Made by a program: the position numbers and the translations under genes. A model generated the notes under the pieces. That model saw nothing but the letters and a program-made list of their open reading frames with translations. It ran no database searches and had not been told where the DNA came from. Below are positions 1 through 64,000 of a DNA stretch of 64,000 nucleotides, piece after piece. Each line of letters begins with the position of its first letter. Position 1 is the first letter of the stretch. Source of the DNA: Caldifarciminota bacterium (GTDB taxonomy: Bacteria; Hydrothermota; Tepidihabitantia; SM23-42); assembly GCA_027026255.1 (NCBI GenBank), contig JALVOT010000018.1:62001-126000 (forward strand), given 5' to 3'.

Positions 1-1
1 A

Positions 2-421
2 AAATACCTATATCTTGACCTCGACCACAACACTCCACAGCAAGTCGATATTGTCGAAGGTTCGGTAATGATGATAAGGACCGAACCCTTGAAGCATATC
101 GGATTATTTGATGAAAAATTCTTTCTCTATCTGGAGGACGCCGATTTATGCTACCGGATGAAAAAGAACGGCTGGCAAACCTGGTGGTTACCTCAGGCAT
201 ATGCGATACACTATCGAGGCGAAAATATCCGCCGGGATAATATCCATCCTGCAATCTATCATGCCCGTGGATTCTACCGTTTTTTCCTGAAACATAAATC
301 ACCCCGGAAAATAGTACAGGGTATCTTATATCTTCTTTTAACAATATACAGCGTCTGTGTCATCGTCTATGAATCAATAAAAGGAGTCTTTTTTGATATC
401 CCTCATCCTCTTTACCGTTAG
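2..421 (+). CDS. Glycosyltransferase family 2, C-terminal part (partial)
   Basis: The gene enters from the left edge; the frame is open from base 2 to the TAG at 419-421. The visible 139 residues carry the C-terminal half of a GT-A fold family 2 transferase of the rhamnosyltransferase/WbbL type: a V-E-G-S-x-M-M-I-R stretch, then G-L-F-D-E-K-F-F-x-Y and the L-E-D-A-D-L-C-Y-R motif (acidic ED near the catalytic base), then P-x-A-x-x-x-H. A C-terminal hydrophobic stretch around LLLTIYSVCVIVY suggests membrane anchoring. It probably adds a sugar to a surface polysaccharide. The next gene starts 29 bases before its end, so the two are co-transcribed. The donor and acceptor cannot be told from this fragment. 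Confidence 0.85.
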   Translation, partial: KYLYLDLDHNTPQQVDIVEGSVMMIRTEPLKHIGLFDEKFFLYLEDADLCYRMKKNGWQTWWLPQAYAIHYRGENIRRDNIHPAIYHARGFYRFFLKHKSPRKIVQGILYLLLTIYSVCVIVYESIKGVFFDIPHPLYR

Positions 422-2573
422 TATTTTATCTCCGCAATACTACACAAATACTAATTTTATATATCAAATTGTTGGCAAAGACTCACAATTGTTCTGTGCC
501 ACCAACGGCGGTCTTGTTGTCTACAATCCTCAAAACAATACATTTAAAGCCGTCACCAACGCCGATGGTCTACCGATGAATCGGCAGAATTGTCTCGGAT
601 TAGATAATGCCGGCTGCATCTGGATGGGAAGTGAACTCGGCCTTAGTGTTGTGGATCAATCTCTCAGTTCAGTCCGGAAATATCCGATTGAATGTCTGAC
701 CTGCACACGCATCCAGACAATCACCACACGTTTTGATACAATCTATATAGGTTCTGCCAATGGCCTGCTTATCATTGAAACGAATGAAACCCCGGCTTAT
801 TTTCCTGACGACATACGCACCAAAGTCTATGAAACGAATGGCCTGCCTTCAAATAACATCCTCAGCATCGCAGTTGATGATACCACCGTGTGGGTAGGAA
901 CCGATAATGGTATCGCCCGATGTCATAAAGACTTTGACCCCGCTTATACCCAGCGGTACAATACAAACAATGGCTTGCTCTCAGACCGTATAAACAAAAT
1001 ATTCATTCGTGATACATTAATCTATGTTGCAACAGATATGGGCTTGAATATCCTCACTAATAACCACTTTGATACATTGCTTACCGGATATCCAATAAAG
1101 GACATAAACCAACTTGGCGACTCGCTTATTCTCGGCCTTGATGAAGATCATCAGGTGGGTTTATATTATCAAAACGGCATCACAATCATCAACGATTCTC
1201 TGCCCTATAAATGCCGGGTAAACAGTATCACAAATCTCAACGGCACAATTTATATTGGATTGGGTAACCGCTATTCAAAGGACTGTTATGGCGATGGTAT
1301 CGGTGAATATAATGCTGTTTCTCATTTCTGGAAGATTATCAAACGCCGATGCCTGCTCTCAAATTATATCTCAGAGATTACCGCCAATCAGAGTGGTGTC
1401 TTCATTGCCTGCGGTAATCGGGGATTTGAATCTCAGGGATTCAGCTGGCTCCGGGATAACCGGGAATGGACAAATTTCTCCAAGGATTCTGTATTGCCAA
1501 CGAATTTAATCCACCGCTGTGTAACCGGCCCTGACGGCCGGACCATCTGGTTCAGTATCAATCCACTCGGCTCATCTGATTCAATCATTTTCTTTTCATT
1601 CAATCCCATATCCAATCAGTGGAGATTCTTCAAAAAAGGTTTTGCTGGAATGGACAATACCGATGCAGTCTGGGATATTGAACTTGATGACCGGGGTAAT
1701 ATATACCTTGCCCTGTCCGGGCCTTCAGACAAGGTATGGGTGATTGATTCTTCCCTTTCTCAAGCATATTATCTCGGTGAGAGGACATCCGGGTTCAATG
1801 TTGAATTCGCAATCGATTCTGTTGGTCGGGTCTGGCGCACCATGCTCGGTGCTGAAGGTGGTTTAATCTTGATTGACACAAAAAATACCCTGTTTGACCG
1901 CAGCGACGACGAAATAATAAAGTATGGTGTATCTGATGGTCTATTATCAAAATATGCACTCGGCTGTATCGTTGATAAAAATAATGTCTTATATCTTGCA
2001 GACGAGAAAGGCATTGTTTATATCGATTCCCGGGGGCTGACAAGCATAAAACTCAATGATGATATCTTTGATGTTGAACTCGATTCTGAAGGCCGGCCCT
2101 GGTTTATGGGCAGAAACGGACTTTACTGTTATGACCCGATGTTTAGTCAAATTACTGAGTATAAATTCAATAAACTCAATATCCATATTGAATTTCTCCC
2201 GCCATCCAATGAACTCATTCAGGTCCAGGCATTTGAATTCGATCCCCGACGTCACTGTTTCTGGCTTGGTGGAAAGACCGGTCTATTAAAACTTTATATC
2301 ATGCCTGAAACCACCACAACATTCGACAGTATATTAATTTATCCCAATCCTGCGGTTCAATCCAATATCATTCGCATAAAAAACCTGCCCCGGGATTCAA
2401 GGGTCAATATCTATTCGATAACCGGCCGGCTTTTAAGTAAAAACCTTGAGCCTGACCCAACATTTAATGAGGTAAAATGGGAAATACCGGAGGATATCGG
2501 TTCCGGCCTCTATTATGCAGTTATAAAATCCGGTTCCAGAAAAAAAATCTGCAAATTTGCAATTATAAGATAA
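393..2573 (+). CDS. Secreted beta-propeller (Reg_prop-like) protein with T9SS sorting domain
   Basis: A 726-residue protein starting at a TTG with AAGGAG seven bases upstream (381-386), inside the end of the glycosyltransferase gene. The N-terminus has a short hydrophobic stretch that fits a signal peptide. Most of the protein is a series of ~45-residue repeats with cores such as IWMGSELGLSVVD and VWVGTDNGIARCH. This is the pattern of the two-component-regulator propeller (Reg_prop) blades. The last ~80 residues begin ILIYPNPA and run through a VNIYSITGRLL strand to a basic C-terminus, as in T9SS type A sorting domains. I infer a surface-attached or secreted propeller. No kinase or DNA-binding domain follows, so a signalling role is not supported. 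Confidence 0.8.
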   Translation: MISLILFTVSILSPQYYTNTNFIYQIVGKDSQLFCATNGGLVVYNPQNNTFKAVTNADGLPMNRQNCLGLDNAGCIWMGSELGLSVVDQSLSSVRKYPIECLTCTRIQTITTRFDTIYIGSANGLLIIETNETPAYFPDDIRTKVYETNGLPSNNILSIAVDDTTVWVGTDNGIARCHKDFDPAYTQRYNTNNGLLSDRINKIFIRDTLIYVATDMGLNILTNNHFDTLLTGYPIKDINQLGDSLILGLDEDHQVGLYYQNGITIINDSLPYKCRVNSITNLNGTIYIGLGNRYSKDCYGDGIGEYNAVSHFWKIIKRRCLLSNYISEITANQSGVFIACGNRGFESQGFSWLRDNREWTNFSKDSVLPTNLIHRCVTGPDGRTIWFSINPLGSSDSIIFFSFNPISNQWRFFKKGFAGMDNTDAVWDIELDDRGNIYLALSGPSDKVWVIDSSLSQAYYLGERTSGFNVEFAIDSVGRVWRTMLGAEGGLILIDTKNTLFDRSDDEIIKYGVSDGLLSKYALGCIVDKNNVLYLADEKGIVYIDSRGLTSIKLNDDIFDVELDSEGRPWFMGRNGLYCYDPMFSQITEYKFNKLNIHIEFLPPSNELIQVQAFEFDPRRHCFWLGGKTGLLKLYIMPETTTTFDSILIYPNPAVQSNIIRIKNLPRDSRVNIYSITGRLLSKNLEPDPTFNEVKWEIPEDIGSGLYYAVIKSGSRKKICKFAIIR

Positions 2574-2574
2574 T

Positions 2575-2916
2575 ATGCATGAATTCAGTGTAACACAATC
2601 ATTGATAGAACTCTGTGAGCAAGAAGCAAAAAAGAATGACCTAAAAAAGGTCTATCGAATTCACCTGCGGCTTGGAAAGTTTACCGGATTTTCATCTGAA
2701 TCAATAAAATTTTACTTCAATTATTTAAAGCCGGAAACACGCTGCCAGGATGCGGAAATTACCTTTGAAGAAATTCCCATTAAAGTTCAATGCCGTGCCT
2801 GTAAAAAGACAAGCACAATTGAAGAACCGATAATGCTCTGCCCGGAATGTGGTGGCACGGATATTGAAATTATATCAGGCCGGGAATTTTATGTTGATTC
2901 AATTGAAGGAGAGTGA
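2575..2916 (+). CDS. hypA: Hydrogenase maturation nickel metallochaperone HypA
   Basis: This 113-residue protein begins MHEFSVTQSL. The invariant Met-His-Glu start binds nickel in the HypA family. A zinc site of two Cys-x-x-Cys pairs (CRAC and CPEC) sits in the C-terminal half, and the length is normal. HypA hands nickel to HypB and then to the large subunit of [NiFe]-hydrogenase in the cytoplasm. It starts one base after the preceding stop and is followed by hypB, hypF and hypC on the same strand. I see no hydrogenase structural genes in this window. Confidence 0.95.
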   Translation: MHEFSVTQSLIELCEQEAKKNDLKKVYRIHLRLGKFTGFSSESIKFYFNYLKPETRCQDAEITFEEIPIKVQCRACKKTSTIEEPIMLCPECGGTDIEIISGREFYVDSIEGE

Positions 2917-2926
2917 AAGGAGTTAT

Positions 2927-3595
2927 ATGAAAAAGGTCAATATCTTAAAACCGGTGTTGGTTTCTAATCACCAGAGGGCGATTGAAAATCGAAAGCTCTT
3001 TGATCAAATGAATAGTCTGGTAATAAATATCATCGCCTCACCAGGTGCTGGTAAGACTTCTTTTATTAAAAGAATAATCGAATACTTTAAAGACCGCATT
3101 AAGATTTTAGTGATTGAAGGCGATATCAAGGGCCAGATTGATAGTGAGGCGATTTCTCAAACCGGGGTCAAGGTTATCCAGATCAATACAATGACCGAGT
3201 GTCATCTTGATGCCTTTATGACTGCCCAGGTCCTGCCTGAAATTAAAGGCAGTTATGAACTTATATTGATTGAAAATGTCGGAAACCTTGTCTGCCCGGC
3301 AGAATTTGAGATTGGGGAAGACTTTAAACTTGCCATCCTTTCCACACCCGAAGGCGATGATAAACCATTCAAATATCCCCTGCTCTTCCATCTTGCCCGG
3401 GTAGTAGTAATCAACAAATTTGATCTCCTACCTTATGTCGATTTCAACTTAGAAAAGGCAAAAAAGAATATCAAAAAGGAAAATGCCCATGCCCATATAT
3501 TCACCGTATCTGCAAAGACCGGTAATGGGTTTGAAGATTTTTACAAATTTTTAGAAAAAGAACTTGATGCCAAAAAGAAAAAGGCTGAGAGTTAA
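2927..3595 (+). CDS. hypB: Hydrogenase maturation GTPase HypB
   Basis: A 222-residue SIMIBI-class GTPase that supports nickel insertion into [NiFe]-hydrogenase. The P-loop GAGKTS lies at residues 40-45, followed by a VIEGD switch segment, an ENVGNL motif and an NKFDLL guanine-specificity motif. I chose the ATG at 2927 because AAGGAG precedes it at 2916-2921 and the protein then has the usual ~220-residue HypB length; an earlier in-frame start at 2849 would overlap hypA. The N-terminus lacks the His-rich nickel-storage tract of some HypB proteins. Its end overlaps hypF. Confidence 0.95.
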   Translation: MKKVNILKPVLVSNHQRAIENRKLFDQMNSLVINIIASPGAGKTSFIKRIIEYFKDRIKILVIEGDIKGQIDSEAISQTGVKVIQINTMTECHLDAFMTAQVLPEIKGSYELILIENVGNLVCPAEFEIGEDFKLAILSTPEGDDKPFKYPLLFHLARVVVINKFDLLPYVDFNLEKAKKNIKKENAHAHIFTVSAKTGNGFEDFYKFLEKELDAKKKKAES

Positions 3596-5798
3596 GGGCA
3601 TTGTTCAGGGAGTAGGATTCAGACCCTTTGTCTTTCGCCTGGCTCACAATTTAAATCTTAAAGGTTTTGTGCGCAACACCAGTGCCGGCGTCGATATAGA
3701 GATTGAAGGCACTGAATCCAATATAAAAAAGTTTTCTCAACTACTGATTGCAAAGAAACCTCCCCCTGCAAGGATTGACGCTGTTTCAGAAACCTATATT
3801 CCATTAAAAAAAGAGAAAAAATTTATTATTAAAGCAAGCAGAATTTCCAGAGGATTCACCCAGATTTCACCTGACATTGCCACCTGTAAGGACTGCATTC
3901 AGGAAATGAATGATCCCCGGGACCGCCGCTACAGATTTCCCTTTATCAACTGCACCAATTGCGGGCCAAGATACTCAATAATCCTCAATACTCCATACGA
4001 CCGTAAAAAAACCACAATGCAGAAATTCCGGATGTGCCCGGACTGTGCCCGGGAATTTGCCGATGTCACTGACCGCCGATTTCATGCCCAACCTGATTGC
4101 TGTCCGGTCTGCGGTCCACACTTTACACTCTACGGAATTAATCAGAAAATAATAGCGGTTGAGGACCCTGTTTCAGAAACCGCCCGCCTCTTAAGAAAAG
4201 GAAAGATTATTGCAATTAAGGGAATCGGTGGTTTTCATATTGTCTGTGATGCTACGAATTGCACTGCAGTTAAGAAGCTGCGTCGATTAAAAGGTCGTCC
4301 AACAAAGCCCTTTGCCATAATGGCACGCAGTGGGGACTTAAAGAAAATTGTCTTTCTAAATAACAAAGAGAGAGAATTCCTCAATTCACCCATCGCACCG
4401 ATTATATTGTTGAGAAAAAAGAACCGAATAATATGCGAGGCGGTGGCGCCGAACAATCCCTATCTCGGTGTAATGCTGCCTTATACCCCGGTGCATCATC
4501 TTTTGCTTGAGAAAATCCCCTATCTTATAATGACCAGTGCAAATATTCAGGATGAACCGATTATCAAAACCGAGAATGGAGTAGTAACAAAACTGAAAGA
4601 TATCGTCTCATTCTATTTAGGCCATAACCGCAGCATTGAAAACCGGGCGGATGATTCAATCGGCTTTCATCTACCCGGATATGGTTTTTCAATTATCAGA
4701 CGTTCACGGGGTTATGCACCGATACCCGTTGAACTGCCGTTTTCGGTGCGGCCCACCCTGGCGGTCGGGCCTTATCTGAAAAATACATTCACCCTGGCGA
4801 ATAAAAAAGACGCCTATATCTCACCCCATATCGGAGACCTTGATAACCTTGAAACCTTAAATTTCTTTAAGGAGATGATAAAAAAATATAAACGCTGGTT
4901 CAAGATTAAACCCGGGATTATCGGTTATGATCTGCATCCGGATTATCTATCGACCAAAATCGCCCGGCAGATGCCCGGTAAAAGAATAGGAGTCCAGCAT
5001 CACATCGCCCATATTGTATCCTGTATGGCAGAAAACAAAATTAATGATGCGGTGATTGGAATCGCCTATGATGGTACGGGATTCGGATTGGATAAGAAAA
5101 TCTGGGGCGGTGAGTTCTTTATCGGTGACATAAAAAACCAGAGACGGGTTGCCCATTTAGAATATCTCCCCCTGCCCGGCGGCGAGACAAGCATCAGAAA
5201 ACCATATCGTATCGCCATCGCCTATGTATATAAGCTCTTGAATAAAACCATAAAAATATCCAACCACACGGAAACCGAAATAATAAAGAAGATGATTGAT
5301 AACGACCGTAACCTTGTTTACACCTCAAGTATGGGGCGGCTATTCGATTGTGTATCTGCCTTGCTTGGAATAACAAAAGAGATTACATATGAAGCAGAGG
5401 CCGCAATAAACCTTGAATATACTGCCCGAAAAGGGATTCGTGCGCACTACGAGTATGAATTTAAAGATAGAGATGAAATAACAATCGACATAGCCAAAAT
5501 CTTAGAAGGGATAATTAAGGATTTAGAAAACAACGTAGATAAAGAAATAATCTCGGCAAAATTCCACAATACCGTGGTCAAATTCACCCTTGAAATGGTA
5601 AAAAAATTGAGTAGAATATATTATATGAAGAAGGTTTGTCTATCCGGCGGTGTCTTCCAGAACCGATATCTTTTAAAGCAGATTATCAAAACCTTGGGCA
5701 ACCAGGGATTTGATGTTTACATCCACAGAAAATTACCCACCAATGACGGCTGTATATCATACGGCCAGGCGATTATCGCCAATATAAAGGCGGAATAG
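3567..5798 (+). CDS. hypF: Carbamoyltransferase HypF
   Basis: HypF makes the thiocarbamate on HypE from which the hydrogenase cyanide ligands are formed. About 743 residues, normal length. Domains in order: acylphosphatase-like (V-Q-G-V-G-F-R-P at the N-terminus), two zinc-finger-like Cys motifs (CxxC-x18-CxxC, twice, about residues 105-190), a YrdC-like domain, and a Kae1-like carbamoyltransferase domain with the HHIAH metal site. A TTG at 3564 lies directly before the ATG at 3567, and either could be the start. The gene overlaps the end of hypB by about 29 bases, so translation is probably coupled. It is followed two bases later by hypC. Confidence 0.95.
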   Translation: MPKRKRLRVKGIVQGVGFRPFVFRLAHNLNLKGFVRNTSAGVDIEIEGTESNIKKFSQLLIAKKPPPARIDAVSETYIPLKKEKKFIIKASRISRGFTQISPDIATCKDCIQEMNDPRDRRYRFPFINCTNCGPRYSIILNTPYDRKKTTMQKFRMCPDCAREFADVTDRRFHAQPDCCPVCGPHFTLYGINQKIIAVEDPVSETARLLRKGKIIAIKGIGGFHIVCDATNCTAVKKLRRLKGRPTKPFAIMARSGDLKKIVFLNNKEREFLNSPIAPIILLRKKNRIICEAVAPNNPYLGVMLPYTPVHHLLLEKIPYLIMTSANIQDEPIIKTENGVVTKLKDIVSFYLGHNRSIENRADDSIGFHLPGYGFSIIRRSRGYAPIPVELPFSVRPTLAVGPYLKNTFTLANKKDAYISPHIGDLDNLETLNFFKEMIKKYKRWFKIKPGIIGYDLHPDYLSTKIARQMPGKRIGVQHHIAHIVSCMAENKINDAVIGIAYDGTGFGLDKKIWGGEFFIGDIKNQRRVAHLEYLPLPGGETSIRKPYRIAIAYVYKLLNKTIKISNHTETEIIKKMIDNDRNLVYTSSMGRLFDCVSALLGITKEITYEAEAAINLEYTARKGIRAHYEYEFKDRDEITIDIAKILEGIIKDLENNVDKEIISAKFHNTVVKFTLEMVKKLSRIYYMKKVCLSGGVFQNRYLLKQIIKTLGNQGFDVYIHRKLPTNDGCISYGQAIIANIKAE

Positions 5799-5800
5799 CG

Positions 5801-6034
5801 ATGTGTCTGGGGGTGGTCGGCAGGATTGAAAAGATATCCGGTGATATGGCAACTGCTGAAGTCTTCGGGGTACGCCGGGAAATTTCTATTGTATTGGTAC
5901 CTGAAATAAAAGTTGGCGATTATGTAATGATTCATGCCGGATTCGCCATCAACCCGATCAATGAAAAAGAGGCAAAGGAGACTGAAAAACTTCTCAAACA
6001 GTTTCTTAGTTATACAAAACCACCCTATAGATAG
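5801..6034 (+). CDS. hypC: Hydrogenase maturation chaperone HypC
   Basis: A 77-residue protein starting MCLGVVG. The Cys2 next to the initiator Met is the family's essential residue, which holds the Fe(CN)2CO unit with HypD and docks on the hydrogenase large-subunit precursor. The core GDYVMIHAGFAI matches the HypC beta-barrel. It is the last gene of hypA-hypB-hypF-hypC. Its usual partners hypD and hypE are not in this window; they would have to lie elsewhere in the genome. Confidence 0.95.
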   Translation: MCLGVVGRIEKISGDMATAEVFGVRREISIVLVPEIKVGDYVMIHAGFAINPINEKEAKETEKLLKQFLSYTKPPYR

Positions 6035-6043
6035 AATAATAAT

Positions 6044-6336
6044 ATAATAAAAAAAGCAAATATTTCGATTATCTTAACATTCATATTCCTCGTTGACTTT
6101 CCCCTCTCAACCGCATACAGTGGTAATCTGAATAACACAATCGACATCAATGAAGATGATAATAGACCACCCGACTCGATAAGATTTTTGCAAAACTACG
6201 AATTCATAAATAAATTCAAAGGCTTTTGAAATCTATGACATCCCGGGCCGTAGAATAAAGAATTACCGATTAACTCCGGCTTGTTATTTTATCAAAAGAA
6301 CAGATAATAGAAAAGATTATTCTCATCAAACAGCAA
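6044..6336 (+). pseudogene. Decayed T9SS cargo gene (signal peptide and sorting-domain remnant)
   Basis: The 302 bases between hypC and the sirtuin gene hold no intact gene. Reading + from about 6044 (an ATA ATA where a start would be) gives a signal-peptide-like segment (KKANISIILTFIFLVDF, then a small-residue cleavage region) and about 35 residues ending in a stop at 6227-6229. Shifting frame by one base at the T-run 6224-6227 continues into FEIYDIPGRRIKNYRL and CYFIKRT. These match the last strands of a T9SS C-terminal sorting domain. I read this as a cargo gene that lost its start, its central domain and its frame. The extent is approximate. Confidence 0.5.
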
Positions 6337-7071
6337 TTATTTTAAACCCTCGACTATCCTCGGCAAAACCTCACCGGCCTTACCCGGAATCGAAATGTCT
6401 ACAATATTTGAGATTGGGGTGGGTTCAAGATTAACCTCTATCGTCTTTATCCTGCGTTGTCTGGCAAACTCCGGAATACCAGCGACTGGCCAGACGACCC
6501 CTGATGTTCCACAGATCAATGCAACATCCGCCTGCTCGAGAAAACAGCATGCACTTTGCCAGACATCCTGGTCTATGGGTTCACCGAACCAGACCACATC
6601 CGGTCTTAAAAGACCTCCACATTCACAGCGCGGTAGATTATCAATCTCACCTTCAGATTCAATCTGATGATTAATAATTTTATTACACTCAAGACACCTT
6701 GCCCTGAAGATATTTCCATGTATCTCAAGTATATTTTTTGTTCCGGCACGCTGATGAAGATTATCCACATTCTGGGTGAGAAGTAAAAACTTCTCAAAAA
6801 TAGCTTCCAATTCAGTAATTGCTAAGTGTGCTCGATTCGGCCTGGCCTTGAGAATTATCGATTGACGCCAGTGATACCATTCCCAGACAAGTTCAGGATT
6901 TCGCTGGAATGCCTCAGGTGTCGCCAGGTCGTAGGCAGAAAAATTTTTCCACAGCCCATCCTTACCACGGAATGTCGGAATTCCGCTTTCTGCAGAAATG
7001 CCCGCCCCGGTTAAAACAAATAATGAATGTGCCGACTTTAATACCGATTGGCAGTCTTCAATCGCGGACAT
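6337..7071 (-). CDS. cobB: NAD-dependent protein deacylase, sirtuin (Sir2/CobB family)
   Basis: This 244-residue sirtuin removes acyl groups from lysines with NAD+. Seen: GAGIS at residues 22-26, TQNVDNLHQRAG at 99-110 with catalytic His118 in the following HG, and a zinc site of Cys126/129/149/151. Tyr66 and Arg69 form the Y-x-x-R pair that in class III sirtuins (SIRT5, E. coli CobB) accepts succinyl or malonyl groups, so desuccinylase activity is possible. The ATG at 7071 overlaps the upstream stop by one base (TGATG). The two genes are therefore translationally coupled, although the neighbour gives no clue to the substrate. Confidence 0.93.
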   Translation of the reverse strand: MSAIEDCQSVLKSAHSLFVLTGAGISAESGIPTFRGKDGLWKNFSAYDLATPEAFQRNPELVWEWYHWRQSIILKARPNRAHLAITELEAIFEKFLLLTQNVDNLHQRAGTKNILEIHGNIFRARCLECNKIINHQIESEGEIDNLPRCECGGLLRPDVVWFGEPIDQDVWQSACCFLEQADVALICGTSGVVWPVAGIPEFARQRRIKTIEVNLEPTPISNIVDISIPGKAGEVLPRIVEGLK

Positions 7072-7664
7072 CAAAATTTATAATAAAATCCTATCCTGCC
7101 CGGCCTTGTATCCAGACCAAAATTCTCCTGGTTACTAAATACAACAACATCAATCACCGAAACAATACGATTGATAACTGCAAAACCCGGCATAAACTGG
7201 GCACGACGTTTCCAGGTCCTTGCGCTCTTTCTCCTCTCCCAGTAGTGAGTTTTATTTGTTACAGCATCCCATTTCCAGGCATCTTCGGCAAAATAACCAT
7301 TCTTCTTGATATATTCACTCTGCTTCTCAGGGTCATCCGGATAATACCAGCTCGCATCCCTTTCCACTACAAGGTTATAATCATCTGAGCAGAGATAATC
7401 CTCTAAGGCGTTGTAATAATCATCATCGGTTTGATTGGGATTTGCTCCGGCATGTTCCACGGCAAATGCCCGGGCTGAATGGTCGGTCTTTGAACTGAAA
7501 TAACTGAATCCAAAATAAGAAAGCCATATTGAACCCTCAACCGTAAAGAATGCCCGTGCCTTCACCCGCTGGCCCTGAATCGCCTCACCCAATCCCGGAA
7601 CCAGCAGTGATGCAATAATAGGATTCATCGCCTGGAATATCATTATGGTAATGCCAAAAAACAT
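7071..7664 (-). CDS. Membrane-associated protein of unknown function (DUF5683-like?)
   Basis: A 197-residue protein starting at ATG 7664 with AAGGAGG four bases upstream. The N-terminal part has two hydrophobic stretches around a S-L-L-V-P-G-L-G-E-A-I-Q-G motif, and the middle is rich in Asp and Tyr. The P-G-L-G motif next to a hydrophobic helix reminds me of DUF5683-type envelope proteins of Bacteroidetes-like lineages, but this is a weak resemblance. The C-terminus ends in alternating strands with a final Phe, which could fit an outer-membrane strand. It begins nine bases after the M6 protease stop and overlaps the sirtuin start. Confidence 0.5.
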   Translation of the reverse strand: MFFGITIMIFQAMNPIIASLLVPGLGEAIQGQRVKARAFFTVEGSIWLSYFGFSYFSSKTDHSARAFAVEHAGANPNQTDDDYYNALEDYLCSDDYNLVVERDASWYYPDDPEKQSEYIKKNGYFAEDAWKWDAVTNKTHYWERRKSARTWKRRAQFMPGFAVINRIVSVIDVVVFSNQENFGLDTRPGRIGFYYKF

Positions 7665-7673
7665 ACCACCTCC

Positions 7674-10600
7674 TTATTTCAACACCGCAAATTTCTTAAA
7701 CTTCACTTCAGTCTTATGCTCACCCTTTGCCTGTACCCGCACGATATAAACACCATTGGATTGTTTGGAAAAGTCAAATTTGATTTCATTATATTCATTT
7801 ACTGTCGGCTCAGGCATCTGTACCGACCCGATACGATGGCCGGTGATATCAAGGATATCAACCCGGATGCTTGCTGCCTGATTCAAAAAGAATCGCACCC
7901 ATCCGTAATTTTCGACCGGTGAAGGATAAATATAAAAAGAACCGATTAAACCCCGGGCCGATTTAATCTCACCCAGTTCACCCTGATAATATCCCCAATT
8001 CTTCGGCGAATTCATATAACCACTCCAGGCAACCCTATCACCAGGAAAATCCCAGACATACAGCCTTCCGGAATTACTGCCGCAGGCAAGTTCCAGATCA
8101 CCGTCTTGGTCCAGGTCAAAGACCACGCCTCCTGAAGAAAATCCCCCTTCACCGAAAAGTGGTGAATATGGAGATTCCCCCTTCCTGTCGTGGATCAACC
8201 TTAACTGACCGAAACCGAGTGAATCTGAAGCATCAAGGCCGATGATAATATCCTGTCTATTATCATCATCAAGGTCTGCCACGAGAAGCGGCGGCAGGAT
8301 AAAATCGTCGGTGTATAACGGGAAATTATTTTCGGTTGTGCCATTACGATTACACACATAGAGTGTTTTACTGCTATTAGGCATCACCATCTCAAGGTAG
8401 CCGTCTCCGTCAATATCAGCAAGCGCTGGCGTGAAATAAAATGTAGTATCAATCAGAATATCAAACTTCTCTTCCAGAGAATCCTCACCATAGATATAGA
8501 TTGTGCCGTAGCCATTCACAATCACCGCCTCAGGTCTTCCATCACGGTCGATATCCCCCACCACCGGTGAGGAATAACTAATCATATTATGTGCTGATTC
8601 ATCAAACTCCCGGACTATTGAATCCTTATCAACAATCCAGAAGCGGCCATCCGAGCCCAGAACCCCTATCTCCTTTTTATCCGGGTTAAAGACACAGGGG
8701 GTTGAGTATATCTCACTACCCAGGTGCACAGGGAAATTATTAATATTCGTTCCATTATCATCCAGTATATAAAGCTTACGGTCCCCGGCACCAAATATAA
8801 TCTCTGACTTACCATCAGCGTCGATGTCAAAAATCAACGGCGCACCGAGGATTAAATTTTCTGCAGTAAAGGGAAAACCGGGTAAAGGAGTCAGGGTCTT
8901 TCCATCAAGACAGATAAGTTTAAAACCAGCACCAAAAACAACATCATCGGCACCATCACCATTTATATCGCCCACTGCAGGGTATGTTGTAATCGTATCG
9001 GTTCTATACCTGCCGTATAAAGAACCATCGCTCTTATAGGCGAAGACAAAACCGTATCTGTTTTCGGCGATAATCTCTAATGTATCATTCCCATCAAGGT
9101 CACCATAACTCACCCCATAGACGGGCCGACCGTGCTGGGTAACAACTGGAAAACCAGATTGATAGATATCAAAACTTAAAGAAAATTTCATTATTGTATC
9201 AAGGTCTGAATTCACTTCAATATCGACCAGGGATTTACCGTAATAAGAATCAGAATTGGGATTGGTAAATGGTCCAAAATGGTGATTTGCCTTACCCGAA
9301 TCATCACGCCAGAACGGGTCATATTTAGAACCGTAGTATTCCAGGGAATCACCATACCACCAGGCATCAAAATGCTGTATCCCATCCGCCTCCTCGAGAT
9401 CAACCCCCTTATGTTTTGGGTTAATCTGAACGGTGTTTGTCATCCAGTTGGCATTCAAAACATTATCATCAATATGCCAGATAAGCAGACCGCTGCCGGG
9501 TAAAAAGAAATCGTATTCTCCATCATCCACTGATACAGGAACCCCATCCTCAAGGTCCACAATAATCGTATCCTTATGTCTAATATCCTGCTGGCGATTT
9601 TCAATCAAAAAGAATTCAGTATTTGAAATCGGAATTTTTATCATTGTCTGATTTGCAACCTGATATTGTGTAGTGTCAATTTCTGAAGCCCGAACCGATA
9701 AGAGCGATTCAGGATGATTTACTACCAATGGATTGACCCAGCCCATAGCATATCTTGACCAGGCACCGAGGTTTGCCGGTATCGAACCTTCGGGTGCACC
9801 CACCGATGGATTACCAACCCAGGCACCGGTACACATCAAATCCCATGCCCCGACCCCATTTGACCAGCCCGTAACATCATAAAGGTCAGGCAGACCGAGT
9901 ATATGGCCGAATTCATGAACCGCAGTACCCAGGGAACTGACCATATATTTTCCAACCCTTGCCATTTCTGAATTTATACTCACCGGATAATCAATCGTAT
10001 CAGTTCCAGCATTAGCAATGAGATACGGCACACCCAGATAATATTCTAAGGCACCGGGTGGAATTGTTGCCGAGGGGATATCACAAAAATGATAAAAATT
10101 TATCCCCGTCTGCAAGAGTGCCCCGGCATGAAAGATGACCATTGCATCATAATCGGAAAAATCTATTGTCTCATCCTGATCCGCCGCAGCAATCGCATCG
10201 GCGAGGATTCTCACCAACCCCATCTCCATTCCATAGGTATTATAATAGAGAAAACCGGTTGCCGGGTCATAATGGTCATAACCACTATAATAACGCATAT
10301 TATGCGGCAGCTGATAACTTTCTGTAGGACGGTCTGGCTTTACTATATAGTTTACAACACATTTTCCAAAAGAATTCGATTTATAGAAGTTACTCAGAAA
10401 CTGCATCTGATGGAAAAAATAACTCTTGGTATGGGGCGGGTCATAGAATAAACCGCTATCCGGAGTGTTGAACCCCTTCAAATCCATCTTTCCATTACCG
10501 GTCGTCAGGGAATCTGTATCCTCAACAAATTCCACCTTAAGAACAAGCACATTCAAAACCTGCCTGCCCTTTTTTGATTTAATAGGGTCAAAATCCCTGA

Positions 10601-10799
10601 AAAGTCTTAGCGGGGCGAATTTATGAACCGGTATCGTCTGAATACCGTTTCTACCTTTCAGTTTAATTGTAACATTATTCTTCGGAAATGAATATCCCTG
10701 ACCTGTACCGGGCTGCCGTGTCAGGATAACCTTATGGCCCGCACACAGACCAAAGAATAAAAGAAAACCGATGATTCCTCTTAATTTAATTTTCTTCAT
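7674..10799 (-). CDS. Secreted M6-family metalloprotease with FG-GAP/VCBS repeats and T9SS sorting domain
   Basis: A 1,041-residue secreted protease. A signal peptide (MKKIKLRGIIGFLLFFGLC) is followed by an M6/immune-inhibitor-A-like peptidase domain with the zinc motif HEFGH at residues 295-299, extended as HxxGLPDLYD. Next come several FG-GAP/VCBS-type repeats with calcium-loop cores such as DINGDGADD, DIDRDGRPE and DLDQDGDLE. The last ~90 residues (FYIYPSPVENYG... VDILDITGHRI... KFKKFAVLK) are a T9SS-type sorting domain. I chose ATG 10799 over an upstream GTG at 10838 because that GTG lies upstream of a TTGACT-N16-TAAGAT promoter ending seven bases before 10799. The mRNA is probably nearly leaderless. 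The protein is likely a surface or secreted enzyme for protein scavenging. Confidence 0.88.
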   Translation of the reverse strand: MKKIKLRGIIGFLLFFGLCAGHKVILTRQPGTGQGYSFPKNNVTIKLKGRNGIQTIPVHKFAPLRLFRDFDPIKSKKGRQVLNVLVLKVEFVEDTDSLTTGNGKMDLKGFNTPDSGLFYDPPHTKSYFFHQMQFLSNFYKSNSFGKCVVNYIVKPDRPTESYQLPHNMRYYSGYDHYDPATGFLYYNTYGMEMGLVRILADAIAAADQDETIDFSDYDAMVIFHAGALLQTGINFYHFCDIPSATIPPGALEYYLGVPYLIANAGTDTIDYPVSINSEMARVGKYMVSSLGTAVHEFGHILGLPDLYDVTGWSNGVGAWDLMCTGAWVGNPSVGAPEGSIPANLGAWSRYAMGWVNPLVVNHPESLLSVRASEIDTTQYQVANQTMIKIPISNTEFFLIENRQQDIRHKDTIIVDLEDGVPVSVDDGEYDFFLPGSGLLIWHIDDNVLNANWMTNTVQINPKHKGVDLEEADGIQHFDAWWYGDSLEYYGSKYDPFWRDDSGKANHHFGPFTNPNSDSYYGKSLVDIEVNSDLDTIMKFSLSFDIYQSGFPVVTQHGRPVYGVSYGDLDGNDTLEIIAENRYGFVFAYKSDGSLYGRYRTDTITTYPAVGDINGDGADDVVFGAGFKLICLDGKTLTPLPGFPFTAENLILGAPLIFDIDADGKSEIIFGAGDRKLYILDDNGTNINNFPVHLGSEIYSTPCVFNPDKKEIGVLGSDGRFWIVDKDSIVREFDESAHNMISYSSPVVGDIDRDGRPEAVIVNGYGTIYIYGEDSLEEKFDILIDTTFYFTPALADIDGDGYLEMVMPNSSKTLYVCNRNGTTENNFPLYTDDFILPPLLVADLDDDNRQDIIIGLDASDSLGFGQLRLIHDRKGESPYSPLFGEGGFSSGGVVFDLDQDGDLELACGSNSGRLYVWDFPGDRVAWSGYMNSPKNWGYYQGELGEIKSARGLIGSFYIYPSPVENYGWVRFFLNQAASIRVDILDITGHRIGSVQMPEPTVNEYNEIKFDFSKQSNGVYIVRVQAKGEHKTEVKFKKFAVLK

Positions 10800-10806
10800 A
10801 ATTATT

Positions 10807-10834
10807 ATCTTATCTAAAAAAGTGACAAAGTCAA
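10807..10834 (-). promoter_or_regulatory. Promoter of the M6 protease gene
   Basis: Read on the minus strand: TTGACT (10834-10829), 16-bp spacer, TAAGAT (10812-10807). Only seven bases separate it from the ATG at 10799, so the transcript would have almost no leader. Confidence 0.5.
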
Positions 10835-10868
10835 CCACATTAAAATTCGGTGCAATAGTTTATCAATT

Positions 10869-11186
10869 TTACAATTTTACAAAGGGCAGAATCCTTTGAA
10901 AAAGCTTATCACCGATTCCCTTCACATTTTTCAACTCTTCGATTTTCTTAAACGGACCGTTTTTCTCACGATAATCGACAATCCGCCGGGCCAAAGCAGG
11001 TCCAACCCCGGGCAGATACTCCAATTCATCAACCCCGGCCGAGTTTATCGAAATCGGCTCAATCCCTTCTTCAATAATGAGTCTGTAATCCTTTTTTAAG
11101 CGCTCCCTTTTTACATAATTAACAACATTAATAATAACAAGTATTATGATAATCGTGCCGACAATATATAATTCCTTCTTTTTCAT
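10869..11186 (-). CDS. comEA: ComEA-like helix-hairpin-helix DNA-binding protein
   Basis: A 105-residue membrane-anchored protein: a Lys-rich start, one transmembrane segment (YIVGTIIIILVIINVV), a short linker, then a ComEA-type double helix-hairpin-helix domain with I-N-S-A-G, LPGVGPALARRIVDYR and VKGIGDKLFQRI. ComEA holds incoming DNA at the outer face of the membrane in natural transformation. Short proteins like this are also common as stand-alone HhH proteins, and no comEC is seen here. It starts five bases after the M28 gene ends, in the same operon as sprA and dxs. Confidence 0.8.
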   Translation of the reverse strand: MKKKELYIVGTIIIILVIINVVNYVKRERLKKDYRLIIEEGIEPISINSAGVDELEYLPGVGPALARRIVDYREKNGPFKKIEELKNVKGIGDKLFQRILPFVKL

Positions 11187-11191
11187 CGGAT

Positions 11192-11989
11192 TCAGTAATT
11201 GTTGCGATAAATCAAACTCAGCAAGAACTTTTTCATTATATCAAGACTCTCCTTACTACATTTATCAATTGTATCTTCCTCTTGATCCCAGTATGGATAA
11301 TCAAAATCAATTACATCAAATGCCCGTAAGCCGTATTTAATAAGGGAGATATGATCATCCTTAATAAAATATTTTATTTGTAAAGAAAAAACATCAGGCG
11401 CAATCTCCTTACCGATACGCCAGATTGAATCAACCAGCTGGGGGAAGAATTTCGCAGAATTACCTTCCTTGTAAATCTTAAGTTCACGGTCTCCCACCAT
11501 ATCTATTACAACAACAAAAAGATAATTATCAACACACCGGGAGGCGAAATGTTCAGAACCATATAGTGCCGCACCATCAACATCTTCACCATCAAAGAAC
11601 AGAAGGTCAACACCGAAATCCGATGGCACCCTGCTTAAGGTATCAGCCAATGCCAGAAGCAGGGCGACACTCGAACCACCATCATTTGCCCCGGGACAGT
11701 TCGGGTCGGAATCCCAGTGTCCGGCAATTGCAATCTTTTCCTTACCGGGAAATCTTTTATAGATATTATAATACCCGACATCGTCGACCGTAAATGAATC
11801 AATCTCAGGGTTTTGTAGATTCCTTATAATAAAATCCCTCGCCTGTAAATGGCTCTTTGTTCCGGGCACCCGCTCCCCGATTTTACAGAATTCCTTAAGA
11901 TATTCATAAGGTCCCTTAGCCTGGACCGGCGAAAAAATCAAAAACCCCAAAACCAGAATTGCCTCTTTTAGAAACTTATATTTACCCAT
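11192..11989 (-). CDS. M28-family glutaminyl-peptide cyclotransferase-like protein
   Basis: A 265-residue exported protein (signal peptide ending near SPVQA). It has the M28 zinc fold with glutaminyl-cyclase-like motifs: AGHWDSD, GANDGGSS, FFDGED followed by ALYGSEHFA, VVVIDMVGD, and DDHISLI. Glutaminyl cyclases make N-terminal pyroglutamate, which is common on mature T9SS cargo. The gene overlaps the end of sprA, the T9SS translocon, by 22 bases, which supports that role (inference). Odd point: the usual W-H at the last zinc ligand reads Y-W-D here (Asp235, codon GAT at 11287-11285, one base from CAT), and the FDGEE motif reads FDGED. An M28 aminopeptidase is the alternative. Confidence 0.75.
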   Translation of the reverse strand: MGKYKFLKEAILVLGFLIFSPVQAKGPYEYLKEFCKIGERVPGTKSHLQARDFIIRNLQNPEIDSFTVDDVGYYNIYKRFPGKEKIAIAGHWDSDPNCPGANDGGSSVALLLALADTLSRVPSDFGVDLLFFDGEDVDGAALYGSEHFASRCVDNYLFVVVIDMVGDRELKIYKEGNSAKFFPQLVDSIWRIGKEIAPDVFSLQIKYFIKDDHISLIKYGLRAFDVIDFDYPYWDQEEDTIDKCSKESLDIMKKFLLSLIYRNNY

Positions 11990-14900
11990 ATATTAAGCCC
12001 AACCCGCCGGGTATCCTGGTTTGATACTTTCTCCTTATTTTGAGAGTAGTCAAAATTCGCCCCGCCGGTAATACTGGATGAAAAATTATAGGAGAGTCCA
12101 AGATTGGAACTCATAATACTGGAATCATAGAGCGGTTTATTCAAATCACCGGAAAAATTTGTATTCTCATTATAACTCACATTGAGGTTTATCGAGAGGT
12201 TTGAAGAAAATTTTACACCATTTAAAAACGGCAGGTGCACACCCTTGGGTGCGCTGAATGTGTAGGCAAGACTCGCTGAACCGCCGCGATTCAATGATTT
12301 TGATGTAACAACCATGGTGCCTGAATAGCCATTGGTCACGGTCTCTGAATAATTTACATTTATTGTGCTTGATAGTCCATTCACCCAATTTGTCTGCCAG
12401 CCCAGCACTGGAGAAAAATTTACGGTTCGGGCATCCGAGGTGAGAATTGTGCTATCCTGAATAATCTCATACCGCTTTTCAAAAATCTGATTAAAACCCG
12501 AATTTACCGATGATGTCCTGCTGTACTTTTTCAAGAAAGGAAGAATTTCAAGTCGGGAAATAGTAATACTCGAATTGGGATAGGAAGTGCTTTTAGTCTG
12601 TATGGTGACCCCGCCGTAATTTAATGACTGATTTACCTGACCGCTATATCCACCCTGTAAGATGAAAAATTTATAATTCACCCCGGAATTGATACTATAC
12701 ATATCTGTAATACTACGACCGGGAAGGCTTGTCGGGTCTATATCTGAAGGTGGAATTGTATCGACAATACCAAATTGATATTTCCATTCAGGACGCTTCT
12801 TGGCATTAAGGTAATTAGAACTGCGCTGCCGTGAGAGTGAAATGGTCGGATTCTGAATATATTGAACAAGCTCTTCAATCTGTTTTGCAATCCAGGCCGG
12901 TGAGCCCGGCACCTGCAGGGAATCCTTCTTCTCATCCCTCAACGCCGTGAAAAAAGTAACAATCCTCCGCATATCCACCTGACCATCAACACCATATCCT
13001 CCGGTATTTGAAAAATTACGGAGGTCTCGATTCTGTCTTATCTCAAATCGATAATCTTCGTTGTATGAAGAATTAAAAGTGAATCGCGGCGAGATAATCT
13101 TCAAACCGGGTGAAAAAGTAGTATTGAATGTCTGATTTCTCCCCACCTCCTCACCAAAATACCGTTTTTCTGAAACCGAATCCCGGGTCTGGTTGAAGTT
13201 ATAACTGGAATTCAAGATTTTTACAGGTTGATACTGTAATGAAAATGTCGGGTTGAGTGTCCGCCGATACTGGGAAGCGTATGATGAAAGCTTGAATGCC
13301 GAATCCGGGCTTGAACGATAATATGAACGCAGGAAGTTATCGGTATATAATGCCGAAAACGATATATTATTGGGCAGCAATGTAACAAGCTGATTTAATA
13401 TCTTAAATGAAAGTTTCGGATTTAAGGTATAGGTGGCACGATAATTTTTCACCCTTGAGGTATCACAATTCTGAACCGATTTCAAATAGGTGGTGGAGCG
13501 GTCATGGTCGAATGAGAGTCTATCCAGGGTTTGCTTCAACAACCAATTTTTCGAACCGGTTTTTGACATATGAATTGTGTATGATTTCGTTATACTTGTT
13601 GACTTCTCTCTTTCCTGTTCAGATGGGGTAAGTTCAAGGTCATTGGATAAATAGGAAAATCTCGGGTGCTGAACAGAATTACGATAACTAAAACCAAAGG
13701 GAATACTGAATCCCCAGGCTTCCGGAATAAATTTGTTGAGTGCGATATTTGAAGAAACCGAATAATTCTGTCCGGCACTGCTTATCGGCATACCTTTCGA
13801 TTCACTCAGACGCTTGAAACGACCATTGGATTGATCATAATTGAATGAAACAGTGGCAAAATCAGCCATATTTAAAGATGCACTGCCCCGCAAAATAGTT
13901 CCGACTTCGGTATGGGGTGAGACAAGTTTTACATCCTCAAACCAGATTGTATCAGTAAGTGGCGTCGTATATTGATTGGTTATTCTCAATTCAAAAAATT
14001 GGTTTACCGAAAGCGAGGGATTGCCAACCACCGTATATATCGAGTCCCTCAGTGTATCCCGGCCCTTACTCATTTTTTTCAGATCGGTAAAACGCTTCAA
14101 GGAAACCTTGAATATACGGTAGTCATTCAATCCAATAATACCGCTATTATATTCCGTGGAGTATTCATAATAATTCAAGGAATCGGTACCCAGCCGAATT
14201 GCAATCCGGGGATTTGTATGGTGGACATTCAGATAATAGGTGAGTGTATCATAGGCACGATAATCCTCATTCTCATCGGTGCGCCGATGCATTACACAGG
14301 TATGCCCCTCTTTAATATTCTCCAGACGAAGCTCCATCCCGCCTTCACTCTTTATCTCGCCGGTTAAGGGGTCGCGCTCGATTGGATAGGGAGATTTAAA
14401 ATAGGTATGGGTCTTTGTATTTACCGGTGTAATCGTAAATATCTCTGTTGAATCGATGGTCAGTGTATCTCCAACAATACCATAATTTTTCCATCTGCTT
14501 CCGGTGGCACTCAATTTATAAATAAGCAGGGTCTCGGTCTCGGTAAAATTGTCAAACCAGACCCGGACATATTTGATATTGTGCCAGTCGGGCTGACCAT
14601 AGACATTATCCAGGATGAGGGAATCTTTGATGGGTATTCGGAACATCTTCCAGCCCGGTTTTAGACCGGCATCTTCAATCAAATATTTTGTTGAATCAAG
14701 GTCTACAGAATAACTGTAGTATATATTATCATCGTTCAAAAGCCCGTTATGGTCAATATCCTCGGTATCCCAGAGACCGTTCTTTTCGGTTCCATTAATC
14801 CTTCCGCTATAGTCAGATTCTTTATAATCATCATTGCCATCGTCACCAGCCTTCTTTTCACTGTCATCACCATATACACGGTCAAGTCCGGTATCCTCAA

Positions 14901-17352
14901 GTTCCTGATTCCAGCTTCCATTACGATCACCATCCTCATCATCCAGCAATCCCAGCCCCACAATATTACCCTGCCAGTCGCGCCGCAGTTGGTCCTCCTT
15001 CAACTCCTGGGCAAGGTCAAAATGCACCCTGCCTCCATTACCTTTTATGATAATCTCTAAGTTTTCACAATCCTCAAGATTTTCTCCATAGATATACTGG
15101 GTAAGCCCGCCATAAGAAAGGGTATCATCCGGCTGGAAGATAACTTCAAGCACATCAACGATTTCACCCGGGTCCTGTGGATCTTCATATATGTCACCGG
15201 CCTGAAGCCGATCAGACCTCTGGGGATTGAACCAGATAATCCGTTTGTGCACGAAATCTACTGTATCCTTACCCACGGGCATCGCACAAAGAACCCAGTT
15301 TGTCCGATTAATCGATATATCGGTCGACACAATAGTTGAAGATTCAAGGTCATCAAGATAGACCTCACCCCGGGAATTGAGCCGGGAAAATGAATATGCA
15401 CCTTCAAAATTCACATTGAGTCTTGATTCGGCATCGGTTTCAAGTAAAGGAAACCAATCAATAAATTTTGTTACAAAGGGGAGAGCCGCGGGCCAGCCAA
15501 AGTCGAATTCCCAGACCGAACGGTTAAACGGCTCCTCATCCAGTCGGGTATGTTCCACCGGATAAGATTCGGTGCGATAGAAGAAAGATGAGCCGAGTGT
15601 TGCATTACCAAAAGTCTTTACACTACCACGCATTCCAACCAGGGATTTCCGGGACAAAGAAATGAATGGTGTATACTCGGCATGAATCTTGACCCGTGCG
15701 GTTGGAGGAATCGGCTTCTTAAACTCTAACTTACCCTCATCATAATTTACATGATAATCCTTCTCCTCCTCCTGCTCGACCCCGTCGATATAAACCTTTA
15801 AATCAACAACATCCTGAGGAATATCATAGACTGGTTTCGCCTCAATGGTCTTTTTATAGATAAAATATTTTCCATGTCCGATCATATGATCCGGATTCTT
15901 ATAAATCTCATAATCCTTATCACTCAACTTATCCGATATAAAGGGTTGCGCATCAGGAAAGATTAGAAGACCACGGCCTGGAAAATAGACCCGGTTTTCA
16001 TCAAGCATTCCATCTTTATCCTGGTCCAGACCGAGCAGTTCAACAAATGGAACATCATCCTGCACATCAACCGGATTTCCTGATGTCACATAATAAATTC
16101 TTAAAGAATCAAGGCGTGAATCCGGCTTTACAACCTGGTAATAATTTCTTAATTCATAGTTCCAGGTATAGGAAAGTGTATCAGGATTCTTCGGGCAGAT
16201 CAATTTTAATATTATCGTATCACTATCGGCCTGGGCATACTTACCGACGGTAACCGTATCACCGTTTGGCAGAATCTTTTGATAGATTACACCCATCACT
16301 TCCTGATTGGACTGAAGGCTCTGTTTCAAATCAATAATATTTGCATGCGGAATAAAATAATAATCATCATTCAGTCTTTTTAAGGTAAAATATCCGATTT
16401 CGGTTCTTGCTGTATCATCCGGTATATTATCGTCGTTGGTATCAATCTGGGCGATACCATAGTATGTTATACCCTGATTATTATTTTGATAATTATTATC
16501 ATCCACATAAATTTGTAATGACTGTTGAATGATTGAATCATTCGTCCCCAGCCAGAAAAAGCGCCTCTTTTCGTACTCCTCATCCCAGATTGTATCACAC
16601 GTTGCCTGGGTAGAACCTTCATAATCCCATTCCTGATGCTGGGTCTGTTCATTCGAAGCAATTGCCACAAGGTCCAGTGGACCGAGTTTTGCAGTGGATT
16701 TTATACCGAATAGGCCCTTATGAGAAGGTATATCACCGGTATAGGACGTAGCCGGAATTGAAAGCTGGGTATCACCACCCTGAATCTCCTGAATAACCTC
16801 ATCCTCCCTACCCTTATAGGTTATCGTAACCTTATTTTCACTCTCATTTACCCGTTCCGAATTGTGGTCGATATAAACTTTTATTCGGTCCCCAACCTGT
16901 CCATCAAGATTAATCGCCATCTCCTGCTTCATCTCAAGTTCAGGTAATAGGGACATCCCGGCCTGACCCGGGAGATTGGGCATAAAGGCTTTACTGCCGC
17001 CCAGGGTGACCTTGACATAACCACCCACATCAAGCTTTCCGGTCTCACCCATAAATTCACTGAACTTCCCCTTGGGCAGAGGAATTTCAAAGGTGCCGAA
17101 GAGCCCCTTACTCGCATACCCGCCCTGCTGAATCACCTTTTTCTTCAATTCAGCAAGCAATAGACTCCGGTTATGAGCCGCAAGCCCGGAATTCAGATAA
17201 TCAGAAAGGCCCTTAATACTATCGATGGCGATAATCTCTCCCTGGAAGACCCGGGCATAGATTAAAAACTTTGCATCGTTATCGATATATACACGGGTCT
17301 CATAAGGAAAAACAAACTGCGAAAAGATAAAAAAAGTGACGAATAGATTCAT
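11968..17352 (-). CDS. sprA: T9SS outer-membrane translocon SprA/Sov-like
   Basis: A 1,794-residue outer-membrane protein, shorter than the ~2,400 residues of flavobacterial SprA. It has a signal peptide, an N-terminal region with GKLDVGGYVKVTLGG and V-Y-I-D-H-N-S motifs, a repeated N-terminal-domain pattern with E-Y-T-P-F-I-S-L, several Asp-rich segments, and a C-terminal third of alternating strands that ends in VGLNIWVNISF, as outer-membrane barrels do. SprA is the giant barrel through which T9SS cargo leaves the periplasm. The gene overlaps dxs by four bases and is followed by the glutaminyl-cyclase-like gene, so secretion and N-terminal processing may be co-expressed. No PorV/PorK/PorL/PorM/PorN genes are seen here. 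Confidence 0.85.
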   Translation of the reverse strand: MNLFVTFFIFSQFVFPYETRVYIDNDAKFLIYARVFQGEIIAIDSIKGLSDYLNSGLAAHNRSLLLAELKKKVIQQGGYASKGLFGTFEIPLPKGKFSEFMGETGKLDVGGYVKVTLGGSKAFMPNLPGQAGMSLLPELEMKQEMAINLDGQVGDRIKVYIDHNSERVNESENKVTITYKGREDEVIQEIQGGDTQLSIPATSYTGDIPSHKGLFGIKSTAKLGPLDLVAIASNEQTQHQEWDYEGSTQATCDTIWDEEYEKRRFFWLGTNDSIIQQSLQIYVDDNNYQNNNQGITYYGIAQIDTNDDNIPDDTARTEIGYFTLKRLNDDYYFIPHANIIDLKQSLQSNQEVMGVIYQKILPNGDTVTVGKYAQADSDTIILKLICPKNPDTLSYTWNYELRNYYQVVKPDSRLDSLRIYYVTSGNPVDVQDDVPFVELLGLDQDKDGMLDENRVYFPGRGLLIFPDAQPFISDKLSDKDYEIYKNPDHMIGHGKYFIYKKTIEAKPVYDIPQDVVDLKVYIDGVEQEEEKDYHVNYDEGKLEFKKPIPPTARVKIHAEYTPFISLSRKSLVGMRGSVKTFGNATLGSSFFYRTESYPVEHTRLDEEPFNRSVWEFDFGWPAALPFVTKFIDWFPLLETDAESRLNVNFEGAYSFSRLNSRGEVYLDDLESSTIVSTDISINRTNWVLCAMPVGKDTVDFVHKRIIWFNPQRSDRLQAGDIYEDPQDPGEIVDVLEVIFQPDDTLSYGGLTQYIYGENLEDCENLEIIIKGNGGRVHFDLAQELKEDQLRRDWQGNIVGLGLLDDEDGDRNGSWNQELEDTGLDRVYGDDSEKKAGDDGNDDYKESDYSGRINGTEKNGLWDTEDIDHNGLLNDDNIYYSYSVDLDSTKYLIEDAGLKPGWKMFRIPIKDSLILDNVYGQPDWHNIKYVRVWFDNFTETETLLIYKLSATGSRWKNYGIVGDTLTIDSTEIFTITPVNTKTHTYFKSPYPIERDPLTGEIKSEGGMELRLENIKEGHTCVMHRRTDENEDYRAYDTLTYYLNVHHTNPRIAIRLGTDSLNYYEYSTEYNSGIIGLNDYRIFKVSLKRFTDLKKMSKGRDTLRDSIYTVVGNPSLSVNQFFELRITNQYTTPLTDTIWFEDVKLVSPHTEVGTILRGSASLNMADFATVSFNYDQSNGRFKRLSESKGMPISSAGQNYSVSSNIALNKFIPEAWGFSIPFGFSYRNSVQHPRFSYLSNDLELTPSEQEREKSTSITKSYTIHMSKTGSKNWLLKQTLDRLSFDHDRSTTYLKSVQNCDTSRVKNYRATYTLNPKLSFKILNQLVTLLPNNISFSALYTDNFLRSYYRSSPDSAFKLSSYASQYRRTLNPTFSLQYQPVKILNSSYNFNQTRDSVSEKRYFGEEVGRNQTFNTTFSPGLKIISPRFTFNSSYNEDYRFEIRQNRDLRNFSNTGGYGVDGQVDMRRIVTFFTALRDEKKDSLQVPGSPAWIAKQIEELVQYIQNPTISLSRQRSSNYLNAKKRPEWKYQFGIVDTIPPSDIDPTSLPGRSITDMYSINSGVNYKFFILQGGYSGQVNQSLNYGGVTIQTKSTSYPNSSITISRLEILPFLKKYSRTSSVNSGFNQIFEKRYEIIQDSTILTSDARTVNFSPVLGWQTNWVNGLSSTINVNYSETVTNGYSGTMVVTSKSLNRGGSASLAYTFSAPKGVHLPFLNGVKFSSNLSINLNVSYNENTNFSGDLNKPLYDSSIMSSNLGLSYNFSSSITGGANFDYSQNKEKVSNQDTRRVGLNIWVNISF

Positions 17353-19208
17353 AGATAAGAAAGTATCTGCCTGGCTATTCCTTCTCCATCAAGACCTACT
17401 ATCTTTAACAAAATCCGACGCGCACCATGTTCAATAAAATTTCCTGGTATACCAATGGAATAAATTTCGGGCCGCGGTTTGATATTCTGAAAAAATTCCC
17501 GCACCGCACTACCAAAACCTCCCTGAATTACATTCTCCTCAACCGTAAAGATAATCTTAACCTTTTTCCCAATCTCTTTTAAAATATCTGCATCCAGGGG
17601 TTTTACAAAACGTCCATTTATGAGAAAAGGCTCAATCCCCCTGGACATCAAAATCTCCCTTGCCTCAATCGATGGTTTCACCATTGAGCCGATTGCAATA
17701 ATTGCAATATCTCTTCCCCGGTTCAGAACCTCTGCCTTACCGATGGGTATCGGTTCAGGATCTTCATTCTCAAAATAACCGCAAGAACCCCGGGGATAAC
17801 GCAGGGCAAATGGTCCTTTATGATAATTAACCGCGGTCTTTAAAAGACCGATTAACTCTTCACCATCCTTTGGTGCCGCAATAACCATATTGGGTATACA
17901 TCTCAGATAAGAAAGATCGAATGGACCGTGATGGGTCGGTCCATCCTCGCCGACCAGTCCGGCCCGGTCAATCGCAAATATAACCGGTACATTTTGTAAA
18001 CAGACATCATGTATAATCTGGTCATAGGCGCGCTGTAAAAATGTAGAATAGATTGCACACACCGGAATAAAACCACTCAAACCAAGTCCTGCCGCCATCG
18101 TCACTGCATGCTGCTCAGTTATACCGACATCAAAAAATCGTTCTGGAATCTCAGTCCGGAACTTTCTCAATCCTGTGCCCAGACACATACCCGCAGTAAT
18201 TGCAACAACCTTCTTATTCTGTTTAGCAAGTCTCACAATCGCATTTCCAAAGACACTGGTAAAAGAAACCGGCTTCTTTTTAACCGCGCCGTCTTCAACC
18301 CGGTACGGTCCTACACCATGGAATATCTCCGGTTTCTCTTCAGCCGGTTTGTATCCCTTTCCTTTTTTTGTCACCACATGAACAATCCTGGGTCCCCTCA
18401 TATCCTTCACCCTTGAAAATGTATCAATCAATTCGTTTAAGCGGTGACCGTTCAAAGGTCCAATATATCGAAATCCCAATTCCTCGAATATCACCGATGG
18501 TGCATAAAGACCCTTTAACGCCTCCTGAATGCGTTTTGCATAATTCCTTGCCCGGTCCCGAAAATATGGGGGAAAACGACCGAAAAATTTCCAGAGGTCA
18601 TCTCGAAACCTGTTATAGGTTCTTGTCGTAATAATCTTATTTAAATACTGAGAAAGTGCCCCAACACTCTCCCCGATTGAACGCTCATTATCATTCAAAA
18701 CAACAATCACATCTTTTTTAAGATGTCCCAAATGATTCAATGCCTCAAATGCCATACCGGCACCTAAGGCACCGTCACCGATTACACTGATGATGTGATA
18801 ATTTTCGTTATTGAAATCCCGGGCCAATGCAAAACCGGTTGCTGCAGAAAGCGAGGTTGAAGAATGCCCGGTATCAAAAACATCATAAGGAGATTCATGC
18901 CTCTTGGGAAAACCACTTATCCCTTTATATTGTCTCAGGGTGTGAAATCTATCTCTGCGACCGGTTATCAACTTCTGGGCATAGGTCTGATGGCCTACAT
19001 CCCAGATGATCTTATCCTGGTCCGCATAAAAAACCCGATAAAGGGCAAGGGTCAATTCAACCACACCCAGGGATGGTGCGATATGCCCCCCGGCCTGGGC
19101 GGTTGTCTCGATAATCTTATCCCTTATCTCCTGGGCAAGCACGGTTAATTCTTCAATTGATAAATTTTTTAAATCTTCAGGTTTGTTAATCTTATCTAAG
19201 TAAGACAT
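17349..19208 (-). CDS. dxs: 1-deoxy-D-xylulose-5-phosphate synthase
   Basis: Dxs joins pyruvate and glyceraldehyde 3-phosphate to make DXP, the first step of the MEP isoprenoid pathway, using thiamine diphosphate. 619 residues, normal length. Seen: DVGHQTYAQKLITGR near the N-terminus, GDGALGAGMAFEALNH with the downstream Asn of the ThDP/Mg site, the catalytic Glu region DVGITEQHAVTMAAGLG, DRAGLVGEDGPTHHG, and the transketolase C-terminal domain. It lies one base after the polyprenyl synthase gene, so precursor supply and chain elongation share an operon. Its ThDP cofactor links it to the thiC and thiE genes of this window. Confidence 0.97.
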   Translation of the reverse strand: MSYLDKINKPEDLKNLSIEELTVLAQEIRDKIIETTAQAGGHIAPSLGVVELTLALYRVFYADQDKIIWDVGHQTYAQKLITGRRDRFHTLRQYKGISGFPKRHESPYDVFDTGHSSTSLSAATGFALARDFNNENYHIISVIGDGALGAGMAFEALNHLGHLKKDVIVVLNDNERSIGESVGALSQYLNKIITTRTYNRFRDDLWKFFGRFPPYFRDRARNYAKRIQEALKGLYAPSVIFEELGFRYIGPLNGHRLNELIDTFSRVKDMRGPRIVHVVTKKGKGYKPAEEKPEIFHGVGPYRVEDGAVKKKPVSFTSVFGNAIVRLAKQNKKVVAITAGMCLGTGLRKFRTEIPERFFDVGITEQHAVTMAAGLGLSGFIPVCAIYSTFLQRAYDQIIHDVCLQNVPVIFAIDRAGLVGEDGPTHHGPFDLSYLRCIPNMVIAAPKDGEELIGLLKTAVNYHKGPFALRYPRGSCGYFENEDPEPIPIGKAEVLNRGRDIAIIAIGSMVKPSIEAREILMSRGIEPFLINGRFVKPLDADILKEIGKKVKIIFTVEENVIQGGFGSAVREFFQNIKPRPEIYSIGIPGNFIEHGARRILLKIVGLDGEGIARQILSYL

Positions 19209-19209
19209 T

Positions 19210-20085
19210 TTAATAGGTCCTTTTCAGAATAAAATCGGTTATATGATTAAAGATTTCAAACTCCTTACCGAAACTCGTAAATCGAGATTTTGCCATCTCT
19301 GCATAACGTCGGGCACGGAATCGTGCACCATCCAATCCATAGACAGAAGGTGCCGTAAGTTTACCTGCATCCTTATCCTTACCCGGCGTCTTACCCAAGC
19401 ATTCTTTCTCACCAATCACATCCAGAATATCATCCGTATATTGAAAGAGCATGCCCATCAAAAGCCCTGCCTTATAAAGCTCATTTATTATCCTCGATGA
19501 AGCCCTGGCCATTATTGCCCCGACCTGGATTGAGACTGCAATAAATTTTGCGGTCTTATTTAGATGGATACTTCTCAAAATCCTCGGGTCGGGTCTATTA
19601 TATTCTTTAATATCAAGGGTCTGGCCGTAAACAACCCCCTTTGGTCCGATTGCCTCACTCACCGCCTTAATCACCGCAATTTTATCCTCATCCGCACCTT
19701 TCGCGTATGTAAAGAGTTCAAAGGCATAGGCAAATAGCCCATCACCAGAAAGGATTGCCCGGGCTTCACCAAACCGCTTATGGGCTGATGCCTTACCCCG
19801 ACGAAAATCGTCATTATCCATTGAAGGCAGATCATCATGAATCAAAGAATAGGTATGAATCAATTCTAAACCACAGGCAATCGGCAGGATATGCTCAAAA
19901 TCGGTTCCCCTGTTCGCTTCATAACTGGTGATTGCAAGAATCGGACGAATCCTCTTACCACCCTCAGTGGAATAATACATCACCTCAAAGAACGGGTTGG
20001 CATCAGAAAAATATTTTTTAATAGCATCATCAACCAGCCTCTTCCGTTCCTTGAGAAAATTGCGGATGTCGAATTCAGTACCCAT
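19210..20085 (-). CDS. ispA: Polyprenyl diphosphate synthase (farnesyl/geranylgeranyl type)
   Basis: A 291-residue trans-prenyltransferase that condenses IPP with allylic diphosphates. Both aspartate-rich motifs are present: DDLPSMDND starting at residue 84, followed by RRGKASAHKRFG, and Y-T-D-D-I-L-D-V near residue 222. GGKRIRP lies at 42-48. I chose ATG 20085 because it gives the usual FPPS/GGPPS length and lies just downstream of a promoter at 20124-20097; the frame is open further up to a TTG at 20148, but that lies upstream of the promoter. The product chain length cannot be told. It is followed by dxs one base later. Confidence 0.92.
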   Translation of the reverse strand: MGTEFDIRNFLKERKRLVDDAIKKYFSDANPFFEVMYYSTEGGKRIRPILAITSYEANRGTDFEHILPIACGLELIHTYSLIHDDLPSMDNDDFRRGKASAHKRFGEARAILSGDGLFAYAFELFTYAKGADEDKIAVIKAVSEAIGPKGVVYGQTLDIKEYNRPDPRILRSIHLNKTAKFIAVSIQVGAIMARASSRIINELYKAGLLMGMLFQYTDDILDVIGEKECLGKTPGKDKDAGKLTAPSVYGLDGARFRARRYAEMAKSRFTSFGKEFEIFNHITDFILKRTY

Positions 20086-20096
20086 TTGCGATATTA

Positions 20097-20124
20097 ATTC
20101 TAATTCAAAAAATCTATTTGTCAA
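20097..20124 (-). promoter_or_regulatory. Promoter of the ispA-dxs-sprA operon
   Basis: On the minus strand: TTGACA (20124-20119), 16-bp spacer, TAGAAT (20102-20097). The ATG at 20085 follows 11 bases later with no clear Shine-Dalgarno sequence, so the 5' leader would be only a few bases long. Confidence 0.6.
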
Positions 20125-20303
20125 TATGGCTGTATGGTATATTTCCAATACCTTTTTCTTGTTCTTCGTGAAATACTAAAAAATGGCAAACCGGTTTTAG
20201 TCATTCAAACTCCGCCGCCTTCCCGGTCTCCCCGATTATGGCGGATTTGCTGGACGGATAATCTTAACAACCAATAAATCAAAAGAGCCGCTTAAAAATA
20301 TCA

Positions 20304-20331
20304 TTGACAAAGATTTCATTTAGATTATAAT
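20304..20331 (+). promoter_or_regulatory. Consensus promoter of the small sorting-domain gene
   Basis: TTGACA (20304-20309), 16-bp spacer, TATAAT (20326-20331). Both boxes are perfect consensus. The ATG at 20349 lies 18 bases on, without a recognisable ribosome-binding site. Confidence 0.75.
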
Positions 20332-20348
20332 AAATTATAGGCGATTTT

Positions 20349-20696
20349 ATGAATTTCATAAAAGGAAATAAATCTGCCATTGCTGAAGAAAACAACAACC
20401 AACCAACCCGGTCATCACAGTTCGGTTTTGCCCCGGATATGCCGAATCTCTTTAAGGGAATCGTCCCGATTACATATACAACTTCAAAACCCGGTCCGGT
20501 TACACTAAGAGTATTCAACAGCTCTGGCCAACTAATAAAAACCCTGGTTAACAATAGATTTGAACCCGCCGGAACCAGGACCATTTCCTGGACACCGCAG
20601 GATGATACCCACCGGTCAATCTCGAACGGCATCTACTTCTTAAGAATTGAATCGCAATCCGAAACAGCAACACATAAGATAATGATTGTAAAATAA
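20349..20696 (+). CDS. Small FlgD-Ig/T9SS sorting-domain-like protein
   Basis: A 115-residue protein that is almost only a C-terminal FlgD-like Ig/T9SS-type domain: a P-I-T-Y-T-T start of the fold, V-T-L-R-V-F-N-S-S-G-Q-L-I-K-T-L, G-T-R-T-I-S-W, and the closing S-N-G-I-Y-F-L-R-I-E followed by H-K-I-M-I-V-K. There is no signal peptide and no upstream functional domain. Such domains normally sit at the end of large secreted proteins, so this may be the surviving end of a cargo gene. However, it has its own perfect promoter and a strong terminator, which argue that it is expressed. I know no function for a free-standing copy. Confidence 0.6.
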   Translation: MNFIKGNKSAIAEENNNQPTRSSQFGFAPDMPNLFKGIVPITYTTSKPGPVTLRVFNSSGQLIKTLVNNRFEPAGTRTISWTPQDDTHRSISNGIYFLRIESQSETATHKIMIVK

Positions 20697-20707
20697 ATAT
20701 TCTATCC

Positions 20708-20746
20708 AAACCGTCCCCATATTTATTATTAATATGGGGACGGTTT
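20708..20746 (+). terminator. Rho-independent terminator
   Basis: A perfect 16-bp stem (20708-20723 with 20731-20746), seven-base loop, followed by ATTTCTG. It sits 11 bases after the stop of the small sorting-domain gene. The T-run is poor, so termination may be partial. Confidence 0.7.
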
Positions 20747-20792
20747 ATTTCTGTAATTTCACTATCTACAACAGCAAATCCATACACCGCCA

Positions 20793-20820
20793 TTGACTTT
20801 AAAAATTTGTTAATTATAAT
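20793..20820 (+). promoter_or_regulatory. Promoter of the membrane glycosyltransferase gene
   Basis: TTGACT (20793-20798), 16-bp spacer, TATAAT (20815-20820). Only five bases separate it from the GTG at 20826, where transcription itself should begin. Confidence 0.7.
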
Positions 20821-20825
20821 AACGG

Positions 20826-22355
20826 GTGTCTCATTTACAACCGATTAAACACATCGACATACATCTAAGGCAAAAAATCAAAAACTTTAATTATAGCCGT
20901 GCCTGCTGGATAATTATCGCAATTGGAATCATTCTGCGGCTTGCCCAATATATATATAATCGCTCCCTTACTGAAGGTGAAGCCGCCCTTGCCCTCAATA
21001 TCGTCCACCGCTCATATTCAGAACTATTAAGACCATTAGACTTCACCCAGGCTGCACCGATCGGTTTTCTTTTTATTGAAAAATTCTTTTTTAATGTAAT
21101 GGGAAACAATGAATATGCACTACGCCTTTTCCCATTAATATCCGGCATTTTCGGAATTTTTCTTTTCTTTAAGCTCACAAAAAAATTTCTCGGGAAAACC
21201 GGTTCCCTTCTTGCCCTTTTATTATTCGCAGTCGGCGACCATCTTATATACTTTTCATCCGAGGTAAAACAGTATTCAAGCGATGTCCTTATCGCCTTAG
21301 TAATTATCCTTACTGCCCTATATGTAATTGAAAAAAGATTCTCATTCAAATCACTCCTCTGTTTTAATATCATCGGTGCAGTTCTCCTCTGGTTCTCCCA
21401 TCCTGCCCTATTCGTATTGAGCGCTGCAGTCCTGGTATTCTTATTAAATATATTGAGAAAGAAACAATGGCCTCTATTTATCCGGGTTCTATTCTTTTCC
21501 ATCATCCCGGCGATAAGTTTTATTATAAATTATCATCTATCACTCCGGGCAATAAGCCAGAATCCTGAATTGATTACCGGATGGCAAAGGGCATTCTTAC
21601 CACTCATCCCCGGGTCAATCAAACAGACCGTGCTATCAGGATACAGCTTTTTGAAGATTTTTAAAACCCCTCTCGGCATCCCTGTCTATGAACTATTTTT
21701 GACCCTGTGCTGCTTTATTATCGGCGCGGTCTATATGTATTATAAACAAAGAAATAAATCATTATTGTTGTTAATACCACTGATACTGACAATCATCGCC
21801 TCCAGCCTTCATCGTTATCCCTTTGCCGGCAGACTATTACTATTTTTGGTTCCGTTAATGCTCATACCGATAACCGAGGGTGTAATCTTTCTCAGCAGAA
21901 ATACCGCCCGGGGTTCAATCCTGGCTGCCCTGGTATTACCCTTTGTATTAACAATCGGCCCCTGTGCAATTGCCAGCTACCATTTGATCAAACCGCGCGC
22001 CCCGGAAGAGCTGCGGCCGGTTCTAAAATATCTCCGGAAAGAGAGAAAAAACAGCGACACAATCTATCTCTATTACGCCTCAATTAATGCCTATAATTAT
22101 TACAAAGAATTTTTCAATCTTACCGGTCCGGTTATCTATGGAAATCCATCCCGGGAAAATTGGTCCAACTATCTGGAGCAGATAAAAAGATTAAAAGGAA
22201 GAAATCGGGTCTGGTTTCTCTTTTCCCATATCTGCACCAGATTTGGTGTTGATGAAGAAAAATTATTTATCTCATATCTTGATATCCTGGGCAGTCAAAT
22301 CAAGGTCTATAAGGCGCCCGGTGCCTCGGCATACCTTTATGACCTCGGTGATTAA
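20826..22355 (+). CDS. Membrane glycosyltransferase, GT39/ArnT-like (PMT_2 family)
   Basis: A 509-residue polytopic membrane protein with roughly ten hydrophobic segments. After the first segment come L-T-E-G-E-A-A-L-A and D-F-T-Q-A-A-P-I-G-F, which match the acidic lumenal loop of the ArnT/PMT_2 clan, then N-N-E-Y-A-L-R-L-F-P. These enzymes move a sugar from a polyprenyl-phosphate donor to lipid or protein at the outer side of the inner membrane. The soluble C-terminal part carries no motif I recognise. The start is a GTG five bases after the -10 box; no later in-frame ATG exists before residue 90. Substrates are unknown, but it lies beside other envelope-sugar genes. Confidence 0.8.
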   Translation: MSHLQPIKHIDIHLRQKIKNFNYSRACWIIIAIGIILRLAQYIYNRSLTEGEAALALNIVHRSYSELLRPLDFTQAAPIGFLFIEKFFFNVMGNNEYALRLFPLISGIFGIFLFFKLTKKFLGKTGSLLALLLFAVGDHLIYFSSEVKQYSSDVLIALVIILTALYVIEKRFSFKSLLCFNIIGAVLLWFSHPALFVLSAAVLVFLLNILRKKQWPLFIRVLFFSIIPAISFIINYHLSLRAISQNPELITGWQRAFLPLIPGSIKQTVLSGYSFLKIFKTPLGIPVYELFLTLCCFIIGAVYMYYKQRNKSLLLLIPLILTIIASSLHRYPFAGRLLLFLVPLMLIPITEGVIFLSRNTARGSILAALVLPFVLTIGPCAIASYHLIKPRAPEELRPVLKYLRKERKNSDTIYLYYASINAYNYYKEFFNLTGPVIYGNPSRENWSNYLEQIKRLKGRNRVWFLFSHICTRFGVDEEKLFISYLDILGSQIKVYKAPGASAYLYDLGD

Positions 22356-22470
22356 ATCTTTTTCTACAATACACTTCATTCGGTAAAATCTTCTATTCAG
22401 CAATCTCTCAATTGCACAATTTCAGAACTGAACAATCGATTACTCCAGTAATTTTTATATTGTCAAATAT

Positions 22471-23535
22471 TCAAAAAATAATCCCCACCCTTTTATATTC
22501 TTCATATATCTTTTTTATTATCCGATGCGGATGGGGAAAATCACGCACCCATCTCAACCCGCGCTCTCTCTTTTTATATCTCAACTCAGCATCGGTTAAA
22601 ATCCGATAAAGAATATCCTCAAAATCTTCCTTTGTTGCCTTGATAAACGGGTGGCCCGGTAAAAGCCCTTCATAATATTCAGGTATCTCTGTTATTGTTG
22701 GAATACCAAGGGCAAGAAATTCAAGTCCGCTCCTTCCATAACCGGTTCCTGCATAATTCCCAATCTGGTCAATACCGATGTCGCAGGTCCTTTTTAATTC
22801 CATACACCTTTTATGAGACACCCCCTCAATCAATAGAAACTCAAATTTTACTCTCCGCTTCAATCGATTGACTGCCTCAATAATATCCGCAGTCCCCTTG
22901 GCACCCCGGCGGGTGGGTGAATGCCCGACTCTCAATATCTTATTCTCCTGTTTACGCGGCGTAATCTTCTCCGCCTCAAATGGGATGGGAACAAAAATTA
23001 AAGTCGGGTCAATCACAGTATGATCTAATTCAGAAGTGAATCTCAATTCAGCCCGTTCCCGAAGATAAGGGTTCATCCCGGATTTTCTCAAATCCGTGCC
23101 GAAGAAATGGGTGACAATATGTTTATCCTTCAATCTCTTTAAAATACGGTCTCCATAGATAAATGGCATATCCCCATCAAAATGATAGACATCAAACTCA
23201 CCCAGCCCGTATTTATCCCAGACCACAGATAATTTATAAAGCCAGAAAAGGTCGCGCACCTTCAAGAAGACTTTTTCACTAAACGCAGCACCCTTCATCT
23301 TCATCCTCAACTCACACTCCGGCACATTCACATTGGCACGACCTGTCAATTTTCTCAATCCCCGGATTACATCTGAACCGAGAAGCGGATAATTTAACAG
23401 TACCCCATTGGGAAATCCCAATCTTGAACGCACCATCGTCACCAGCACCCCTTCATCTCCATAGATACTGTGTGCCCGGCTTAAAAGCCCGGGCACATCC
23501 TGGATATTTTCAGGTGCAAGATGGAGTATACGCAT
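22471..23535 (-). CDS. Glycosyltransferase, GT4-like
   Basis: A 354-residue GT-B fold transferase. The C-terminal half shows L-R-V-G-H-S-P-T-R-R-G-A-K-G-T (start of the donor domain), D-I-G-I-D-Q, and Y-G-R-S-G-L-E-F-L-A-L-G-I-P-T-I, the E-x7-E-like donor-sugar site of family 4. The start at 23535 follows GAGGGG. It is followed, in transcription order, by a 115-base region without a gene (22356-22470) before the converging membrane glycosyltransferase. Upstream lie two sugar-nucleotide epimerases and another glycosyltransferase, so the cluster probably builds an envelope glycan. Confidence 0.8.
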   Translation of the reverse strand: MRILHLAPENIQDVPGLLSRAHSIYGDEGVLVTMVRSRLGFPNGVLLNYPLLGSDVIRGLRKLTGRANVNVPECELRMKMKGAAFSEKVFLKVRDLFWLYKLSVVWDKYGLGEFDVYHFDGDMPFIYGDRILKRLKDKHIVTHFFGTDLRKSGMNPYLRERAELRFTSELDHTVIDPTLIFVPIPFEAEKITPRKQENKILRVGHSPTRRGAKGTADIIEAVNRLKRRVKFEFLLIEGVSHKRCMELKRTCDIGIDQIGNYAGTGYGRSGLEFLALGIPTITEIPEYYEGLLPGHPFIKATKEDFEDILYRILTDAELRYKKRERGLRWVRDFPHPHRIIKKIYEEYKRVGIIF

Positions 23536-23581
23536 TAATTCCCCTCAAACTGTCGGTGCTGAATTTATCATTAGTTTGTGG

Positions 23582-24424
23582 TTATTTCTCAAAAGATTTT
23601 CTTAATGCGGAGTCAAGCGGAGTTTGTTTAAATCCAAGCAGCTTCTTTGCCCGGGAACAATCACCGGATAAATTAAGCTTACCGGTCTTCACCGCCTTCG
23701 GTTTTTTCTTGATTATCTCACCAATCTTTGTAATTAATTCACTAACCTTTATTGTTTCACCGCAAAGATTAAAAACTTCCTTTCCCTTAAACTGAAGTAT
23801 TCTAAGTAGAGGCTCAACAATATCGTCAACAAAGGTTATACCGATACGCTCATAAGGTGTATCAATCGCATCACCACGAGCAATGCTATTGTAAATATCC
23901 GCAACAAGCCCCTGCCTCACCGATTTGCCGAACGGAAAGAAAACCCTTACTGTATTAATACTAAAATAGCGGGTGTAGTATTTCAGAAGATATTCAGCCT
24001 GAAATTTCGTCGTTGCATAGAAATTATGCGCCTTATACCCACTCGACTCGGTAAGATTCTCACCCTGACCATAAACCTCGCCGCTGGAAAGATAGATAAA
24101 CCTCTCCACCCCGACATTCTTCGCCCAGTCAAGCAGAAGCAGGGTGGTTAAGGTATTTGCCTTAAAGACCCCGGGAAAACTTCCCTGATAAAGTTCATAT
24201 ATATGGAAGACATTCTTCACCTTCCTGGGCAGCCCCTTTGTGATATGCTGTTCCTGGGCGAACTTCACAAACCCATATTTAAGATTCATCTTGCCCAGAA
24301 AGGACATCGGCACATCCTTGGGTGAAGGAAATACCGTATAGACTGATTCCCGCCGCTCTAACAACTTAAGAATCAACTTTTCACCCAGACCGAATGGACT
24401 GGTAATGAGATTGGTCATTTCCAT
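23582..24424 (-). CDS. NAD-dependent sugar epimerase/dehydratase (extended SDR)
   Basis: A 280-residue short extended SDR protein. The N-terminus (T-S-P-F-G-L-G-E-K-L) is a degenerate G-x-x-G-x-x-G nucleotide site. The catalytic pair is Y-A-T-T-K, preceded by a S-S-G-E-V-Y-G serine strand. It probably acts on a nucleotide sugar such as a dTDP- or UDP-hexose. The C-terminal substrate region is shorter than usual. The ATG at 24424 lies five bases after a TATAAT box, so the message is probably leaderless although the gene follows another epimerase on the same strand. Confidence 0.8.
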   Translation of the reverse strand: MEMTNLITSPFGLGEKLILKLLERRESVYTVFPSPKDVPMSFLGKMNLKYGFVKFAQEQHITKGLPRKVKNVFHIYELYQGSFPGVFKANTLTTLLLLDWAKNVGVERFIYLSSGEVYGQGENLTESSGYKAHNFYATTKFQAEYLLKYYTRYFSINTVRVFFPFGKSVRQGLVADIYNSIARGDAIDTPYERIGITFVDDIVEPLLRILQFKGKEVFNLCGETIKVSELITKIGEIIKKKPKAVKTGKLNLSGDCSRAKKLLGFKQTPLDSALRKSFEK

Positions 24425-24429
24425 TTTTT

Positions 24430-24458
24430 ATTATAACATAAATTTAAAAATCCGTCAA
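24430..24458 (-). promoter_or_regulatory. Internal promoter ahead of the short epimerase gene
   Basis: On the minus strand: TTGACG (24458-24453), 17-bp spacer, TATAAT (24435-24430). Its -35 box directly abuts the stop codon of the upstream gene, and the ATG at 24424 follows the -10 box by five bases. Confidence 0.6.
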
Positions 24459-25547
24459 TCAAGCATCTTTTTCCATCAATTCCCGAAGCGGTAATTCCTT
24501 CTGGACATTATAGATTTCCTCAATCATCTTCTTTATATTATATGTATAATGCCAGTCCGGATAATGTTTTTTGAACTTATCAACATTACTGATATACCAG
24601 ATGTGGTCGCCTATCCGATTCTTCTCTTCATAAACAAATTTTACCGGGCGTCCAGAAATCTCCTGAATGATATCGATCGCCTCAAGGATGGAACAATTAC
24701 TGTAGCGTGAACCACCCATATTATATACCTCACCACATCGAGGATTTTTGAAAAAGTGATAAAATGTATTCACCAGGTCATAAGAGTGGATATTGTCCCG
24801 GACCTGTTTTCCCTTATAACCATAGATATGATAGGTAACACCGGTAATCGCGCAGCGCACCAGATATGAAAGAAATCCATGGAGCCGGGTTCCAGAATGG
24901 GCCGGGCCGGTCAGGCAGCCGCCGCGGAAACATACCGTCTTCATCCCAAAATATCGACCGTATTCCTGAACCAAGACATCTGCCGCAACCTTTGACGCCC
25001 CGAATAATGAATGGAGGCTGTCATCAATACTCATCGTCTCATCAATCCCATTATAATAGGGGTGATTTTCCTCAATCTCATACCTCTTTTCAAGCTCCAC
25101 CAGGGGAAGGCGGTTCGGTGTATCACCATAGACCTTATTGGTTGAGGTGAAGATAAAGACCGCATCCGGAGCAAACTGTCGGGTTGCCTCAAGCATATTA
25201 AGGGTACCGTTGGCATTAACCGTAAAGTCGGTTATCGGTTCTCGTGCCGCCCAGTCATGGGAAGGCTGTGCCGCAGTATGAATCACAATGCCGGGTTTAT
25301 ACTTTTTCAACAACCCCGCCACCGCATCATAATCCCGGATATCAATTTTATGATGCTGATAATGTCTTCCAAACCTCTTTTCCAGCCTCTGCCTCATCCA
25401 ATCGGTCGATGCCTCCTTACCAAAGAAATAGGCACGCATATCATTATCAATACCGATAACATCAAACCCCTTATCAACAAAAAATCTTACCGATTCTGAA
25501 CCGATCAGACCTGCAGAACCAGTAATAACTGCCCGATTATTTGACAT
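24459..25547 (-). CDS. NAD-dependent epimerase, CDP-tyvelose/paratose 2-epimerase-like
   Basis: A 362-residue extended SDR enzyme. The N-terminal GSAGLIGSE gives the dinucleotide site, and later come [18 protein letters not shown] and [12 protein letters not shown]. This set I associate with CDP-tyvelose/CDP-paratose 2-epimerase-type enzymes. At the usual Tyr-x-x-x-Lys catalytic pair the sequence reads F-G-A-S-K, so the tyrosine is replaced. It may still be active with another general acid, as some members of this subgroup appear to share Phe here (memory, not checked). A ribosome site AAGGAGG precedes the start, four bases after the upstream stop. Confidence 0.8.
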
Positions 25548-25551
25548 AAGC

Positions 25552-26718
25552 TTACCTCCTTAATCTTTTAAGAGAACGATCAATCTGATTCAAAATAATA
25601 TCATTTGCATGCAGACTGTGACCACCCAGGAGCCGGGCCTTTTCGCACATTGTCTGATATCTTCTCTTATCCTGCAAAACCCCTTTGATACATTCACCCA
25701 GCCCCACAGCGTCCTTCAGCCATTCACCTGCCCCATTATCCCTGATAAATTGAGCAAACCTCAATTCCTGGGCTGAACCGGCCCGGGGTGAAATAACAAC
25801 CATTGGCCGTGCCAGGCTCAATGCCTCGGCGATGGTTACCGAACCCGGTTTACTTACAACTATTTCTGATGCCCACATCAATTCATCAACATTGGACACA
25901 ACCCCAAAGATATGGAGTGGAATCCGGGTCTGTGATTTAAGTTCATTCAGTCGATTATAAACCTCTCTATTCTTACCACAGACCACAATAATCTGAACAT
26001 CCAATCGTGCATCAAGAATTGACTTGACTGCACCATAAAAATCGATCATTGTCCCCAGAAGTCCGCCCATCATCAAAACTGTTGCTGTCTTTAATTTTAG
26101 ACCAAGCTGCTGCTTTATCTTAAGTCTTGGTCTCTTTGCGGTCAAGGTAAAACTATGCCTTATGGGCATACCGGAAACCGTTATCTTCTCCTCGGGTACC
26201 CGATAATCAATCAACTCCCTTTTTATAATTTCATTCGCTACATAATAATGGTCAACATCATCATTAATCCAAAGACCATGCGCGGCAAGGTCAATAATCG
26301 CAGTATGAAAATCAGCCTTAAACCAGTCTTTAAAAACACCGGAAATCGCATTAATCTCGGGTTGAATGGAAATAATTATATCCGGCTTATTATAAAGATA
26401 ATACAACTTCTCCCTGGTGCGGCTCGCTTCGTATAAAACTGCCTGGGCAAAGCGGTATGAGCCAATCATCACCGGATTCTTCTTCTGTAAATTTTTATAA
26501 CCATACTTATAGACCTTCTTTAATTTCAGGTCTCCATATCTTCCCAGGGTATCGATAAATGACATTATCCTGGAAAAATCAAGCAGATTGATAAGTCGGG
26601 GGAAAAATCTTTCTGAGTGATATTTTTCAATAAAATCATAAAGTGCCTTACAGGGATATGTATGCCCACCCTTACGAGAACTGTAGATAACCCAGAGGTG
26701 AAATCTTTTACTGTTCAA
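25552..26718 (-). CDS. Glycosyltransferase, MurG/MGDG-synthase-like (GT28)
   Basis: A 388-residue GT-B protein. The N-terminus ([10 protein letters not shown]) resembles the Gly-rich acceptor loop of MGDG synthases and MurG, and the middle (D-L-A-A-H-G-L-W, then Y-Y-V-A-N-E-I-I) matches the MGDG-synthase N-domain. The C-terminal donor domain has V-L-M-M-G-G-L-L-G, a [19 protein letters not shown] signature, and P-R-A-G-S-A-Q-E. Such enzymes add a sugar to diacylglycerol or lipid carriers. The start lies within the end of the cyclophilin gene (11-base overlap). Confidence 0.8.
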
Positions 26719-27286
26719 CCCAGACCTTTTCCATCACAACCTTTTTAAGGGGACGGTTATAAGGCGGCCCGGTCGTCTTTACATCACCGATTTTTTCCAC
26801 AACATCCATCCCCTTAACAACCTGACCGATGATTGTATACCGACCGTCAAGCTGAGGCTGGGGAGCAAGGCAGATATAAAACTGAGAACCATTGGTATTC
26901 GGACCATGATTCGCCATCGCCACCGTTCCCTTCAGATGCTTCAGGCTGGGTGAAATCTCATCCTCAATTTCATAGCCCGGTCCACCGGTGCCATCACCCT
27001 TTGGACATCCTCCCTGGATTACAAAGCCCTTAATTACACGATGAAAAGTCAGGTTATTATAAAAACCCTGATTCGCCAGTTTAATAATATTTGCAACATT
27101 CTTGGGTGCCGCTTCTGGATACAGTTCTATAATAATCTCACCAAAATCTTTGACCGTAATATGCAGAGAAGGAGCTTTCGTCTTTTCAACCTTCACCCCT
27201 TTCTCTGTCTCCATCTCCGGCTTTTGGGTCTTTGTTCCACAGCCGAGTAAAGTCAACAGGCCAATCATAATCATCAGGTATTTCAT
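26708..27286 (-). CDS. Cyclophilin-type peptidyl-prolyl isomerase, lipoprotein
   Basis: A 192-residue exported cyclophilin. The lipobox L-T-L-L-G-C at the end of the signal peptide predicts a lipid-anchored periplasmic protein. The isomerase domain shows [13 protein letters not shown] (catalytic Arg), [15 protein letters not shown] and [11 protein letters not shown]. The usual Trp of the cyclosporin site is replaced by R-Y, as in many bacterial forms. It folds proteins in the periplasm, perhaps secreted T9SS cargo. Strong AAGGAGG ribosome site four bases before the ATG. First gene of the minus-strand set down to 24459. Confidence 0.92.
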
Positions 27287-27308
27287 AATTCCTCCTTTTT
27301 ATTTATGT

Positions 27309-27336
27309 ATTATATACATTTTTCAAAAAAAGTAAA
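27309..27336 (-). promoter_or_regulatory. Promoter of the cyclophilin/glycosyltransferase operon
   Basis: On the minus strand: TTTACT (27336-27331), 16-bp spacer, TATAAT (27314-27309), 23 bases before the cyclophilin ATG. It is divergent from the rpsA promoter 30 bases away. Confidence 0.5.
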
Positions 27337-27365
27337 TAATGCTTTATATTTAATTAAAAAATCCA

Positions 27366-27393
27366 TTGACAAACAATCAAAAATGATTATAAT
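27366..27393 (+). promoter_or_regulatory. Consensus promoter of rpsA-mtaB-miaB
   Basis: TTGACA (27366-27371), 16-bp spacer, TATAAT (27388-27393). Followed by AAAGGAGG at 27416-27423 and the rpsA ATG at 27437. Confidence 0.75.
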
Positions 27394-27436
27394 AAACCGA
27401 ATAGTTAGACTATTCAAAGGAGGTTTTTACACAAAT

Positions 27437-29104
27437 ATGAAAGAAAACTATTCCCCGGAAGAGTTGGATAAGTTGTTGGAAGCCTCACTGGTTACTCCAA
27501 AAGAGGGTGATATTGTGAAGGCAACAATAATAAAGAAGACGGACAATGGTGTGCTCTTGAACCTGGGGCTTAAGGCGGAAGGCTTTTTGCCCATGGATGA
27601 ATTCGGCTCACCGGAAGAGGTAAAAGAAGGTAAAGAGATTTATGTATACCTGGAAGCATATGAGAACCGCGACGGTTTTCCGGTAATCTCCAAGAAGAAG
27701 GCGGATTTCCAGCTTGCCTGGGATCGTATCAAACATCTCTATGAAAATGGGGAACTTGCAACCTGCACAATCAAGAAGAAGATAAAAGGTGGTTATGCAG
27801 TTGACCTGATTGGTGTGGATGCATTTCTACCAAATTCCCAGATAGAATTCAAGGCAACTCATGAAGGTGAATCTATGATTGGGCAGAAGATCGGGGTCAA
27901 GATTGTCAAAATCAATATGATGAGAAAGAATATCGTCGTCTCACGGAAAATCGCGGTTGAAGAACAGCAGGCAAAGGCACGAAAACGCATCTTCAGTAAA
28001 ATGAAGGTCGGAGATATAATCAACGGAACAGTTCGTAACATTACGGCATTTGGTGCCTTTATTGATATCGGTGGTATTGACGCCCTGCTTCATATAACCG
28101 ATATCTCCTGGTCAAAGATTACCCATCCTGCCGAGGTCTTGAAGATTAATGACAAGATAAGGGTAAAGGTGCTGGTTATGGACCGGGAGACCGGCCGGGT
28201 TGCAGTCGGATTAAAACAACTCACCCGACATCCCTGGGAAAAGATTGAGAAGAAGTATCCAGTGGGTACCAAGATAAAGGGCAAGGTAACAAGTCTGGTC
28301 GACTACGGGGCGTTTATTGAAATTGAAAAGGGAATTGAAGGCCTGGTTCATGTTTCAGAAATGTCCTGGACAAGAGAAGTCAAAGACCCATCATCAATTC
28401 TTAAAGTCGGTGATACAGTTGAAGCAGTGGTTCTGGCAATTGACCGTAACGAACAGAGAATCTCCTTGGGAATGAAACAGACCCGACCTGATCCCTGGTC
28501 AATTGTAGATGAAAAATTCAAGGTTGGACAGAAAGTAATGGTAAAGGTTACCAATGTCAAAGACTTTGGCGCCTTTGTTCAGCTCATGGACGGCATCGAA
28601 GGTCTCATCCATATAAACGATTTCTTCTGGGATAAAAAGGTAAAAAAGGCTTCGGATTACCTTCACAAGGGGCAAAGAGTTGAGGCGGTTATCCGAACGA
28701 TCGACCGTAAAAACCGCCGGATCTCGTTGAGTATAAAACATACCAAAGAAGATCCCTTCAGTAAATTTAGTGAAAAGCATAGAGAAGGCAACAAAATAAA
28801 GGGAAAGATAAGTGATATTCTACCCAAGGGGGTGCGTCTAATCTTAGAAGGTGGTATTGAGGAATTCATTCCTGCGAATTATCTTGCCCGGCGCGGCAAA
28901 AAACCCAAGGACCTTTATAAACTCGGTGAAGAAATTGTTGTTGTAATAAAAAAGATAAACCCGCGGCTCCGACGAATAATCCTCAGCGAAAAGGAACTAT
29001 ATAAGCCACCGGCTAAGAAAAAAGAGATGCCCAAACCCACACCGGATAAGATAACCCTGGGCGATATTCTTAATCTCCACAAAGAAATGAAAGGAAAGAA
29101 ATAG
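27437..29104 (+). CDS. rpsA: Ribosomal protein S1
   Basis: A 555-residue protein with six S1 RNA-binding domains, each about 75-85 residues. Cores seen in order: V-L-L-N-L-G-L-K-A-E-G, Y-A-V-D-L-I-G-V, FGAFIDIGGIDALLHITD, YGAFIEIEKGIEGLVHVSE, FGAFVQLMDGIEGLIHIND, and a diverged sixth. S1 binds mRNA on the 30S subunit and helps initiation on weak Shine-Dalgarno sites. I chose ATG 27437 because domain 1 begins soon after it; an earlier in-frame start would lie upstream of the promoter. The AAAGGAGG is 13 bases from the ATG, longer than usual. mtaB and miaB follow in an operon. Confidence 0.95.
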   Translation: MKENYSPEELDKLLEASLVTPKEGDIVKATIIKKTDNGVLLNLGLKAEGFLPMDEFGSPEEVKEGKEIYVYLEAYENRDGFPVISKKKADFQLAWDRIKHLYENGELATCTIKKKIKGGYAVDLIGVDAFLPNSQIEFKATHEGESMIGQKIGVKIVKINMMRKNIVVSRKIAVEEQQAKARKRIFSKMKVGDIINGTVRNITAFGAFIDIGGIDALLHITDISWSKITHPAEVLKINDKIRVKVLVMDRETGRVAVGLKQLTRHPWEKIEKKYPVGTKIKGKVTSLVDYGAFIEIEKGIEGLVHVSEMSWTREVKDPSSILKVGDTVEAVVLAIDRNEQRISLGMKQTRPDPWSIVDEKFKVGQKVMVKVTNVKDFGAFVQLMDGIEGLIHINDFFWDKKVKKASDYLHKGQRVEAVIRTIDRKNRRISLSIKHTKEDPFSKFSEKHREGNKIKGKISDILPKGVRLILEGGIEEFIPANYLARRGKKPKDLYKLGEEIVVVIKKINPRLRRIILSEKELYKPPAKKKEMPKPTPDKITLGDILNLHKEMKGKK

Positions 29105-29120
29105 AGTCTGAACCGCTGAT

Positions 29121-30281
29121 TTGAGAAAACTTATCAATATTGGCTGTAAAGTAAATCAGTACGAAGGTTTCAGTCTGCTTAATCAATTATCCGGGCTTGA
29201 AAATCTAATAATCGTCAATACCTGCTGTGTCACCAATGAAGCAGAAGTTAAATCCCTGAAGAAATTCCGTCAGGCAGTAAAAAAATATCCCGGCCATATT
29301 ATCGTCGCCTCAGGATGTCTGTGTCAGCTTAAACCGGAAAAATTCACCAATGCCCAGGTTTTAATCGACAATGTGGTGCGCAACCGACTTATTGATAAAA
29401 CCTTTCCAGAAATAAAAAAGTCAAGGTATCTTCTCAAGATTGAGGATGGCTGTAATAGAAGCTGCACATTCTGTATTGTTTCAAGATTGAGAAGGGATGT
29501 TATAAGTAAACCCCTGATTCAGATTAAGGATGAAATTAACCAGGCGATATCAAAGGGATTCAAGGAAATTGTGCTTGTCGGTGCCAATATCGGGCTTTAT
29601 GACCGTGGTCTGGCCTGGCTCATACAAGAATTGAGCAGAATTCCAAATCTTCCCAGGATAAGGCTCTCTTCAATTGAGCCCGGATTTATTACCGGGAATC
29701 TGATTAATCAGTTAAAAAAGATACCATTCTGCCGCCACTTTCATATCCCGATTCAGAGCGCAGACAACCGGGTTCTAAAGGCGATGAAACGGCAATACGA
29801 CCGTTTTTATCTTGAGAAGATAATCGAATCAATCACCAAAAACTTTTCTGACCCGGCAATCGGTGCAGATTTGATTGTCGGTTTTCCTGAAGAAGGAGAA
29901 AAGGAATTCTTAAACACCTACAACTTTATAAAAGAGAACCCTTTTACCCATCTTCATATCTTCCCCTATTCTCCCCGACCCTTGACCGAGGCATCCCGAC
30001 TCGGCGACCCGATTCCGGCAGAGGAGAAACATAATCGATTCTTAGAATTAAAAAACTTAATTGATAAGAAAAATTTTGAATTTCGTAAAGGACTCCTGAA
30101 CAAAGAATTGAAAGTTATCATCGACCGCCACAAGGATAATCCCTCAGGCCTGTCCGATAACTATATCCGGGTTACCATAAAGAACTGCAAAATCAGAGAT
30201 ACACTGCTAAACATAAAGGTCACCAGGGTAGAACAGAATCAAACCCTGGGCATAATTTCCAACCGCAGCGATGACGACTAA
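29121..30281 (+). CDS. mtaB: tRNA (t6A37) methylthiotransferase MtaB
   Basis: A radical-SAM methylthiotransferase that converts t6A at position 37 of ANN-decoding tRNAs to ms2t6A. 386 residues. The UPF0004 N-terminal domain has GCKVNQYE, N-T-C-C-V-T and G-C-L-C-Q (three cysteines for the auxiliary cluster); the radical-SAM motif is CNRSCTFC; a TRAM-like end follows. The start is a TTG. The GCKVNQ signature separates it from MiaB (GCQMN). It overlaps miaB by 11 bases. Confidence 0.92.
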   Translation: MRKLINIGCKVNQYEGFSLLNQLSGLENLIIVNTCCVTNEAEVKSLKKFRQAVKKYPGHIIVASGCLCQLKPEKFTNAQVLIDNVVRNRLIDKTFPEIKKSRYLLKIEDGCNRSCTFCIVSRLRRDVISKPLIQIKDEINQAISKGFKEIVLVGANIGLYDRGLAWLIQELSRIPNLPRIRLSSIEPGFITGNLINQLKKIPFCRHFHIPIQSADNRVLKAMKRQYDRFYLEKIIESITKNFSDPAIGADLIVGFPEEGEKEFLNTYNFIKENPFTHLHIFPYSPRPLTEASRLGDPIPAEEKHNRFLELKNLIDKKNFEFRKGLLNKELKVIIDRHKDNPSGLSDNYIRVTIKNCKIRDTLLNIKVTRVEQNQTLGIISNRSDDD

Positions 30282-31563
30282 ACACTTCTTTATAAAAACA
30301 TTCGGCTGTCAGATGAATAAGAACGACTCTTTAATAATCGCTGATCTGCTCAGCACATCTGGTTACCGACAGGTAAATGACCCCGAGATTGCCGATATAT
30401 TTATTGTCAACACCTGCACGGTGCGCGACCACGCAGAAAATCGGGCACTCAGTTATATCTCCTCCCTCAAGAAATGGCATAACGATCAAAGGATTCTGAT
30501 AATCGCCGGGTGTATGGCTGCCCGACTCAGCAGTGAATTGACAAAAAAAATACCCTATGTCGATTTAATTATCGGGCCTGATTCCTATCGGAAACTAAGT
30601 TCCTATTTAAATACAATCTTTCAGAAACAGACAAGAATAATAGATGTAGTATCAACCGAAGAGACCTACTGTGGTATCCATCCCGGAATTTCAGGCATCA
30701 CTGCGTATGTATCAATTATGCGCGGCTGTAGTAATTTCTGCAGTTATTGTATCGTCCCGTATGTAAGGGGCAGGGCACGATCACGACCGGCTGATGATAT
30801 AATAAAAGAGGTGAAAAATCTTGTTAATACCGGAGTAAAGGAAATTACCCTGCTCGGGCAGAATGTAAATGAATACAGCTATCAGGACTGGAACTTCAGT
30901 CAATTGTTAAATAGAATCGCCAGGGAAACCGAAATCTTCAATCTGCGCTTTCTCACCTCCCATCCTAAAGACCTCGGTCTTCAAACAATTGAAGTTGTGA
31001 AGAATAACAAAAATATCTGTCCCTGGTTTCATCTGCCGCTTCAGTCCGGGTCCAACCGTATCCTGAAAATGATGAATCGACAATACACCAGGGAATACTA
31101 CCAGAATCTTATTCAATTAATAAGAAAAGAGATCCCTGATGCAACAATCAGCACTGACATAATCGTCGGTTTTCCCACCGAGACCGAGGACGAATATAAT
31201 GAAACCATTGAATTGGTCAAGACAATAAAATTTGACGATGCCTATATGTATCGTTATTCACCAAGGCCGAAAACCAGGGCAGCCCGATACAAAAACCTGC
31301 CTGAATCGGTCATCAAAAAGCGACTGCAGAACCTGATTGATATTCAGAACCGAATAATCAGGGAAAAATCCGAGAAGATGCTCGGCAAAAAATACGAAGT
31401 CCTTATCGAAGGTCTGGCGAGAAATGGCAGCCGGGGTAAGACAAAGGGTAATAAATATGTAATCGTCAATGAATCAATGATGCCCGGCGATATCTGCGAA
31501 GTCGAGATTATCAAGATAGTCGGGCACACCCCGATCGGCAGGATTAAAAAACAAAATGAGTAA
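30271..31563 (+). CDS. miaB: tRNA-2-methylthio-N6-dimethylallyladenosine synthase MiaB
   Basis: A radical-SAM enzyme that adds a methylthio group to i6A37 of UNN-decoding tRNAs. 430 residues, normal length. Seen: TFGCQMNKNDS at the N-terminus, N-T-C-T-V-R, A-G-C-M-A, the radical-SAM motif CSNFCSYC followed by I-V-P-Y-V-R-G, G-Q-N-V-N-E-Y, and a C-terminal TRAM domain. It overlaps mtaB, so both tRNA thiomethylases are expressed with S1 as a translation-quality operon. Confidence 0.95.
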   Translation: MTTKHFFIKTFGCQMNKNDSLIIADLLSTSGYRQVNDPEIADIFIVNTCTVRDHAENRALSYISSLKKWHNDQRILIIAGCMAARLSSELTKKIPYVDLIIGPDSYRKLSSYLNTIFQKQTRIIDVVSTEETYCGIHPGISGITAYVSIMRGCSNFCSYCIVPYVRGRARSRPADDIIKEVKNLVNTGVKEITLLGQNVNEYSYQDWNFSQLLNRIARETEIFNLRFLTSHPKDLGLQTIEVVKNNKNICPWFHLPLQSGSNRILKMMNRQYTREYYQNLIQLIRKEIPDATISTDIIVGFPTETEDEYNETIELVKTIKFDDAYMYRYSPRPKTRAARYKNLPESVIKKRLQNLIDIQNRIIREKSEKMLGKKYEVLIEGLARNGSRGKTKGNKYVIVNESMMPGDICEVEIIKIVGHTPIGRIKKQNE

Positions 31564-31571
31564 ACGCCTCA

Positions 31572-31898
31572 ATGATTTTCTACGATAATCCGGATTATGA
31601 GAATAAGCACAAACCAGGGCGTATTTCAAGAGGTTTCGGCCATTTCCACAACAAATCTGATAAAACAGGAATCAAAAACTGACCTTAAGTGCATCTTATG
31701 AAACTTTATTGAAGCGGCATCTCGAAAATGGTGGTGCGGGGATTAATGCGTGGATGTAAAACCTTTGAATATTCCGAAATTTTAAAGAACTACCCCGCAG
31801 TATTTATTAAAACACCGAAATTCGATAACAGAATCGGGCAGAAGACGAAGCGGGTTGTAGGTCGTATTAAGAAAATACGGCGTTATCCAGCACTCTGA
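31572..31898 (+). pseudogene. Possible decayed reading frame after miaB
   Basis: The 319 bases between miaB and the converging Fe-S gene hold no intact gene. Three short + strand pieces in two frames can be joined: 31572-31682 (36 codons from an ATG), 31679-31756 (26 codons ending INAWM), and 31746-31898 (50 codons, Lys/Arg-rich). A single gene with two frameshifts would explain this. I recognise no family, and chance ORFs are a real alternative. Confidence 0.25.
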
Positions 31899-32812
31899 TG
31901 AATAGCCGAAATATCCTCGACAAATTTATCAATCGCCTTCTTCAGTTTTACCCCTTCTTTCGCCTTAAAATAATCAACCCTCAGCCGCTGCGCGTCGATA
32001 CCCAGCTCTGGAAGAAGATTCTTTAAAAATGCCACCCTTCTCATCATCTTATAATTACCATTATGCTCGCATTCATCTGGTGGACAACAGGCAATCATAA
32101 CACCATCGATTCCCCTGTTAAACGCTTCAAGTATCAGTTCCGGTTCCACCCGTCCTGAACACATATTGACAATGACGGTATGGGTATCAGGTTGAGCAGT
32201 TTCCGAACGGGAAAGCCTGAGACCGGGATAGATCTCCCAATTACAGCAGAATACAAGAAACCTTGAGTTAATCTTCTTCACCCTTTCTTTCAATTCTTTT
32301 CGGGAAACCGCATAACCTTCATTCTGGACTATTATTCCTGAAGGACAGGTGGCAACGCAGGTGCCACACCCCTGACATTTAATCTTATCGCGCACGACCT
32401 TCTTATTCTCGGCATCCCAGGACAACGCCTCGGTCTTACACACCGAAATACAGAGACGACACCGGCTGCAAAAATCCTCGTCAATCCGTGCAGTGACACC
32501 ATCGGCATCAAATCCCGCCTCAACCAGATCCTGACGTGCAGCGGTAAATATATCGGTAACCGAAACCTTTGCTGAGCAATTATCACTACACTTTTTACAA
32601 TAGAAACACTCAAATACCTTTTCCGCAATCTCATTGGAAGGTTCTAATTCACCGTTAAGCAGGGCATGAATAAGCACAAGTTTTCCCCTTGGTGTATCAC
32701 TCTCCCAGTTTGTCAGTTTATATATATGACAGTGTTCATAACAGTACCCACACCGAATACAAATATTAAGTTCATTCTGCCATTCCTTAAGGTGATTAAA
32801 TATTGCTGGCAT
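31883..32812 (-). CDS. Fe-S electron-transfer protein: HdrC/GlcF-like, ferredoxin and MvhD domain fusion
   Basis: A 309-residue cytoplasmic fusion. Residues ~15-90 have two Cys sets (CIRCGYCYEHC and CFYCKKCSDNC) of the GlcF/HdrC type. Residues ~110-160 form a two-cluster ferredoxin (CSRCRLCISVC, CQGCGTCVATC). The last ~110 residues match MvhD/FrhD, the delta subunit that feeds electrons into heterodisulfide-reductase HdrA: F-C-C-N-W, N-M-C-S-G-R-V-E, and A-C-C-P-P-D-E-C-E-H-N-G-N-Y. It starts at the last base of the GlcD-type oxidase gene. I infer that electrons from 2-hydroxyacid oxidation pass through this chain to an HdrA-like bifurcating unit. No hdrA is seen in the window. Confidence 0.85.
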   Translation of the reverse strand: MPAIFNHLKEWQNELNICIRCGYCYEHCHIYKLTNWESDTPRGKLVLIHALLNGELEPSNEIAEKVFECFYCKKCSDNCSAKVSVTDIFTAARQDLVEAGFDADGVTARIDEDFCSRCRLCISVCKTEALSWDAENKKVVRDKIKCQGCGTCVATCPSGIIVQNEGYAVSRKELKERVKKINSRFLVFCCNWEIYPGLRLSRSETAQPDTHTVIVNMCSGRVEPELILEAFNRGIDGVMIACCPPDECEHNGNYKMMRRVAFLKNLLPELGIDAQRLRVDYFKAKEGVKLKKAIDKFVEDISAIHQSAG

Positions 32813-34248
32813 TATACCGCTCCTTTCACCGGATATCTCAGTCGTGTTGCGCTAACCCAGTCATCGGGTGCATCCTGTAATTTATTCGGGTTAAGGATAT
32901 TATTGGGATCCAGCGCCTTTTTTATCGCCTTCATAACCTTCAGGGAATCAGCCTTCTCCTTTTTCCAGGCTGGTGCCTTGGATATTCCGATACCATGCTC
33001 AGCCGAGGTTGTTCCACCAATCGCATACACATAATCATAAATCTCTTCAACCGCCCTTCGGGCATCATCCCACTGTTCCTTCCTAACCGGATTCATTAAA
33101 ATCTTTGTATGCATACATCCAGACCCACAATGCCCATATGCAGTCATCACAACATTATTCTTTTCCGCAATCTTGTGAATCTTTTTTGCCATATCCGCCA
33201 TCCGTGAATAGGGCACCGCCATATCATCAGCCAAGGATGTGCAGGCAAGACCGTCTTTATAACGAGAGAGTGCAGCAAACAACTTCTTCCTTCCCGCATA
33301 AAGTTTCATCCGTTTCTCCGGGTCATAACTCGCCTCAATACCAAAGCCATTATTTTTTTCACACACCGCTTTTATATGAGCGATCTCATAGTCCACCGCC
33401 TCCTTCACCTGACCATCAGCCTCAAACATCACAATCGCCTCAACATCAGGAAGACCCATATTGAGTGTAGTATTAACCGCAGTAATCGCGATATTATCCA
33501 TCAATTCAAGAATTGAAGGTGAAGCGCCGCTTGCAATAATCTCGGATATCGCATTACCGGCCTCCTCCAATTTATTAAAACTGGCACGGCCCAGACATCG
33601 ATATTTCGGTATCGGTTTCAAAAGCAGGGTCGCCTCGACAATAATCCCCAGCGTGCCTTCAGAACCAATCATCAGGCGGTCAATCTGATAACCTGATGCC
33701 TCAACCCGGGTATTCGCCCCGAGTCTAATAAGGTCACCATTTGCCAGAACAACCTTCATCCCCAGGACCGAATCTCGGGTTGCCCCGTACTTTACCGAAC
33801 GCACCCCTGAGGCGTTGTTGGCGATCTCACCACCAATCGTTGCAATCCGGCTTGATGCCGGGGCTGGAGGATAAAATAGGCCATAGGATTTGAGCGCACG
33901 GTTTAAATCATCATCTACTACTCCGGGTTCAACCCGGCAGAGGATATCCTCAGGTCTTATCTCAAGGATTCGATTCATCCTCTTCATATCCATCACAATT
34001 CCGCCCTTAATCGGAACCGCCTGACCTGACATACCTGAACCTGCACCACGCGGTATCACCGGAATCAATTCTGCATTTGCATAACGCATAATTGCCTGTA
34101 CCTGCTCAATGTTTTCCGGTCTGACCACCGCTGATGCTGGAGCCTCGTGCACTGAAGCATCTGTACCATAAACAAAAAGGTCCAGAGGATCAGTCCGCAC
34201 ATTCCCCATCCCTACAATCGCCCTTAATTTATCTAAATTCAGCTTCAT
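32812..34248 (-). CDS. glcD: FAD-linked 2-hydroxyacid oxidase (GlcD/D-lactate dehydrogenase family)
   Basis: About 478 residues, of the vanillyl-alcohol-oxidase fold. The FAD-binding half shows P-V-I-P-R-G-A-G-S-G-M-S-G, PPAPASSRIATIGG followed by N-N-A-S-G, and G-S-E-G-T-L-G-I-I. The C-terminal half has the T-A-Y-G-H-C-G-S-G-C-M-H metal/substrate site and G-T-T-S-A-E-H-G-I-G. It oxidises glycolate or D-lactate, passing electrons to the co-transcribed Fe-S/MvhD protein. Two ATGs compete; I prefer 34248, which sits five bases from AAAGGAG, over 34251. The start is preceded by an ~85-base leader without visible structure. Confidence 0.9.
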   Translation of the reverse strand: MKLNLDKLRAIVGMGNVRTDPLDLFVYGTDASVHEAPASAVVRPENIEQVQAIMRYANAELIPVIPRGAGSGMSGQAVPIKGGIVMDMKRMNRILEIRPEDILCRVEPGVVDDDLNRALKSYGLFYPPAPASSRIATIGGEIANNASGVRSVKYGATRDSVLGMKVVLANGDLIRLGANTRVEASGYQIDRLMIGSEGTLGIIVEATLLLKPIPKYRCLGRASFNKLEEAGNAISEIIASGASPSILELMDNIAITAVNTTLNMGLPDVEAIVMFEADGQVKEAVDYEIAHIKAVCEKNNGFGIEASYDPEKRMKLYAGRKKLFAALSRYKDGLACTSLADDMAVPYSRMADMAKKIHKIAEKNNVVMTAYGHCGSGCMHTKILMNPVRKEQWDDARRAVEEIYDYVYAIGGTTSAEHGIGISKAPAWKKEKADSLKVMKAIKKALDPNNILNPNKLQDAPDDWVSATRLRYPVKGAV

Positions 34249-34335
34249 CATTACTCCTTTCCAAGGGAGATTAAATCAAATTCTCAATCCCTGAAAGTTT
34301 GTTGTTAAACCCACACCACCTTTCCTACTTATTTT

Positions 34336-34363
34336 ATTATATCCAAAAAATGAACAAAGTCAA
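34336..34363 (-). promoter_or_regulatory. Promoter of the glcD-MvhD-fusion operon
   Basis: On the minus strand: TTGACT (34363-34358), 16-bp spacer, TATAAT (34341-34336). Confidence 0.65.
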
Positions 34364-34525
34364 GGAAAATATCATCCGGTCGCAAAGATAAATTTTTATT
34401 TTCACACTTTCCTGATTTGATGCTGAGCGGTGTTTTTTTACCACCCACCCTTTTTCTTCCACCCCCAGAAGATCAGGCGGGTGACAATCTTTTATTCAAC
34501 AAAAACACCTCAGTAAATGCATCGA

Positions 34526-34553
34526 TTGACAATTTTACTTTTTCGATTATAAT
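34526..34553 (+). promoter_or_regulatory. Consensus promoter of the GYD-thiC operon
   Basis: TTGACA (34526-34531), 16-bp spacer, TATAAT (34548-34553). The leader before ATG 34572 is only ~12 bases, with AAAGGAGG. That leaves no room for a TPP riboswitch ahead of thiC. The region 34364-34525 shows nothing else I can name. Confidence 0.75.
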
Positions 34554-34571
34554 AATTTGTAAAGGAGGTAT

Positions 34572-34814
34572 ATGATATTCGTCTCAATGCTTGACTTAAT
34601 ACCGGGCAAGAGCGATGAGGCGCAGGAACTGATTAAATCGCTTGAGATCCCTGAATATATCAAAATCAGGGAATTTTTAAGCCTTTTTGGCAAGCCCGAC
34701 CTGATTATTACATTCGAGGCGCCGGATGAAGAAAAGGCGATGTCATTCGTTCTAAAATTTGTTTCGGTTGCAGTCCCCAAAACCTCGCTTGGGGTTCCGG
34801 TGGAGCGTATGTGA
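34572..34814 (+). CDS. Small GYD/Lrp-ligand-domain-like protein
   Basis: An 80-residue protein with the pattern of a stand-alone ferredoxin-like alpha/beta domain: V-S-M-L-D-L-I-P-G-K-S-D-E-A, I-R-E-F-L-S-L-F-G-K-P-D-L-I-I-T-F-E-A-P-D and a long helix after it. This fits the GYD or AsnC-ligand-binding families, which bind small molecules or act as monooxygenase-like folds. Its stop overlaps the thiC ATG by one base (TGATG), so it may sense or bind a thiamine-related metabolite. That is inference from position only. Confidence 0.6.
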   Translation: MIFVSMLDLIPGKSDEAQELIKSLEIPEYIKIREFLSLFGKPDLIITFEAPDEEKAMSFVLKFVSVAVPKTSLGVPVERM

Positions 34815-36067
34815 TGCAAAAAATGCTGAAAAAGATTGCGCGGCAAGAAGGGGTCCCGGTTAAATACCTCAGAGAAAATATTAAACAGGGAACCATCATC
34901 CTGCTCAGAAATAAAAAACATAAAATAACTCCTCTGGCAATCGGCAAAGGACTCTCTACAAAAGTAAATGCCAATATTGGAACTTCACCTGACCTGGTCA
35001 ACTTAAAACTTGAGATAAACAAATTAAATACCGCAATCAAGGCCGGTGCCGACACAGTTATGGACCTGTCAACCGGTGGTGATATCGATCGTATCCGCAA
35101 AGAAATTATTCAGGCGTCAAAGGTACCGATCGGCACAGTTCCCATCTATCAGGTTGCCATCGATTCACGCAAAAGAAAAAAATCATTCATCAACGCCTCG
35201 GTTGATGAAATTTTTGAAGTCATTGAAAAACATCTTGCTGATGGGGTTGATTTTATCACAGTCCATTGTGGTGTAACAAAAGAAAGTATTCGGGGCATGC
35301 GGCGAAAAAAACGGCTATGCGGTGTCGTGAGCCGGGGCGGTTCAATAATGATTGAATGGATGACATTCAATAAAAAGGAAAATCCGCTTTATGAATATTA
35401 TGACCGCCTTTTAAAACTTGCAAAAAAATATAATGCTACACTCAGTCTGGGCGATGGACTGAGACCGGGGGCGATTGCCGATGCCACTGACCGCTATCAA
35501 ATAAAAGAGTTGATTGTTATTGGTGAACTTGTGAAAAGGGCCTGGGCAGAGGGTGTATCTGTAATGGTTGAAGGTCCTGGCCATATTCCGATAAACGAAA
35601 TTGAGGCGAATATCCTTCTGGAAAAGAATATCTGCGCCAATGCACCATTCTATGTGCTCGGTCCCTTAGTCACTGACAGCGGCGCCGGCTATGACCATAT
35701 TGTCGCCGCAATCGGTGGCGCCCTGGCCGCATATTATGGAGCAGACTTTCTCTGCTATGTTACTCCTTCAGAACATTTAGGCCTGCCCAATGTCAGGGAG
35801 GTGGAAGAGGGCGTTATCGCAACCAAATTGGCAGCCCATGCTGCCGATATTGCCCGGGGTATAAAATCAGCCCGGCTGCGCGATTTAGAGGTTTCCCGGG
35901 CGCGCTATTCTCTGCGCTGGGATAAATTACTAAAACTACTGCTCTACCCTGACAAAGCAAAAAAAATCTTCGAAAGGAAAAAGTCAAAATCGTCCTTCAC
36001 CTGCACAATGTGTGGAGAATTCTGCGCAATGAAAAAAACTAAGGAAATTATAAAGGGGTCTAAATGA
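34814..36067 (+). CDS. thiC: Phosphomethylpyrimidine synthase ThiC
   Basis: A non-canonical radical-SAM enzyme that rearranges aminoimidazole ribotide to HMP phosphate for thiamine. About 417 residues, the short form lacking the long N-terminal extension. Seen: N-A-N-I-G-T-S, G-A-D-T-V-M-D-L-S-T-G-G-D-I, P-I-G-T-V-P-I-Y-Q, S-R-G-G-S, L-S-L-G-D-G-L-R-P-G, G-P-G-H-I-P, and Y-V-T-P-S-E-H-L-G. The C-terminal cluster motif reads C-T-M-C-G-E-F-C, that is C-x2-C-x3-C, one residue shorter than the C-x2-C-x4-C of E. coli. I recall similar short forms in archaea. ATG 34814 is preferred over GTG 34811. Confidence 0.95.
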   Translation: MQKMLKKIARQEGVPVKYLRENIKQGTIILLRNKKHKITPLAIGKGLSTKVNANIGTSPDLVNLKLEINKLNTAIKAGADTVMDLSTGGDIDRIRKEIIQASKVPIGTVPIYQVAIDSRKRKKSFINASVDEIFEVIEKHLADGVDFITVHCGVTKESIRGMRRKKRLCGVVSRGGSIMIEWMTFNKKENPLYEYYDRLLKLAKKYNATLSLGDGLRPGAIADATDRYQIKELIVIGELVKRAWAEGVSVMVEGPGHIPINEIEANILLEKNICANAPFYVLGPLVTDSGAGYDHIVAAIGGALAAYYGADFLCYVTPSEHLGLPNVREVEEGVIATKLAAHAADIARGIKSARLRDLEVSRARYSLRWDKLLKLLLYPDKAKKIFERKKSKSSFTCTMCGEFCAMKKTKEIIKGSK

Positions 36068-36068
36068 A

Positions 36069-37673
36069 ATGAATAGTATAGACAATAAAAGTTTAGACCG
36101 AAATCGGATTACAATGCGCGGCTCTGCCATCTTAATGGCGTCCTGTACCGCCCTGGAGGTCATCTTTTTCCTGGGCTACATCTTCAAATTTCTGCTCGTC
36201 CCGGGCATTGTGCCTTTAATCACGGCACTTGCCTTTTTATTTGCTCTGTTTATCTATATTTTAAGCAAAAAAGGGGCCGCCGTTCCATCCACACCCTATA
36301 TTTTATCCACCGGGGCTGTGATATTCCTCACCATCGGTTTGGGTTTCCTCGACCCGTTTGCACGGATTCCCTTCTTTTTGATTTACATCTACATTATCAT
36401 AATGCCCACCCTATATCTGGGTAAAAATATCGGCTTATACAATATATTTCTTTTTGATCTGTCATATATCATTATGGTGCTTATAACAAAAACATATTAT
36501 CCTAATACCTATATCGAAATCGAACTGGTAAAGGCGGCAATCCTTACATTCATTCTCTGGATTATCATTTCACATCTGGGCGATAATATCAAAAGAATTC
36601 AAAAAATCAGTAATGCAGTCGCTAAGGCATCTGAAGGAGACCTGACAATTCGTATCACTGATGAGCGGGGTGATGAGATTTCAAGATTAACACAGAATTT
36701 AAATATCCTTATCCAGAACCTATCCGGGATTGTAAAGGCGGTTATTTCAATTGCCGGGAACCTGAGCGAAATGAGCAAGCATATCGCCTCGACTGCCAAT
36801 GAACTTGCCACCTCATCCTCTGATATTGTCCATTCCACCCAGCAGTTTGCTGGAGCAACAAACGAGCAATTTGATGAACTGGATAAGACAATCGGACTGA
36901 GCAAAAATCTGAGTGAAGTAAGTTTTGATGTCGTCGCCAATGTCAAAAAGATTGAAGAGTTTTCCGTCGATGTCTCAGACAATGCCTCGGCAGGATTAAA
37001 ACAGAGTGATATTGTAATTAATAATATCGAGTTGATTAAAAAGAAATACGATTATCTCGATTCCCTGATGCAGAGACTCCAGGATATCTCCTCAACCATC
37101 AATAAAATAGTTACCACCATAAATACAATCGCCGAGAAGATAAATATCCTGGCATTGAATGCATCGATTGAGGCGGCACGCGCCGGTGAATACGGCAGGG
37201 GATTTTCAATTGTTGCTGATGAAATAAGTCGACTGGCAGACAGCTCCCAGGAATCGGCATCCGAGATTGGCAAGATTATGAATGAAATGATGGACTCAAT
37301 TAAAACTGTAACCCAGGGCACCGGCGAAGTCAATAAATCAATCACCGATGGAAGTGTAGTGATAAGGTCAACCGTAAACTCTCTGAAAGATATATCTAAT
37401 CGGGTGCTCCAACTGAATCAGGCAATAAAGGATATAAAAAAGGTAATATCTAATGAAGAAGAAGCGATCACGGAAATTGTAAAACAGGTTGAAAAGTCAT
37501 TCGGCATTGCCCGGGACAATGCCGCTGCCGCCGAACAGATTCTCTCGTCATTACAGGAACAGGCAGCAGCCAGTGAAGAATTTTCAGCAACAAGTAAAGA
37601 ACTCATCTCTGCAGCCAATCAATTAAAACAGATTGTCGAACATTTTCAAATCAAATCCGAGCCGGAACAATAA
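36069..37673 (+). CDS. Methyl-accepting chemotaxis protein with multi-TM N-terminus
   Basis: A 534-residue chemoreceptor. The N-terminal ~175 residues contain about six hydrophobic segments and no obvious periplasmic sensor domain, so it may sense the membrane or act with a partner. A HAMP-like linker (A-S-E-G-D-L-T-I-R-I) follows, then the signalling coiled coil with the conserved hairpin tip N-I-L-A-L-N-A-S-I-E-A-A-R-A-G-E and G-R-G-F-S-I-V-A-D-E. It would control a CheA kinase; no che genes are in this window. It starts one base after thiC ends and precedes an NtrC-type regulator by nine bases. Confidence 0.88.
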   Translation: MNSIDNKSLDRNRITMRGSAILMASCTALEVIFFLGYIFKFLLVPGIVPLITALAFLFALFIYILSKKGAAVPSTPYILSTGAVIFLTIGLGFLDPFARIPFFLIYIYIIIMPTLYLGKNIGLYNIFLFDLSYIIMVLITKTYYPNTYIEIELVKAAILTFILWIIISHLGDNIKRIQKISNAVAKASEGDLTIRITDERGDEISRLTQNLNILIQNLSGIVKAVISIAGNLSEMSKHIASTANELATSSSDIVHSTQQFAGATNEQFDELDKTIGLSKNLSEVSFDVVANVKKIEEFSVDVSDNASAGLKQSDIVINNIELIKKKYDYLDSLMQRLQDISSTINKIVTTINTIAEKINILALNASIEAARAGEYGRGFSIVADEISRLADSSQESASEIGKIMNEMMDSIKTVTQGTGEVNKSITDGSVVIRSTVNSLKDISNRVLQLNQAIKDIKKVISNEEEAITEIVKQVEKSFGIARDNAAAAEQILSSLQEQAAASEEFSATSKELISAANQLKQIVEHFQIKSEPEQ

Positions 37674-37682
37674 AAAACAAGA

Positions 37683-39035
37683 ATGGTAGAGGTCCTGATT
37701 GTTGAGGATAAATCCAGCTTTGGTGAAACATTAAAGGCAAACCTTGAAGAAAGTGGATTTACCGTTCGCTGGATAAAGCGGGGGCGTGAGGCGATATCGC
37801 TCTTCAAAAAAGAGAAGATTGATATCGCACTCATCGATTTGAAACTTCCTGATATAGATGGAGTTGACCTGCTCCAGGAATTAAAAAAATATGATACCGA
37901 TACAATATTTCTTATAATGACCGCCTATGGAACAATTGAAAAGGCGGTCCGGGCGATGAAACTCGGCGCCTATGATTTTATTACAAAACCCTTTGATGTT
38001 GAACAGCTGATCGTCCTTTTAAACCGCATAATCGAAGAAAAACAACGCTATTACGAAAATATCCTGTTAAAGGATGAAGCTTCAAAACTTTTTGGCCTTC
38101 CACGAATTATCGGTAAAAGTCGGGCGATTAACGATGCTGCGAAACTTCTGCAAAAGGCAGCACCTACAGATACTACAATATTATTACTGGGTGAATCGGG
38201 AACCGGTAAAGAACTCTTTGCCCGCGCAGCACACCTTATCTCACCAAGAAAAGACCGGCCGTTCGTTGCAATCAATTGTGCAGCGATACCCCATGACCTA
38301 TTGGAAAATGAATTATTCGGTTCGGAAAAAGGCGCCTTTACCGGTGCAGTCTCAAGAAAAATTGGGAAATTTGAACTCGCCAATAAAGGGACGATCTTTC
38401 TGGATGAAATTGGAGACCTTGACCCTGGACTTCAGGCAAAGATATTAAGGGTTCTTCAGGAAAGGTCATTTGAACGGCTCGGTGGAACATATCCAATTCA
38501 GGTTGATGTGAGAATCATTGCCGCAACCAATAAGGATTTGATTAAATTGGTAAAGGAGAATAAATTTCGTGAGGACCTCTATTATCGACTCAGTGTCTTT
38601 CCCATCAAGATTCCACCTTTGCGGGAAAGAAAAGAGGATATTCCTTTACTTGCCGAGCATATCCTGAAAAGGCTCAAGTCGAACAAAACCCTTTCCTCGG
38701 CGGCAATCAAAAAATTAATGGAGTATAACTGGCCCGGCAATATCCGGGAACTTGAAAATACCATTGAAAGGGCAAACATCATCGCCTCGGAAAAAATTGA
38801 ATCCCGCGATATACTCCTTCCCGAAGTCAGTAAATACGAAGTTATCTCTAAATTGCCCCTGAACCTGAAGCAGGCATCAAGAAAGGGACGGGAAATAGCC
38901 GAAGCACAGGTGATAATAAGGGTTTTAAAGGAGACAGACGGCAATAAATCCGAAGCGGCAAGGCGGCTTGGAGTTTCATATAAAACCCTGCTCAATCGAA
39001 TAAAGATATATACCAAAAAAGGTTTATTCCCTTAA
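37683..39035 (+). CDS. Sigma54-dependent response regulator (NtrC family)
   Basis: 450 residues. Receiver domain at 1-120 with phospho-acceptor Asp52 (A-L-I-D-L-K-L-P-D) and the T-A-Y-G and K-P-F-D motifs. AAA+ domain with P-loop G-E-S-G-T-G-K-E near 173, the sigma54-contact loop G-A-F-T-G-A and an arginine finger region F-R-E-D-L-Y-Y-R. C-terminal Fis-type helix-turn-helix (N-K-S-E-A-A-R-R-L-G-V-S-Y-K-T-L). It activates sigma54 promoters on phosphorylation. No histidine kinase is adjacent; the receptor gene before it may feed the same pathway. Confidence 0.93.
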   Translation: MVEVLIVEDKSSFGETLKANLEESGFTVRWIKRGREAISLFKKEKIDIALIDLKLPDIDGVDLLQELKKYDTDTIFLIMTAYGTIEKAVRAMKLGAYDFITKPFDVEQLIVLLNRIIEEKQRYYENILLKDEASKLFGLPRIIGKSRAINDAAKLLQKAAPTDTTILLLGESGTGKELFARAAHLISPRKDRPFVAINCAAIPHDLLENELFGSEKGAFTGAVSRKIGKFELANKGTIFLDEIGDLDPGLQAKILRVLQERSFERLGGTYPIQVDVRIIAATNKDLIKLVKENKFREDLYYRLSVFPIKIPPLRERKEDIPLLAEHILKRLKSNKTLSSAAIKKLMEYNWPGNIRELENTIERANIIASEKIESRDILLPEVSKYEVISKLPLNLKQASRKGREIAEAQVIIRVLKETDGNKSEAARRLGVSYKTLLNRIKIYTKKGLFP

Positions 39036-39056
39036 TAAATAATATTAATTAAATAA

Positions 39057-39142
39057 TGCCGGGAGCCGGACTCGAACCGGCACTCCCAAAAAAGGGAAGC
39101 GGATTTTAAGTCCGCTATGTCTACCAATTCCATCACCCCGGC
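39057..39142 (-). tRNA. tRNA-Leu (anticodon UAA)
   Basis: Eighty-six bases on the minus strand. The acceptor stem G-C-C-G-G-G-G pairs with T-C-C-C-G-G-C (last pair G-U), followed by discriminator A. The D arm contains GGTAGAC, the anticodon loop reads C-T-T-A-A-A-A (anticodon TAA), a long variable arm typical of class II tRNA follows, and the T loop has GGTTCGAGTCC. The CCA end is not encoded. A promoter lies at 39196-39169. Confidence 0.95.
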
Positions 39143-39168
39143 ATATTATATTTCTCCCCTACACCCTG

Positions 39169-39196
39169 ATTATATTCTAAAAACCCGTCCTGTCAA
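39169..39196 (-). promoter_or_regulatory. Consensus promoter of tRNA-Leu
   Basis: On the minus strand: TTGACA (39196-39191), 16-bp spacer, TATAAT (39174-39169), 26 bases before the mature tRNA 5' end at 39142. Confidence 0.75.
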
Positions 39197-39241
39197 TCCC
39201 GTATGAAAATAATTTACGATTTAGCGGTCAATTCAACGACC

Positions 39242-39269
39242 TTGACATCAATTATAATTCAATTATAAT
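39242..39269 (+). promoter_or_regulatory. Consensus promoter of the thiE fusion gene
   Basis: TTGACA (39242-39247), 16-bp spacer, TATAAT (39264-39269), then five bases to GTG 39275. A second TATAAT-like box lies inside the spacer region. Confidence 0.75.
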
Positions 39270-39274
39270 TTATC

Positions 39275-40288
39275 GTGAACTGGATGCGCATCCTCGATGT
39301 AAATCTCAACCGTCTCACTGAATCATTGAAATTAACCGAAGACATCGCCAGATTTTCCCTTGAAAATAAAGAAATCCTCAAAGATATCAGAAAAATCAGA
39401 AAAATATTCCTCCGGGTCAAAAAGCAATTGCCGGTCAGCGCAATAATATCTTCACGCCAGAGCCGGAAAGACCCGGGTCGACACCCTGAATTTGACCTCC
39501 AGAAGAAAAGGTCAGACAAAGAGATTCTCTACGCCACAATAACCCGTGCCAAAGAATCGGCGAGGACCATCGAAGAAATCCTGAAATTGGAAAAGTTGGC
39601 GCCGGCCAATCTTATGAAAGAAATCAGATTTTCACTCTATGACATTGAAAAGCATATAATAAAACTGTTCCACAAAGAATTTAATCCCCGCATCTATGCG
39701 ATTCTTGATGAAACATATATTTCATTCCGAAACCTGAAGCGCACGATAAAAACACTTATCAATAATGGGACAACGATGATTCAACTCCGCATCTGTAGTC
39801 TACCCGACCGAACATTCTTTAAATATGCAAGGTTCATAAGAAAAAATATCGATAAAAAAAAGGTAAAGTTTATAATCAATAACCGGGTCGATATTGCCCA
39901 CGCATCTGGTGCCGACGGGGTTCATCTGGGTCAGGATGACCTGCCCCTGAGCAAGGCGCGGACAATAATCGGAGACACCGCAATCATTGGTGTCTCCACC
40001 CATAATCTTAAAGAAGCAATAAATGCGCAAAAAGCCGGTGCTGATTACATCGGAGTAGGTGCGATATTCAAAACTCAAACCAAGCCTTCAGCCCGACATA
40101 CCGGATTAAACACCCTGCGTGAAATCTGCAAGAAGGTCAACATCCCGGTAGTTGCAATCGGTGGTATAAATGCCCAAAATTATGGCCGAATACTCAGGGC
40201 TGGAGCATCAGGCGCAGCATTATGTTCCTATCTCTTCAAAGGCAATCTAAGAAATAATTTACATACATTGACATTGATAAGAAAATGA
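39275..40288 (+). CDS. thiE: ThiD2-like/thiamine-phosphate synthase ThiE fusion
   Basis: 337 residues. The first ~130 match the ThiD2-type N-terminal domain (I-L-D-V-N-L-N-R-L-T-E-S-L-K then E-D-I-A-R-F), proposed to be linked to HMP phosphate metabolism. From ~145 on it is ThiE, which joins HMP diphosphate and thiazole phosphate to give thiamine phosphate: M-I-Q-L-R, I-N-N-R-V-D-I-A, G-A-D-G-V-H-L-G-Q-D-D, G-V-S-T-H, Y-I-G-V-G-A-I-F, A-I-G-G-I. The start is GTG 39275, five bases after a TATAAT box, or ATG 39284 with a ~9-base leader. Either way there is no Shine-Dalgarno sequence. Confidence 0.9.
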   Translation: MNWMRILDVNLNRLTESLKLTEDIARFSLENKEILKDIRKIRKIFLRVKKQLPVSAIISSRQSRKDPGRHPEFDLQKKRSDKEILYATITRAKESARTIEEILKLEKLAPANLMKEIRFSLYDIEKHIIKLFHKEFNPRIYAILDETYISFRNLKRTIKTLINNGTTMIQLRICSLPDRTFFKYARFIRKNIDKKKVKFIINNRVDIAHASGADGVHLGQDDLPLSKARTIIGDTAIIGVSTHNLKEAINAQKAGADYIGVGAIFKTQTKPSARHTGLNTLREICKKVNIPVVAIGGINAQNYGRILRAGASGAALCSYLFKGNLRNNLHTLTLIRK

Positions 40289-40295
40289 CTATAAT
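40268..40295 (+). promoter_or_regulatory. Consensus promoter of hpf-hprK-EIIA
   Basis: TTGACA (40268-40273), 16-bp spacer, TATAAT (40290-40295). It overlaps the last codons of thiE, so hpf can be expressed on its own. AGGAGG precedes the hpf ATG. Confidence 0.75.
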
Positions 40296-40344
40296 TATAT
40301 TAAATGTCTTACAACTCTGGAGATCATAAATATGAGGAGGTTCT

Positions 40345-40662
40345 ATGAAGATAACAATAACCACGAGAAATTTTTCACTTACCGACACCTTACAAAAATA
40401 TGTCGATAAAAAAATTTCTAAACTGGAGCGATTCTCCCACCTGATAATTGACGGCAGCCTTGTCCTGGAAAAGGATAAAGGTATCAATATCACCGAGATG
40501 AACCTTGCGATTAAACACTCCAGCATCACAAGTCGGGTAAAAAACAACGACCTTTATTTAGGAATCAATGAACTCTTTAAAAAAATTGAAAGACAATTGG
40601 ACAAATATGAAGAAAAATTGAAGGAACGAAAAAGACTGGCAAGAAAGACAAAACGGAAATGA
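40345..40662 (+). CDS. hpf: Ribosome hibernation-promoting factor, short form
   Basis: A 105-residue protein: beta strand K-I-T-I-T-T-R-N-F, L-Q-K-Y-V-D-K-K-I-S-K-L-E-R-F, and a Lys/Arg-rich C-terminus. This is the HPF/RaiA fold without the dimerising C-terminal extension of long HPF. It binds the 30S decoding site in stationary phase. It is the first gene of a tight set hpf-hprK-EIIA (each overlapping by four bases). This recalls the rpoN-hpf-ptsN operons of Proteobacteria, with sugar-status regulators next to hibernation. Confidence 0.92.
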   Translation: MKITITTRNFSLTDTLQKYVDKKISKLERFSHLIIDGSLVLEKDKGINITEMNLAIKHSSITSRVKNNDLYLGINELFKKIERQLDKYEEKLKERKRLARKTKRK

Positions 40663-41639
40663 GTGCAATCACAGTTGATACTCTGTATCACGATATGAAA
40701 AAGGAACTGAAACTGGAGATCCTCGTCGGCAATGAGTATATGAAAAAAAGACAGATTACCACATACGACATCTTCAGACCCGGTCTGGCACTCGCCGGTT
40801 ATACCGGATATTTCCTCAGTGAACGGATAATGATTATCGGCCGGACAGAAATTTCATACCTCAGGACATTGACTGACAAACAGAGGGATAAACGTATCAC
40901 CGCCATAATGAAATTGGGCACCCCCTGTCTTATCGTAACAAAAGGATTGGACATCGATGAAAAATTCATCAGCGAAGCCAAACTGAGAAAAATACCCATA
41001 CTAAAAACCCCGATCTCAACCACCCCATTCATCCATTCCTTAACCGCCTATCTCGATTATAAACTGGCGCCAACCGAATATATCCAGGGAACCCTGGTGG
41101 ACATCTACGGAGTCGGAGTCCTGTTTATCGGAAAACCGGGTACCGGTAAGAGTGAATGTGCCCTTGATCTGATTGAAAGGGGCCATCGGCTTGTTGCAGA
41201 TGATCTGGTAAAGATCATTCAAAGGGGCAATATCGTTATCGGAACCGGGGCCGAGAAAAGTGAAAAATTGAGACACCATATTGAAATTCGCGGGGTGGGA
41301 ATTGTTGACATCTTTCGCATATTTGGTGTCAAATCCGTGCGCCTGAGAAAGAGAATTGAGGTTATTATTGAACTGATTTTCTGGCAACATGCTGATGGTA
41401 ATTACGACCGCATCGGTCTGGAGAGAAGTCAAAAGAAGATACTGGGTGTTAAAGTCCCCCATATAAAAATCCCCCTCACCCCGGGCAAAAATATCTCGGT
41501 GATTGCCGAGGTCATCGCAATGAATTATCTTCTGAATCTAAGAGGAATCCATCCGGCAAAGGAATATGACCGCGAACTAAAAAGAATATTGGCAAAACAG
41601 CAGATACCCAGTGTCCATTTTAATGAGGATATTGAGTGA
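40659..41639 (+). CDS. hprK: HPr kinase/phosphorylase
   Basis: 326 residues. HprK phosphorylates Ser46 of HPr with ATP and removes it again, linking carbon state to gene control. The N-terminal domain is typical. The catalytic domain has the P-loop GKPGTGKSECALDLIERGH, then L-V-A-D-D, and the signature I-E-I-R-G-V-G-I-V-D-I. The ATG overlaps the hpf stop (ATGA). No HPr gene is in the window. It pairs with an EIIA(Man)-type protein, a set found in bacteria that use PTS parts only for regulation. Confidence 0.95.
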   Translation: MSAITVDTLYHDMKKELKLEILVGNEYMKKRQITTYDIFRPGLALAGYTGYFLSERIMIIGRTEISYLRTLTDKQRDKRITAIMKLGTPCLIVTKGLDIDEKFISEAKLRKIPILKTPISTTPFIHSLTAYLDYKLAPTEYIQGTLVDIYGVGVLFIGKPGTGKSECALDLIERGHRLVADDLVKIIQRGNIVIGTGAEKSEKLRHHIEIRGVGIVDIFRIFGVKSVRLRKRIEVIIELIFWQHADGNYDRIGLERSQKKILGVKVPHIKIPLTPGKNISVIAEVIAMNYLLNLRGIHPAKEYDRELKRILAKQQIPSVHFNEDIE

Positions 41640-42022
41640 TTAGAGGTATAATCGTTGGCCACGGTGATTTTGCCCGCACAATGGTCGAAACCGCCGAAAA
41701 GATTGTAGGAAAGCAGCCCCTGATTGACATCATCTCCAATCAGGGGCTTTCCTGTGAAGCACTGAACCAGAAGATAAAGGCGGTGCTTGATACCAACGAA
41801 AAGTATGAAAATATAATCTTTATCGATTTACCGGGGGGCAGTTGTTCGATAAGTTGTTTCCGAATCTTAAAGGACATACCCGACCTTCATATCATCTGTG
41901 GAATTAATCTTGTGATACTGATTGAATTCTTTATGTTGAGGGATAAATATTTGGCCCGGGAACTGGTTCCCATCTTAATTGAGAAGGGCAGAAAAAACAT
42001 CATCCAGCTCCAGGTTAAATAA
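41636..42022 (+). CDS. PTS EIIA component, mannose family
   Basis: A 128-residue protein with the EIIA(Man) fold. The N-terminus reads I-I-V-G-H-G-D-F-A with His9 as the phosphorylation site, then a F-I-D-L-P-G-G-S strand-loop and a G-I-N-L-V-I-L-I-E helix. The start is GTG 41636, overlapping the hprK stop by four bases. No EIIB, EIIC or EIID is present, so a regulatory rather than transport role is likely. Confidence 0.85.
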   Translation: MIRGIIVGHGDFARTMVETAEKIVGKQPLIDIISNQGLSCEALNQKIKAVLDTNEKYENIIFIDLPGGSCSISCFRILKDIPDLHIICGINLVILIEFFMLRDKYLARELVPILIEKGRKNIIQLQVK

Positions 42023-42024
42023 CT

Positions 42025-43674
42025 GTGGCGAATAAAGAGATTAAACTTCTGGGTGACATCTTTGAAAAATCAGTCCGGAATTTCCCTGATAAACTGGCTT
42101 TAAAAAAAGGTGATACTGAATATACCTATCAAACTCTGAAGGATGAAGTAATAAAATTAAAAAACTATCTACTAAGCCTGGGGTTGAAAAAAGGGAATAA
42201 GTTTGCAGTCATCGGGGAAAATTCACCGGAATGGGCAGTTTCATATCTGGCGATTCTGCGTGCCGGGCTGGTCTGCATCCCCCTTGACCGTCTGCTTTCC
42301 GAAGCCGAGCTATTACACATCCTGAATACCGGTGAGGCTGTAGGCGTTATTAGTTCAAAAAATTATATCTATAAAATAGAGGCGATAAAACCGCGCTTAA
42401 AAAATCTGAAATGGCTCATCTCTATGGATAAGATTAAAGACCTCAAATCCGAAAAAGAATTCGGCGAGATTGAAATCAAATCCGATTCCCTTGCCGTGCT
42501 CATCTTCACATCCGGGACAACCGGCCAATCAAAGGCGGTGATGCTGAGCCATAAGAATATCATCAGTAATATTCAGGCGATTGAAAAGTTCATCTATATC
42601 GATGAAAATGATACAATGGTATCCATCATCCCGATGCATCATACATTCGAGGCAACCTGCGGGTTTCTATTCACCCTTTATCGGGGTGGGGCAATCTATT
42701 ATACCCCGAGCCTGAAGCCGAATGACATACTTGCAACAATGAAACAGGCAAAGGTTACCTGCTTAATCGCAGTTCCATTACTCTTTGAGAAATTTATTTC
42801 GGCAATGCACCGAAAGGTCGCCGCGGCATCACCAGGCAAAAAGATTCTCTTCAATATTATACGCAAAACAAGTTCCGTTGCAAAATTCTTAAGAAAACCA
42901 TTGTTTGCCCGGGTGCGTAAAGAGATGGGGCTGGGAAATCTCAGACTTGCTGTTACTGGTGGTGCTGCCCTGACGGAGCGGGTCAGGAATGAATTGGAAC
43001 TCCTGGGGATTCCTATAATTCAGGGTTATGGTCTTACTGAAGCCGCACCTGTAGTTTCGGTCAATCCCCTTAATAAGGCACGGAATAATTCCGTGGGTAT
43101 CCCCCTTCCCGGAGTTGAAGTAAAGATTGACAATCCTGATTCTAATGGGGTGGGTGAAATTCTCGTGCGCGGTCCCAATGTAATGCTCGGCTACTACAAA
43201 AATGCAAAAGAGACAAATAAAGTGATTAAAAACGGCTGGCTGTATACTGGTGACCTCGGCAAATTTGACCGTAATGGATATCTTTATATAACCGGAAGAA
43301 ATAAGAGTTTAATCGTTACCCAGACCGGTAAAAACATCTATCCTGAAGAGCTTGAAGAGAAATTAAGTTTTAATAAATGGATAAAAGAAGTCCTTGTTGT
43401 CCCCAGAATCGACCCGGTAACGAAAAAAGAAGTAATCTGTGCCCTGATTTATCCTGACTATGAACTCCTGGAAAGTGAAAGCATCACCAAAGGGATAAAA
43501 ATAACCGAACAGGAGATTCAAAATATCTACAAGGATGTGATCCGCTCCTGTAATGAAGATTTACCGGTTTATAAAAGAATTACTACATTTGAGATAAGAA
43601 AAGAAGAATTCCCCAAAACAACCACCCATAAGATAAAAAGACATATCTTTATTTCCCGCACGATAAGGGTCTGA
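42025..43674 (+). CDS. AMP-dependent long-chain acyl-CoA synthetase-like
   Basis: A 549-residue adenylate-forming enzyme that activates a carboxylic acid, probably a fatty acid, to acyl-AMP and then acyl-CoA. Seen: I-F-T-S-G-T-T-G-Q-S-K-A-V-M-L-S-H-K-N (P-loop-like A3), Q-G-Y-G-L-T-E-A-A-P-V (A5), W-L-Y-T-G-D-L-G (A7), and T-G-R-N-K-S-L-I-V (A8). The catalytic lysine region T-T-H-K-I-K-R lies near the C-terminus. GTG start, two bases after the EIIA stop. The acyl chain is unknown. Confidence 0.88.
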   Translation: MANKEIKLLGDIFEKSVRNFPDKLALKKGDTEYTYQTLKDEVIKLKNYLLSLGLKKGNKFAVIGENSPEWAVSYLAILRAGLVCIPLDRLLSEAELLHILNTGEAVGVISSKNYIYKIEAIKPRLKNLKWLISMDKIKDLKSEKEFGEIEIKSDSLAVLIFTSGTTGQSKAVMLSHKNIISNIQAIEKFIYIDENDTMVSIIPMHHTFEATCGFLFTLYRGGAIYYTPSLKPNDILATMKQAKVTCLIAVPLLFEKFISAMHRKVAAASPGKKILFNIIRKTSSVAKFLRKPLFARVRKEMGLGNLRLAVTGGAALTERVRNELELLGIPIIQGYGLTEAAPVVSVNPLNKARNNSVGIPLPGVEVKIDNPDSNGVGEILVRGPNVMLGYYKNAKETNKVIKNGWLYTGDLGKFDRNGYLYITGRNKSLIVTQTGKNIYPEELEEKLSFNKWIKEVLVVPRIDPVTKKEVICALIYPDYELLESESITKGIKITEQEIQNIYKDVIRSCNEDLPVYKRITTFEIRKEEFPKTTTHKIKRHIFISRTIRV

Positions 43675-43711
43675 ATAAATCTGAATAAACTTCAAAAAGT
43701 TGGAAAGCCGT

Positions 43712-43966
43712 CTACTCAATCACCTTATAAACTTCATCATTTTCATGCACCGGTGAATCAACCTTCATCCCGACCTCATCACCTTTTTTTGCCTTTTCCA
43801 GGGACTGGTGTTCAATCTGCATTGAGGCAACCGGTTGGGTAAAATCAGTTATCTTACCCTTAATATGAATGGTATCCCCGACCTTTAATTCATCATCCGT
43901 AAGTTTAACCACCGCAACACTAATCTTATTGAAAAAGTGAGTAATCCTGCCAACAAGTTTTTCCAT
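43712..43966 (-). CDS. Small EF-Tu domain-2-like beta-barrel protein
   Basis: An 84-residue protein that is a single translation-factor domain-2-like barrel: V-G-R-I-T-H-F-F-N-K-I-S-V-A-V-V-K-L, V-G-D-T-I-H-I-K-G, M-Q-I-E-H-Q-S-L and G-D-E-V-G-M-K-V. Proteins of this kind are usually annotated as translation elongation factor-like, and the domain also occurs at the end of U32 peptidases. It has no GTPase. It carries its own promoter and an AAAGGAGG ribosome site. The function is unknown. Confidence 0.75.
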   Translation of the reverse strand: MEKLVGRITHFFNKISVAVVKLTDDELKVGDTIHIKGKITDFTQPVASMQIEHQSLEKAKKGDEVGMKVDSPVHENDEVYKVIE

Positions 43967-43984
43967 TCTGCCTCCTTTCGTTCT

Positions 43985-44012
43985 ATTCTATTTAAAAATG
44001 CCGGGCTGTCAA
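43985..44012 (-). promoter_or_regulatory. Promoter of the EF-Tu-domain-like gene
   Basis: On the minus strand: TTGACA (44012-44007), 16-bp spacer, TAGAAT (43990-43985). Confidence 0.65.
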
Positions 44013-44052
44013 GTCGTGTTCAGGATAAAAACAAACCCTCCGGTTATCCGGA

Positions 44053-45129
44053 TTATCGATAGGACTCAAATAATCTTCCCCATCCGGTATCAAGAAACTT
44101 TCTGACAATTTTTCTCCCCCGGAAAAAATACCAGTAAAAGTCATGATAAAATCTTGAAGCAATATATGACCAGGGGACAATGGGTGTGCGTAAAAGCAGA
44201 TGTTCAAAAGATTTTAACCTGCCCCAGTAAATTGCCTTCTGGCCTCTTGAGGCGAATGTATCCTTAACATAAAAATGAAAATTGACATTGGAAATATCCT
44301 CACCTACAATCTCAATATCTGCAGGGTCTGCATTACCCAATCCCATCTCCCGGGCAAGGCTCAAAAACCGCAAATCCAGGGGGTCAAATCCCATCATCTT
44401 TGCAGCAATCGCATCAATTGCAACCGAATCCCCGCTTGCCAGAAGATAATTCTTTATCTCAGGTTCCATTATTCTGGGCCCGGCACCGTTACCCGCAATT
44501 GTGCCGTCAGTAAGACAGAAGATACCAGGATGAATCTCCTTCTGAATCTGCAGTAAATCAACCAGCGCCTCATGAATCACCGCATGGGTCCAGTGTCGAT
44601 TATCATTCAACAATCCACCAAATGCATTCTTCATAGCCCCGGTAATTGTTGTGAAAACATGGGTCTTTAATGTCGGAAGATGAAATGCATTCTTACCGAT
44701 AAGAATCTTTGGAATCTGAATTCCGTCTTTATAAACCTTATCCAGAACCAGCATCCTTGCTCTTGGTTTATAGATAATCCATTCAATATCAGGTTCGTAA
44801 AGATAAACAAACCTCAGACTATGTTTTTTCATTACAGAATTAAGATGATTATTTTCAGCCCCGAGTCTTGGATTTATTACTACGGTCCGGTTCTGGGCAG
44901 GAATCAAATCTCTATACCCGAGTTTTTTCAAGCTTGATGCTGCACCATCAAGCTGCCAGGGAGTAGTAGAGCATCCCGGATAATAGAAGTGCCAGGAAAT
45001 ATTTACCTTCAATATTGTCGGCACATCCTTCTTCAAAAAATTTTCAACCCGGGCGAGTTTCAACGCCCTTTCAATATCATCAAGCACTGAATCAGGGCTT
45101 GTTTTAACAACTGCAACCCGTGATTTCAT
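44053..45129 (-). CDS. DUF362 domain protein
   Basis: A 358-residue protein of the DUF362 family, whose biochemical function I cannot state. Seen: V-K-T-S near the N-terminus, K-V-N-I-S-W, L-P-T-L-K-T-H-V-F-T-T-I-T-G-A-M-K-N-A-F-G-G, I-F-C-L-T-D-G-T-I-A-G-N-G-A-G-P and the D-S-V-A-I-D-A-I-A-A-K-M-M-G-F core. The frequent C-terminal ferredoxin domain of DUF362 proteins is missing. It starts directly (0 bases) after the pyruvate-kinase-domain-like gene, a pairing that suggests a shared pathway. Confidence 0.8.
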   Translation of the reverse strand: MKSRVAVVKTSPDSVLDDIERALKLARVENFLKKDVPTILKVNISWHFYYPGCSTTPWQLDGAASSLKKLGYRDLIPAQNRTVVINPRLGAENNHLNSVMKKHSLRFVYLYEPDIEWIIYKPRARMLVLDKVYKDGIQIPKILIGKNAFHLPTLKTHVFTTITGAMKNAFGGLLNDNRHWTHAVIHEALVDLLQIQKEIHPGIFCLTDGTIAGNGAGPRIMEPEIKNYLLASGDSVAIDAIAAKMMGFDPLDLRFLSLAREMGLGNADPADIEIVGEDISNVNFHFYVKDTFASRGQKAIYWGRLKSFEHLLLRTPIVPWSYIASRFYHDFYWYFFRGRKIVRKFLDTGWGRLFESYR

Positions 45130-45699
45130 TCAGCTTATCCCTCTCGGTTTACAGATTATCTCTTTGACTTGAAAATCAAAAAAATCCTTACCGTGTCTGG
45201 GCACACAGACAATTGCGGTATCTGCACCCTCACCGGTTCCACCAATTGAGACTATCTCTTTATTATATGGTATGAGCCCGGCATCCAGTGCCATTATCGC
45301 AATCTCCACCGCGACCTTAACCCCCTGGCCGAATATCCTTAAGGTATTGGCAACCAGTTCATCCACCTCAAGTCCGCCAAATTGCTTTCTTACCGCCCTG
45401 CCCACCCCGCCGAAGAAATGGGTTCCGGTAAAAATAAAAACACCTTTTTTTCTCAAGAATTCCTCAGTCCTTTCTGTCATCTCCTTTTTCCCTGGTTTAT
45501 AAAACCCCGCCTGATGTGATACCGAGACAATCCTCATCCCCTTTGCCTTTTCAAGTAACTTCTTTGTAGTATAACCGCTGCATGACGCAACAACAATATT
45601 CTTAATCTTCAACTGTTTTGCCCGTTTTAAGGCAAGTTCAATCGTTTGAACGGTATTTTTCCTGCCGGGTCCTTTCCAGTAATGGACTTCACATCTCAT
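45130..45699 (-). CDS. Stand-alone pyruvate kinase C-terminal-domain-like protein
   Basis: A 189-residue protein with the alpha/beta fold of the pyruvate kinase C-terminal domain but no kinase barrel: T-I-E-L-A-L-K-R-A-K, I-V-V-A-S-C-S-G-Y-T-T, V-S-V-S-H-Q-A-G-F, and an end with G-G-T-G-E-G-A-D-T-A-I-V. Small proteins of this type occur in anaerobes and archaea; their role is not established. I chose ATG 45699, just after AAGGAGG, over the TTG at 45702. It is co-transcribed with the DUF362 gene. Confidence 0.8.
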   Translation of the reverse strand: MRCEVHYWKGPGRKNTVQTIELALKRAKQLKIKNIVVASCSGYTTKKLLEKAKGMRIVSVSHQAGFYKPGKKEMTERTEEFLRKKGVFIFTGTHFFGGVGRAVRKQFGGLEVDELVANTLRIFGQGVKVAVEIAIMALDAGLIPYNKEIVSIGGTGEGADTAIVCVPRHGKDFFDFQVKEIICKPRGIS

Positions 45700-45715
45700 C
45701 AAACCTCCTTGGGTT

Positions 45716-45743
45716 ATTATAATACTGTTTTGGGAAAAGTCAA
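45716..45743 (-). promoter_or_regulatory. Promoter of the PK-domain/DUF362 operon
   Basis: On the minus strand: TTGACT (45743-45738), 16-bp spacer, TATAAT (45721-45716). Confidence 0.65.
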
Positions 45744-45779
45744 TTATAAATCATTTAAACTGCTCCGGCTATCTCTTTC

Positions 45780-46040
45780 TCAATCCATCCCCTGGTTTGC
45801 CGATTGATTCACAAAAGCAGCATACCCCTGGCATACGGACAGCTCAAAAACATTCTTATTCCGGTTGAATATAGCATCAAAAACAGAGGCAGTCAGTTCA
45901 AGCCCGGAATTCTTTGCAAAGAAAAGTAAAATACATCACCGCCCCTATCAGAAGACAATTCACAGGTCCCGTTCCTATACTGCATACACCGACCACCAAC
46001 TATAGGCTCATTAAACCATCTTCTCTTTCGTTTTCACCAA
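45780..46040 (-). pseudogene. Possible decayed reading frame
   Basis: The 363 bases 45744-46106 hold no intact gene. On the minus strand one frame runs R-R-W-F-N-E-P-I-V-G-G to D-V-F-Y-F-S-L-Q-R-I, and a shift of frame near 45920 continues F-A-K-N-S-G-L-E-L-T-A-S-V and then V-F-E-L-S-V-C-Q-G-Y-A-A-F-V to a TGA at 45782-45780. The composition is protein-like and reminds me of a surface-protein end, but I recognise no family. The plus strand also has a moderate open stretch, so confidence is low. Confidence 0.25.
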
Positions 46041-46106
46041 GATATGGTATGGGTTGTATCAACCAGCAAGGATAAAATTTTATAAAGCACAATCCCTGAA
46101 AACCTT

Positions 46107-47504
46107 CTATTCACCCCGCAGCAGGGTTGCCATGGGGTCCCAGGGTGGCAGGTGGGTCGGCTTCTCCTTAAATATATCCCTGATTCTTTTGGGCAGGTAT
46201 CGCTTATTGATAATCACTGCATAGACATATTCATCAAACCAGTCATTATACATAACCCAGTGTCCATTATCGCCCTTCTTCTTACCGTGGCTGTCCTCAA
46301 CCCACCACTTTACAGGTTTATCCTTTTTTATATCAACTCCCATAAATACCATTGCATGATTACCGCCACTCTCATGAAACAGAATGCGTTCTTCTTTATT
46401 CAACACAATTGTAATTTTGTATAGGGATTGGTAATCAAAAATTCGAGGAGAAAGAATTCCATTTTTTGAATCCCTGTCTTTAATAATATCGCAGGCAAAC
46501 CAGACCGGTTCGTCATCAAGCACCGACTTCATTGTAAGTTCCTCCATTATCTTGATGTCAAGGTTTGCATAGACCGGATCCGCACATTCTACAATATTAC
46601 GAACATTATCACACTGATAAAGACGATTGAATTCCTTGCCCGGATAATTAAAAATTGCAACATAATCCTTTATATCAATCCCGACGACATCCTGATAAAA
46701 CTTTTTGGGTGTATACGACTCAGGAGGAGAAATATTACCATCTTTATCTTCATATCTCCAGATAAATCTTGACGGCGGTTCACCCAGATTCAAAATAAGA
46801 ATCCGGTATATCGTCTTCAGCATCCCGACCTTCTTCTGCCTTAATATATCAGTCCCGGCGCCATCCTTTGCAAGCTTTCTTAAAATCACCGCATCCTCAC
46901 GCAGTTTTTGTGAAATAATCCGATTCATCACCCAGGAATTATTAGAATTGTAGGTCTCCGGCATCGCAGACCTAGGAACAACACCATACTTATCAATAAG
47001 ATTTACCACATAAGACCAATAACCACCATCAAATACCGGTCGGTCGAGAAACAGAGAAAGTTCACGGTCAAGTAAATTCCGGTCCCGGGAATCAATAATG
47101 AATTCGAGAAATCGATTTGCCTTTTCCAGTTTATCCCAGAAAAAGAGATAGGTCTGAGAAAACTCAAAATTCTTTAAATTATATTTTTTAATCACCCTGG
47201 GTCTTAATACATTCAACCCGGCAAAAAGCCAGCATCTTCCACTCCGTTTCTGGTCGGTAATACCCCTGGTCTTGATTTTATGAGTAAAAAGATTATTATG
47301 ACGGGCAAGAAAACGGTGATTCAGACAGAGGTCGGTCAACTTATTATTGACAATGGCATTCATTATGGCATAATCTTCAGGTCCAGGTTTCATCCCACTC
47401 TGGATATCCTTGATAATATCCGTGGTTAAAGCACTGCCTGGGATATCCCGGGCAAAAGAAAATAGTGGAACAATGATACAGATAACAGAAAAAATTCTCT
47501 TCAC
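46107..47504 (-). CDS. Exported bleomycin-hydrolase/PepC-like C1 cysteine peptidase
   Basis: 465 residues with a signal peptide (MKRIFSVICIIVPLFSFA). The peptidase shows S-G-R-C-W-L-F-A-G-L-N with catalytic Cys91, and G-G-N-H-A-M-V-F-M-G with the catalytic His. At the third catalytic position, where bleomycin hydrolases read V-E-N-S-W-G, this protein reads V-E-D-S-H-G (Asp404 in place of Asn). Otherwise the fold and length match. PepC-type enzymes trim peptides and are usually cytoplasmic; an exported form fits other secreted proteases here. Preceded by AAAGGAGG and its own promoter. Confidence 0.85.
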   Translation of the reverse strand: MKRIFSVICIIVPLFSFARDIPGSALTTDIIKDIQSGMKPGPEDYAIMNAIVNNKLTDLCLNHRFLARHNNLFTHKIKTRGITDQKRSGRCWLFAGLNVLRPRVIKKYNLKNFEFSQTYLFFWDKLEKANRFLEFIIDSRDRNLLDRELSLFLDRPVFDGGYWSYVVNLIDKYGVVPRSAMPETYNSNNSWVMNRIISQKLREDAVILRKLAKDGAGTDILRQKKVGMLKTIYRILILNLGEPPSRFIWRYEDKDGNISPPESYTPKKFYQDVVGIDIKDYVAIFNYPGKEFNRLYQCDNVRNIVECADPVYANLDIKIMEELTMKSVLDDEPVWFACDIIKDRDSKNGILSPRIFDYQSLYKITIVLNKEERILFHESGGNHAMVFMGVDIKKDKPVKWWVEDSHGKKKGDNGHWVMYNDWFDEYVYAVIINKRYLPKRIRDIFKEKPTHLPPWDPMATLLRGE

Positions 47505-47530
47505 CCAAACCTCCTTTCTTATCTCCTTTT

Positions 47531-47558
47531 ATTATACCTGTCTTCGACTATCTGTCAA
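47531..47558 (-). promoter_or_regulatory. Promoter of the C1 peptidase gene
   Basis: On the minus strand: TTGACA (47558-47553), 16-bp spacer, TATAAT (47536-47531). Divergent from the leu promoter 33 bases away. Confidence 0.65.
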
Positions 47559-47591
47559 TCAGGGCGGGTCTACAAATAACACAAATAACTA

Positions 47592-47619
47592 TTGACAAAA
47601 TCTCTATTCTGGATATAAT
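47592..47619 (+). promoter_or_regulatory. Consensus promoter of the leu operon
   Basis: TTGACA (47592-47597), 16-bp spacer, TATAAT (47614-47619). The leader-peptide ATG at 47630 follows ten bases after the -10 box. Confidence 0.8.
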
Positions 47620-47629
47620 CTCAACCATT

Positions 47630-47725
47630 ATGAAAGATTTTATCCGAGATTTCCTTCAGATCGATTCCCTTATTGCGTTGACAGTTATCCTTTTACTTAA
47701 CAAGGTGGGACTGATGCTTCCTTAA
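47630..47725 (+). CDS. leuL: Leucine-rich leader peptide of the leu operon
   Basis: A 31-codon open frame (ATG 47630, TAA 47723-47725) lying between a perfect promoter and a terminator ahead of leuA. Its product contains 8 leucines, 4 isoleucines and 2 valines. A run of three leucine codons, CTT-TTA-CTT (47690-47698), ends six bases before an RNA segment that can form an antiterminator. This is the layout of classical leu/ilv attenuation: a ribosome stalled for charged tRNA-Leu leaves the antiterminator free, and one that reaches the stop codon does not. There is no strong Shine-Dalgarno sequence, as expected for a leader only ~3 bases from the predicted 5' end. Confidence 0.8.
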   Translation: MKDFIRDFLQIDSLIALTVILLLNKVGLMLP

Positions 47726-47753
47726 CCCTATATCAAGGAAGCACAGGCCCGCC
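47704..47753 (+). promoter_or_regulatory. Predicted antiterminator hairpin of the leu attenuator
   Basis: Bases 47704-47713 (GGTGGGACTG) pair with 47744-47753 (CAGGCCCGCC) at nine of ten positions, one of them G-U. Inside them 47716-47723 pairs with 47735-47742 (GCTTCCTT with AAGGAAGC). The hairpin uses bases 47747-47753, the left arm of the terminator, so the two structures exclude each other. A ribosome at the leader stop codon would cover its 5' part. Confidence 0.7.
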
Positions 47754-47777
47754 AGATTCCCTGGCGGGCTTTTTTTT
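47747..47777 (+). terminator. Attenuator terminator ahead of leuA
   Basis: A perfect nine-base-pair stem GCCCGCCAG (47747-47755) with CTGGCGGGC (47761-47769), a five-base loop, then eight T (47770-47777). It lies between the leader peptide and leuA, 17 bases before the leuA start. Confidence 0.9.
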
Positions 47778-47793
47778 ATGAAAGGAGAAATAG

Positions 47794-49299
47794 ATGCATA
47801 AAGTCTCAATCTTCGATACCACCCTGAGGGATGGTGAACAGGCACCCGGCTTCAGTATGGGGGTTGACGAAAAGATAAAGATGGCAATCCAGCTTGAGAA
47901 GCTGAATGTGGATGTTATCGAGGCGGGATTTCCCATATCCTCAGAAGGTGATTTCAACGCCGTCGCAGAAATCAGTCGAAAGGTCAAGGGGCCGGAAATC
48001 GCCGGGCTGGCAAGGGCTTCAGAAAAGGATATTGCCCGGGCCTGGGAAGCATTAAAAAACAGCCCACACCCGAGAATTCATACATTCATTGCCACCTCAC
48101 CCATCCATATGAAATACAAATTGAAGATGGAGCCGGATGAGGTCTATGAGCGGGCAATAAAGGCCGTAAAATTTGCACGCAAATTCACCGACAATATCGA
48201 ATTTTCTGCTGAGGATGCAACCCGCAGTGAACCGGAATTCTTAATCAGAATACTCAACGGTGTTATCAAGGCCGGGGCGAGAATCGTCAATATTCCTGAT
48301 ACCGTAGGCTATACTACACCGGAAGAATTTTCAAAATTAATCTTATTTATTAAGAGTAGAATAAAGGATGCCGTAATCAGTGTTCACTGCCATAACGACC
48401 TGGGCCTGGCAAGCGCCAATTCACTCGCCGCCATAAAATCCGGTGCGAGACAGGTGGAATGCACCATCAATGGAATCGGAGAAAGGGCAGGAAATGCCGC
48501 GCTTGAAGAGATTGTGATGGCATTAAAGACGAGAAAGAGAAGTTTCCAGTGCACAACCGAAATCGATACCACCCAACTCTATCCCACAAGCAGACTGCTT
48601 TCATCCATCACCGGGGTTGAGGTTCAACCCAACAAGGCAATCGTCGGCAAGAATGCATTCGCCCATGAGGCGGGAATCCACCAGGATGGAATCCTGAAAA
48701 AACAATCAACCTATGAAATAATGAAGCCGGCAGATATCGGCCTTCCATCAAACAGCCTGGTCCTGGGCAAGCATTCAGGCCGCCATGCATTCAGGACAAG
48801 GATCAACGCCCTTGGCTATGAATTCACCCGGCCCCAGTTAAATACACTATTTGCAAAATTCAAAAGACTGGCGGACAAAAAGAAAGAGATATATGACGCA
48901 GATTTAGAAGAACTCATCACGGAAGAATTTTATCGGGTCAATCAGATGTATCACTTTGAATCAGCAAATTTCGCCGGGGGCAGTGATATGATTCCTGTTG
49001 CTACAGTCCAGATTAAAATAAATAAAAAATCTTATAAAGAAGTCGGCTATGGAGACGGTGCAGTTGATGCCGTTTACAATGCCATAAAAAAAATGACCAA
49101 AAAAAACTGCCGACTGGTCCATTTCCATATCAGTTCCATAACAAAGGGTTCAGATGCCCAGGGTAAGGTAACCGTGCAGATTGAAGAAGACGGTAAAGAG
49201 GCAACAGGCCAATCCACCCATACCGACATCGTCATTGCCAGTGCCAGGGCATTTGTCCAGGCATTGAATCGGCTTGATATGAAAAACAGGTTGAGATAG
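47794..49299 (+). CDS. leuA: 2-isopropylmalate synthase
   Basis: LeuA joins acetyl-CoA and 2-oxoisovalerate, the committed step to leucine. 501 residues. Seen: F-D-T-T-L-R-D-G-E-Q-A-P-G-F-S-M at the N-terminus, the metal-binding H-C-H-N-D-L-G-L-A, and T-I-N-G-I-G-E-R-A-G-N. The C-terminal ~130 residues form the LeuA regulatory domain for leucine feedback (Y-G-D-G-A-V-D-A-V). AAAGGAG precedes the ATG. It is the first structural gene of leuA-leuC-leuD-leuB, behind the attenuator. Confidence 0.96.
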   Translation: MHKVSIFDTTLRDGEQAPGFSMGVDEKIKMAIQLEKLNVDVIEAGFPISSEGDFNAVAEISRKVKGPEIAGLARASEKDIARAWEALKNSPHPRIHTFIATSPIHMKYKLKMEPDEVYERAIKAVKFARKFTDNIEFSAEDATRSEPEFLIRILNGVIKAGARIVNIPDTVGYTTPEEFSKLILFIKSRIKDAVISVHCHNDLGLASANSLAAIKSGARQVECTINGIGERAGNAALEEIVMALKTRKRSFQCTTEIDTTQLYPTSRLLSSITGVEVQPNKAIVGKNAFAHEAGIHQDGILKKQSTYEIMKPADIGLPSNSLVLGKHSGRHAFRTRINALGYEFTRPQLNTLFAKFKRLADKKKEIYDADLEELITEEFYRVNQMYHFESANFAGGSDMIPVATVQIKINKKSYKEVGYGDGAVDAVYNAIKKMTKKNCRLVHFHISSITKGSDAQGKVTVQIEEDGKEATGQSTHTDIVIASARAFVQALNRLDMKNRLR

Positions 49300-49307
49300 G
49301 AGGAGCA

Positions 49308-50567
49308 ATGGCACAGACAATCACCGAAAAGATTATTGCCCGGCATACCGGCAAAAAAACAGTCTCACCTGGTCAGCACCTCCTTGCCCGGGTCGATTTT
49401 ATGGTCGCCAACGACATCACCGCGCCACTCTTTATCAACCTTCTCAGCACGATATCAGCACCCAGACTCAAACTGAAAAACCGCATCGCCTTAGTCCCGG
49501 ACCATTTTGCCCCGAATAAAGACATAAAGTCGGCGGAAAATGTCAAACTGCTGCGTCGATTTTCCCGGCGTTTCCACATCAAATATTTCTTTGAGACCGG
49601 CAGGTGTGGTATTGAACACTGCCTGCTTCCGGAAAAAGGTCTTGTCCTGCCGGGCGAATTGATCTGCGGTGCAGATAGTCATACCTGTACCTACGGAGCC
49701 GTAGGCGCGGTCTCATTTGGTGTCGGCAGCACAGACATTGCCGGTGCCCTGCTCTCTGGTAAAATCTGGTTAAGGGTGCCGGAAACAATAAAAATAGTCT
49801 ATCAGGGCAAACCAAAAAAATGGGTCTATGGTAAAGATATAATTCTCTTCACCCTGAAAAATCTTGGACGCACTGCCCGATACCGTGCATTGGAATTTTC
49901 CGGTGAAACACTCAGCCATCTTGATATGAATCAGAGGTTCACAATCTGTAATATGGCGATTGAAGCCGGGGCAAAAAATGGAATTATTGAGCCGGACAGG
50001 ATTACCCTCGATTATCTTAAAAATCGTGCCCGGAGAAGATATAAGATATTCAAGAGTGATCCCAATGCCCTTTATAAAGATATAAAAATCTATGACATCT
50101 CAAATCTCGAACCCCAGATCGCCCTGCCCCATTCTCCATCCAATGTTAAATCCGTCAATGAAATCGGTAAAATTGAGGTCGACCAGGTATTTATCGGTTC
50201 CTGCACAAACGGCTGGTATAGCGATTTAAAGACTGCGGCTGAAATCATCAAAAATAAAAAAGTTGCCGATTCAGTGCGCCTGATTGTCGGCCCGGCAACA
50301 CCTGAAATCTATTTAAGATGTCTGAAAGACGGAATCCTGGAGACATTCCTCAATGCCGGCGCGGTAATATCACCCCCCACCTGTGGTCCCTGCCTGGGCG
50401 GACATATGGGAGTTCTTGCGTCTAAAGAACGTGCTGTCTCAACGACCAATCGGAATTTCATCGGTCGTATGGGACACCCTGATAGTGAGGTCTATCTTGC
50501 CAGTCCGGCAGTCGCTGCAGCCAGCGCAATCAAAGGCAGAATCTGCCATCCTGAGGAGGTCTTATGA
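49308..50567 (+). CDS. leuC: 3-isopropylmalate dehydratase large subunit
   Basis: A 419-residue aconitase-family subunit of the short archaeal/Thermotoga-like type. It isomerises 2-isopropylmalate to 3-isopropylmalate with LeuD. Seen: G-A-D-S-H-T-C-T-Y-G-A-V-G, the 4Fe-4S ligands in F-I-G-S-C-T-N-G and P-P-T-C-G-P-C-L-G-G-H-M-G, and N-R-N-F-I-G-R-M-G. The short type is shared with homoaconitase, but the leu context favours LeuC. Eight bases after leuA, with GGAGG upstream; it overlaps leuD by four bases. Confidence 0.93.
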   Translation: MAQTITEKIIARHTGKKTVSPGQHLLARVDFMVANDITAPLFINLLSTISAPRLKLKNRIALVPDHFAPNKDIKSAENVKLLRRFSRRFHIKYFFETGRCGIEHCLLPEKGLVLPGELICGADSHTCTYGAVGAVSFGVGSTDIAGALLSGKIWLRVPETIKIVYQGKPKKWVYGKDIILFTLKNLGRTARYRALEFSGETLSHLDMNQRFTICNMAIEAGAKNGIIEPDRITLDYLKNRARRRYKIFKSDPNALYKDIKIYDISNLEPQIALPHSPSNVKSVNEIGKIEVDQVFIGSCTNGWYSDLKTAAEIIKNKKVADSVRLIVGPATPEIYLRCLKDGILETFLNAGAVISPPTCGPCLGGHMGVLASKERAVSTTNRNFIGRMGHPDSEVYLASPAVAAASAIKGRICHPEEVL

Positions 50568-51061
50568 AACTGAAAGGAAAAATCTGGCTTTTTGGTGATG
50601 ATATTGATACCGATATCATCATTCCGGCCCGGTATCTGAACATAACCGACCCGAAAGACCTGAGCACCCATATATTCGAACCGGTGCGGCCAGGCATCTC
50701 GGAAAAGATGACACCGGGAGATATCATCCTGGCTGGTGAAAACTTTGGTTGTGGTTCATCAAGGGAACATGCCCCGTTGGCAATCAAGGCCGCTGGTATC
50801 AGTGCGGTCATCGCAAAAAGTTTTGCCCGAATCTTCTATCGCAATGCGCTCAACATCGGGATGCCGGTAATAATCTGTCCTGCGCTCTATGAAAACGCCC
50901 GAGAAGGTGATACCCTTATGATTGACATCAAACAGGGTAAGATAAGAAATTATCGAACCGGCGGAGTCTTTACATTCCCACGATTTGAAGACTTTATGCT
51001 CGACATCATCAATGCAGGTGGGTTAATCCCTTTTATCCTGAAAAAAAATTTAATAAAATAA
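50564..51061 (+). CDS. leuD: 3-isopropylmalate dehydratase small subunit
   Basis: The 165-residue swivel domain that completes the LeuCD active site. Seen: F-G-D-D-I-D-T-D-I-I-I-P-A-R-Y-L near the N-terminus and G-E-N-F-G-C-G-S-S-R-E-H-A-P, whose Ser-Arg binds substrate. It matches the short LeuD paired with short LeuC. It overlaps the leuC stop (ATGA), with GAGGAGG inside the end of leuC. Confidence 0.95.
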   Translation: MKLKGKIWLFGDDIDTDIIIPARYLNITDPKDLSTHIFEPVRPGISEKMTPGDIILAGENFGCGSSREHAPLAIKAAGISAVIAKSFARIFYRNALNIGMPVIICPALYENAREGDTLMIDIKQGKIRNYRTGGVFTFPRFEDFMLDIINAGGLIPFILKKNLIK

Positions 51062-51074
51062 AAAGGAGATGAAA

Positions 51075-51200
51075 ATGTTCTTTGATTGTTTTACATCAGA
51101 AGGCGTGCTTGTCACTGCCCCCTTAGATATCGGAATCAAAAATCCGGAAAGATTTGGGTCTGAATCAGACCAGAAGGAAGAGGACAATGACAAAAGATAG
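51075..51200 (+). CDS. Possible 41-residue protein between leuD and leuB
   Basis: An ATG at 51075 follows AAAAGGAG (51061-51068) at good spacing, and the frame runs 41 codons to the TAG at 51198-51200, overlapping the leuB start. The product begins MFFDCFTSEGVLVTAPLDIG and ends in a charged tail (S-D-Q-K-E-E-D-N-D-K-R). It may be a real small protein. Alternatively its translation only serves to carry ribosomes to the leuB start. No family is recognised. Confidence 0.4.
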   Translation: MFFDCFTSEGVLVTAPLDIGIKNPERFGSESDQKEEDNDKR

Positions 51201-52269
51201 AATAAAACTATTAATCCTGCCCGGTGACGGAATCGGTCCGGAAATAGTAGAACAGGCATTAAAGGTTATAGATATTATCAAAAAGAACGGGATAATGATT
51301 GAAACCGAGACCGAACTTATTGGCGGAGCCGCTATTGACCAATATGGTATACCGATTACCAGAGAGGTCATTCAAAAAGCGGATAATGCAGATGCCGTAA
51401 TCCTTGGTGCAGTCGGTGGCACAAAATGGGAATCTCTGCCAGCCGATTTAAGGCCGGAACAAGGACTGCTCAGTCTGCGCAAGGCTCTGAATCTCTATGC
51501 CAATATAAGGCCGGTCAAGGTGCTTGATAGCTTACTCGATTCCTCAACCCTGAAAAAAGAAATCATTAAAGGAGTCGACTTCGTTGTGGTGCGGGAACTC
51601 ACCGGTGGAATCTACTTTGGCGAGCCGAGGGGAATCGATGATAACAAGGCATTCAATACTGAAATCTATTTTAAGAATGAGATTGAGCGGATTGCCCGAA
51701 TCGGATTTCAAATCGCCCGCAAAAGAAAAAAGAAACTGGTTTCAGTAGATAAGGCGAATGTCCTTGAATCGTCTATGCTCTGGAGAAAGGTTGTTGCTAA
51801 AATCCATAAAGACTATCCTGATATCCAGTTGAGCCATCAGTATGTTGATAACTGTGCAATGCAGATAATAAAAAATCCCCGCCAGTTTGATGTCATCCTG
51901 ACCAACAATATATTCGGTGATATTCTCAGTGATGAATCTGCAATGCTTACCGGTTCAATCGGAATGCTTGCCTCGGCAAGTCTTGGACCGAAAAATAGCT
52001 TATATGAACCGGTCCATGGAAGTGCCCCGGATATCGCCGGTAAGGATATCGCCAACCCCTGTGCTGAAATCCTGTGTATCGCGATGATGTTCGATTATAC
52101 ATTCAACCGGGCTGAGATTTCAAGGACGATTAAAAATGCGGTTGAGGATGTGCTAAATCAGGGATTTCGAACCCCGGATATTGCGCAAGCAAATTCCCAT
52201 ATCATTTCAACCTCAAAGATAGGTGATAAGATCGCCCGGCGGGTCAAAGAACTATTACCTGCTGAATAA
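51187..52269 (+). CDS. leuB: 3-isopropylmalate dehydrogenase
   Basis: LeuB oxidises and decarboxylates 3-isopropylmalate with NAD+. 360 residues. Seen: L-P-G-D-G-I-G-P-E-I-V at the N-terminus, V-R-E-L-T-G-G-I-Y-F-G, the catalytic D-K-A-N-V-L and Y-V-D-N, T-N-N-I-F-G-D-I-L-S-D-E, and G-S-A-P-D-I-A-G-K. I chose ATG 51187, after GGAAGAGG, as it puts the conserved strand at the usual distance; an in-frame start at 51154 has no ribosome site. Last gene of the operon. Confidence 0.96.
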   Translation: MTKDRIKLLILPGDGIGPEIVEQALKVIDIIKKNGIMIETETELIGGAAIDQYGIPITREVIQKADNADAVILGAVGGTKWESLPADLRPEQGLLSLRKALNLYANIRPVKVLDSLLDSSTLKKEIIKGVDFVVVRELTGGIYFGEPRGIDDNKAFNTEIYFKNEIERIARIGFQIARKRKKKLVSVDKANVLESSMLWRKVVAKIHKDYPDIQLSHQYVDNCAMQIIKNPRQFDVILTNNIFGDILSDESAMLTGSIGMLASASLGPKNSLYEPVHGSAPDIAGKDIANPCAEILCIAMMFDYTFNRAEISRTIKNAVEDVLNQGFRTPDIAQANSHIISTSKIGDKIARRVKELLPAE

Positions 52270-52293
52270 TATAACGAAATAAACCAGCAGACA

Positions 52294-52321
52294 TTGACTC
52301 CCTTTCAGTAATAATTATAAT
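52294..52321 (+). promoter_or_regulatory. Promoter of the methyltransferase gene
   Basis: TTGACT (52294-52299), 16-bp spacer, TATAAT (52316-52321), then five bases to GTG 52327. Confidence 0.7.
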
Positions 52322-52326
52322 TATAG

Positions 52327-53016
52327 GTGGGGTATCATTATTATGATAACAAACTTTCTGCAGAAAAGCTGAAGCGCTGTTACGAAATCGCACCAGCCCG
52401 CGTTAAGCAGTATCTTGAAGCAGAGATAAAATTTGTCCTAAAAAAACTCCATCCCCTCTCTAAGGTTCTGGAATTAGGATGTGGATACGGAAGGGTGCTT
52501 GCACCACTTACGCAATATGCCGGGTTTGTGGTCGGTATTGATACATCATTCCAGAGTTTATTAATGTGCAGAAAAACAATGCAGGGGATTTCCAATTATG
52601 CCTTATCGAATATGGACGCCGTATGCACCGGGTTTCCTGATCGGTTATTTGATACAGTCGTCTGTATACAAAACGGAATATCAGCGTTCAATGTGAACCA
52701 ATCCGGGTTGATAAAAGAAAGTATAAGAATCACAAAACCTGGAGGAACAATTTTATTTTCAAGTTATTCTGATAAATTCTGGGCGCACAGACTCCAATGG
52801 TTTGAGATGCAATCCAGAGCCGAATTAATCGGCAAAATCGACACGAAAAATACACGCAATGGGAAAATTATCTGCAAGGACGGTTTTACCGCCGGCACTG
52901 TGAGAGCGGATGATTTTAAAAGGTTGATATCAGGATTTAATGTTGAGACAACAATAACCGAAGTCGACGAATCGAGCGTCTTCTTTATAATAAAAGTGAA
53001 CACAAAATCAAAATAG
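52327..53016 (+). CDS. Class I SAM-dependent methyltransferase
   Basis: 229 residues. The SAM-binding core shows V-L-E-L-G-C-G-Y-G-R-V (motif I), V-V-G-I-D-T-S (end of strand 2), S-N-M-D-A-V-C and F-D-T-V-V-C-I-Q-N-G (strand 4), and L-I-K-E-S-I-R-I-T-K-P-G-G-T-I-L (motif post-III). The substrate is unknown. The GTG start lies five bases after a -10 box, so the message is probably leaderless. It is the last plus-strand gene before the accessory island. Confidence 0.85.
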   Translation: MGYHYYDNKLSAEKLKRCYEIAPARVKQYLEAEIKFVLKKLHPLSKVLELGCGYGRVLAPLTQYAGFVVGIDTSFQSLLMCRKTMQGISNYALSNMDAVCTGFPDRLFDTVVCIQNGISAFNVNQSGLIKESIRITKPGGTILFSSYSDKFWAHRLQWFEMQSRAELIGKIDTKNTRNGKIICKDGFTAGTVRADDFKRLISGFNVETTITEVDESSVFFIIKVNTKSK

Positions 53017-53023
53017 CACCTAT

Positions 53024-53113
53024 TTCCACTTACGAAGTGGAAATCAATTTACATACGAAGATTTGAGCCAAACAGCTTAAAATTGTCCAATGTCCAGACC
53101 TGACATCATTTCA
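53024..53113. repeat. Dispersed 90-bp hairpin repeat, copy 1
   Basis: Begins with the palindrome TTCCACTTACGAAGTGGAA (53024-53042), then an AT-rich middle and an end with GTCCAGACCTGACATCATTT. It differs from copy 3 at only four positions over 90 bases. It ends three bases before the DUF433 stop codon (that gene reads on the minus strand). Confidence 0.85.
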
Positions 53114-53115
53114 GA

Positions 53116-53391
53116 CTATTTCAAGCCTGCTTTTACTTTCTTCTCAGTATCGTTTTCGATTTCTTTGTCTATTTCCTCCTGGTTATCAAAATAGAACGAA
53201 ATCGCATCGTAAATTTGGGCAAGGGTCAAATGAGGAAGTTCACGCAGAATTTCTTCTGGTGTATAGCCCACTTTGTAATAAATAACGAGATTCTTAACCG
53301 AAGTCCGTGTGTTTTTAATCACCGGACGACCACCCAGAATGCCCTTCTTCGTTTCTATATGTGGATGTTTAATCTTAGCAATCAATTTCAT
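53116..53391 (-). CDS. DUF433-family antitoxin-like protein, without partner
   Basis: A 91-residue DUF433 protein: the typical P-H-I-E then G-I-L-G-G-R-P-V-I-K-N-T-R-T-S-V-K, Y-T-P-E-E-I-L-R-E-L-P-H-L-T-L-A-Q-I-Y-D-A. Members act as winged-helix/ribbon antitoxins, usually followed by a PIN-like (DUF5615) toxin. Here no toxin follows; the next feature is a repeat. ATG 53391 is six bases after a TATAAT box, so the message is probably leaderless; a TTG at 53397 directly abuts the -10 box and cannot be used. Confidence 0.85.
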   Translation of the reverse strand: MKLIAKIKHPHIETKKGILGGRPVIKNTRTSVKNLVIYYKVGYTPEEILRELPHLTLAQIYDAISFYFDNQEEIDKEIENDTEKKVKAGLK

Positions 53392-53397
53392 ACCCAA

Positions 53398-53425
53398 ATT
53401 ATATTTATAAAATTTCTTCAGTCAA
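53398..53425 (-). promoter_or_regulatory. Promoter of the DUF433 gene
   Basis: On the minus strand: TTGACT (53425-53420), 16-bp spacer, TATAAT (53403-53398). Confidence 0.7.
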
Positions 53426-53432
53426 GTCTTCC

Positions 53433-53511
53433 TTCCACTTACGAAGTGGAAATCAACTTATATGCGAAGATTTGGGCGCACATTTATATAATTTCTAATT
53501 TCCAGGTCTGA
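53433..53511. repeat. Dispersed hairpin repeat, copy 2 (diverged)
   Basis: The same TTCCACTTACGAAGTGGAA palindrome (53433-53451) and next ~26 bases as copies 1 and 3. It then diverges, ending with TTTCCAGGTCTGACC in place of GTCCAGACCTG. It lies between the DUF433 promoter and the end of the AbiEii gene. Confidence 0.75.
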
Positions 53512-53542
53512 CCTCGAATTTGCCTGACCCTGTATATTCTAC

Positions 53543-54340
53543 TCAGGTGTATTTCTGAATAAGCTTCTCAACGATGATTTTTGCATTGATGATCAAATCA
53601 GTTTCCTGCTCATCAAAGAGAAAGGGCTGCAAAATACCTGCCTGTTTTTTCAGTTCAATCCCGGAAAACCCCCTCACACAATTAGATAGTATCTCAAATG
53701 GCTCCTTTTTATAGCCCAATTCCGCAAAGATTCTTTCATCAACCGTAAACTTTTGCGACAGCATAAAGATAATATCATAAAGATGCCGCGCCATTTTCTT
53801 TTTCACCAGGGCATCGATCTTGTCAGCAAATAGAATACTCTTTTTTGTACACACACAGGGATAGGTTTCACCATATCCGGTGATCAGTTCGGTTTCCGTT
53901 TTGATCTCCCACCTCGGAATATTTACCTCGAACTTAATCAGTAACCCGGATTCCCTGGTATGTTTGGTTTTAATGCCATAGATTTTTTCAATATCAGGAA
54001 AATTAAATCTACCTACCAGAACTTGTCCCCAATGTGAAAATGTGACCTTGCTTCTAATTCCTGACCTTTTCAGCTCGATAATCAGGCTATGACAAAGCTC
54101 CTCGAATTTTCTCCGGCTAATTTGGTTTGAATTAAAATCGAGGTCCTCAGAGAATCTCTTAAGGTTATGGACCAATCTGAGATATGTGCCGCCCGTGAAA
54201 AACAATTGTTTTCCCGCATCAGTTCGGTATACCTGCTTGAGCAATAACACCTGAAGATATTCCCGCAGGATACCCCTGGTCTTATCAGACGGCATATTAC
54301 GCAATCTTGCCTGTTCGATCAGTGTATCATAGGTTAGCAT
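53543..54340 (-). CDS. abiEii: AbiEii-type nucleotidyltransferase toxin
   Basis: A 265-residue nucleotidyltransferase of the AbiEii/AbiGii (DUF1814) family. The signature F-T-G-G-T-Y-L-R lies at residues 48-55 and R-F-S-E-D-L-D-F at 62-69, with a later S-I-L-F-A-D-K-I-D-A-L motif. In the AbiE system this toxin attacks translation by adding nucleotides to tRNA and is silenced by AbiEi. I chose ATG 54340, four bases after AGGGGAG; the frame also has an ATG at 54355. It overlaps the abiEi end, as in known pairs. Confidence 0.9.
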   Translation of the reverse strand: MLTYDTLIEQARLRNMPSDKTRGILREYLQVLLLKQVYRTDAGKQLFFTGGTYLRLVHNLKRFSEDLDFNSNQISRRKFEELCHSLIIELKRSGIRSKVTFSHWGQVLVGRFNFPDIEKIYGIKTKHTRESGLLIKFEVNIPRWEIKTETELITGYGETYPCVCTKKSILFADKIDALVKKKMARHLYDIIFMLSQKFTVDERIFAELGYKKEPFEILSNCVRGFSGIELKKQAGILQPFLFDEQETDLIINAKIIVEKLIQKYT

Positions 54341-54935
54341 AAATCTCCCCTGCATTCAGATTGTATAATCTGGCATACCTGTATACTTTCTTCCGGTTGA
54401 ATGCCTTGATTTTTCCTCTGTCAAACCGCATATCCGGGAGCTCGAATTTCTTTTTCCGGTATGTCTGGAAATACAGGTAATCAATGAATGCTTTTTCAGG
54501 CTCGGCAATCAAAACTGGCAACCCCCTGATCTCTTCGATCGAATATCCATTGAAGACCTCCGGTCTCACCGTGCGGTACAGGAACAGGCCATAGCGGTTC
54601 TTGTACTTGCGCGTTGGCTTGGTCGTAATCGAGGTTACCGCCATAGAAACTTCCGGGATAATGCTGTAATGAGACAAGGCTGTCTCTAAAGAAATATATG
54701 ATGGTTGGTACATTTTATTCGCCACATAAAGGTCCGGAATATTCACCTGTTTTGGATAGGCAATTTCATAGAGCCCTTTTTTCAAAGACATAACCCAGCC
54801 CTTGCTTTTCCAACGGTACATAAGTTTGCGCAGATTCTCCTTTGTTTCATTCGGATACAGCAACAACAGTTCATCAAAGGAAAAGACAAAGAGCCTGTTC
54901 GCTTCTAAGGTTCTGTACATCTCCATAAACTTCAT
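54327..54935 (-). CDS. abiEi: AbiEi-type antitoxin/transcriptional regulator
   Basis: About 202 residues. N-terminal winged-helix region (F-S-F-D-E-L-L-L-L-Y then W-K-S-K-G-W-V-M-S-L-K-K-G-L-Y-E-I) and C-terminal AbiEi domain with Y-I-S-L-E-T-A-L-S-H-Y-S-I-I-P, Y-G-L-F-L-Y-R-T-V, and A-E-P-E-K-A-F-I-D-Y-L-Y. AbiEi represses the abiE operon and neutralises the toxin. Start uncertain: ATG 54935, 54926 or 54920 (the last after a GGAG). Confidence 0.88.
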   Translation of the reverse strand: MKFMEMYRTLEANRLFVFSFDELLLLYPNETKENLRKLMYRWKSKGWVMSLKKGLYEIAYPKQVNIPDLYVANKMYQPSYISLETALSHYSIIPEVSMAVTSITTKPTRKYKNRYGLFLYRTVRPEVFNGYSIEEIRGLPVLIAEPEKAFIDYLYFQTYRKKKFELPDMRFDRGKIKAFNRKKVYRYARLYNLNAGEIYANL

Positions 54936-54971
54936 TTTATATAATGCCCTTTTTTGTCCATTATCTGAAAT

Positions 54972-54999
54972 ATTATACAGATAATTAGAAAAGTGTCAA
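54972..54999 (-). promoter_or_regulatory. Consensus promoter of abiEi-abiEii
   Basis: On the minus strand: TTGACA (54999-54994), 16-bp spacer, TATAAT (54977-54972). AbiEi would be expected to bind inverted repeats around here, but I see no clear pair. Confidence 0.7.
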
Positions 55000-55030
55000 G
55001 GTCCTGTTTGTGACCGTTAACAGACATCGA

Positions 55031-55120
55031 TTCCACTTACGAAGTGGAAATCAATTTATATACGAAGATTTGGGCCAGACAGCTTAAAATTGTCCAATGT
55101 CCAGACCTGGCATCATTTCA
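55031..55120. repeat. Dispersed 90-bp hairpin repeat, copy 3
   Basis: Palindrome TTCCACTTACGAAGTGGAA at 55031-55049 and the full 90-bp body; 86 of 90 bases match copy 1. Its last three bases (55118-55120) are the stop codon of the AbiU2-like reading frame on the minus strand. Confidence 0.85.
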
Positions 55121-55777
55121 TTCAAAAAATTTTTCAACTTCTGCCGTAACAAACTTATTTGTTAAATCCAAATCAGTTCCAGTAATAAGAAGGTAATACC
55201 TTCGGAAAATTTTAGCAAGATTATCATTACAAGCGTGCGCTTGTTTAAACGTCGGGATTCTTCTTTTAAAACGTTTTTGATTACAGACTCGATGGGCTAT
55301 AAATTTATGTCTAAAAATTACTGTTAATTTACGTATCTCTTTAATCTTTTTAAGATCTTCATTTACGATATTTTTATCAATATAATCCCCCTTACCAGCC
55401 AGTTCTGTAAATTCTTTGTTAAGTCATCCTTCTTCATATTTTCGTACAAAATTATTCATGTTATTCAAATTTAAATGAGTATAAGTACGCCTTGAAATCA
55501 ATTGGGGATTATTTTTTACCTCATTTAGTAAACTTACTAATGAAACAACATCCGGTCCAACATCTATAAGACGATAAATGCCAGTACTTATAGCAGCGCT
55601 ATGTACCATTCCAAGATACCGATAGAGAATATTTTTTTCTGGAAATTTACCTGAATTTTTAAAATTTTTCCCTAACGTTGTATAAATGGCTTTTAATTCT
55701 AACAAATATTCAATTTCTGCCCTCAAATCATTTTCTACCCACCGCTTCCATTTGTTTATTATACCAGATTTATTCAT
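55118..55777 (-). pseudogene. AbiU2-like HEPN protein gene interrupted by an in-frame TGA
   Basis: From ATG 55777 the frame runs 117 codons to a TGA at 55426-55424 and then stays open in the same frame for another 101 codons to a TGA at 55120-55118. Joined, it would be ~219 residues. The first part has I-Y-R-L-I-D-V-G and L-V-S-L-L-N-E-V; the second has F-R-H-K-F-I-A-H-R, an R-x5-H motif of HEPN folds. Together they match, from memory, the AbiU2 family. Other genes here end with TGA, so recoding is unlikely and I read this as a nonsense mutation. The 117-residue N-terminal piece might still be made. Confidence 0.7.
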
Positions 55778-55887
55778 AGAATCATCGATTCCGTCGTTTT
55801 ATATTAACAAATTCGCTCGGTAATTTCACAATAAACACTCCCACATACCATTTCCTCTAATGCTGAAATTTGACCCCCACACGATTC

Positions 55888-56733
55888 TCATTTACTCGCC
55901 CTTTTGGCTAATGAAGCAGGACATTTACCACGATAACTGCATGCCCGGCATTTCCATTCCTTTTTTGTCGGTATTGCCTTACGCTTTTTTAGCCAAAACT
56001 TTAAAGCCCAATTTAAATCTCTGATAATTCTATCTCTGTCATATCTTTCTACCCACGCTACAATATCGCCTTTAGAGCATTTGGGACATAAATCTTTTTT
56101 CTTTATTATACCAACTTTTCTTTTCGACAATTTTAAAATTTTTTCTTCCTGAGTTAACTGGCAAAATCCGCATGTTGGGGTCGTAACTATTATTATATAT
56201 TTAAGGTATTCAGTATAAAAACCAAGGCTATCTAATAGCAAACAGTATAAAAGTGCTTGAATATGTTGTGGCATTGAGAAATGAGGACTTCTTGAAGTTT
56301 TTCGTTCAATAACATATTTAGGGACTTTATTTGAAAAAACTACGCAGTCGGGCATTCCAAGAATAAAAATACCTCTATACTTCATTATTAACATTGATTC
56401 TATTAAATTAACTCTTTTACCTTTTTTAATTTCTTCTGCTATAAGCTCGAGAGGTTTTTCTATAGCTAAATCCTCTATTTGTTCATGCCTCTCTATGCCA
56501 ATTAGCATTGCTTCGGTCTTAAACTCTCCATATTTCATTTTCATTTCAATCTGCTTTTCACAATAATATTGCTGAGCTATGTTATGTACAGAAATGGATA
56601 CAATATTATATCTGCGTGATTTGGAGGTCATATTTTTATATTCTTCATATAAACGAAGTAATTTATTAAATGGAGAAATATTTTTTTTCTTTATAACTGG
56701 TGCAGATTTTTTTGATATCCTCAGCTTTCTCAT
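55888..56733 (-). CDS. Cas4-like PD-(D/E)XK nuclease with Fe-S cysteines
   Basis: A 281-residue RecB/Cas4-type nuclease. Seen: Y-Y-C-E-K-Q (first cluster Cys), I-G-I-E-R-H-E-Q (motif with conserved His), M-P-D-C-V-V (Asp), Y-V-I-E-R-K-T-S (the E-x-K), H-I-Q-A-L-L-Y-C (QxxxY-like), and a C-terminal W-K-C-R-A-C-S-Y-R-G-K-C set. An inserted C-x2-C...C-x2-C zinc-like pair (T-C-G-F-C, L-C-P-K-C) lies before it, which I do not know from classical Cas4. No CRISPR array or other cas gene is nearby, so a defence or repair role outside CRISPR is likely. Confidence 0.8.
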   Translation of the reverse strand: MRKLRISKKSAPVIKKKNISPFNKLLRLYEEYKNMTSKSRRYNIVSISVHNIAQQYYCEKQIEMKMKYGEFKTEAMLIGIERHEQIEDLAIEKPLELIAEEIKKGKRVNLIESMLIMKYRGIFILGMPDCVVFSNKVPKYVIERKTSRSPHFSMPQHIQALLYCLLLDSLGFYTEYLKYIIIVTTPTCGFCQLTQEEKILKLSKRKVGIIKKKDLCPKCSKGDIVAWVERYDRDRIIRDLNWALKFWLKKRKAIPTKKEWKCRACSYRGKCPASLAKRASK

Positions 56734-56763
56734 TTACTTCCTCAAGAAATATTTATATTATTA

Positions 56764-56838
56764 TTCATTAAATTCCTCATACCCCCCCTCAAGTAATCAA
56801 CCCCTGAGGCGCCGAGGATGTTGAAGATTTGGTCTGGC
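56764..56838. repeat. Dispersed gene-end relic, copy A
   Basis: About 75 bases shared with 59138-59213 (TTCATTAAATTCCTCAT to GGTCTGGC). Read on the minus strand it encodes P-D-Q-I-F-N-I-L-G-A-S-G-V-D-Y-L-R, then shifts frame relative to copy B. It looks like the conserved C-terminal end of one protein family whose body is lost. I do not recognise the family. Confidence 0.6.
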
Positions 56839-56917
56839 TGGTTTTTGATATCATCATCGCCAGTTTTGAATCTTATGTGCCCGTATTTTGCTTTTTTACT
56901 AAAACCCTGTTTCATCC

Positions 56918-58051
56918 TCATCCAGCAACCCTCCATATTTTTCTCATAAATTTCTCAGCCCAGTATTTGCGGGGGATTTTATCAGATACCGGCTCTTTTA
57001 AACGATTTAGATTTCTCGGAGAAAGTTTTCTATCGTGCTGTAAAACTCCAACAACAATTGCTGAACTTACACCTACCTTTTGAGCACAGTCTTTAACCCG
57101 ATATTCAGAAATATATTTGCTAAAAGGCCTGAAATATTCTTGAATTTCACCGGCTTTAATCATTTTCAGGGCAAATCTATCAGCTTGTTTCTCTTTTGTT
57201 GTACTTATAATTTCAAGACTATCAATAAAGTAATCATTGCTCTTTTTCAGATGTAATAAAATGTGGGCAGTCTCATGAGCGACTGTGAACCAGAAATTAT
57301 CTATTCTATTATATCTTACTGTATAGGCAATTACTGGATTTTTCCTATCGAAAAAAGCAGCTCCATCCAAATAGGTTTTTTGCAGATGACTTAATACAAA
57401 GAACTTTATTCCAGCAGCATTTAAATCTTTAAGAAATTTTTTAATCCCATTTGGTTGAAGTGTGTAAATAGTAAAATTGTTAACAATTTCTTTTAATTTT
57501 TTCTCGCTATAATTATTTACTGAATATATCCGCGCACATTTTTTAGCCATATTAAACCAGGTATATGCATGATACAAATTGAATTTACCAAAAGCCGAAG
57601 ACTTACGCAAATTTGGCAATGGCACACTTTCTAACCGTTTGAAATCGAGCGATTTTCTGCCCCAGAACCGCTGCACTTGTTTTTTTAGTTCATCAGGATT
57701 TTTATATTTTGGGAGCCAGCCCTTCTTTACCATCTCTTTAATAGGCATATAGTTAAAGATATTCGCAAGGAGGTCAACTCGTTTTGCACTTCTCTCGTCC
57801 TTTTTAAGGCGCAACCTATAATTTGCATCCAGAGCAATCCAAAATTGTGGTGATTGCCCAAATGCTTCGCTCAACAGCCTTGCAGTCTCAACAGTTATTG
57901 CCTGTTTATTCTTAATTAATTGGTTTACTGATTTCAAAGACATACCAATTATTTCGGCAAGGTCTTCCTGACGCCATCCACGAGCTTCTAATTCCTCTTT
58001 TATAAAAGCACCCGGTCCTATGTTAAGATAAGGTTTATATTTTTTTGCCAT
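56918..58051 (-). CDS. higA: HigA-type antitoxin fused to ImmA/IrrE metallopeptidase
   Basis: 377 residues. The N-terminal ~90 form an XRE helix-turn-helix of the HigA type (G-W-R-Q-E-D-L-A-E-I-I-G-M-S-L-K-S-V-N-Q-L and Q-F-W-I-A-L-D). The C-terminal half carries an ImmA/IrrE-like zinc peptidase motif H-E-T-A-H at residues 259-263. It starts two bases after the RelE/HigB-like toxin gene ends, toxin first, as in higBA. The peptidase may cleave a partner or sense stress; that is inference. Confidence 0.88.
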   Translation of the reverse strand: MAKKYKPYLNIGPGAFIKEELEARGWRQEDLAEIIGMSLKSVNQLIKNKQAITVETARLLSEAFGQSPQFWIALDANYRLRLKKDERSAKRVDLLANIFNYMPIKEMVKKGWLPKYKNPDELKKQVQRFWGRKSLDFKRLESVPLPNLRKSSAFGKFNLYHAYTWFNMAKKCARIYSVNNYSEKKLKEIVNNFTIYTLQPNGIKKFLKDLNAAGIKFFVLSHLQKTYLDGAAFFDRKNPVIAYTVRYNRIDNFWFTVAHETAHILLHLKKSNDYFIDSLEIISTTKEKQADRFALKMIKAGEIQEYFRPFSKYISEYRVKDCAQKVGVSSAIVVGVLQHDRKLSPRNLNRLKEPVSDKIPRKYWAEKFMRKIWRVAG

Positions 58052-58053
58052 AA

Positions 58054-58365
58054 TTATTTTGCATAATGTTTAGAAATCTTTTTTATTATGATTTTTCCGA
58101 TTGTTTTTTCTTTATTTTGCCACTGAATATCAACGAGAAGGCGGTAAGATTTGTTAAGCCTGACTGAATATCTACCAGCATAACCTTTTAAGCGTTTAAA
58201 ATGTAGCGAAGCAGAATTCCATAAATCGTATATATCCTTTGCAGCCTCGAAGGACTCTATCCGCATAAAGAATTTCCTAATAACGCTCTTTGGAAATCCG
58301 CACTTGGGACTATGCCCTTTCGTATAGATCTCAAGCAGCTCCTTATTCCCAAACTCAACCTGCAA
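58054..58365 (-). CDS. higB: HigB/RelE-ParE superfamily toxin
   Basis: A 103-residue RelE/ParE-fold protein. Seen: V-E-F-G-N-K-E-L-L-E-I-Y, L-H-F-K-R-L-K-G-Y-A-G-R-Y-S-V-R-L-N-K-S-Y-R-L-L, and I-I-K-K-I-S-K-H-Y. The G-R-Y-S-V-R and Y-R-L strands with a late His match ribosome-dependent mRNA interferases of the HigB type. The start is TTG 58365, with CAGGGG just upstream and no in-frame ATG nearby. It is encoded before its antitoxin. Confidence 0.85.
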   Translation of the reverse strand: MQVEFGNKELLEIYTKGHSPKCGFPKSVIRKFFMRIESFEAAKDIYDLWNSASLHFKRLKGYAGRYSVRLNKSYRLLVDIQWQNKEKTIGKIIIKKISKHYAK

Positions 58366-58388
58366 CCCCTGAACTCCATAGTCTATTA

Positions 58389-58416
58389 AGTATAATGATA
58401 ATTAGCAGATTGTCAA
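58389..58416 (-). promoter_or_regulatory. Promoter of higB-higA
   Basis: On the minus strand: TTGACA (58416-58411), 16-bp spacer, TATACT (58394-58389). Confidence 0.65.
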
Positions 58417-58529
58417 GATGCAATTTACCTATGGGGTTAAATTTTAATATACAATTCATCATCGTCAGAACCTTTTAATAATACAATTACTGAGCCGGTC
58501 TTATTTTTTCATTCTCAATACTGTTCATA

Positions 58530-59063
58530 TTACATTCCGGTTTTTCCTTTAATAAAAACCACACATAACAGGACAACGATAGTCAGAATCAACATAGCCA
58601 AGTAAAAAAGATAAACATTGCGAAATTTGAGAATGGTCCACCTGCTTGTTTTCGTCTTATATTCTTTCTTAATTTCTGGTAGTTTCCCAATAGCGTGTGC
58701 GTTAGGATCATATACCCCAGGGTTTTCAGGTATTCTCCATTTTTCAAATGCTTTTGTCAATTGTTCATCATTTCGCAAAAACTTTTCTAATTTGTTTCCT
58801 CGATATATATATTGTCGCTGAATACGTTTAAATTCAACTTCAATGAAACAAAATAGTACAGGAATAAAGAAAGCCAAAATGAATACAGTTATTAATCTGC
58901 TTTGAAGACCAAATCCGACAACAGCGATCCATAATGTAATCACCCATCCTTTGATTTGAAAAAGCATACTATCATATCGTCCTATCACAGATGTTATTAA
59001 GTCCAGCTCTTTTTTTAATAAATCTAATTTGAACTCAAATAATTCCTTTTGTGATGATTCCAT
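58530..59063 (-). CDS. Multi-TM protein of unknown function
   Basis: A 177-residue protein. A charged helix (E-F-K-L-D-L-L-K-K-E-L-D-L-I) precedes two closely spaced hydrophobic segments around I-K-G-W-V-I-T-L-W-I-A-V-V-G-F-G-L and V-F-I-L-A-F-F-I-P-V-L-F. A soluble stretch of ~80 residues follows, then a third segment (F-Y-L-A-M-L-I-L-T-I-V-V-L-L). I recall similar short proteins with a I-K-G-W-x-x-T-L helix in defence islands, sometimes as candidate membrane effectors, but cannot name a family. Strong AAGGAGG ribosome site. It stands alone between the HigBA module and the Mod gene. Confidence 0.65.
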   Translation of the reverse strand: MESSQKELFEFKLDLLKKELDLITSVIGRYDSMLFQIKGWVITLWIAVVGFGLQSRLITVFILAFFIPVLFCFIEVEFKRIQRQYIYRGNKLEKFLRNDEQLTKAFEKWRIPENPGVYDPNAHAIGKLPEIKKEYKTKTSRWTILKFRNVYLFYLAMLILTIVVLLCVVFIKGKTGM

Positions 59064-59137
59064 TTTGCCTCCTTAACTTTTTATTCCCACCAGCACCTTG
59101 CTCATCTAATACTTCCCTGCCTGTAATTTTACCCCCT

Positions 59138-59213
59138 TTCATTAAATTCCTCATAAACCTTCCTCAGGTAATCAACTCCTGAGGCGCCGAGGATGTTGCA
59201 GATTTGGTCTGGC
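59138..59213. repeat. Dispersed gene-end relic, copy B
   Basis: The partner of 56764-56838. Read on the minus strand, P-D-Q-I-C-N-I-L-G-A-S-G-V-D-Y-L-R-K-V-Y-E-E-F-N-E-R ends in TAA. A stop codon lies four codons upstream, so only the C-terminal end of a protein survives. The rest of 59064-59319 holds nothing else I recognise. Confidence 0.6.
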
Positions 59214-59319
59214 AGAAAGGCCTAACATTATTTCCGTCCAGACCAATCCAGTAAAAAAATCGAAGGAGTGCTTTAGAGTGTGGACATTTTATGTTGGTTG
59301 TGGGAAACGTTGGGTACAT

Positions 59320-61275
59320 TTATACCGCCTTCACAAACAGAACTTCTTCTCCGAGCATATCAATAATTTTTACTGCCACACGAATTTTATTTTTAGAAAT
59401 TTCTAATTCGTATTTACCTTCAACTAAGTCGTTTTTCGTCTTTGGGATATCTGAATATACGATATGGAAGGTGCTGCCATCGTAGTTATTGTCAATTAAA
59501 ACACAGTCAATCATAGACCTAAAATCAGGTATTTTTACTTTAAAGAGTTTATTATCAATATTAAGCCGTTCAATTATTGTTGGCGATATAAAGTCTTTTA
59601 TCTCTACTATTGCCTTGTTATTCCTTCTTTTTATGTTGACTTTTGCTTCTGCTGGTCTATGGATTAAGAAATTTCCATACTTTTTATCCGTCTTAAGTTC
59701 AATTACTCTTATCTTATTTACAGGATGTTTCTTATTCCATTCACCAATCCAGGGGTCAACTGCAAGCTCTTTACCGAGGCAAACAATAGTTATATCTCTA
59801 TCTTCATCAGGTCTTTTCTTTAATTCATCAGCAAGAAGTTGTAAGTCAAGAAGTGTTAGAGGATGATTGAAATCAATAATTTTTACAATGTTCTTTCCCA
59901 AAGTTCCATCGAAGAATCTATCGGTTCTTGATCGCTGTATTCCAATGTGCTGGACTGCAAGTTCTATTGCCTCGGTTTTTAAAAGTTTAAGGTCATAATC
60001 ATTAACCTTATAAATAGCAAATGTAGGATATTTTGTTTTACTCTCCTTTACTTGCTCATTTATTATTTTTTGTAATTCTCTGCTGGTTAAATGAACTGCT
60101 CCTTTGTTTATATCACAGCCAATCCATCTTCTTCCAAGTTTTCGAGCAACCCTTGCAGTTGTGCCTGAGCCGATAAAACAATCAAGAACTATATCATCTG
60201 GATTGGAAGCAAAGGTTATAATCCTATATAGTAGATTTTCACTTTTCTTAGTTGTAAAACTAGCACCATACTCATAGGCAATAATGTCATCCCATAGGGT
60301 ATCACATATAGTTTCTTTGGAAGGCCGTATATAATATTCCGGTACGCCCGTTGGGCCAAGTCTTATAAAATCCAGATCCGAATGTTTAACCGCATATTTT
60401 TCGAAAGGTATTTTATCAGCAAACTTGTCTAGATACTCCTTATAATTACTAACTGCTTTGTATGCCCTCTCCTTTTTCCACATCCATTGCCCTGTACTTA
60501 TTTTAACCCCTAGAAGATCATATCTTAAAGTTGGTCTGTCAGCCGGCTGAGAGAATACATGCCAATATCCCTTCCGAAAAAATTCTTTTGTAGGAGGCTT
60601 GAATTTTGCGTTAGGATCTTTGGAATACCACAAGACGAAGTCTCCATATCGATTCATTTTAGAAAAACCTTTAAACTGAATCTGTAAATTCTTGTTGATG
60701 TTTCTAAGTAGAATTGTGTTCCTATAATTGTCAGGTAAGAACACCTCATCCATCAGAAGTTTTATGTATGGTAGTTGCTCGTCGTTTAAATGCACAAAAA
60801 TACTCCCAGTCTCTGACAACAACTCTCGCAGAAGCATCAATCTTTCGTACATAAACTGGAAATACTCATCCCGCTTCCACAGATCCTCATACATAATTTG
60901 CTGTAAAACGGATGCATCGTCTTCTTCCATTTTACCTAAACTTTTTAGTCCTCTTAATTCTACTTTTCTCACATAGTCCTTGTTGGTTGAAAACGGTGGA
61001 TCAATATAAATCAAATCAATTTTTCCTCTAAATCCTTTTTCTAATAGCGTTGCTAAAACATCCTTATTATCACCGTGAAATAAAAGATTTTGCCAGTTGT
61101 CTTTCAGTTCATCATAAGTTGGTGTTTCAACAATTCTACCAGTATTTAAAGGATCAAAAACTTCTACGAGCTGAGCAGGAAAACCCTTTACATAATCTAA
61201 AGGCTTTTTACCTACCCAGTAAAGCATAGGTCTTCCTTTTGCGGGGGTGATTTTGATTTTATTTTCCTCACTCAT
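59320..61275 (-). CDS. mod: Type III-like site-specific DNA methyltransferase (Mod)
   Basis: 651 residues, a beta-class N6-adenine/N4-cytosine methyltransferase: catalytic D-P-P-F at residues 92-95, then the SAM motif D-C-F-I-G-S-G-T at about 365-372, followed by R-R-W-I-G-C-D-I. The order catalytic-then-SAM is that of type III Mod proteins. A target-recognition region lies between, and ~240 C-terminal residues follow. I chose ATG 61275, five bases after AAAGGAGG, which itself lies in the end of the upstream gene; the frame is open to 61401 but without a ribosome site. Last gene of the Res-...-Mod operon. Confidence 0.9.
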   Translation of the reverse strand: MSEENKIKITPAKGRPMLYWVGKKPLDYVKGFPAQLVEVFDPLNTGRIVETPTYDELKDNWQNLLFHGDNKDVLATLLEKGFRGKIDLIYIDPPFSTNKDYVRKVELRGLKSLGKMEEDDASVLQQIMYEDLWKRDEYFQFMYERLMLLRELLSETGSIFVHLNDEQLPYIKLLMDEVFLPDNYRNTILLRNINKNLQIQFKGFSKMNRYGDFVLWYSKDPNAKFKPPTKEFFRKGYWHVFSQPADRPTLRYDLLGVKISTGQWMWKKERAYKAVSNYKEYLDKFADKIPFEKYAVKHSDLDFIRLGPTGVPEYYIRPSKETICDTLWDDIIAYEYGASFTTKKSENLLYRIITFASNPDDIVLDCFIGSGTTARVARKLGRRWIGCDINKGAVHLTSRELQKIINEQVKESKTKYPTFAIYKVNDYDLKLLKTEAIELAVQHIGIQRSRTDRFFDGTLGKNIVKIIDFNHPLTLLDLQLLADELKKRPDEDRDITIVCLGKELAVDPWIGEWNKKHPVNKIRVIELKTDKKYGNFLIHRPAEAKVNIKRRNNKAIVEIKDFISPTIIERLNIDNKLFKVKIPDFRSMIDCVLIDNNYDGSTFHIVYSDIPKTKNDLVEGKYELEISKNKIRVAVKIIDMLGEEVLFVKAV

Positions 61276-62170
61276 TTTTTCCTCCTTTTGATAAAGTGAG
61301 TAAAAATCGCATAAAACTTCCTGTAAGATAAATAATAAATTCAATTTCTTTCTCGGATAATTTTTCATTGTGTTTAACATTTTCATTTTGATATTTTGCA
61401 TATTGAGAGATGAGAGTGTTATACATATTTATAATTTCTTGGTTTATATTTTTCGTTTTCAAATATCTATACAACTCTTCTCTTTGGTTTTTCAAAGATT
61501 TTCTGTTTCTTAAAACCTTTTTTAATAGCTGTTCCAAAGAAAATCTTAGATTGTCAAGGATATTTCTGGGAGATTCTTTTTTCATATACTGTTTTAGAGA
61601 TAAGTTAAAATGTTTATATACTTCAGGATACTCTTCTAACCAATCCAGAAGTTCATTGACAATCTTTTTGTCTAACAATTTTGCCCCCGCAGGATAAAAT
61701 TTATAACTATTATTTTTATGTATAAGTTTTACTGGAATAAATGAAATATCTATAGTTTTTTTTATTTTTTTGTATAATTCTGTTTTTATTGTCGCATTTA
61801 TCTGTTTACACCAGAAAAAACCCTGGAGATAAAAAATTAATTTTTTAAAATCAGAACAATTTTCTATAATCTTGTATATTCGGCTATCTTTGGATAAGTT
61901 ATATGTTTTATCTGATAAATTGTCAATTACTGGGAAAGAAGATTCTACTACGATAGATGACTTTTCTTTTTCACCAACAATATGGAGATATTCACTGATA
62001 AATTCTCCTTCTACAAGCATAGTTCTAAAGAGGTTCTTTAATATGTTTAAAACCCTGTTTTTAAAAAAGATAAAAGACTGATTATCATTTATATCTATAT
62101 TCCATCTTCTGTTGAAATTTTTTATCTTCCTCTTTAAAGATTTTATCTCTGGCTTCTTTGTTTTTTTCAT
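61268..62170 (-). CDS. Unknown protein with HEPN/Abi-C-like C-terminus
   Basis: 300 residues, very Lys/Ile/Asn-rich. The N-terminal half has no motif I recognise. The C-terminal ~80 residues are helical, with Y-A-K-Y-Q-N-E-N-V-K-H-N-E then E-K-E-I-E-F-I-I-Y-L-T-G-S-F-M-R-F-L. The N-x2-x-K-H followed by E-x-E-F-I-I-Y-x-T-G pattern reminds me of abortive-infection C-terminal/HEPN-like domains. ATG 62170 follows AGGAAG; an in-frame start at 62209 would overlap the previous gene. Its stop overlaps the mod start by eight bases. Confidence 0.6.
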   Translation of the reverse strand: MKKTKKPEIKSLKRKIKNFNRRWNIDINDNQSFIFFKNRVLNILKNLFRTMLVEGEFISEYLHIVGEKEKSSIVVESSFPVIDNLSDKTYNLSKDSRIYKIIENCSDFKKLIFYLQGFFWCKQINATIKTELYKKIKKTIDISFIPVKLIHKNNSYKFYPAGAKLLDKKIVNELLDWLEEYPEVYKHFNLSLKQYMKKESPRNILDNLRFSLEQLLKKVLRNRKSLKNQREELYRYLKTKNINQEIINMYNTLISQYAKYQNENVKHNEKLSEKEIEFIIYLTGSFMRFLLTLSKGGKNE

Positions 62171-62180
62171 CTTTAACTTC

Positions 62181-62945
62181 CTATAACGCAAGTTCCTCAA
62201 CATAATCATCTCTTCGACTCCAAATCAAAGATTTTATATTATACCGCTCAAGTGCACTTATCAAGTCAGGATTTATCGGTTGTACTATATCATTTAAAAC
62301 TCCATAAGCGGTAGAATCAGAAGCTCTTACTTCTTTTGTATCTGTCCATGAAAATATTAAAGATGTGATGTTCTGGCGATTAGGGCGATTTATAGCTCTT
62401 AATATCCTCTCTGGTTTTGTTTTTGACGCTGGAATTACAAAATCAAAGAAATGCATAAATCCACTTCTTCCTGTGAAATTCACTGAGGGGGTAAAACGAA
62501 TTTCATTAAGTTTGAGGTATTTTTCAACATCTTCTCTAAAGATACTTGCTACCATTGGAGCAGCCATTACAAAAAGGTCGTTTATAGATAGTATTGCTTG
62601 GATAAGATTATGTTTTTTTTGAGGAAAATTGTCGGGTCTTGCCTTTACAACAAGCTCATCTTCCATAAGACGAACACCAAAGCCATTTAATATTGAGTGA
62701 AGCATTTGTTTCCTCTTTTCTGTTGTAAATTCACATCCACTTAACTTGAGGTCTGCTATAGTATACCCGTCATCTGTTAAAATAATTCCTCCATCTGACT
62801 TTTTTACATATATTCGCAAGTGGTCATTATGTCTATCAAGAAAAGGAGTTGTAATTTCACAAATGCCATTTATATCTTCTACATTAATTTTTTCCCGAAG
62901 CCATTCAATATAAGCATTAACCAAATCCTGACAATATTTTATCAT
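62181..62945 (-). CDS. DUF1828/DUF1829 domain protein
   Basis: 254 residues. The N-terminal half matches DUF1828 (T-P-F-L-D-R-H-N-D-H-L-R-I-Y and I-L-T-D-D-G-Y-T-I-A-D-L-K-L-S-G), the C-terminal half DUF1829 (F-I-P-x-S and R-A-I-N-R-P-N-R-Q-N, then F-S-W-T-D-T). The family's biochemical role is not known to me; it is seen in mobile and defence contexts. It overlaps the upstream gene by four bases (ATGA), so it is firmly part of the operon between Res and Mod. Confidence 0.8.
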   Translation of the reverse strand: MIKYCQDLVNAYIEWLREKINVEDINGICEITTPFLDRHNDHLRIYVKKSDGGIILTDDGYTIADLKLSGCEFTTEKRKQMLHSILNGFGVRLMEDELVVKARPDNFPQKKHNLIQAILSINDLFVMAAPMVASIFREDVEKYLKLNEIRFTPSVNFTGRSGFMHFFDFVIPASKTKPERILRAINRPNRQNITSLIFSWTDTKEVRASDSTAYGVLNDIVQPINPDLISALERYNIKSLIWSRRDDYVEELAL

Positions 62946-63421
62946 ATAAACAACCCCTTTTGTATTGCAGGTGGTTCAATAATATTACAGTAACGAAAAA
63001 AGTCTTCTAAAGTTCTAAAGAGGTCCCCTGTATTAGGGAATTTATCAGACGGGGCAGGTATTGCCCATTTATCCATAAAGCCTTCTACATATAGATGTAA
63101 ATGGGGACACTGTATAGTCTGCCCATTATACGGAGTAAGATAGGGTAAAGGGATTGAAGTAACTTCTGGATTTGTATGAGGAGAACCATCAATATCAAGC
63201 CGTACAAGAATAATTATCTTACGGTAGCGTTCTTGATAGGTACATTTGGTAAGTCTGATTCTCCCTTTTTTATTAACATCTATTAAAAAAGATTCCATTT
63301 CATTAATTGAAACAATAGGTATGGTTAAAATTTCTCCAGCAGGGGGGAAATTATAATAAGTGTCCGTAGTTTTCTTCTTCTGTATAGAAATTAAGACGTC
63401 TGCTTCACTTTGAGTTAACAT
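62942..63421 (-). CDS. Unknown protein, DUF6978-like
   Basis: About 159 residues. The N-terminus M-L-T-Q-S-E-A-D-V-L-I-S-I and a middle C-P-H-L-H-L-Y-V-E-G-F match, from memory, the DUF6978 family, which I associate with DUF1828-type neighbours. The domain looks like a compact alpha/beta protein with a His-x-His strand. ATG 63421 has GGAAG upstream and gives the family-like start; ATG 63439 is also possible. Its start lies inside the end of the Res gene. Confidence 0.6.
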   Translation of the reverse strand: MLTQSEADVLISIQKKKTTDTYYNFPPAGEILTIPIVSINEMESFLIDVNKKGRIRLTKCTYQERYRKIIILVRLDIDGSPHTNPEVTSIPLPYLTPYNGQTIQCPHLHLYVEGFMDKWAIPAPSDKFPNTGDLFRTLEDFFRYCNIIEPPAIQKGLFI

Positions 63422-64000
63422 CTTTACTTCCGTATTCATAAATTGCCTCTTTAATTTTATTTATATTTACCACCCCTATTTCATCTTTATCAGTAAATAA
63501 AATTTCATATTTCAGTTTATCTGGATTTAAACTTTCAATCTCTCTGACCTTTGCGGCTTTTAATCCATTTTCACCATCTATTTCATCTTTTTTAAGCTTT
63601 TCCATTTTTATTTCTACAATTATCATCTTTCCGTTTTTCTTTCTTATCAAAAAATCAGGAAAATAAGGATGATATTTATTATCTTTACCTTTATATTCAA
63701 AAAAGAAGTCTGTTTTATCGGTATCAGTTATTGCTCCTGTAAAGTAAATGTCTTCAATATCTGCAGGGTCTTCATTTAACATATTTAATAGGTTGATAAA
63801 AAAGTCTTTTTCTGGATTTGAATCAAAATTATAAGGAGAATAGTGGAAACCAAGTTCTAATTGGTACCATCCTTTATTCTGTTTTTTAAAATTTTCATAT
63901 CTCAGGAGAAGATTTTGTTTATCCTTATGGTATACAATTTCTGTTACATAAAATGTCTCCCCCCTTTTTTCTTCTTTGCTAAAACTTTTAGGTTTAATCA
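63405..64000 (-). CDS. res: Type III restriction subunit Res, C-terminal part (partial)
   Basis: The frame is open to the window edge, so at least 198 residues of the C-terminal end are seen and the helicase part lies outside. Seen: N-P-E-K-D-F-F-I-N-L-L-N, then Y-F-T-G-A-I-T, and the nuclease signature Y-F-P-D-F-L-I-R followed by M-I-I-V-E-I-K (P-D...E-x-K). This is the layout of the C-terminal endonuclease domain of type III Res/DEAD-helicase nucleases. It is the first visible gene of the operon that ends in mod. A stand-alone helicase-nuclease is the alternative. Confidence 0.75.
   Translation of the reverse strand, partial: IKPKSFSKEEKRGETFYVTEIVYHKDKQNLLLRYENFKKQNKGWYQLELGFHYSPYNFDSNPEKDFFINLLNMLNEDPADIEDIYFTGAITDTDKTDFFFEYKGKDNKYHPYFPDFLIRKKNGKMIIVEIKMEKLKKDEIDGENGLKAAKVREIESLNPDKLKYEILFTDKDEIGVVNINKIKEAIYEYGSKDVNSK

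Follow-up and report, generated by a model that had tools for sequence, protein, structure and literature searches.

Evidence for a leader-peptide attenuator family with exchangeable control codons in an uncultivated bacterial order

Results

We found that the leu operon in the window (the 64,000-nucleotide stretch of a Caldifarciminota bacterium contig analyzed here) is very probably controlled by a ribosome-mediated transcription attenuator. Comparative sequence data from related elements provided strong evidence for ribosome-mediated attenuation, and showed more than was first described, with what reads as one switch re-coded across the order. A probable history, in our judgment, is that a single ancestral leaderless attenuator spread across the order's operons and was re-specified by codons placed before a constant core, giving rise to ribosome-mediated attenuators for Lys (lysA operon) and Asn (asparagine synthetase A operon).

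The probable leuA attenuator in the window

The element and its operon comprise the following parts, given in window coordinates.

47592–47619, + strand: sigma-70-type promoter TTGACA-16-TATAAT; a matching −35/−10 layout lies upstream of promoter-proximal relatives
47630–47725, + strand: leader peptide ORF, 31 codons, probably leaderless
47684–47698, + strand: control codons Val-Ile-Leu-Leu-Leu (GTT ATC CTT TTA CTT); the relatives' equivalents are Ile/Val/Leu, Lys or Asn-containing
47704–47723, + strand: antiterminator 5′ arm, overlapping the final leader codons
47735–47753, + strand: antiterminator 3′ arm, with 47748–47753 common to the terminator
47745–47777, + strand: intrinsic terminator, 11 pairs plus eight T
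47794–49299, + strand: leuA, 2-isopropylmalate synthase (TIGR00973 and NF002086 above cut-off)
49308–50567, + strand: leuC (TIGR02083 above cut-off)
50564–51061, + strand: leuD (TIGR02087 above cut-off)
51075–51200, + strand: small ORF, 41 aa, with a Shine-Dalgarno site; its family is linked to branched-chain attenuators
51187–52269, + strand: leuB (TIGR00169 above cut-off)

The observed arrangement of leader, promoter, antiterminator and terminator is real. The promoter, called perfect in the initial annotation, matched the consensus at 12 of 12 positions (−35 TTGACA, 47592–47597; −10 TATAAT, 47614–47619), with its spacer corrected from 17 to 16 nt. Translation of the ORF at 47630–47725 gave MKDFIRDFLQIDSLIALTVILLLNKVGLMLP, in which 8 Leu, 4 Ile and 2 Val make up 14 of 31 residues as had been counted, and the CTT-TTA-CTT run was present at 47690–47698. 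In the proposed antiterminator, the pairing of 47716–47723 with 47735–47742 stood, and that of 47704–47713 with 47744–47753 formed 9 of 10 pairs, with a mismatch between A47710 and G47747. The terminator and its eight T were borne out with 11 pairs (8 G-C, within 47745–47771) instead of nine, and the two structures do share bases, over 47748–47753 rather than 47747–47753. The window leader beat 200 of 200 shuffles in folding (z = −3.5). Its ATG lies 10 nt 3′ of the −10 box, no Shine-Dalgarno site fits the ORF, and its control codons lie 23 to 9 nt upstream of the antiterminator GGG.

Nearby, a divergent second consensus promoter (TTGACA-16-TATAAT, 47531–47558, − strand) lies upstream of a 465-aa protein encoded at 46107–47504. 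A match to the promoter region (C7) was set aside as mere promoter similarity, upstream of a ribosomal protein gene. The lineage had been described as T9SS-bearing, and PorZ-like and sorting-domain matches within the window confirmed such features.

Predicted mechanism

Features of sequence and structure that mark an attenuator were found here. A translatable short upstream ORF carried codons for the product amino acids and was kept in relatives; the intrinsic terminator ahead of the gene and the antiterminator had a common arm, with triple covariation at one column; and codon distances and stop-masked folds fitted an arrangement in which stalling on the control codons releases the antiterminator, whereas a ribosome that has reached the stop prevents it from forming. 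The two helices were computed to be mutually exclusive. Folded alone, the antiterminator segment gave −20 to −30 kcal/mol, and the terminator was kept in 15/15 folds when a ribosome footprint was masked at the stop. At equilibrium, the terminator state in the window was slightly more stable than its alternative (−35.2 versus −31.9 kcal/mol); thus, the choice between states must be kinetic.

The predicted transcript begins with the leader ATG or immediately upstream of it, and ribosomes would load directly onto its 5′ end, with no need of a Shine-Dalgarno site. Given ample branched-chain aminoacyl-tRNA, translation would proceed to the stop codon, where the ribosome would cover the antiterminator 5′ arm; the 3′ arm would stay free for the terminator, and RNA polymerase would halt before leuA. 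Under a shortage of Ile, Val or Leu, the ribosome would pause at codons 9–23 nt upstream of the antiterminator arm (47684–47698); the arm from 47704 would then be free, and the antiterminator could form before the terminator 3′ arm is made. By sequestering the terminator 5′ arm, the antiterminator would permit transcription of leuA-leuC-leuD-small ORF-leuB. A 1:2 protector hairpin would be dispensable under this scheme, with the ribosome at the stop codon itself preventing antitermination, and untranslated RNA would tend toward antitermination. The window leader fold contained no stable hairpin between the leader body and the antiterminator arm. The suggestion that proteobacterial logic fits base for base probably does not hold, as no region 1 or 1:2 hairpin was seen and the leader is probably leaderless. 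The broader proposal of translation-coupled attenuation fared better: the leader ORF, its register, both helices and the terminator recurred among relatives, and the codons followed the downstream pathway.

Elements in related genomes

The window's own genome was scanned via models and patterns. A first covariance model, built from six branched-chain elements and run across the phylum, revealed additional elements within the same order. A second model, built from 15 elements, gave 15 strong elements in the order (E ≤ 6e-12; next match 2.4e-7); because these are the model's own training set, the separation shows that there are no near matches and is not independent discovery, which rests on the first model. 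The strong elements sit in 6 of the order's 27 genomes besides the window's own, and nothing comparable was seen elsewhere in the 147 phylum genomes. Nine were of the Ile/Val/Leu type, three of the Lys type (lysA) and three of the Asn/Lys type (asparagine synthetase or its operon partner). At lysA of genomes G025, G011, G003 and G015 the element was absent.

Two loci had attenuators in tandem (L097:2281–2800 and L113:2260–2800), each with a predicted leaderless leader of 29 codons followed by an ORF of 89–92 aa whose hydrophobic end acts as the second leader. In G024, both lie upstream of leuA; the first, leaderless leader reads MQKYFIEIAICKIVLVILIALRRLGLMAV, and the second is formed by the final part (SSLVVIILILSMGLSWL) of a ~89-aa ORF with its own Shine-Dalgarno site. 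G023 retains both attenuators, but its leu genes at this locus have decayed to a fused remnant of the leuA and leuB ends; leuA was not found in this genome. Separately, a hit on G023 contig C10 (L142, about 1440–1620; 5e-5) had the leader MVRFTLNIISLILILVIVILLRRLGSMLPW, mismatched arms and no matching gene downstream, and is a probable decayed branched-chain attenuator. In G007 (L209:1–400), a branched-chain-type attenuator lies upstream of a methyltransferase gene and not of an amino acid pathway gene.

Control codons and downstream genes

Across the 15 elements, the control codons changed in step with the downstream gene. Codons −23 to −9 of the branched-chain type encoded VILLL (window), ILIAL, VIILI, ILIAI, VIILI, VIVLL, VILVL, NVIVI and CILVL. 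Upstream of lysA they encoded MKKVM, MKKVH and MKKGY, and in the three Asn-type leaders RDNKN. The Lys-rich leaders precede lysA in G023, G024 and G026; G024 has the Asn-containing leader directly in front of asparagine synthetase A, and in G023 and G026 it precedes the gene that follows in that operon. Both gene assignments exceeded curated cut-offs (lysA, 395 versus 298 bits; asparagine synthetase A, 387 versus 309), and genes read by eye as resembling aspartokinase and a diaminopimelate dehydrogenase-like protein lie 3′ of lysA. Asn-type leaders have as many Lys as Asn codons, so asparagine is their likely, though not proven, signal.

The initial annotation had described a Leu-codon attenuator before leuA. 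The attenuator stood and Leu-only sensing did not: because control codons in the family are mixed Ile/Val/Leu, and Val-Ile-Leu-Leu-Leu in the window, the signal is read as branched-chain amino acids generally. The ilvGMEDA attenuator likewise reads several amino acids at once.

The peptides themselves bear on a different account, in which a hydrophobic run and a G-L-M ending arrest the nascent chain, so that the ribosome stalls on some cue that is not uncharged tRNA. Branched-chain leader peptides do have S-x-x-x-h-V-I-L and G-L-M in common. However, the same core also accompanies leaders that are basic and rich in Lys (lysA) or polar with Asn and Lys (asnA), these leaders share no motif with the hydrophobic peptides beyond the arm, and the conserved G-L or G-F ending is accounted for by the RNA arm that it encodes. 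We consider nascent-chain arrest very unlikely, and favor pausing at codons for scarce amino acids.

Covariation and register

In the 15-element alignment, terminator positions were paired in 105/105 cells with 6 compensatory changes, and antiterminator positions in 82%; the latter showed 19 compensatory changes, a count above all 500 shuffles and every slid version. Column 48 held either G or A, and its two alternative partners mostly changed with it, as is required of a shared arm. Orthologous pairs inflate these covariation counts; the argument therefore leans equally on register and codons. The initial annotation had looked to related genomes for the leader ORF and compensatory pairing, and both recurred in related elements with covariation. 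The final leader codons encoded the antiterminator 5′ arm in 15/15 elements, and the leader stop lay +16 nt from the GGG of that arm in 13/15 (13 and 19 nt in the other two). In each of the 13 promoter-proximal elements, the −10 box is followed 5–10 nt later by the ATG (for G004, an internal ATG within a longer open frame), and no Shine-Dalgarno site fitted these 13 leaders. From this spacing and the lack of a fitting site we infer leaderless translation, and the window's leader peptide is probably encoded at the very start of a leaderless mRNA.

Taken by themselves, the conserved alternative hairpins would also suit a metabolite riboswitch or a protein-binding attenuator with a merely incidental ORF. 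Such a model would leave the conserved reading frame, stop position and codon identity unaccounted for. Moreover, the inter-arm loop varied among elements and offered no conserved unpaired aptamer core, and no Rfam riboswitch, T-box or leader family reached its cut-off. This alternative is, in our view, less probable still than arrest. Least credible is an ordinary terminator that happens to lie behind an accidental ORF: short ORFs and terminators are common, and the weaker model hits that we inspected and rejected were mostly gene-end terminators or intragenic matches, but the alternative helices, fixed stop and pathway-matched codons are conserved in several genomes, and chance is excluded mainly because the core pattern (TGGGNCT ... 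AGRCCCRCC ... GGYGGGYYTTTT) occurred at 5 places across 147 phylum genomes, whereas its reversed control occurred at none. Ribosome-mediated attenuation is thus the reading that we carry forward.

Comparison with known attenuators

Searches of Rfam at gathering and relaxed thresholds gave no family at its cut-off, and the best leader-type scores were far below. The window element did not reach the gathering score of the leucine operon leader, and T-box RF00230 matched neither the window element nor anything in the order's 27 genomes. We filed the element as a ribosome-mediated attenuator outside the proteobacterial leu leader family.

Established leader-peptide attenuators include those of the trp, his, leu, thr, ilv and phe operons (PMC1183508). 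In 2010, authors knew of none outside Proteobacteria and Actinobacteria except their own Firmicutes his case (PMC2965389); ilv-leu attenuators were later reported in Listeria and S. aureus (PMC5864092, PMC5794164). The present element resembles leu and ilvGMEDA of E. coli and Salmonella (PMC1183508) in its branched-chain leader codons before leu or ilv genes and in having one arm common to the antiterminator and an intrinsic terminator. In contrast to these, it has no visible region 1 or 1:2 hairpin, no Shine-Dalgarno site and no Rfam sequence homology, its stop codon is fixed inside the antiterminator, and its core is reused for Lys and Asn operons. Listeria Rli60 (PMC5864092) and the S. aureus ilv leader (PMC5794164) also pair a branched-chain leader peptide with leucine genes outside Proteobacteria; they differ in belonging to Firmicutes, in a second control by CodY and, in Listeria, in a leader with a ribosome binding site. 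The trpL leader of Sinorhizobium meliloti is also read from a leaderless RNA starting at AUG (PMC10117765), but its codons are Trp and its RNA core is unrelated, whereas the leaderless design here is common to several amino acid specificities. Actinobacterial LEU element and leuS attenuators (PMC1262725) similarly place RNA control with Leu codons before leucine genes, although the LEU element uses a pseudoknot without classical terminator logic. In the leuA T-boxes of Geobacter and Clostridia, amino acid supply also governs a terminator before leuA, but tRNA is read directly.

No established Lys or Asn leader-peptide attenuator was found in the literature searched, which left most subscription journals outside its coverage; a Thr/Lys-rich leader has been suggested without proof (PMC10117765). 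Lys and Asn would widen the known amino acid range of these attenuators. Our data indicate that an uncultivated lineage in which no T-boxes were detected uses leader-peptide attenuation, in the form of a modular family that combines a constant RNA switch with swappable codons. The shared core may serve as a natural record of attenuator spread and specificity change, and the design suggests that the Shine-Dalgarno site and the 1:2 hairpin are both dispensable. The whole cassette is shorter than 200 nt, making it easily testable in a laboratory host.

For comparison, we considered the terminators that precede leuA at 79 distant loci. The Geobacter and Clostridium-type examples run through Rfam were T-boxes. 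Six Syntrophaceae-type loci (L041, L044, L049, L056, L060 and L069) had their own Leu-rich leaders upstream of leuA, ending ..LLLGLxLLxLL...PSFLG.. and unlike this core; this different type of leader-peptide attenuator is apparently missing from Rfam.

Branched-chain supply and an associated small-protein family

The leuA gene was rare, occurring in 2 of 65 class genomes and 5 of 147 phylum genomes. Its carriers in the order are the window's genome and G024, which belongs to a different family. In a more distant family (f30), three genomes carry leuA with neither the leader peptide nor the element. The phylum's five LeuA proteins clustered together with weak support (85/59), a grouping compatible with vertical descent and many losses. 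The gene for a distant LeuA-family homologue in the window's genome lies immediately downstream of a methyltransferase gene, with no attenuator in sight. Acetolactate synthase (ilvB) was not found in the window's genome, with none above cut-off in G024, and dihydroxyacid dehydratase (ilvD) was found in 0/7 genomes carrying these elements; 14/14 control genomes carry both enzymes. Because ilvB and ilvD were not found, the starting material for leucine is probably imported valine or the corresponding keto acid, 2-oxoisovalerate, which fits the sensing of all three branched-chain amino acids.

The window's small ORF, within the leu operon between leuD and leuB, belongs to an unannotated family with the motif D-x-F-T-x-E-G-h-P-x-T-x-P (E = 2.1e-8). 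Members were found as follows.

Window 51075–51200: small-protein family member
L113:2466–2744: small-protein family member
L114:6848–7057, − strand: small-protein family member
L207:380–556: small-protein family member
L208:281–451: small-protein family member
L097:2476–2744: small-protein family member

Within the class, the family coincided exactly with the six genomes that carry branched-chain attenuators, and other class genomes gave only chance-level hits for the small ORF. This distribution ties the protein to the branched-chain attenuator regulon. The small ORF lies directly 3′ of the attenuator in G003, G004, G007, G023 and G024, and three of the six genomes have no leuA, which points to the small ORF as the conserved target. 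In G003 (L207:615–2783), a gene for a gingipain-type peptidase C25 lies shortly downstream of the branched-chain attenuator and small ORF; a role in scavenging during amino acid starvation is conceivable.
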